The notes under the pieces: model-generated
What the model saw: only the letters and a program-made list of their open reading frames with translations
What the model was told of the DNA's origin: nothing
The model's database searches: none
Part shown: piece by piece, positions 1 through 20,422 of the stretch
Numbering within the stretch: the first letter of the stretch is position 1
Layout of the letters: every line of letters starts with the position of its first letter
IMG/VR virus record: IMGVR_UViG_3300030103_001103
Location: 1-20,422 of that record
Source: a virus
Strand: one strand, 5' to 3'
DNA length: 20,422 nt
Program-made: the position numbers and the translations under genes

Positions 1-122
1 TTTAATTTGTAACATTTAAGTGTATCGTTTTCTTTGTCGTGTTCGTAAAGTTCAATATAAACTTTATGATCTGCAAAATATGTGTGATCTATTAATTTTT
101 TGATAAAATTTTTTAATAACAT
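1..122 (-). CDS. Partial leftward gene of unknown function (N-terminal 40 codons)
   Basis: An open frame starts with ATG at 122 and runs leftward off the window edge without a stop, giving about 40 residues that begin MLLKNFIKKLIDHTYF. The peptide is basic and aromatic at first, then acidic (YIELYEHDKEND). No strong Shine-Dalgarno precedes the ATG; the upstream bases are A/T-rich. It is divergent from the rightward early genes, so the stretch 123-410 would serve both directions. The product is not recognised. The chance that this short frame is spurious is real, but the lack of any other gene at this edge and the divergent layout favour a true gene. Confidence 0.5.
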   Translation of the reverse strand, partial: MLLKNFIKKLIDHTYFADHKVYIELYEHDKENDTLKCYKL

Positions 123-133
123 TTATTTAGCTT

Positions 134-153
134 TGTAATTTTTTTTAATTACA
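134..153. repeat. Perfect 7-bp inverted repeat
   Basis: TGTAATT (134-140) pairs with AATTACA (147-153) around a loop of six T. The arm TTAATTAC recurs in the inverted repeat at 244-268, so the two may be related protein-binding sites. It lies just upstream of the leftward gene start. Confidence 0.6.
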
Positions 154-196
154 GATGCAAGAAAAACCTAGAATTATTTTTGGGTAAATTGTTTTA

Positions 197-241
197 TTGG
201 GGGGCGGGAGAAAAAAGCAATAGAGCAAACCCACCCCCGAA
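197..241. repeat. GC-rich stem-loop
   Basis: GGGGG (200-204) pairs with CCCCC (234-238), and GGG (206-208) pairs with CCC (230-232), with one C/A mismatch between them. Two A/T pairs lie outside, across a G/G mismatch. The 21-base loop is A-rich. This is the most GC-rich patch of the control region. It has no T-tract on either side, so it does not look like a terminator. Confidence 0.5.
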
Positions 242-243
242 TC

Positions 244-268
244 GGTAATTAAAAATGGGTTAATTACC
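244..268. repeat. Perfect 9-bp inverted repeat
   Basis: GGTAATTAA (244-252) pairs perfectly with TTAATTACC (260-268) around the 7-base loop AAATGGG. It shares the TTAATTAC core with the repeat at 134-153. A dimeric repressor site is the simplest reading, although an RNA hairpin is possible. Confidence 0.65.
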
Positions 269-349
269 TAGTTCAAAAAGCTACAATGCCTAGCTAAAAA
301 AAGAACTATTTAAATTATTAGTCGAAAATCGTTGGGATTCAAGGGTTTT

Positions 350-378
350 TTTACCTAAAAATAATTAAAATATATATT
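350..378 (+). promoter_or_regulatory. Sigma-70-type promoter for the rightward early operon
   Basis: TTTACC (350-355) as -35 and TATATT (373-378) as -10 are separated by 17 bases, the optimal spacing. The -10 matches the consensus at five of six positions and the -35 at four of six. Transcription would start near 385, inside the hairpin at 383-406 and about 60 bases before the first gene. The -35 is embedded in one copy of a 17-base inverted repeat, which suggests it is a regulated site. Confidence 0.6.
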
Positions 379-382
379 GTAA

Positions 383-406
383 AAACCTAAATAATTTCGT
401 AGGTTT
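383..406 (+). promoter_or_regulatory. Inverted repeat at the presumed transcription start
   Basis: AAACCTA (383-389) pairs with TAGGTTT (400-406) around a 10-base loop. It overlaps the predicted start site of the early promoter. It also contains two ACCTA half-sites in inverted order, so it could be an operator or a stabilising 5' hairpin on the early mRNA. Confidence 0.5.
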
Positions 407-425
407 AGGAATGTTAAATAATAAT

Positions 426-442
426 AATAATAATAAGGAGAA
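426..442 (+). promoter_or_regulatory. (AAT)n-AAGGAG translation leader, copy 1
   Basis: AATAATAATAAGGAGAA sits just before the ATG at 447, with the AAGGAG core at a normal distance. The same 17 bases occur at 881-897 and 1924-1940. This site is the reason to start the first gene at 447 rather than at the upstream in-frame ATG at 411, which would translate the leader itself into an Asn run. Confidence 0.75.
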
Positions 443-446
443 TACA

Positions 447-722
447 ATGCCTAAACTAAAATGTAAAACGTGTAGCAAAACACTGAGAAGAGTTACACAA
501 GATTTAAGAAATCAAAAAGAACCTTACAATGGTAACTTGATTTGTTATCACAAAAAACAACAAGTGGTTCAAGGTTGGAGTATACCAAAACTTAACATAA
601 AAGAGGGAGACACAATTTACTCTTACAAATTATGGGACGGAGAAAGTTATAGATTGTTTCATGGTAAAAAATTTTGTGGTGTTAATTGTGCGGCTATGTA
701 TGCCGTAAGGAGGTTGTCATAA
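447..722 (+). CDS. Small Cys-rich, zinc-finger-like early protein
   Basis: This 91-residue protein begins MPKLKCKTC. Cysteines form CxxC (C6, C9) near the N-terminus and CxxxC (C77, C81) near the C-terminus, with one more at C33, so a four-Cys zinc site is plausible. The body is rich in Lys and Tyr. The start at 447 is chosen because AATAAGGAG lies just upstream; an in-frame ATG at 411 has no ribosome site and would add an Asn-rich tail encoded by the leader. It is the first gene after the early promoter. Its TAA stop overlaps the next ATG (TAATG), and the next gene's AAGGAGG is inside its 3' end, so the two are translationally linked. The family is not recognised. A DNA- or RNA-binding role is only an inference from the cysteines and charge. 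Confidence 0.75.
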   Translation: MPKLKCKTCSKTLRRVTQDLRNQKEPYNGNLICYHKKQQVVQGWSIPKLNIKEGDTIYSYKLWDGESYRLFHGKKFCGVNCAAMYAVRRLS

Positions 723-904
723 TGCCCAAACTAAACAGACTTTTTAAGAAGATACAAAAGTTTGATGTTATTGAAAATAATAAGGTCATACATCTTTTTA
801 AAATAACTCATCTTGATAACTCTACTGCTGTTTATGATAACGATGGTAATTTAGTTATGAAGAGTACAATCAACAAACCTAATAATAATAAGGAGAAGAA
901 ATAA
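722..904 (+). CDS. Small hypothetical early protein
   Basis: This 60-residue protein begins MPKLNRLFKKIQKF and ends in NNNKEKK. The ATG at 722 is preceded by AAGGAGG at 707-713, a strong site that rules out the longer frame from 686. It starts with the same four residues as its upstream neighbour (MPKL), but the rest does not match and there are no cysteines. The middle (DVIENNKVIHLFKITHLD) alternates hydrophobic and polar residues as in a small beta fold. The Asn run at the C-terminus is encoded by the (AAT)n leader of the next gene, so the tail composition is probably a by-product of that control element. The function is unknown. Confidence 0.7.
   Translation: MPKLNRLFKKIQKFDVIENNKVIHLFKITHLDNSTAVYDNDGNLVMKSTINKPNNNKEKK
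881..897 (+). promoter_or_regulatory. (AAT)n-AAGGAG translation leader, copy 2
   Basis: AATAATAATAAGGAGAA is identical to the copies at 426-442 and 1924-1940. It is followed eight bases later by the ATG at 906. It lies inside the 3' end of the preceding gene and sets the sequence of that gene's C-terminal Asn/Lys tail. Confidence 0.75.
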
Positions 905-905
905 A

Positions 906-1457
906 ATGATAAAAAAATTTTTTAATGACAACAACGAATATTTTATTAAAAAAACTTATCAAATAAATAATGATTGCATAGAACAATTACAACATTGTTG
1001 CGATGAACATTATCAAACTTGTCCTGATTTTTCTAAAGAAGAACAAGAAAAAGCAAGACTTGAATATTTATGGCTAGAAGATTTAAAAAAAACTAATAGC
1101 TTTGATATTTATTTTTTTAAAAAATTACCAGATAATGCTGATCTAAAAAATAAAATTTATTGTGTAAATAACGATAAATATAATGTGCATCGTCCTACTA
1201 CTCACGAAATATTTAACGATATTTTAAAATATTTTTATTTCTATGAAGATGCTTGGAATAAAAATATGAATAAAGAGGGTTTGAATTATTATCATTGGTC
1301 ATCTAAAAAATCGCTTTTAGACAGCATAAAGTTAATTAATACTTTGCAAGATAATATTCCAATTTCTAAAAATAAAAGATATCTAAATGATTTAGAAAAA
1401 TGGGTTAATACTGGCGATTTGGAACAGAAAATAATTGTGACTTATCATTCATGTTAG
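906..1457 (+). CDS. Hypothetical early protein, Asn/Lys/Tyr-rich
   Basis: This 183-residue protein follows a strong AAGGAG leader. It is very rich in Asn, Lys, Tyr and Phe, as expected for AT-rich codons, and has four cysteines in the first third or so (including CC at about 31-32) plus a C-terminal Cys. I see no signal peptide, membrane segment or catalytic motif. The sequence looks largely helical and soluble. It sits between two small early proteins and a membrane-anchored lipoprotein. The family is not recognised. A host-takeover role is possible from its position but is not supported by any motif. Confidence 0.75.
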   Translation: MIKKFFNDNNEYFIKKTYQINNDCIEQLQHCCDEHYQTCPDFSKEEQEKARLEYLWLEDLKKTNSFDIYFFKKLPDNADLKNKIYCVNNDKYNVHRPTTHEIFNDILKYFYFYEDAWNKNMNKEGLNYYHWSSKKSLLDSIKLINTLQDNIPISKNKRYLNDLEKWVNTGDLEQKIIVTYHSC

Positions 1458-1466
1458 GGAGAAAAA

Positions 1467-1928
1467 ATGAAAAAAGCTAAAAAATCAAAAAATTTATTTC
1501 CTTATGGTTTAGACCATAGAGAAGTAATTGGTTACTCTACAGATGGAAAAAAGACTCCTCTGTATAGTGTTAAAAGAATTTTACCCAAAAAGAAAACTAC
1601 TAATAAGTCTCTTTTTAGGGTATCAATAGTTTTGCTTTTACTAATATGTGGTGCTGTGTTCCTTGCTGGGTGTAGCACCACGCCAATAGTAGATAGTAGG
1701 GGCAAAAGTTCCGCCAATGTTGAGGGGACGGCGGAACGATACCACGATGACTATTATACTTGTAAATCTTTAGTTGAAGATAATACCAATGCTTTTGTTG
1801 ATAAATCAAAAGTAGTGTATAATAGTTTTCGTTGGAGAGTGTTATGGCTATCGCCTAAATTAAATACTAGACAAAATTTAATTAATAATTGTTTAGAGGG
1901 TCGAGGCTATAACGTAATTAACAAATAA
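1467..1928 (+). CDS. Predicted lipoprotein with an unusually long basic N-terminus
   Basis: The protein has 153 residues. Residues 1-50 are strongly basic (many Lys/Arg). Residues 51-65 are a hydrophobic segment (VSIVLLLLICGAVF), followed by a lipobox LAGC at 66-69 and a polar stretch. Cys99 and Cys142 may form a disulphide, and the end NCLEGRGYNV resembles the Cys-x-x-x-Arg-Gly-Tyr endings of small bacterial lipoproteins. The site GGGAG precedes the ATG at 1467. There is no later Met, so the roughly 50-residue n-region is real or the protein is instead a single-pass membrane protein. A lipoprotein made early by a phage is a candidate for superinfection exclusion by analogy with known phage lipoproteins; that role is inference. 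It ends inside the leader of the next gene. Confidence 0.75.
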   Translation: MKKAKKSKNLFPYGLDHREVIGYSTDGKKTPLYSVKRILPKKKTTNKSLFRVSIVLLLLICGAVFLAGCSTTPIVDSRGKSSANVEGTAERYHDDYYTCKSLVEDNTNAFVDKSKVVYNSFRWRVLWLSPKLNTRQNLINNCLEGRGYNVINK

Positions 1929-1940
1929 TAATAAGGAGAA
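1924..1940 (+). promoter_or_regulatory. (AAT)n-AAGGAG translation leader, copy 3
   Basis: AATAATAATAAGGAGAA is identical to the two earlier copies. It overlaps the TAA stop of the lipoprotein gene (1926-1928) and precedes the ATG at 1947. Confidence 0.75.
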
Positions 1941-1946
1941 ACTACA

Positions 1947-2393
1947 ATGTCGAATATAGTTGATAAAGTCTTTAATAATACCGAAGATGGAAAACCAAAC
2001 TACGCTATACAGTTAGTTGATGGTTCTAGGTTATACTGTCGAGGAGAAGTTTTAGACCCAATGCCAAAGTCAGGCGATGCGATTGATTTTACAATTTTGA
2101 ACGTAAAAACATCTAGTAAAGGCAATCCATATACTAACGTCAAAGATGTTAGGATTGCTGACAATCATACGCTTGATGATGATTTGCCTATAACTACACC
2201 AAGTAATACATCATCTATTCGTTTATCTTCTTTGGTAAACGGAGGAAACAAAAACGATACTCAGAGAATGGATATTTTCGTAACTGGTGTTGTTGGTAGA
2301 TCAATGGGTAGTGGTCATTTCAGTGTTGGAGATATAAGCGATTTGACTAAAAATGCAGTGAAAGCATTTAATGACAACCTCAAAAATATCTAA
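1947..2393 (+). CDS. Possible OB-fold single-strand DNA-binding-like protein
   Basis: This 148-residue protein has an N-terminal half of alternating beta-type segments with Gly turns: YAIQLVDGSRLYCRG, then GDAIDFTIL, then YTNVKDVRI, at about residues 19-70. That pattern resembles an OB-fold. An acidic and Ser/Thr-rich linker (about 77-93) follows. The C-terminal part (IFVTGVVGRSMGSGHF and a helix ending AFNDNLKNI) may be a separate module. It sits just before an HNH nuclease and a few genes before a PD-(D/E)XK exonuclease, a setting where phages often carry ssDNA-binding or annealing proteins. The assignment rests on fold impression and context, not on a diagnostic motif. It has the strong (AAT)n-AAGGAG leader, which suggests high expression. 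It overlaps the next gene by 23 bases. Confidence 0.45.
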   Translation: MSNIVDKVFNNTEDGKPNYAIQLVDGSRLYCRGEVLDPMPKSGDAIDFTILNVKTSSKGNPYTNVKDVRIADNHTLDDDLPITTPSNTSSIRLSSLVNGGNKNDTQRMDIFVTGVVGRSMGSGHFSVGDISDLTKNAVKAFNDNLKNI

Positions 2394-2673
2394 AAATTAC
2401 CGAAAGATATTTTACGACTATTGGGGGTTATCTATTGTTGATACCCCCCAGTGTTGGGGTTGCTATCAAAGGCCAGCGGTAGAGATTCATCATCTTACAC
2501 CTAAAGGTATGGGCGGTAGTAAAAAAAATTCTTACAATGTTCCAAGCAATTTGTTTCCTGTGTGTCGTCCCTGTCATACTCTGGCCCACAGCAATAGAAG
2601 AATAAACGAAGAATTTAGAACAGAATTACAACAAAAAATAGAAAATAAGGAATTTGAACAAAATGGCGACTGA
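2371..2673 (+). CDS. HNH endonuclease
   Basis: This 100-residue protein has the layout of a small HNH nuclease. A zinc pair CWGC (C28, C31) leads to the EIHHLTPKGMGG strand-and-loop (H40, H41), then SN at 59-60. CRPCHTLAH follows, with the second zinc pair C65/C68 and histidines H69 and H73. The catalytic His is probably H41, with N60 and H69 or H73 completing the site. The length is typical of free-standing phage HNH enzymes. No clear ribosome site precedes the ATG at 2371, which lies within the previous gene, so translation is probably coupled. Phage HNH proteins act in DNA packaging, recombination or homing; here the neighbours (a possible ssDNA-binding protein and an exonuclease) point to recombination or replication rather than packaging. 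Confidence 0.85.
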   Translation: MTTSKISKNYRKIFYDYWGLSIVDTPQCWGCYQRPAVEIHHLTPKGMGGSKKNSYNVPSNLFPVCRPCHTLAHSNRRINEEFRTELQQKIENKEFEQNGD

Positions 2674-3022
2674 TATTTATTCACTAGATTTTAACCCAAA
2701 TGAACTTTCGACTACTCAAGAAGAGGTAGGTTTAAAATACGCTGATGAAGATACAGCAGTAGAATTAATGAAAAAAGAAGAAAAAATGATTATTGCAGAA
2801 TTAACGCTAGATCACAGTAAAAAAAGTAGTTATAAGAATTCAACAGAATTAAATGGTCTCATTTATTCTGATGATAAGTATAAGCAGTGGTTTGATAGAT
2901 ATAAACCAACGCTTAAACAAAGGAATCGTTCTAAAATTAGATACGAAACCTTTAAGGCTTTTCGTGATGACCTCAGAACTAAGGTCGTAAACGAAAGGGA
3001 ATTGGCAAAAAATAACTTATAG
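2663..3022 (+). CDS. Conserved-looking helical hypothetical protein
   Basis: This 119-residue protein begins MATDIYSLDFN. The ATG at 2663 is preferred; a TTG at 2654 would add three residues but would sit too close to the AAGG at 2647. The N-terminal 35 residues are acidic. The rest is helical and basic with an ordered run (SDDKYKQWFDRYK, RSKIRYETFKAFRDDLR) that looks like a structured nucleic-acid or protein-binding domain rather than random coil. It overlaps the HNH gene by 11 bases and is followed by an HTH gene after a good AAAGGAG. I do not recognise a named family. By context it belongs to the recombination or replication block. Confidence 0.75.
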   Translation: MATDIYSLDFNPNELSTTQEEVGLKYADEDTAVELMKKEEKMIIAELTLDHSKKSSYKNSTELNGLIYSDDKYKQWFDRYKPTLKQRNRSKIRYETFKAFRDDLRTKVVNERELAKNNL

Positions 3023-3034
3023 AAAGGAGTCATT

Positions 3035-3238
3035 ATGCCAGAACTAACACAAAACCAAAGAATACTTGATTATTTAAAATCAGGTAAAAAACTAACCCCA
3101 CTTGTAGCTTTAGAGAAATTTGGCTGTTTTAGATTAAGTGCAAGGATATTTAATCTAAGAGAACAAGGGAACGCAATCATAACTAAAAATGTTACTCGAA
3201 AAGGTAAAACTTTTGCTGAGTATTCACTAATGGAGTAA
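3035..3238 (+). CDS. Small winged-helix (HTH_39-type) DNA-binding protein
   Basis: The protein has 67 residues. TQNQRILDYLKSGKKLTP forms the first helix and turn. ALEKFGCFRLSARIFNLRE is the helix-turn-helix with its recognition helix (about residues 25-44), and the end (AIITKNVTRKGKTFAEYSL) is a beta wing. This matches the small phage helix-turn-helix family with the LTPxxALxxFGxxRLxARIxxLR pattern (Pfam HTH_39 as I recall it). Length and composition fit. The site AAAGGAG lies 7 bases before the ATG. It may regulate early or replication genes; I cannot say which sites it binds, although the inverted repeats at 123-410 are natural candidates. Confidence 0.85.
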   Translation: MPELTQNQRILDYLKSGKKLTPLVALEKFGCFRLSARIFNLREQGNAIITKNVTRKGKTFAEYSLME

Positions 3239-3240
3239 TT

Positions 3241-3498
3241 ATGTCATCAGATCAAAAATTATTTTGTATTAGTGAAGATCAAATAGCAGAAATGGAAGAT
3301 GGCATTGATATGCAAAAAATGCTTGCTTATGATAAATGTAACGAAGACATAAGGACAATGGAACTGACAAAGACTGGTCTTGATCTTTTTATGAAAAGGT
3401 TTGGTAAAGATAATCGTATTTACGAGAAGTGTGAGAAACTTATTGTAGATATTGAAGATAATATCAAACAAACTCAGAACCATATGGATATGCTATGA
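3241..3498 (+). CDS. Small coiled-coil hypothetical protein
   Basis: This is an 85-residue acidic protein, mostly helical, with heptad-like spacing in the second half (YEKCEKLIVDIEDNIKQTQNHM). There are no membrane segments and no catalytic motif. The GGAG at 3231-3234, within the last codons of the HTH gene, serves as its ribosome site. Its stop overlaps the next start as ATGA, so it is translated together with the exonuclease gene. The family is not recognised; a partner or inhibitor of the adjacent nuclease would fit the tight coupling but is only a guess. Confidence 0.7.
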   Translation: MSSDQKLFCISEDQIAEMEDGIDMQKMLAYDKCNEDIRTMELTKTGLDLFMKRFGKDNRIYEKCEKLIVDIEDNIKQTQNHMDML

Positions 3499-4283
3499 TT
3501 GAACATTTTAAAAAATTTGATGCTGATGATGTAAAAAGTATTTTACCATTATCATTTAGTCAAATAACTGATTTTGCATTTAGAAGAGATAAATGGGCTT
3601 TACGTAGAATATTTGGTTATGAGTTCCCATCTAATGCCTCATCAGAACGGGGCAAAGCTGTTGAGGCTGGTATTAATATGTGGCTCAATGGTTTAGATAA
3701 ACAAGATGCAATAAATAAGATGTTCGATCAATACCATGCTAATTGTAAATTGTTCGATGACCCAAAACAAAATGATGAGGAATACAATCTTATTCCATTA
3801 TTTGAAAAAGGTGTCAGTTCATTTATAGAGTTTGGTTTTAAATGGAATCTTATAGGCTTTCAAAAGAAAGTAGAACTCGATATTCTGGGAATACCAATTA
3901 TTGGATATACTGATTTTCATTTTGAAGATAAGCATACAAAAGAGGATTTTTTTATTGATCTTAAAACAACCAATCGAAAACCTACTGGCTTATCTATGTC
4001 TCATGCGATGCAACAATCTATTTATCATAGAGGGACAAATGCAAAGCAGAAACTTTGGTATCTTATAGCAAATAAAAGTGGTGCAAAGTTTGAACCTATG
4101 AACATTACTGACTACGATACACCGATGAAAGTATGTGAACATATTATTTCTGTTATGGGTAAATATCTAGAATCAGTAAATTCTAAGGAAGATGTGAAAA
4201 ATAGCATTATTCCTAATCCTGATGACTGGATTTGGCGTGATACAGCCGTTTTAGAGGCTAGAAAAGAGGTTTGGGGTTACTAA
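3495..4283 (+). CDS. PD-(D/E)XK exonuclease (Cas4/RecB-like)
   Basis: The 262-residue protein carries the full set of RecB/Cas4-type nuclease motifs. RGKAVEAG (52-59) occupies the place of the RGxxxH/E motif. Asp140 is in GIPIIGYTDF, and Asp155-x-Lys157 is in FIDLKTT. The Q-x-x-x-Y motif is Gln173 to Tyr177 in AMQQSIYH. These residues bind the metal and cut DNA ends in this family. Phage members of similar size process DNA ends for recombination with an annealing or ssDNA-binding protein, which fits the OB-like protein upstream. I see no four-Cys iron-sulphur cluster as in classical Cas4. It is the last rightward gene; its TAA lies in the loop of a hairpin shared with the converging transcript. 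Confidence 0.88.
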   Translation: MIEHFKKFDADDVKSILPLSFSQITDFAFRRDKWALRRIFGYEFPSNASSERGKAVEAGINMWLNGLDKQDAINKMFDQYHANCKLFDDPKQNDEEYNLIPLFEKGVSSFIEFGFKWNLIGFQKKVELDILGIPIIGYTDFHFEDKHTKEDFFIDLKTTNRKPTGLSMSHAMQQSIYHRGTNAKQKLWYLIANKSGAKFEPMNITDYDTPMKVCEHIISVMGKYLESVNSKEDVKNSIIPNPDDWIWRDTAVLEARKEVWGY

Positions 4284-4296
4284 GTACCCCTAACCT
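4267..4296 (-). terminator. Hairpin holding both convergent stop codons; probable leftward terminator
   Basis: AGGTT (4267-4271), GGGGT (4273-4277) and AC (4279-4280) pair with GT (4284-4285), ACCCC (4286-4290) and AACCT (4292-4296), with small interruptions at 4272/4291 and 4278. On the minus strand the stem is followed by CTTTTCT, a modest U-tract. The loop is TAA (4281-4283), the stop of the exonuclease. The stop of the leftward 49-residue gene (4280-4282) occupies the same place. Confidence 0.6.
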
Positions 4297-4429
4297 TTAA
4301 AAGTCGCTGTGAGGCCTTTAAATTGCGATTCTGAGGTGCTTTAAGAGTAATCTTAACTCTTCTTTTGCGATTTATAGGCCTTTTGTTAATTAACTCAGAA
4401 ATTGTTGATGATGTTGTAAATCCACTCAT
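4280..4429 (-). CDS. Very small basic protein, last gene of the leftward transcript
   Basis: A 49-residue frame starts at the ATG at 4429, which overlaps the upstream gene's stop as ATGA, and ends at TAG 4280-4282. It begins MSGFTTSSTISELINK and then becomes Arg/Lys-rich (RPINRKRRVKITLK, RNLKASQRLLKVRGT). The stop/start overlap is the same as for the other small genes here, and it fills what would otherwise be a gap. Its last bases overlap the converging exonuclease gene by 4 bases, and the rightward terminator stem lies within its coding sequence. The family is not recognised. With its three neighbours it forms a run of tiny basic proteins. Confidence 0.6.
   Translation of the reverse strand: MSGFTTSSTISELINKRPINRKRRVKITLKAPQNRNLKASQRLLKVRGT
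4312..4385 (+). terminator. Long two-level stem, probable rightward terminator
   Basis: AGGCCT plus TTAAATTGC (4312-4326) pairs with GCGATTTAT plus AGGCCT (4367-4381), 15 positions with one mismatch and one G/T pair. Inside it a second hairpin pairs AAGAGT (4343-4348) with ACTCTT (4356-4361). On the plus strand the outer stem is followed by TTTTG, a short U-tract, about 30 bases after the exonuclease stop. It lies within the coding sequence of the leftward 49-residue gene, so it serves both roles. Confidence 0.55.
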
Positions 4430-4608
4430 TTACCAACCGATCTCATAGCACGATTGTGAGCCTGAGCAAAGGTTGCACCCTTTTTCATAGCGTTGGCCAT
4501 AGACCTCATGTGTTTCAATGAATGATGCCTAGCGTGGCGGTTCATGGTTTTACGCTGTCTTGGTTTTAAGTCTTTTGTAAACTTTGAAATAGATGCAACC
4601 TTAACCAT
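4426..4608 (-). CDS. Small very basic protein, His/Arg/Lys-rich
   Basis: This 60-residue protein has about one third Lys, Arg or His. It reads as a helical basic region (LKPRQRKTMNRHARHHSLKH) followed by MRSMANAMKKGATFAQAHNRAMRSVGK. The last part is a regular helix-loop-helix with a Gly turn and looks like a conserved motif rather than random composition. It overlaps the upstream 32-residue gene as TAATG and the downstream gene as ATGA. There are no cysteines or membrane segments. A nucleic-acid-binding or virion-internal role is inferred from charge alone. Confidence 0.7.
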   Translation of the reverse strand: MVKVASISKFTKDLKPRQRKTMNRHARHHSLKHMRSMANAMKKGATFAQAHNRAMRSVGK

Positions 4609-4706
4609 TATCTTTTCTTCTTTTTCTTTTTTGCTTTCTTAGCTTTCATAGGTTTTGACCTCATCGATCTCATTCTACTAGAGCCATATCCTACACCTCT
4701 TGGCAT
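4608..4706 (-). CDS. Tiny Lys/Arg-rich protein (32 residues)
   Basis: The frame from ATG 4706 to TAA 4608-4610 encodes MPRGVGYGSSRMRSMRSKP and then a tail of almost only Lys with two Ala, ending in Arg. Fifteen of 32 residues are basic and none acidic. AGGGGAAATAAT precedes the ATG as a ribosome site, and the stop overlaps the next gene's start as TAATG. These two signals, not the length, are the reason to call it a gene. The Gly/Arg start with a Lys tail is protamine- or histone-tail-like in composition. Confidence 0.6.
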   Translation of the reverse strand: MPRGVGYGSSRMRSMRSKPMKAKKAKKKKKKR

Positions 4707-4707
4707 A

Positions 4708-4815
4708 TTATTTCCCCTTTTTCTGTTTCTTTAAAATTGCCATCTGCAACGCTTTAGGCAACTTTTTCTGTTTAGTAGTCAAACCACCAACCATTTTCTT
4801 TTTCTTTTTAGCCAT
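4708..4815 (-). CDS. Tiny Lys-rich protein (35 residues)
   Basis: The frame from ATG 4815 to TAA 4708-4710 encodes a protein starting MAKKKKKMVGGLTTKQKKLP and ending KALQMAILKKQKKGK. Fourteen of 35 residues are Lys and none is acidic. The middle (GLTTKQKKLPKALQMAIL) has a helix-like pattern that looks selected, between two Lys clusters. It ends one base before the next ATG, and the AGGGG in its 3' end is the next gene's ribosome site. Its own ribosome site is weak, so it may depend on the membrane-protein gene just upstream, which ends three bases before it. Confidence 0.6.
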   Translation of the reverse strand: MAKKKKKMVGGLTTKQKKLPKALQMAILKKQKKGK

Positions 4816-4818
4816 GAT

Positions 4819-4947
4819 CTAATGAAGAATATAGTTGTGAGCCGCTACAACAACTGCAACAGCAATTATGATTTGCACCCAAGATTTTAATTCTGTGAAT
4901 GCGTGCCACCATTTAGTAACTTGTTGTTCAATTTTCTTTTTGACCAT
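4819..4947 (-). CDS. Tiny single-pass membrane protein in the lysis region
   Basis: The frame from ATG 4947 to TAG 4819-4821 encodes 42 residues: MVKKKIEQQVTKWWHAFTEL, then a hydrophobic segment (WVQIIIAVAVVVAAHNYIL). A strong AAGGAG lies 9 bases upstream of the ATG, overlapping the end of the holin gene. A basic and Trp-containing N-terminus with one membrane helix fits a small holin, antiholin or pinholin-like accessory, but nothing proves it. It directly follows the holin, so the pair may work together in timing lysis. Confidence 0.65.
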   Translation of the reverse strand: MVKKKIEQQVTKWWHAFTELKSWVQIIIAVAVVVAAHNYILH

Positions 4948-4950
4948 AAA

Positions 4951-5382
4951 TTACTCCTTTCCTTTATCGGTGTTTATTTTCTTGAGTTTTTCAAACGATC
5001 TTATACCTGACATACCCAAGAGTGCCATAACTAGAGGCATAAGTGTTCCCATGTCCATCTGAGGTATGTTTTGAACCTCATAATGGAATAAGCCGCAAAT
5101 AAATAAAATAAATTTTGATAATACATATTCCCAAAATATTGCTAAAGCACATGACATACCAATCAAAGGCCGCCATGCTCTTTGAAGAAAACCACTAATA
5201 CCACCAGCTTTACTAGACGCATCAGCTAAGTTTATAGACATTTGTTTTTCTTTAAGTTTAGACTCTATTTCAGCAAATCTATTTTTTAATTGTAGTTTTT
5301 CTTCGTCACTTGTGTGTAAGTCGTCAATAACCCCGGCAACAGCCTTGATAGTACCACCACTCAATAATTTTCCTAAAACCAT
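4951..5382 (-). CDS. Three-helix holin (gene transfer agent type)
   Basis: This 143-residue protein has a charged coiled-coil N-terminal third (DDLHTSDEEKLQLKNRFAEIE, about 20-50). Then comes the marker stretch QRAWRPLIGMSCALAIFWEY, where the first membrane helix begins, a second short hydrophobic helix (SKFILFICGLFHYE) and a third (GTLMPLVMALLGMSGIRSFE). A charged tail follows. This is the pattern of the holin family first described in the gene transfer agent (GTA_holin_3TM). In that family the protein makes holes in the inner membrane so the lysozyme can reach the cell wall. The upstream gene is a lysozyme, ending 9 bases before. TAGGAGA precedes the ATG. Confidence 0.88.
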   Translation of the reverse strand: MVLGKLLSGGTIKAVAGVIDDLHTSDEEKLQLKNRFAEIESKLKEKQMSINLADASSKAGGISGFLQRAWRPLIGMSCALAIFWEYVLSKFILFICGLFHYEVQNIPQMDMGTLMPLVMALLGMSGIRSFEKLKKINTDKGKE

Positions 5383-5391
5383 TGTTGTCTC

Positions 5392-5838
5392 CTATACGTC
5401 AGCAGTAATAGATTTCTGCATTTTTTCAATAATACGATTTGCTCTGTTTGTTGTTTGATTATACCACCTTGAGTCTTTCATTTCGACCATAGCACCAGCA
5501 TAATCTTTGTTTTTCAAACATTCTTTGAATTTAACAAATTTTTGTAAACGAGGTAAACCAAGTTGAAATACCATATGTGCAACACACTCTTTGGCATTAT
5601 CATCTATACCCATATCTTCAGTAAAGGTTTCCATATCATTCAAAGCAACATTAAAATCTTTCATAAAGATTTCTACTGCTCGTTCCTTAGTTATTGGTTT
5701 CATCAATTCTTCTTTTTCATTATCTCGAATAAGATGGCCAGCACCAATAGTCCAATAGCCTAAATGATCTTTATAAGGCTCTAATATTATACCGCCCTCT
5801 TCTTTGATTATATCGTCTCTTAAAGTTTCTATATCCAT
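5392..5838 (-). CDS. Endolysin, GH24 lysozyme (muramidase)
   Basis: The 148-residue protein matches T4-type lysozyme in length and motifs. EEG at 13-15 supplies the catalytic Glu (E14), YKD gives Asp24, and GYWTIGAGH (27-35) contains Thr30, the third catalytic position. The C-terminal helical lobe contains FQLG and a final SRWYNQTTNRANRI, which matches the W...TPxRA-type region of GH24 enzymes. It cuts the glycan strands of peptidoglycan. There is no signal peptide, so export needs a holin, which is the next gene. Its start overlaps the stop of a small membrane protein as TAATG. Confidence 0.93.
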   Translation of the reverse strand: MDIETLRDDIIKEEGGIILEPYKDHLGYWTIGAGHLIRDNEKEELMKPITKERAVEIFMKDFNVALNDMETFTEDMGIDDNAKECVAHMVFQLGLPRLQKFVKFKECLKNKDYAGAMVEMKDSRWYNQTTNRANRIIEKMQKSITADV

Positions 5839-6026
5839 TATCCCACCATTCTAAGCACCCAAGCAATAAACTGAGTTGCTACCATAAAACCAATAGTCCA
5901 TAAAACATAATTTAATCTCTTTAAATCACGTTGTAAGTGCCAAATATGGTTTGATTCTAAATTTTCAATTTTATTGTAAATATTTACAATATGCTCTTTT
6001 GTTGTTTTAGGTACTATTTTAGTCAT
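5838..6026 (-). CDS. Small tail-anchored membrane protein, lysis-associated
   Basis: The protein has 62 residues. The N-terminal two thirds are polar and helical (EHIVNIYNKIENLESNHIWHLQRDLKRLNY), followed by one membrane helix (VLWTIGFMVATQFIAWVL) and a short basic end. This layout, an amphipathic helix then a C-terminal anchor, is like XhlA-type proteins that associate with holins, but the sequence does not prove membership. It sits directly before the lysozyme with a 1-base overlap. It could be a second holin component or an antiholin. Confidence 0.7.
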   Translation of the reverse strand: MTKIVPKTTKEHIVNIYNKIENLESNHIWHLQRDLKRLNYVLWTIGFMVATQFIAWVLRMVG

Positions 6027-6039
6027 AACTATTTATATC

Positions 6040-6276
6040 TTATGTGTTCTCTACATTCAATCCTTTGCACTCAAATTTTATAACTAATTTTTCGTCCTCT
6101 ATATACGTTTTTTCCAACTCTTCCATTTTTTCTAAACTGCGGAAAGCATTATAAGCCTCTTTATAACCACCAACTACACAGTCATAATGATTGTTAAATT
6201 GATAGCCAGATACATTACTTGATGGACATTCTCCACTAACCATACTGCACATATATAAAATTAATACATATTTCAT
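6040..6276 (-). CDS. Small secreted Cys-containing protein
   Basis: The protein has 78 residues with a short hydrophobic start (MKYVLILYMCSMVSGEC) that reads as a signal peptide. Cysteines at C10, C17, C33 and C70 could form disulphides in the periplasm. The body has a helix (YKEAYNAFRSLEKMEELEKTY) and ends with a beta strand (KLVIKFECKG). Its start overlaps the stop of the 38-residue lipoprotein as TAATG. The function is unknown. It lies among lysis genes, so a periplasmic role in envelope disruption is possible. Confidence 0.7.
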   Translation of the reverse strand: MKYVLILYMCSMVSGECPSSNVSGYQFNNHYDCVVGGYKEAYNAFRSLEKMEELEKTYIEDEKLVIKFECKGLNVENT

Positions 6277-6392
6277 TAATATTTATTCCAATAATATTGA
6301 TAACAATTAGTGTATTTTGTTTTATCGCAATCAGCTGGGATTAAAGATATTGAACAACCATTTAAAAAAATTAAGAATATCAAATATCTCAT
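6276..6392 (-). CDS. Tiny lipoprotein, candidate o-spanin
   Basis: The frame from ATG 6392 to TAA 6276-6278 encodes 38 residues: MRYLIFLIFLNGCSISLIPA, then a Cys/Tyr-rich end. L10-N11-G12-C13 is a lipobox with an uncommon Asn at -2, giving a mature lipoprotein of 26 residues with two more Cys (C22, C30). The start overlaps the stop of the coiled-coil membrane protein (ATGA) and the stop overlaps the next start (TAATG), so the reading frame is fixed by two junctions. An inner-membrane coiled-coil gene followed by a tiny lipoprotein in a lysis cassette is the layout of a two-component spanin. The sequence is not Pro-rich as in Rz1, so this is inference. Confidence 0.6.
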   Translation of the reverse strand: MRYLIFLIFLNGCSISLIPADCDKTKYTNCYQYYWNKY

Positions 6393-6883
6393 TTCATTTT
6401 ATTAAGTGGATTTTCTAAAGCAATTCTAATTTGTTTTTGTATTTTTTCTTCCAAATCAGCCATTTCTTGTTTTAATTCACTAATAGTTTCTTTTAAATCC
6501 TTTGAGTTTTCTCTACTATCTTCTTTTACTCTTTGTTCTACATCTTCAACAATAGTCTCAATTCTTCTTACATCTGCTTTTAAATCGTTTTTAAGTTCTT
6601 TTGCAACATCAGCTACTAACGATACCTCTTCTAGTATAACTGATATTTCTGACTGCAACATACTAACCTCAGTATCTACAACCTCTAGTTTTTTATCAAA
6701 GCCAGATAAATCAGGGCTAACAAAAGAATTAATTTTAGCCTCCATATCAAGATACCTCTGGTATGCCTCAAACCCACCCCATAATATACCAACAAAACTT
6801 GTTAGAATTGTTATTATGAGAAAAACCCTACCGCCCTTAAATTTAATACCACCTATATCTATTTCTGTTTGTTGTTTAGCCAC
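6389..6883 (-). CDS. Inner-membrane coiled-coil protein, candidate i-spanin
   Basis: This 164-residue protein starts with GTG at 6883 (no ATG is available and AAGG lies upstream). Residues 1-18 are cytoplasmic, and residues 19-38 are one membrane helix (RVFLIITILTSFVGILWGGF). After that, about 120 residues are a long acidic/basic coiled coil, with heptad-like LEVVDTEVSMLQSEISVILEE near 65-85 and DLKETISELKQEMADLEEKI near the end. One N-terminal helix plus a periplasmic coiled coil is the topology of Rz-type spanins. The next gene is a tiny lipoprotein overlapping by ATGA. Against this, the protein lacks any diagnostic sequence and could be a structural membrane protein. Confidence 0.75.
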   Translation of the reverse strand: MAKQQTEIDIGGIKFKGGRVFLIITILTSFVGILWGGFEAYQRYLDMEAKINSFVSPDLSGFDKKLEVVDTEVSMLQSEISVILEEVSLVADVAKELKNDLKADVRRIETIVEDVEQRVKEDSRENSKDLKETISELKQEMADLEEKIQKQIRIALENPLNKMK

Positions 6884-7016
6884 GCCCTTGTCCTTTGTAG
6901 GCTTTGAATGATCGCCTTTTATGTTTATTCATTTTTTGTTTACTAGGATTACGGCCAATACTTGTTTTGTGATGTACTGGCTCATGTGCCTCAAAGTTTT
7001 TAAATTTTTTTGCCAT
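6876..7016 (-). CDS. Tiny basic protein (46 residues)
   Basis: The frame from ATG 7016 to TAA 6876-6878 encodes MAKKFKNFEAHEPVHHKTSI, then GRNPSKQKMNKHKRRSFKAY and KGQGRG. It is highly basic with several His and no cysteines or hydrophobic segments. Its start overlaps the stop of the 544-residue protein as TAATG, and its 3' end overlaps the GTG start of the next gene by 8 bases. Its composition is like that of the basic micro-proteins at 4280-4815, although it lies away from them. The function is unknown. Confidence 0.65.
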   Translation of the reverse strand: MAKKFKNFEAHEPVHHKTSIGRNPSKQKMNKHKRRSFKAYKGQGRG

Positions 7017-8650
7017 TATTTATACTGACTATCTATTATTTCATTCATTAATCCATCACTTCCTACAAATAAAAAGTAACCAGCTATATTATTATCAGAA
7101 ATGACGGCATCTGGCAAAGTGAAGTCTGTAAAAAATTCTGCTCTGTCATTTAACTGTTGTTGACTCTCAAAAAATGTTTTAGTGTTTCCCAACACTTGCA
7201 TAACAACTAAAGTTTTTATCTGACTAGATTCATCATACCTTTTTTTATCATCAATTTTTTTCAAAACTTTCTTAGCGGCTTTTTCTTTAGATGAAGTTTT
7301 TTTCTGCACTACTTTGGGTTTTTCGTCTTTTTCTGTCTTTTCTTGTTGCGATTCTTGCTTGTCTTCTGACTTTTTTTCAACTTTTAATGTCTTTGATTTG
7401 TTGGTTTCCTCGTTTGATTCTTCGGTTGTTTCTTCGACTACTTCCTCTTTCGGTTCTTCGTTGGTGTCTGAAACATCGTTATCGGCTTGGTTATTTTCTG
7501 TTTGGTCTGGCTCTGTTGTTGATTCTGTGGTTGTTTCTGTATTCTCTTCTCCACCCACATCTGTATCAATCTCTATTTCAGTTTCTAAATTCATTTCTAA
7601 TTCCATTTCTATCTCCGCCTCTACCTCAATAACATTTACCTCAACCTCAGTCTCAGGCATATCTATATTAGCAACTTGGATTTCTTGAATTTCTATTTCT
7701 GCTATTTCTATTTCAACAGTTTCATAAGTTATTTCTTCGGTTTCGATAGGTTCAAAATCTAAACCAACATCTGTTTCAATAGGTGCGTTTACCTCAAATA
7801 TATCTTCAACAACATCTATAATTTCTTCGGGTGCATCAGTGTTCAAAGCAACAAACATTTCAACGCTTGTTATAGTTTGCTCTACAATAGTATTTATAAC
7901 ATTATACAAAACATTGACTTGAACATCATCGAACATCGGGCCAACGGCCATATTTATATCTCTACCACCAACCTCAATAATAATTGATGTAAGACTACCA
8001 GAAAAATTAAAGCCTCCAGAATATTGGCCGTACTGACTATTTGTGCCGCTTGCACTTAGAATATCAGTCCCACTAAATACATTTGTTGTCCCGTTTTTTC
8101 CTGTGATGTGCATATAAATGGAGTCTTGTGCATCAGGCTTATAAACTTTAATTTCGTAATTAGTTCTGCCTCCATGTGTAAAATTGAGGTCTGATATATC
8201 TACTGTATTAACAAAAGTAGTACCCATGTTTGGAACTCCCATAACACTGGTTGAGTTACCACTACCAGTAATCATAGCACACTTATCAGTACCTAGTTGC
8301 CCGCAAGTAGAACCAGATGGCATTGTTGCCGAACCCTGACCTCCCCAGTCAATATCCATATCTCCCTCTTTTGAGGAAACCACATAATCATTATCTCCGT
8401 CTAAAATATCTGTTGAGTCTTCATTTGTGACTGTGGTTGTCGTTGTTGTTGTAGTTGTTTCAGTAGTTGTTAAAATACCACCATCTTGAAACTCAATAGT
8501 TTCAATGCTAGATTCTTCAATAATCTGCTCAATAGTTGGCATGCAAAGTCCAACTGTATCAGTATCGCAATCTACGGCTTTGCTATAAGAGGGGTATAAG
8601 CATAAAAGTAGCCAAACTAAAAAAAACCCTCCAACCATTCGTTTTGCCAT
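7016..8650 (-). CDS. Large secreted low-complexity protein of unknown function
   Basis: The protein has 544 residues. A signal peptide covers residues 1-25 (FFLVWLLLCLYPSYSKA), with two Cys soon after (C28, C36). A Thr-only run lies near 61-75. Residues about 110-260 look like a folded beta domain (FVNTVDISDLNFTHGG, YEIKVYKPDAQDSIYMHITG, SLTSIIIEVGGRDINMAVG) with a second Cys pair. About 270-365 is a striking acidic beta-like repeat in which Ile or Val alternates with Glu (EIEIAEIEIQEIQ and similar). About 370-460 is a Glu/Thr/Lys-rich linker, and the last 80 residues are folded again. It is probably exported across the inner membrane. It lies between fibre genes and lysis genes, so it could be an envelope-acting or virion surface protein. 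No family is recognised. Confidence 0.75.
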   Translation of the reverse strand: MAKRMVGGFFLVWLLLCLYPSYSKAVDCDTDTVGLCMPTIEQIIEESSIETIEFQDGGILTTTETTTTTTTTTVTNEDSTDILDGDNDYVVSSKEGDMDIDWGGQGSATMPSGSTCGQLGTDKCAMITGSGNSTSVMGVPNMGTTFVNTVDISDLNFTHGGRTNYEIKVYKPDAQDSIYMHITGKNGTTNVFSGTDILSASGTNSQYGQYSGGFNFSGSLTSIIIEVGGRDINMAVGPMFDDVQVNVLYNVINTIVEQTITSVEMFVALNTDAPEEIIDVVEDIFEVNAPIETDVGLDFEPIETEEITYETVEIEIAEIEIQEIQVANIDMPETEVEVNVIEVEAEIEMELEMNLETEIEIDTDVGGEENTETTTESTTEPDQTENNQADNDVSDTNEEPKEEVVEETTEESNEETNKSKTLKVEKKSEDKQESQQEKTEKDEKPKVVQKKTSSKEKAAKKVLKKIDDKKRYDESSQIKTLVVMQVLGNTKTFFESQQQLNDRAEFFTDFTLPDAVISDNNIAGYFLFVGSDGLMNEIIDSQYK

Positions 8651-9161
8651 CTTTTTCTCTTTCTTGTTTTATTTTAAGTTTATCTGCCTCTTCCATACTA
8701 GCAAAAATTAAACTGCCTTTTGGAATTTTATCTTTGTTTTCTTCCCAACCCTTTTTGGCGTCCTCTCCGATGCTAGCATTGTAGGGGCAGTAAGTACCCG
8801 CATTCCACATCGCATCAAATACTCTTGCATCAGCACACAATGTAGAAATAGCGGCTACTTTCATACCCATAGCATAGAGAGATCGAGAGAGTTTAATACG
8901 TTCACAGTTTTCGTCAGTTACTGTGACCCCTGATGCAATACCTAAAATTTGTGTCTGAACACCTACTGATGCCGCTGTTTTACAAACATCTGAATTATTT
9001 ACTACAACGCTTGGTGCGTTAGCTGTTGGTGGTGTATTGTTTGTGACGACTGTTGATGAAACTGTATTAGTATCTGCCCCAAGAGCAGAGTTCATTAAAC
9101 CATTAAGAAACCAAATTAATATTGATGCTATAATAATTCCAATAATAAAAGGATTTCTCAT
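8583..9161 (-). CDS. Secreted or membrane protein with four Cys and two hydrophobic ends
   Basis: This 192-residue protein starts with a signal or anchor segment (FIIGIIIASILIWFLNGLMN, ending ALGA at about 29). A Thr/Asn/Pro linker follows, then a folded helical core with Cys at 60, 86, 109 and 125 (DVCKTAASVGVQTQILGIAS, DENCERIKLSRSLYAMGMK, MWNAGTYCPY). A charged helix follows, and a last hydrophobic segment (WRVFFSLATFMLIPLL) forms the C-terminus. The ordered core and even Cys number suggest a disulphide-bonded periplasmic domain held at both ends in the inner membrane. Its final 68 bases also encode the signal peptide of the next gene in another frame. The function is unknown. Confidence 0.75.
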   Translation of the reverse strand: MRNPFIIGIIIASILIWFLNGLMNSALGADTNTVSSTVVTNNTPPTANAPSVVVNNSDVCKTAASVGVQTQILGIASGVTVTDENCERIKLSRSLYAMGMKVAAISTLCADARVFDAMWNAGTYCPYNASIGEDAKKGWEENKDKIPKGSLIFASMEEADKLKIKQEREKDGKTNGWRVFFSLATFMLIPLL

Positions 9162-9164
9162 TTA

Positions 9165-9464
9165 TCATTCTGGCTTTGGATATTTATTTTTAGTTGCTGT
9201 TCTTTTTTCTTGTAGTTCAGTAAGTGTATCGCCACCATCTAATAGTGCGTGAATACAATCTTCATGTGATGGATATTCTGCTTTTCTATTTCTTTTCCAT
9301 TCTTCAGCATTATATTCAGCTTGTAGTTCGTTCATCTTAGTTTCTATGTCAGCTTTAGGAATAGGTGTTGTTCCATTTAACCATTTAATAGAATTAATAT
9401 CATCTGATAAATATGTAAATTCTGCATTTACATTTATTTTTTTTATTGCTTTTGCTATCGTCAT
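9165..9464 (-). CDS. Small fibre-associated protein, chaperone-like
   Basis: The protein has 99 residues. It starts with a short beta-type domain (about 1-40: NAEFTYLSDDINSIKWLNG). Then comes a helical part with the ending RKAEYPSHEDCIHALLDGGD and KRTATKNKYPKPE. The pattern R..aYP....(Q/C)l.aLl.g followed by a Lys/Pro tail is common in small proteins encoded beside phage tail fibre genes, often annotated as tail assembly chaperones. The gene at 11017 has the same plan (SQYGDWSTQLEMLYKDQKDG, end RSDNPK), so they may serve different fibres. Overlap with the upstream fibre gene is TAATG. The exact role is inferred. Confidence 0.6.
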   Translation of the reverse strand: MTIAKAIKKINVNAEFTYLSDDINSIKWLNGTTPIPKADIETKMNELQAEYNAEEWKRNRKAEYPSHEDCIHALLDGGDTLTELQEKRTATKNKYPKPE

Positions 9465-9958
9465 TATCCAGCTATCTCCATTACTTGTATGTTAGAATTA
9501 TAACTTGTGCTTATATTTATACTTTCTCCATTGTATGACCTTATTTGAACTTTGTAAGTTTGTTGTGAGGTTGAGTTTGGACTATCATAATAATTAAACA
9601 TATTAACATTATATACTTGTGTAACTCCCTCTGAATAAAGAGTATAAAGTGTTTTTGTTGCGTAAATACTTGTTGAGCCTCTAACAAATTGCATACCATA
9701 ACCCTCTGAATTATTTAAATCACTTCCAATATTTGATAATATTAAAATTTTACTAGAAGTTGCTGATGGTGTTATATTAACAGTTACATTAGTTAAATCA
9801 GCATAACTTGTTGAAGAAAAAGTTTGTGCAGATGATGATTGAGCCAAAGCTGAAACTTGCAAAACTTTACCACCAGAAATATTAGTTAAGTTCGCACCAC
9901 TAACTGCTGGTAGTGTTCCTGTAAGTCCTTGTGTTGCGTTTAATTTTATTAATGGCAT
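9464..9958 (-). CDS. Short tail fibre or adhesin protein
   Basis: The protein has 164 residues. The start (MPLIKLNATQGLTGTLPAVS, GANLTNISGGKVLQV) is a typical phage fibre N-terminal or shaft segment. The rest is a Ser/Thr/Asn/Tyr-rich beta domain (VTVNITPSATSSKILILSNI, QTYKVQIRSYNGESINIS) that looks like a compact beta-sandwich receptor-binding head. AGGATAAAATT precedes the ATG. It is one of four adjacent fibre-type genes, and is followed by a chaperone-like gene. It probably binds a host surface receptor. Confidence 0.7.
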   Translation of the reverse strand: MPLIKLNATQGLTGTLPAVSGANLTNISGGKVLQVSALAQSSSAQTFSSTSYADLTNVTVNITPSATSSKILILSNIGSDLNNSEGYGMQFVRGSTSIYATKTLYTLYSEGVTQVYNVNMFNYYDSPNSTSQQTYKVQIRSYNGESINISTSYNSNIQVMEIAG

Positions 9959-9967
9959 AATTTTATC

Positions 9968-11005
9968 CTATGTGTTTCCTAATCTTTTAAAAATAACATG
10001 AGTTCTATAATTTGGTGCAGATGCACCTACTAAAGTTCCAGATGCTAAAGAATCAACATTCATTTTTACTTTATGTGTTGAGGTGTCGGTCACATCAAAT
10101 AATATTGTGGTACTTGTAGTTAATCTTGTATCTCCACCACTATCTGTACTTCCACCTCTTGCTCTTGAAAATTCATTATAACCACTGCCATCAGTTGTTG
10201 CATATATACCAACAGCAAAAAAACTATCGTCATCTACACTATCCATTTCTCCTTGTAATCTTATTTCATAAAGACCAGTTGATGGAAATGTAAAGACACC
10301 ACTTGAATGAGACATTCCTGTACCAAGTTTACTAAATCCTGTGGTTGCTCTAGTGAAACTTGTAATAAATCCATTTGATGTAATGTCAGATGGTAAAAAG
10401 AAAAAATCTGCCTCTGTTATTCCACCAGCATCGCCAAATGAAAGTTGTCCAACTCCTGTCGCACCTGACCCTGATACTGATGCAACTTTTAAAACTTTAT
10501 CTGCTGTTACATTTCCTGTAGGTAAAATTAATTCATAAGATTGACCCGCACTGTGGGCTGGCGAAGATATTTTTACGCCATGACTATTCTGTGAACAGTT
10601 TAATTGTATTGTACCATTTTCTGAACTTCCATCGCCTTTAACTGTTAGACCAGCACTAGAACTATCAGATATTAAATTTAGTTTGCCTTTTGTGATTGCA
10701 CTATCTGTTACTGTGGTAGCAACCCCGACATCGTTTACCGAGCCTAATATTAAAATGAAGTCAATACTATCAGATGACGAAAGAGTACCGCTTGATGGCA
10801 AAAATGTAATCTGAGACCCGCTAATAGAAAAAGATGTATTAGCTTTTTGGATTACGCCGTTCAAACTAACTATGCAGTGATTTGCCGATTCTGGACTAAA
10901 TGCTACACCACCTACTAATATATTGTAGGTGTTAGTTGAACTCGTAGTTATATCGTCTGCGTATAAGAACGAGCCTGTGGTCGGATTCTTACCTATGTAT
11001 GCCAA
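9968..11005 (-). CDS. Tail fibre/adhesin with C1q-like C-terminal domain
   Basis: This 345-residue protein begins with TTG at 11005, which sits behind AAAGGAG; no suitable ATG is nearby. Residues 1-90 are an attachment-type domain (MAYIGKNPTT, CIVSLNGVIQKANTSFSISG). Residues 100-190 are a shaft with a GTIQLNCSQNSHGVKISSPA segment and a KVLKVASVSG repeat. Residues 205-345 are a beta-sandwich of C1q type (FPSTGLYEIRLQGEMD, TTILFDVTDTSTHKVKM, YRTHVIFKRLGNT). It resembles the gene at 11952 in domain order and start codon. It probably recognises the host surface. Confidence 0.75.
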   Translation of the reverse strand: MAYIGKNPTTGSFLYADDITTSSTNTYNILVGGVAFSPESANHCIVSLNGVIQKANTSFSISGSQITFLPSSGTLSSSDSIDFILILGSVNDVGVATTVTDSAITKGKLNLISDSSSAGLTVKGDGSSENGTIQLNCSQNSHGVKISSPAHSAGQSYELILPTGNVTADKVLKVASVSGSGATGVGQLSFGDAGGITEADFFFLPSDITSNGFITSFTRATTGFSKLGTGMSHSSGVFTFPSTGLYEIRLQGEMDSVDDDSFFAVGIYATTDGSGYNEFSRARGGSTDSGGDTRLTTSTTILFDVTDTSTHKVKMNVDSLASGTLVGASAPNYRTHVIFKRLGNT

Positions 11006-11016
11006 AATTTACTCCT

Positions 11017-11361
11017 TTATTTTGGGTTATCTGATCTAACTTTATCGTTATGGTCTTTAAATGTAGATGTACCATCTTTCTGATCTTTATACAACATTTC
11101 AAGCTGAGTCGACCAGTCTCCATACTGAGATCGTCTAGTTGCATCTATACCAGCATTTGTTTCAGCAGTATCTCCAGCTGACTCATAACTAGCTATCTGT
11201 GCATCAGTTGGTTTATCTAAACCATCTACTGACCAAGTTTTGATGTAAGGCCCGTTCCCATCAGAATCATCTTGTAAAACGATATTTCCGTCAGGGCCAA
11301 AATCAGCAACCTTACTGTTTGCCTCGCAGTATAGTTTTATTTTTGTACTTAGTTGTGCCAT
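11017..11361 (-). CDS. Small fibre-associated protein, chaperone-like (second copy of the plan)
   Basis: The protein has 114 residues. An N-terminal beta part contains VADFGPDGNIVLQDDSDGNG. A helical second half holds RRSQYGDWSTQLEMLYKDQK, and the end is KDHNDKVRSDNPK. The YGDWSTQLEMLYKD signature is typical of small phage proteins placed next to fibre genes. It shares the overall plan with the protein at 9165 but has little direct identity. AAGGAGG precedes the ATG, one of the strongest ribosome sites in the fibre block. A role in fibre assembly is likely but not shown. Confidence 0.65.
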   Translation of the reverse strand: MAQLSTKIKLYCEANSKVADFGPDGNIVLQDDSDGNGPYIKTWSVDGLDKPTDAQIASYESAGDTAETNAGIDATRRSQYGDWSTQLEMLYKDQKDGTSTFKDHNDKVRSDNPK

Positions 11362-11379
11362 AGTTTGTCCTCCTTAATT

Positions 11380-11943
11380 TTATGTATCACTTAATCTTAT
11401 AAATCTAATTTGAAAACCTTTGGTTTGTGTTTCTGTTTTTGATTCAGTTTCTGACGTTGCAGATAATCTTACTTTTACATTTGAAGTATCATCTACATCA
11501 ACTAAAGCTGATGGATAAACAACATTATTATCATTATTACCTCCAGAAGTATTTGACCTTTGTCCTGTCGCTTGAGCAACAACACTATAACTGCTGTTAT
11601 TTGCAGTTACCTCTACATTACCCATAACATATCTTGAATTTGATCCACTTTGTTCATAAAAATTCATAGTAGTTTCAACTAAATAAATTCCTGTTGTTGC
11701 AAAAGAAAAAATACCAGAAGAAACTGTAATATTACTTGCTGATCCTATTATACCTACTTTTGTTGTGTCTAAAGCTGTCCAAGCTGAATCTATTACTGTT
11801 GCTGTTCCAGCAGCAATAGTTTTTGATCCAGATAAATAAAAACTTTGAGCATTTGTTATGCTAGGAGTACCAGTTACAGTTCCTGTAAATGCGTAGTTGT
11901 CACTTAAGTCCATACTTTCTGCTATAATTTTACTAAATGCCAT
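11380..11943 (-). CDS. Short tail fibre/adhesin, almost entirely a C1q-like domain
   Basis: The protein has 187 residues. A short start (MAFSKIIAESMDLSDNYAFT, GTVTG) is a minimal fibre N-terminus. From about residue 32 to the end it is a C1q/TNF-like beta-sandwich: FSFATTGIYLVETTMNFYEQ, SALVDVDDTSNVKVRLSATS and GFQIRFIRLSDT match strand positions of the C1q-like domains in the genes at 9968 and 11952. AGGATAAATT precedes the ATG. It is likely a receptor-binding protein that trimerises through this domain, as C1q-like domains do. Confidence 0.7.
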   Translation of the reverse strand: MAFSKIIAESMDLSDNYAFTGTVTGTPSITNAQSFYLSGSKTIAAGTATVIDSAWTALDTTKVGIIGSASNITVSSGIFSFATTGIYLVETTMNFYEQSGSNSRYVMGNVEVTANNSSYSVVAQATGQRSNTSGGNNDNNVVYPSALVDVDDTSNVKVRLSATSETESKTETQTKGFQIRFIRLSDT

Positions 11944-11951
11944 AATTTATC

Positions 11952-12824
11952 CTATTCTATAATTTTATATCCTGTAAAAAAATTTCTATAAATAGTTGCG
12001 TGTCCGTCCATTATAAATGTGCCGCTATCATTAGTAGGTGCTAATACATAAGGCTCAATATAATCAGATGCAGAAAGATTTAATGTGACATTAGTATTTG
12101 AACTATAATTATAAAATCGTTTATTTCCTCCAGATTCTTTTTGCCATTCTGCCTCACTTACTACTGAGCCGTTTTTATAAAATTTTGGTCTAATACCATT
12201 TAAGTTACCATTTGAATCATACAAAAAAACTTGTAGTGTAAAATTATATTTACCACCTTGTCCTGATGGTACAACAAATTTGTAATTAGAATTATCATAA
12301 GCTGAACCACTATCATAAACTTCTGTGTTTATTTGTAATTTAGTAGATGTGTCGTGACTTATAGTTTGATCTGCATTTGCATAAGCAAAAAAATTTGGTG
12401 TATTAGTTCCACCAACTAAAGATACATCTACTCTTTTTAAAACTCCAGCATCAGAGATTAAAAGTTCATCTGTTGATGCTACACCTGATGCTAATTCTGT
12501 TTGACCTGTAATTACATCAGCAGTTAATTGAGAACTGCCTACACTACCAGCTGAGGGTGCATTTGTTTGACCTACAATGTTTAAATAATGAACTTCTACA
12601 ATATCAGATGAAACTAAAGTGCCACCTAAAGTTAAAGTTTTGTTTCCTGTGCCACCTACTGAATAAGTTGTGCTATCTTGTTTTACAAAATTAACAAAAA
12701 CTACAATATCGTTTTCTGATGCGATATCATGGGTAAGGGTTACAGTCGTACCCGTTGTAGAGGTAAAACGATCTAATAAACCACTTGAAAATGTTGCTTG
12801 AGGAGGTACACCAATATAACTCAA
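11952..12824 (-). CDS. Tail fibre/adhesin with attachment domain and C1q-like end
   Basis: This 290-residue protein starts with TTG at 12824 behind a strong AGGAGG. Residues 1-95 form the common phage fibre N-terminal domain (MSYIGVPPQA, a Thr-rich strand TGTTVTLTHD, IVVFVNFVKQDSTTYSVGG, DIVEVHYLNIVG). A linker of about 50 residues follows. Residues about 145-290 form a C1q-like sandwich (KYNFTLQVFLYDSNG, KFYKNGSVVSE, IEPYVLAPTNDSGTF, HATIYRNFFTGYKI). The N-terminal domain probably docks to the tail tip, and the C-terminus contacts the host. Confidence 0.75.
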   Translation of the reverse strand: MSYIGVPPQATFSSGLLDRFTSTTGTTVTLTHDIASENDIVVFVNFVKQDSTTYSVGGTGNKTLTLGGTLVSSDIVEVHYLNIVGQTNAPSAGSVGSSQLTADVITGQTELASGVASTDELLISDAGVLKRVDVSLVGGTNTPNFFAYANADQTISHDTSTKLQINTEVYDSGSAYDNSNYKFVVPSGQGGKYNFTLQVFLYDSNGNLNGIRPKFYKNGSVVSEAEWQKESGGNKRFYNYSSNTNVTLNLSASDYIEPYVLAPTNDSGTFIMDGHATIYRNFFTGYKIIE

Positions 12825-12834
12825 TCTTTACCTC

Positions 12835-13185
12835 CTATGTTATCTCTAATATACTTAGTGTTGCATCAATCTTAGCCGCAACTGAACAATCTATTTTTAA
12901 AACGTCAGTAGCTTGCATTACATACTTACCACCCGATAATAATTCCAAACTCGAACCAGCTGGAATCGACACATCTTTAGCTAATAATACTGTTTCGTTT
13001 GTTTCTGTGTCTGATGTATCTGAAACTAATTGAACATCAGCAGTTACGCCAGTTGTGTGAATATTACAAAGTGTTAATCCAATAACGATAGTTTGTGTCG
13101 AACTTGGACAAGTGTATAGGGTCAGAGGCGTTCCCGCACTAGCTGGCATAGCCCCGTTTGTTTTTAATTTAAAATTGTTTGCCAA
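12835..13185 (-). CDS. Small structural beta-sandwich protein of the tail region
   Basis: This 116-residue protein starts with TTG at 13185, behind AGGGGGAAACA. It is all-beta: TPLTLYTCPSSTQTIVIGLT, CNIHTTGVTADVQLVSD, VSIPAGSSLELLSGGKYVMQ, and DVLKIDCSVAAKIDATLSIL. This is the pattern of small phage tail or virion decoration proteins. It lies between the tail-tip genes and the fibres, so it may decorate the tip or link fibres to it. No precise family is claimed. Confidence 0.65.
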   Translation of the reverse strand: MANNFKLKTNGAMPASAGTPLTLYTCPSSTQTIVIGLTLCNIHTTGVTADVQLVSDTSDTETNETVLLAKDVSIPAGSSLELLSGGKYVMQATDVLKIDCSVAAKIDATLSILEIT

Positions 13186-13195
13186 TGTTTCCCCC

Positions 13196-13510
13196 TTATC
13201 CTAAAGCAATACTAAGAGCCGCCGCCTGTGGGTCTGTTTCTGAAATAGTCCCTGTTACTGATGCCGTACTCGTTATTGCATTTGTTGAAATATTAATACT
13301 AAATAATTCTATGTTATCTGTTCCGTCATTAATTTTAATTTTTAAAAAACCTGATGTTCCTGTATCTACCCAAATTGTTCCAGCAGTCACAGAGCCGGGT
13401 GCAGAACTACCGCTATGAGAAGAATTTAAAGCTGATAAGATATTATTTAACTCAGTCCTAAAAGCAGAAAAACCCTGATTCGCCAAACTTGTATCACTCA
13501 CTTGTGCCAT
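13196..13510 (-). CDS. Small tail or fibre structural protein
   Basis: This 104-residue protein has a helical start (SLANQGFSAFRTELNNILSA) and a Gly/Ser turn (SSHSGSSAPGSVTAGTIWVD). A strand part (GFLKIKINDGTDNIELFSIN) and a Ser/Thr-rich end follow. The ANQ...FR.eLN..L.AL followed by a GTIWVDT strand is a common N-terminal module of phage fibre and baseplate proteins. It is directly downstream of the gpJ-like gene. It probably helps attach fibres to the tail tip. Confidence 0.65.
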   Translation of the reverse strand: MAQVSDTSLANQGFSAFRTELNNILSALNSSHSGSSAPGSVTAGTIWVDTGTSGFLKIKINDGTDNIELFSINISTNAITSTASVTGTISETDPQAAALSIALG

Positions 13511-13533
13511 AATAAATCTATATCCTTTCTTGT

Positions 13534-16500
13534 TTAACTTTGCAACCCGAAACCTTTAGCAATATAATCAAAAGTTCTATCTACAGCCGCACCGCTAGAA
13601 TTTACAAAAGCAATACTGAAACCATTAACCGATTTTGAACTAATTGTAAACGTATCTCCACTAGCCATATTTTGAGCCGCTATACCTAGTGCTGGCACTT
13701 CAAAAAATGGATTTGTAAATGTAATTGTTTTTGAGCCTGATGATGTTGCTAAATTACTTTCTGCAAAAGTTCTTTCTTCAATATTTAATTTAATAGCAAT
13801 AGATTTTACATTACTAGAGGTTTGGTCATCATCATTAGTAAGTTTCAATCTAAATTTAGCAAACTTAAATTTAAAAGTTGCGGATTGAGTTATATCTCCA
13901 AAAGATGTGCAATCTGCTAGTGAGGTAGTTGATGTTGCTATTTGAACTCTGTGGAAAGCGTGTAATTGCTCAGTCCCGTCGAAGGGCGCACGGGCGCTGT
14001 CAAAAAATAATGCACCACGACCCGAATCAAACAAATCATAAGGGTTTTCTGCATCAAGAGTAATACTTGGTACTACATCGCCATCATATATTTGTGATAA
14101 TGATAATGAATTAGAAAAATTGTAAAATCCTTTTGCGTCTCTGTTTTTATTGTTAAAATTTGGATTTGAGGTTGAATCTGTTCCACCTAACTCAAAATCT
14201 CCCGTTGGGCTGTCAAAATTTCCAACAGTATCATCAAAATTAGTAACTGTATCAAGTGTTATAACAGTGTCCCCAGATGGGTCTATTTTTACAGCTAATG
14301 GTAAAGTTCCGTCCATTTGATCTAAACCAGTAAATATATTTGGTGTTTCTGTAAAATTAGCTACTGTTTTATATGCTTGTATGCCTGATATATTAGTAGC
14401 GATGATCGTTTCCGTTGCAGAACTATTAGAATTTTTATCTACTGCTTTTATAAGATAGCTACCCACTCTGGCTGGAACGATTGCAGAGTCGCATTTTCTT
14501 CTTGGACATCTAACTAAATTTGTTGAGTTAATCCATTTAGCACCAGTAAGCACATCTTGAAATCTAATGTCATAATAAGAAATATCTAAATCGCTGTTTT
14601 TACTAGGTGGAGTCCAAGTTAATTTCATTTGGTGTTGTCCATGCATTTCAACAGCAAAGTCTTCCACATTTGAGGGAACATCAACGCCTCCCACAATCTT
14701 TCGAGTTGCTGACACAAATGTCGATTTAGCATTGATAGTATTGACAGCCCTAACTCGAATCTGGTAGGTCGCCTCATCTATTACATTAAGGTGTTGATAG
14801 CTTAGTATTTTACCAGTTGCTATTTCTCTAAACGAATCACTCACAGCGTTTCCGTCAGGGTCTAAAGTTTGTTTGATTTGTACCTCATAATTTTCAACAA
14901 ATTTGTCAGGCGAAACTCCCACTGTTATCAATAATCTTGTTATTACGATACCATCTGCATATTCAATTAGTTCGTCATCTAAAGTAACACTAGCTGGTGG
15001 TTGAACACTAAAAGGATTAGGCAAGGTCGTATCTGGTATAGTTGCGGGTGCAACTTGAGTACCAAAAGCGTAGTATGAGTCTTGATGCTCGCTAAGTTGT
15101 AAAGTGACTGTATGATCTGTGTTTATAGTCATTCCTTGAATACGGAAAGGTTTAGCCGAGAAAGATGGCGTGGCGTGAGTAATATTAACGATATCCCCGA
15201 TAGCTAAATCTAAGGCAGTTCCGTCACATTTTAAAGACACATCAAGGCTTGATCTTGACCTACGCAGTATAATCTCTGCAAGTTCTTGGGCCTGATGCTG
15301 ATTTACGATCATCGGAAAATCAAATTTAGACTCAAGTAATATCCCACCATCTGCCGCTTTCATAACGCTGTGTGTATCTGCACTGGCAAGTCCTGTTTCA
15401 TCTACTGGTGGAAACTGGGCCGTATCTGATTGATAAGATTTATTTGGATTTGTAAAATTTACAATAACACGATTAAAACGAGAGTTTTTGTTTTTACTAG
15501 CCACATTTATGCCACCTATTATATTATCCTCTGTTAATGTGATACTAGCACTACCAGTTGTTTCAACTAATACTTTGTATTTTCCAGCAGTAAAATTTAG
15601 ATATGATCGAGTGCCTTTTACAAAATCTGAAACTAGATCAATAGCTTTTCTTGATGTATCTACGACTGGGTGGCTATCTAATAAATCAATCTGACTTGCA
15701 CCACTAAAAGGTGTTATGTTTGCATCTACTACATCGCCAGCCGTTTGCCAGTCTGCAAAGTTACTGTCAAAATAACTATCTGCGATACCCATACCAAATC
15801 TTTCGTTTCTTAAATAATCTAACATTTGGTAAATGCCGTTATCTGAATACTCCCAAGTTGTGCTATCGTTTTGTCTGTGTGAACCACTGCCACCCGTTTT
15901 TGTGCCGTCAAGATTTGGATTGTAAACTTTTCTACCTTTAACTATTGCAGTAACATTTGGTAAAGAACCAAAAGCATCTGAGTTCCATTTGAATTTAAGT
16001 GCTATGTACGCAAGCCCACGCAGACGATGGTTTGACGTCCATGAGGACAATTCTGATAACAAAGTTGATGCTGATTGCGAATCAGTTCCGTAGTGTGGTT
16101 CAACAGTAATTAAACTTTCAGCACTAGAATCAGCGTCAGGTGCTTTAAAATAATTTGCGTCAGAACTAGCAACAGTTCTTTGAGTGTTGTCTGATAAGTC
16201 TCCACTGAAAGTAACCTCATTGTCATTAACCAGTATTTTAGTTATGTCATCTATCTCGCCCTCTGAAACTATTATTGCCATATACAAAAATTCGTTGTCA
16301 GTTCCAGAAGTCTCTACAAAGACCACATTTCCGCCTACTTGTCTTGTTCCGTAAACTATTGGTATATGTGCATTTGCACTGATTTTATTTACTAATACAC
16401 CTCTTGCATTCAAGTCTGGCTGGTTTCCTCCAAAATCAGGTATCTCAGGAATAGGATTTATCCAGCTAATTACATCTACAACAAGATCAACAACAAAATC

Positions 16501-16557
16501 TACAACGTCTGTTACTGTATCAACTATATCCTCTATAATTCCACCCGGGTCACACAT
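13534..16557 (-). CDS. Tail-tip protein, gpJ-like host specificity factor
   Basis: The protein has 1007 residues. The N-terminus has an amphipathic, hydrophobic stretch (VDFVVDLVVDVISWINPIPE, about 18-40) and then VNKISANAHIPIVYGTRQVG, the entry to the tip domain. About residues 60-500 are the body (segments such as DLVSDFVKGTRSYLNFTAGK and QELAEIILRRSRSSLDVSLK are typical of gpJ-type tip proteins). Two fibronectin-III-type units follow (about 520-620, with TYQIRVRAVNTINAKSTFVS, and about 630-720, with QHQMKLTWTPP). A C-terminal beta domain (TITFTNPFFEVPALGIAAQN ... DYIAKGFG) resembles the H-type lectin-like ends of such proteins. It forms the central spike and contacts the host receptor. GGAGG precedes the ATG, which lies inside the GNAT gene's 3' end. 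Confidence 0.85.
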   Translation of the reverse strand: MCDPGGIIEDIVDTVTDVVDFVVDLVVDVISWINPIPEIPDFGGNQPDLNARGVLVNKISANAHIPIVYGTRQVGGNVVFVETSGTDNEFLYMAIIVSEGEIDDITKILVNDNEVTFSGDLSDNTQRTVASSDANYFKAPDADSSAESLITVEPHYGTDSQSASTLLSELSSWTSNHRLRGLAYIALKFKWNSDAFGSLPNVTAIVKGRKVYNPNLDGTKTGGSGSHRQNDSTTWEYSDNGIYQMLDYLRNERFGMGIADSYFDSNFADWQTAGDVVDANITPFSGASQIDLLDSHPVVDTSRKAIDLVSDFVKGTRSYLNFTAGKYKVLVETTGSASITLTEDNIIGGINVASKNKNSRFNRVIVNFTNPNKSYQSDTAQFPPVDETGLASADTHSVMKAADGGILLESKFDFPMIVNQHQAQELAEIILRRSRSSLDVSLKCDGTALDLAIGDIVNITHATPSFSAKPFRIQGMTINTDHTVTLQLSEHQDSYYAFGTQVAPATIPDTTLPNPFSVQPPASVTLDDELIEYADGIVITRLLITVGVSPDKFVENYEVQIKQTLDPDGNAVSDSFREIATGKILSYQHLNVIDEATYQIRVRAVNTINAKSTFVSATRKIVGGVDVPSNVEDFAVEMHGQHQMKLTWTPPSKNSDLDISYYDIRFQDVLTGAKWINSTNLVRCPRRKCDSAIVPARVGSYLIKAVDKNSNSSATETIIATNISGIQAYKTVANFTETPNIFTGLDQMDGTLPLAVKIDPSGDTVITLDTVTNFDDTVGNFDSPTGDFELGGTDSTSNPNFNNKNRDAKGFYNFSNSLSLSQIYDGDVVPSITLDAENPYDLFDSGRGALFFDSARAPFDGTEQLHAFHRVQIATSTTSLADCTSFGDITQSATFKFKFAKFRLKLTNDDDQTSSNVKSIAIKLNIEERTFAESNLATSSGSKTITFTNPFFEVPALGIAAQNMASGDTFTISSKSVNGFSIAFVNSSGAAVDRTFDYIAKGFGLQS

Positions 16558-16996
16558 CTGAGTACCTCCATAATCCGCCTAATTTTTCAAAGCCATATCT
16601 ATCTAGTAATTTATCTGCCATCAATCTAGTTGATATTGTTAAATGAATATGTCTTCCTTTTGCCTGATTTTTAATTATATCCATAGTTTGATTAAATAAT
16701 TTAAATGATCGATATTCTTTTAATATATAAATTACTTGAACTGATAGTAACTGTTCTTTAGACCAAAGATATTCGTTAAATACAAAAATTGTTATTCCAA
16801 CTATTTTATTTTTATCTAAATCTTTGATTAAAATTATTTTTCCTTTTTGTAAAAACATCATCAAAGTTTGTTTCATCTTTGCTCTGTGTATGTGAGGATA
16901 ATCTAATGCTGGGGCCTCTTTTTCAAACTCATTTAATATTTCAAATATTTCGTCCATGTTTTTGTTTGATGCCTCGTAAAAATGAAAACTAGACAT
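16550..16996 (-). CDS. GNAT-like acetyltransferase in the tail-tip operon
   Basis: The 148-residue protein has the GNAT alternation. Helices near 13-52 (MDEIFEILNEF, AKMKQTLMMFLQKG) are followed by strands KIILIKD and VGITIFVFN, then the central strand LLSVQVIYILKEYRSFKLFN (about 83-102). That strand stands where the acetyl-CoA motif lies, but the usual R-x-x-G-x-G/A is degenerate. IHLTISTRLMADKLLDRYGF (117-136) and EKLGGLWRYS form the end and are typical of phage GNATs. It would transfer an acyl group to an unknown target. In gene transfer agents and related phages this slot holds an NlpC/P60 peptidase gene. It overlaps the hub gene as TAATG and the gpJ gene by 8 bases. Confidence 0.7.
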   Translation of the reverse strand: MSSFHFYEASNKNMDEIFEILNEFEKEAPALDYPHIHRAKMKQTLMMFLQKGKIILIKDLDKNKIVGITIFVFNEYLWSKEQLLSVQVIYILKEYRSFKLFNQTMDIIKNQAKGRHIHLTISTRLMADKLLDRYGFEKLGGLWRYSDV

Positions 16997-17562
16997 TAAT
17001 CTCTACCCCATTTTATATCTCTCACAGTCAAAGCGGCAAACTCCATACCTTTATCTCCACTAAAAAATCTTTGTTGCGAATTGTCTGTTGTAACTCTACC
17101 ACTTGTTTTTTCAAAGTTTCCCCAATGTGAAGTTAAATTTAAAACTAAATTAGCAGTGCTTGTAGTATCAGATATTCTGTATTCATCGATTGTTCCAAAA
17201 AATAATAAAAAAGGGTCAGCAATAAGAGCATTGTTTGCATCTAAAAAACCTCTGTAAATATAAACCTCTTTGTTAATAATGTTTTCTGATAAAGCTATTG
17301 ATATATATGTTTGATCGACTCCAGAAAGTGTAAGCTGTAAACTATTTTTTGTTGGTTTGTTTGTTTCATTGATACCAGTAATATTTTTTAAATGTCCGTT
17401 TGTAAGATAAGTTCTTGATGAACCCGATACACTTGATGTTATATCAAAAGGTGCGTTAGTTAAATAGACTGGTGTACCAAATTCTATTTCGACTAATAAT
17501 ACTGGGTCAATGACCCCTGTTGCTAGTTCTGTTTTTATGGAACTGGTTAATCCTCTTGCCAT
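16996..17562 (-). CDS. Tail hub protein (DUF2163-like position)
   Basis: The 188-residue protein begins with a short helix (GLTSSIKTELATG), then strands VDPVLLVEIEF-like and YLTNAPFDIT. It continues with SLQLTLSGVDQTYISIALSE, EVYIYRGFLDANNALIADPF and LLFFGTIDEYRISD, all typical of the beta-rich hub proteins that follow the distal tail gene. The end GRVTTDNSQQRFFSGDKGMEF and DIKWGRD looks strongly ordered. In the gene transfer agent this position holds the DUF2163 hub that caps the tube and holds the spike. I infer the same job by order and pattern. Overlaps on both sides are TAATG. Confidence 0.7.
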   Translation of the reverse strand: MARGLTSSIKTELATGVIDPVLLVEIEFGTPVYLTNAPFDITSSVSGSSRTYLTNGHLKNITGINETNKPTKNSLQLTLSGVDQTYISIALSENIINKEVYIYRGFLDANNALIADPFLLFFGTIDEYRISDTTSTANLVLNLTSHWGNFEKTSGRVTTDNSQQRFFSGDKGMEFAALTVRDIKWGRD

Positions 17563-18170
17563 TATAAACTCTCAATAACATCAAACTCAAAATTAAAAAG
17601 TAAGTTACCATCTTTATCATTTGCTCTTGTTTCAAACTCTTGCATATCACTATTTAAATGAACTGTTGCTGGCACAGATTTATAAGTTACTGAACTGTTA
17701 TCAGCTAATGCAGTTCTAAGTGGTGGTTCTATGGTAACAGTTGCGGCGTTACTTGAAGATGTAACATCTGCAACCACCATATATAATTTATCATGTGCAA
17801 ATTTGATTAGGTCTCCCGCTTTAAGACGACCAGCACCATCGCCAGCAAAAGCATCAATATTTATAGTTGTATCTCCAGCAGAGTGAGAACCATTTACTAA
17901 TAAAGTTCCTGTTTCGTTACCTTGACTATCAAAAGTAGTCGGTAAAGTTATTGTAAAATTTTCCTTACGACTTCTTTGTTTTATTATAAAAGCCATTATT
18001 GGGGCAAAGTCTGATCTAGTCATAGTAGGATATGATAAGGTAAAACTAAATCTTTGGCCTTGAACTTGTCTCCTAAATGTTTTGCCACTATCAGTTTCAC
18101 TAAATAAAGTTTTTTGATTTGATTTAAAATTAATTGCGTTGAACGCTGTATCAGGTAAAGAACCACTCAT
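17562..18170 (-). CDS. Distal tail protein (DUF2460-like position)
   Basis: This 202-residue protein is all-beta: LPDTAFNAINFKSNQKTLFS, then FRRQVQGQRFSFTLSYPTMT, RSDFAPIMAFIIKQRSRKEN and FTITLPTTF. A long inserted beta region (about 85-165, LKAGDLIKFAHDKLYMVVAD) and a last strand (NLLFNFEFDVIESL) complete it. The pattern 'distorted tail-tube-like fold with QRF/W...l.yp.mt...f.pi.afi..q.G/S.' is that of distal tail proteins, and its place directly after the tape measure agrees. It joins the tube to the tip hub. Its start overlaps the tape measure stop as ATGA. Confidence 0.7.
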   Translation of the reverse strand: MSGSLPDTAFNAINFKSNQKTLFSETDSGKTFRRQVQGQRFSFTLSYPTMTRSDFAPIMAFIIKQRSRKENFTITLPTTFDSQGNETGTLLVNGSHSAGDTTINIDAFAGDGAGRLKAGDLIKFAHDKLYMVVADVTSSSNAATVTIEPPLRTALADNSSVTYKSVPATVHLNSDMQEFETRANDKDGNLLFNFEFDVIESL

Positions 18171-20131
18171 ATCAATGCCGCCTTACCTTTTTCATTAACA
18201 GCACTGTTAATCATATTTACAATAACACCTCTGCTATTAACTAATAACTCATTAAAACCTCTTGCATCAACAGTATTTATATTAAAGTTTACTGTTACTG
18301 GTTTTGACATACCAAGTTGATTGTTCGGTACTATTGTTCCAGCTTGGTCAGGTACAAACAACTCTGGCCCTTTTTCTCCTACTATTGATGGCTGGCCCAT
18401 AGGTGGTCGTCCACCTTTTTCAAAACCTTTTATTTTATTTACCATACCCATACCAAAAGCTATTGCACCTCCAACAGCCGCAATATTAAATGGGAAAGGA
18501 ATAGATGCAAAAGTTCTTAATGCACCCTCATAAACACTAATTAACGCTTTTTTTATTGCGTCCATTTTAAACATAGCCATAGCTTTATTGACTGCGGCTT
18601 GAACTGCTTTTCCTATTAATGCCTCAATGATTGCTCTTTTAACTACATCAGCAAACTTTTTCATATTAAGTTCGCCTGTAACTACAAAATCAGTCAATGT
18701 TTGTTTTAATGAATCAAATGCAGTTTTTCCAGCTTTAACAAATCCATCTATAGTATCTTTGTTCATAGCCTCCATAAAACCCTCTTTAAATTTACCAAAA
18801 CTTTCTGTTAGAAAACCTACTGATTCTGCTTGATCATCTAGTCCAAATGTAATTTCTTGCAAAGGAACTGACATCAATGCCTCTCTTATGCTTTCAATCA
18901 TTCCCTCTAATCTTACAAATTCAGCACTATTCTCTCCAACCTCAATTTGCATTTTTTTCAAAGCATCTATTGTTCTATGAGCCTCATCTTGCATTCTTCT
19001 AAATTTACTATGTGCAGTAAAATCTTTTTCATCAAGTAATCCTATTTGTTCGTTTAGTAGTTCAACTTCAGACGCAAAATCCTCTATTGTTTTAGGTTTT
19101 TCAAATTTTGCTAATAGTTTGTCTAAAGCCCCTGTGTAGTCTGCTAAAAGAACAGCACCAGCGGCTATCAAACCAGCAAGGTTTTTCATAGATTTTTTAT
19201 TAAACGCCATCATAGCGACACCAGCTTTTTTAATTGCAACTGTTAATCCTATGAATGCTTTTGTCATACCAAAGACAATAGTAGCTAAAGCAACTTTTTT
19301 AATAAGTTCCATGTTTTCGTGCATAAATCTAAAAGCATCTGCCGCAAAAGTGACAGCATTTGCTAAACCTTTACCAACAGATTCTGCTATATCTAAAATC
19401 AACCCCTCGTTAGCGGCTAACGCCTCATCTAATGCACCAAACTCTTTTTTAAGTGCAACAAAAAATTGTTCTGCAACTGTTTTTTGAAAATTAAAGAACT
19501 TATCTCCTATCATTGATAAAGTTCCCTCTAAAGTATTTGCAAGATCATCAGTAGCACCAGCAAACTCTCCATCTTTACCAAATACTCTAAACAAAGCCTC
19601 TCTTGTTTGTTCAACTGAAACTGTTGCACCAGCACTAAATCCTAACATGGATTTGACACCTTTTTCTCTAAATAAATCAGCACTTGAAATACCAGCAGAT
19701 AATGACCTTTGTATTTGCTCTGCCGTTGTTCTAAAATCTAATCCTGTAACTGCCGCTACGTTACCAGTAAGTTCTAATACTTTTGAAAGTTCGTTTGCAT
19801 CTTTACTAACAACAGCAAGAACACCAGCACCCGATTGAATTTCTCCAAGAGAGAAAGGTACTTTACTAGCAAACTTAGCCATAGCGTCAAAGGCTCTTGA
19901 ACCCTCTTCAACACTTCCAAATAAAAATTTTAATCTAACTTGAAGTGATTCGACTGATTTACCTACATCAACAAAACCTTTTATAGCAACACCAGCACCT
20001 AAACCAATTAGTGCATTTTTTAAATTTAATACTGAACTTTTTACACCATCAACCCCTTTAGTTGCGGATTGCATCGCTTGTCTTGTTTTGTCTTTTGCGA
20101 CTAGATCAATATTTACTTTTTTTGTTGCCAT
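18167..20131 (-). CDS. Tail tape measure protein
   Basis: The 654-residue protein sets tail length. It has a polar Lys-rich start (ATKKVNIDLVAKDKTRQAMQ), then a long helical region. Hydrophobic segments lie near 275-315 (KKVALATIVFGMTKAFIGLT) and 545-570 (FPFNIAAVGGAIAFGMGMV), with a shorter one near 330. The C-terminal signature GEKGPELFVPDQAGTIVPN lies near 581-599. The N-terminal 200 residues contain VPFSLGEIQSGAGVLAVVSK and DLFREKGVKSMLGF, seen in siphophage tape measures. At about 0.15 nm per residue, the length predicts a tail near 100 nm. I see no lysozyme or peptidase domain. It is the first gene after the frameshifted chaperone and starts right after its TAG. Confidence 0.93.
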   Translation of the reverse strand: MATKKVNIDLVAKDKTRQAMQSATKGVDGVKSSVLNLKNALIGLGAGVAIKGFVDVGKSVESLQVRLKFLFGSVEEGSRAFDAMAKFASKVPFSLGEIQSGAGVLAVVSKDANELSKVLELTGNVAAVTGLDFRTTAEQIQRSLSAGISSADLFREKGVKSMLGFSAGATVSVEQTREALFRVFGKDGEFAGATDDLANTLEGTLSMIGDKFFNFQKTVAEQFFVALKKEFGALDEALAANEGLILDIAESVGKGLANAVTFAADAFRFMHENMELIKKVALATIVFGMTKAFIGLTVAIKKAGVAMMAFNKKSMKNLAGLIAAGAVLLADYTGALDKLLAKFEKPKTIEDFASEVELLNEQIGLLDEKDFTAHSKFRRMQDEAHRTIDALKKMQIEVGENSAEFVRLEGMIESIREALMSVPLQEITFGLDDQAESVGFLTESFGKFKEGFMEAMNKDTIDGFVKAGKTAFDSLKQTLTDFVVTGELNMKKFADVVKRAIIEALIGKAVQAAVNKAMAMFKMDAIKKALISVYEGALRTFASIPFPFNIAAVGGAIAFGMGMVNKIKGFEKGGRPPMGQPSIVGEKGPELFVPDQAGTIVPNNQLGMSKPVTVNFNINTVDARGFNELLVNSRGVIVNMINSAVNEKGKAALI

Positions 20132-20305
20132 CTATTTTTTCATTCTTGCAATACGTTCTTGCCTTTCTTTTTCTTCTCTTTGAAGATCGAAATATGCAAG
20201 CCACATATTAAACTCATCAACTGGCATTTGCAAGATTTCAGATGCAGTCTTACTTAGTTTTTCAGCTAAGGCAAATATATTGTGTAGTTCTGGATTATTT
20301 TTTAG
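20132..20305 (-). CDS. Frameshift extension of the tail assembly chaperone (gpT-like)
   Basis: In the -1 frame, 57 residues run from CTA at 20305 to TAG at 20132-20134, directly against the tape measure ATG. They contain FALAEKLSKTASEILQMP and VDEFNMWLAYFDLQREEKER, a helical, charged domain like the T part of lambda gpGT. This frame has a stop at 20312-20314 and no suitable start, so it cannot be made alone in full; it must be read through the slip site at 20305-20311. The fusion (G then T) would bind the tape measure and tail tube subunits and help assembly without entering the virion. Confidence 0.85.
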   Translation of the reverse strand, partial: LKNNPELHNIFALAEKLSKTASEILQMPVDEFNMWLAYFDLQREEKERQERIARMKK

Positions 20306-20422
20306 TTTTTTTTAGTGTCGTTTATATCCACATTTTGAGTTCCCATAATTTTACTGGCGACATCAGCTATTATATTTGTATCTGCTTTTGTTTTAAAACT
20401 AAGAATGTGAGTAGCGTTAAAC
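20302..20422 (-). CDS. Tail assembly chaperone (gpG-like), C-terminal part, runs off the right edge
   Basis: The zero frame is open from the window edge to TAA at 20302-20304, about 39 residues: ATHILSFKTKADTNIIADVA, then SKIMGTQNVDINDTKKN. It ends exactly where the slippery heptamer lies. Position directly before the tape measure gene and the -1 extension identify it as the first of the two tail chaperones. The start of the gene is outside the window, so its length and ribosome site cannot be judged. Confidence 0.75.
   Translation of the reverse strand, partial: FNATHILSFKTKADTNIIADVASKIMGTQNVDINDTKKN
20305..20311 (-). promoter_or_regulatory. Programmed -1 ribosomal frameshift site (A AAA AAC)
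   Basis: The minus strand reads ACT AAA AAA AAC TAA in the zero frame, which contains the canonical heptamer A AAA AAC. The zero frame ends at TAA 20302-20304. The -1 frame is closed upstream by TAA at 20312-20314. The two frames therefore overlap only at the heptamer itself. A weak hairpin (CTTAG with CTAAG) lies about 35 bases downstream. The site is part of a run of eight A, so transcript slippage could add to the effect. Confidence 0.88.

Follow-up and report, generated by a model that had tools for sequence, protein, structure and literature searches.

A putative G/GT-type −1 frameshift site with an abutting stop codon in the tail assembly chaperone of a marine phage and its relatives

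The minus strand of the window (the whole 20,422-base viral record analysed here) carries a site that is very probably a programmed −1 ribosomal frameshift of the lambda-type G/GT kind known from long-tailed phages. Three characteristic features of such sites are found: two overlapping frames lie directly upstream of the tape measure gene, an in-register X_XXY_YYZ heptamer is located in their overlap and is kept in relatives, and the −1 extension is constrained coding sequence that fuses in frame with G, the fusion having been taken from the relative L085. We infer ribosomal shifting, and a role of the products in tail assembly, from the sequence of the site, its conservation, the coding character of both frames and the selection acting on it.

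The slip site and its genes

Around the site, the minus strand reads GAC ACT AAA AAA AAC TAA. The slip heptamer A_AAA_AAC (20305–20311, read from 20311 to 20305) is in the register of the zero frame, within a run of eight A residues (20306–20313), and the zero frame of G terminates as K-K-N-stop with a TAA (20302–20304) abutting the heptamer on its 3′ side. A −1-frame TAA (20312–20314) abuts it on the 5′ side, and the stretch open in both frames is exactly 7 nt long. The viral record stops inside G, of which the last 39 codons and the stop are retained (20302–20422) while the 5′ part and the start are cut off; in relatives, the zero frame is open for approximately 115–125 codons. After its 5′ stop, the −1 frame translates as KKLKNNPELHNIFALAEKLSKTASEILQMPVDEFNMWLAYFDLQREEKERQERIARMKK, the T domain (20135–20311), comprising 59 codons, 57 of which fall past the two slip codons. 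The TAG that would end the G–T fusion (20132–20134) adjoins the ATG (20131–20129) of a 654-residue tape measure protein (18167–20131), which matches Tape_meas_lam_C above the cut-off. The sequence-only reading had already described the in-phase heptamer upstream of the tape measure, the stops immediately after and before it and the 57-residue −1 run to a TAG touching the tape measure ATG, and all of these coordinates and counts hold on the minus strand.

That reading had also likened the gene to the gpG/gpGT chaperones, and both halves do match tail assembly chaperone families. The −1 frame of the window matches phrog_25875 (tail assembly chaperone, E 2.7e-07) and phrog_337 (tail protein). Since G is cut in the window, the fusion was examined in L085, the 175-residue G–T product of which matches the tail assembly chaperone family phrog_16513 (E 9.7e-16) across the frame junction, with fusion residues 12–159 of 175 aligned to profile positions 9–156 of 160. 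A Pfam profile search of G and T gave no real match, only weak ones below threshold, and an NCBIfam search with the G–T fusion returned none.

Downstream lie tail genes with relatives in cultured Pelagibacter phages, and for this reason a SAR11 host is likely for this marine phage. An acetyltransferase-like gene (16550–16996, minus strand; phrog_1249, E 4.5e-09) lies amid these tail genes, and the tail region of HTVC111P also carries an annotated lysine-acyltransferase. Elsewhere in the window, a 100-residue protein (2371–2673, plus strand) weakly resembles IscB and HNH nuclease-like families, with matches under the curated cut-offs, and a 544-residue open frame (7016–8650, minus strand) has a long acidic Glu/Thr-rich middle.

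Conservation and selection in relatives

Related loci were drawn from viral contigs and phage records, yielding 203 unique sequences. Synonymous breakage of the heptamer in relatives, which the sequence-only reading had named as evidence against a frameshift, was not encountered: the heptamer is held in register in 202 of the 203, as AAAAAAC (180), AAAAAAA (14), AAAAAAT (4), AAAAAAG (3) or GGGAAAC (1). The sole failure, L059, carries one extra A in the run relative to its near-identical sister L058 and looks like a homopolymer indel. Homopolymer runs are error-prone, as this pair differing by one A recalls, and the frame break could in principle be a sequencing or assembly error or mark a decayed gene; the break recurs at an identical position in some 200 unique relatives, drawn from many samples, and in cultured phage genomes, and this recurrence, together with coding constraint on both frames, refutes this reading and leaves it a negligible probability. 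A genome-contig scan with a roseophage T query found no relative, and Pelagiphage Kolga EXVC016S, the tape measure of which is related, yielded no comparable site around the end of its upstream gene.

The zero-frame stop follows the heptamer with a spacing of 0 nt in 186 of the 202 sequences, 3 nt in five and 12 nt in 11. When T was clustered at 70%, 15 of the 17 clusters contained members with zero spacing and 13 had it throughout, and the 12-nt exceptions arise in two separate clades. In L021, L022, L062, L064, L065 and some members of the pelagiB clade, spread over two separate clades, CTT or CTC replaces CTA, and the zero frame, having lost the abutting stop, meets its next one after 12 nt. 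Such relatives offer a natural test of what the stop does.

Both frames are under coding constraint in the relatives compared. In all three clades analysed, variability follows the codon positions of the zero frame upstream of the heptamer and those of the −1 frame downstream of it; in the clade of the window, mean site entropies are 0.50, 0.47 and 1.25 at zero-frame positions 1–3 upstream and 0.48, 0.26 and 0.83 at −1-frame positions 1–3 downstream. Heptamer bases 1–6 are invariant in all three clades, the analysis having taken only sequences in which the heptamer was found (all but L059). The residues of T are conserved from its very first ones, whereas in the pelagiphage clades a start codon is conserved at the earliest near codon 27, and in the roseophage clade none is conserved either. 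Given its place directly after G and just ahead of the tape measure, T might instead be translated alone, by re-initiation or coupling after the stop of G and without fusion, but no start codon is conserved at the first residues of T, where its conservation sets in, and the in-register heptamer would be needless; the chance of this being the case is minute.

Synonymous positions speak for selection on the site itself. At base seven of the heptamer a C/T exchange is synonymous in both frames, and T is preferred or equally used, yet C is kept: AAC makes up 20% of the Asn codons in the clade of the window, while base seven is C in 21 of 22 clusters (90% clustering). Likewise, the last base of the Leu codon CTA in the −1 frame sets whether the zero frame stops at once, and other CTN codons would also encode Leu; CTA accounts for 14% of CTA plus TTA in this clade, and the abutting stop is present in 22 of 23 clusters against at most 33% expected. 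Across the three clades at 90% clustering, the P values are 5e-14, 3e-12 and 7e-8 for retention of C and 5e-10, 2e-8 and 2e-9 for retention of CTA and the stop, these being binomial values on clusters of shared ancestry, the independence of which is thereby overstated. On this pattern of synonymous retention, the heptamer and the abutting 3′ stop are judged to be under selection.

These observations bear on a further explanation, in which RNA polymerase slips on the A run and T is reached by ordinary translation of transcripts with an extra A. The run comprises eight A residues in the window and nine in the pelagiB clade, and such runs have been tied to transcriptional slippage (PMC4066793). 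However, the roseophage homologues have only seven and the Cronusvirus homologues GGGAAAC, in the same place and layout, and polymerase slippage gives no purpose to selection for C at base seven or for the codon register; conservation of a homopolymer run irrespective of codon register, as looked for in transcriptional slippage, was not seen. As the layout persists in the A7 and GGGAAAC homologues and base seven and the register are selected, slippage of the polymerase is disfavoured and appears very unlikely.

The sequence-only reading had further remarked that the two frames overlap only at the heptamer. This is true of the window and general with regard to the 3′ stop, while outside the clade of the window the 5′ stop seldom abuts the heptamer. 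Within this clade, the 5′ stop depends on a wobble T ahead of the A8 run; codon use predicts this T in 34.5 of the 53 distinct sequences, and it is present in 48. In many other lineages the −1 frame opens further upstream, giving overlaps of 13–103 nt, and a 7-nt overlap recurs in a few distant relatives. As the 5′ stop is common in this clade and longer overlaps prevail elsewhere, the seven-base overlap is mainly a feature of the clade, perhaps mildly selected there.

Proposed mechanism and candidate stimulators

Under programmed ribosomal frameshifting, the majority of ribosomes would end G at the TAA and release a short chaperone, while in a minority the Lys-tRNA on AAA and the Asn-tRNA on AAC would slip by −1 onto AAA AAA, escape the adjacent stop, add the 57 residues of T and terminate against the start of the tape measure gene. 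In lambda, G attaches to the tape measure, and recruitment of the tail tube protein falls to T (PMC5009743); G and G–T would serve here as tail assembly chaperones in the same manner. In E. coli, A_AAA_AAC has been reported to be far less shift-prone than A_AAA_AAG (PMC5009743); IS1 shifts on A_AAA_AAC at about 2% (PMC12428005).

Stimulatory elements vary by lineage. In the pelagiphage clades, including that of the window, Shine–Dalgarno-like sequence 5′ of the heptamer was equal to the control, while the roseophage clade has an SD-like GAGG 5′ of the site (−5.88 versus −2.38 for the control). Conserved RNA structure was sought in three ways in the clade of the window and none was significant; the best 3′ helix scored 11.5 against a null of 10.3 (sd 0.5, maximum 11.7) in a helix search with a model that excludes pseudoknots. 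In the roseophages, an 11-pair long-range helix begins 6 nt past the heptamer, with 417 of 429 cells paired compared with 363 (sd 6.6) under synonymous resampling. As this helix was tested on the very sequences in which it had been discovered, the stronger control is the search for the best helix anywhere, in which the best 9-pair roseophage helix scores 20.8 versus a null maximum of 14.2 (sd 0.5). In the roseophage locus L164 (heptamer at 2501–2507), GCGACCCATTC, 6 nt past the heptamer, can pair with GAATGGGTCGC, which lies approximately 80 nt downstream. This predicted helix, conserved more strongly than coding would require, is a candidate frameshift stimulator. Hairpins are also predicted 3′ of the site in several of the GC-richer phages.

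The stop directly 3′ of the heptamer may tentatively be considered a stimulator itself, although we regard this as rather unlikely; a mere need to end G at once could also account for its conservation. While AAA occupies the E site, AAC the P site and the stop the A site, slow termination would allow time for the slip, and in the AT-rich pelagiphages the abutting stop would replace the Shine–Dalgarno element and RNA structure of their relatives. An abutting stop is reported to contribute to shifting in some plant RNA viruses, and in Pea enation mosaic virus a sense codon in place of the post-slip stop cut −1 shifting by 72% in vitro (PMC4737148). In HIV-1 constructs, release factor was able to reach a stop positioned immediately 3′ of the slip site (PMC4373837).

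Known counterparts and significance

The kind of site and its layout are already known, since phiKO2, PY54, a Providencia phage and CharmingMan share them, while most of the pelagiphage and roseophage members lack annotation. The chaperone genes of phiKO2 (gp13/gp14, Klebsiella) and PY54 (Yersinia) have, as in the window, A_AAA_AAC followed directly by TAA, with T in the −1 frame and adjoining the tape measure gene; they differ in being GC-richer, in a GGAGG-like or GAGG-like sequence 5′ of the site and in a T of about 80 residues. The phiKO2 genes were deposited as joined frames with the remark "putative programmed frameshift", and the no-spacer stop after A_AAA_AAC also occurs in the Providencia phage and in CharmingMan. 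Lambda gpG/gpGT shares the gene order, the −1 frame and the position of G–T ahead of the tape measure, but uses G_GGA_AAG with 15 nt to the stop of G, the comparison being one of layout. In published phage sets, the distance from heptamer to stop averages 26 and 36 nt (PMC10885494). The Cronusvirus chaperones (RcCronus and vB_DshS-R4C) have a homologous T and a TGA directly after the heptamer; they differ in the heptamer itself (G_GGA_AAC), in being GC-rich and in a predicted strong hairpin 3′ of the site, and the RcCronus record was deposited as joined frames.

The closest cultured counterparts are the Pelagibacter phages HTVC202P, HTVC026P, HTVC111P and HTVC112P, which have a homologous T, tape measure and distal tail protein in the same layout; HTVC111P and HTVC112P use A_AAA_AAG, and all four records are devoid of frameshift annotation. 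As anticipated from the sequence alone, gene callers drop the extension: in these four records and those of CRP-811, CRP-823 and CRP-406, G and the tape measure are annotated and T is absent. In HTVC111P and HTVC112P, a minus-strand hypothetical protein, probably spurious, is annotated over the T domain (3062–3214 in L162 and 3062–3208 in L163). A literature search found no paper naming HTVC202P, and none of those read describes this site in pelagiphages.

Deposited pelagiphage and roseophage genomes thus miss the T domain. The strict no-spacer stop allows the part played by an abutting stop in bacterial −1 frameshifting to be tested, and a large group of marine phages, for the most part without annotation of the site, very probably joins a known recoding family.
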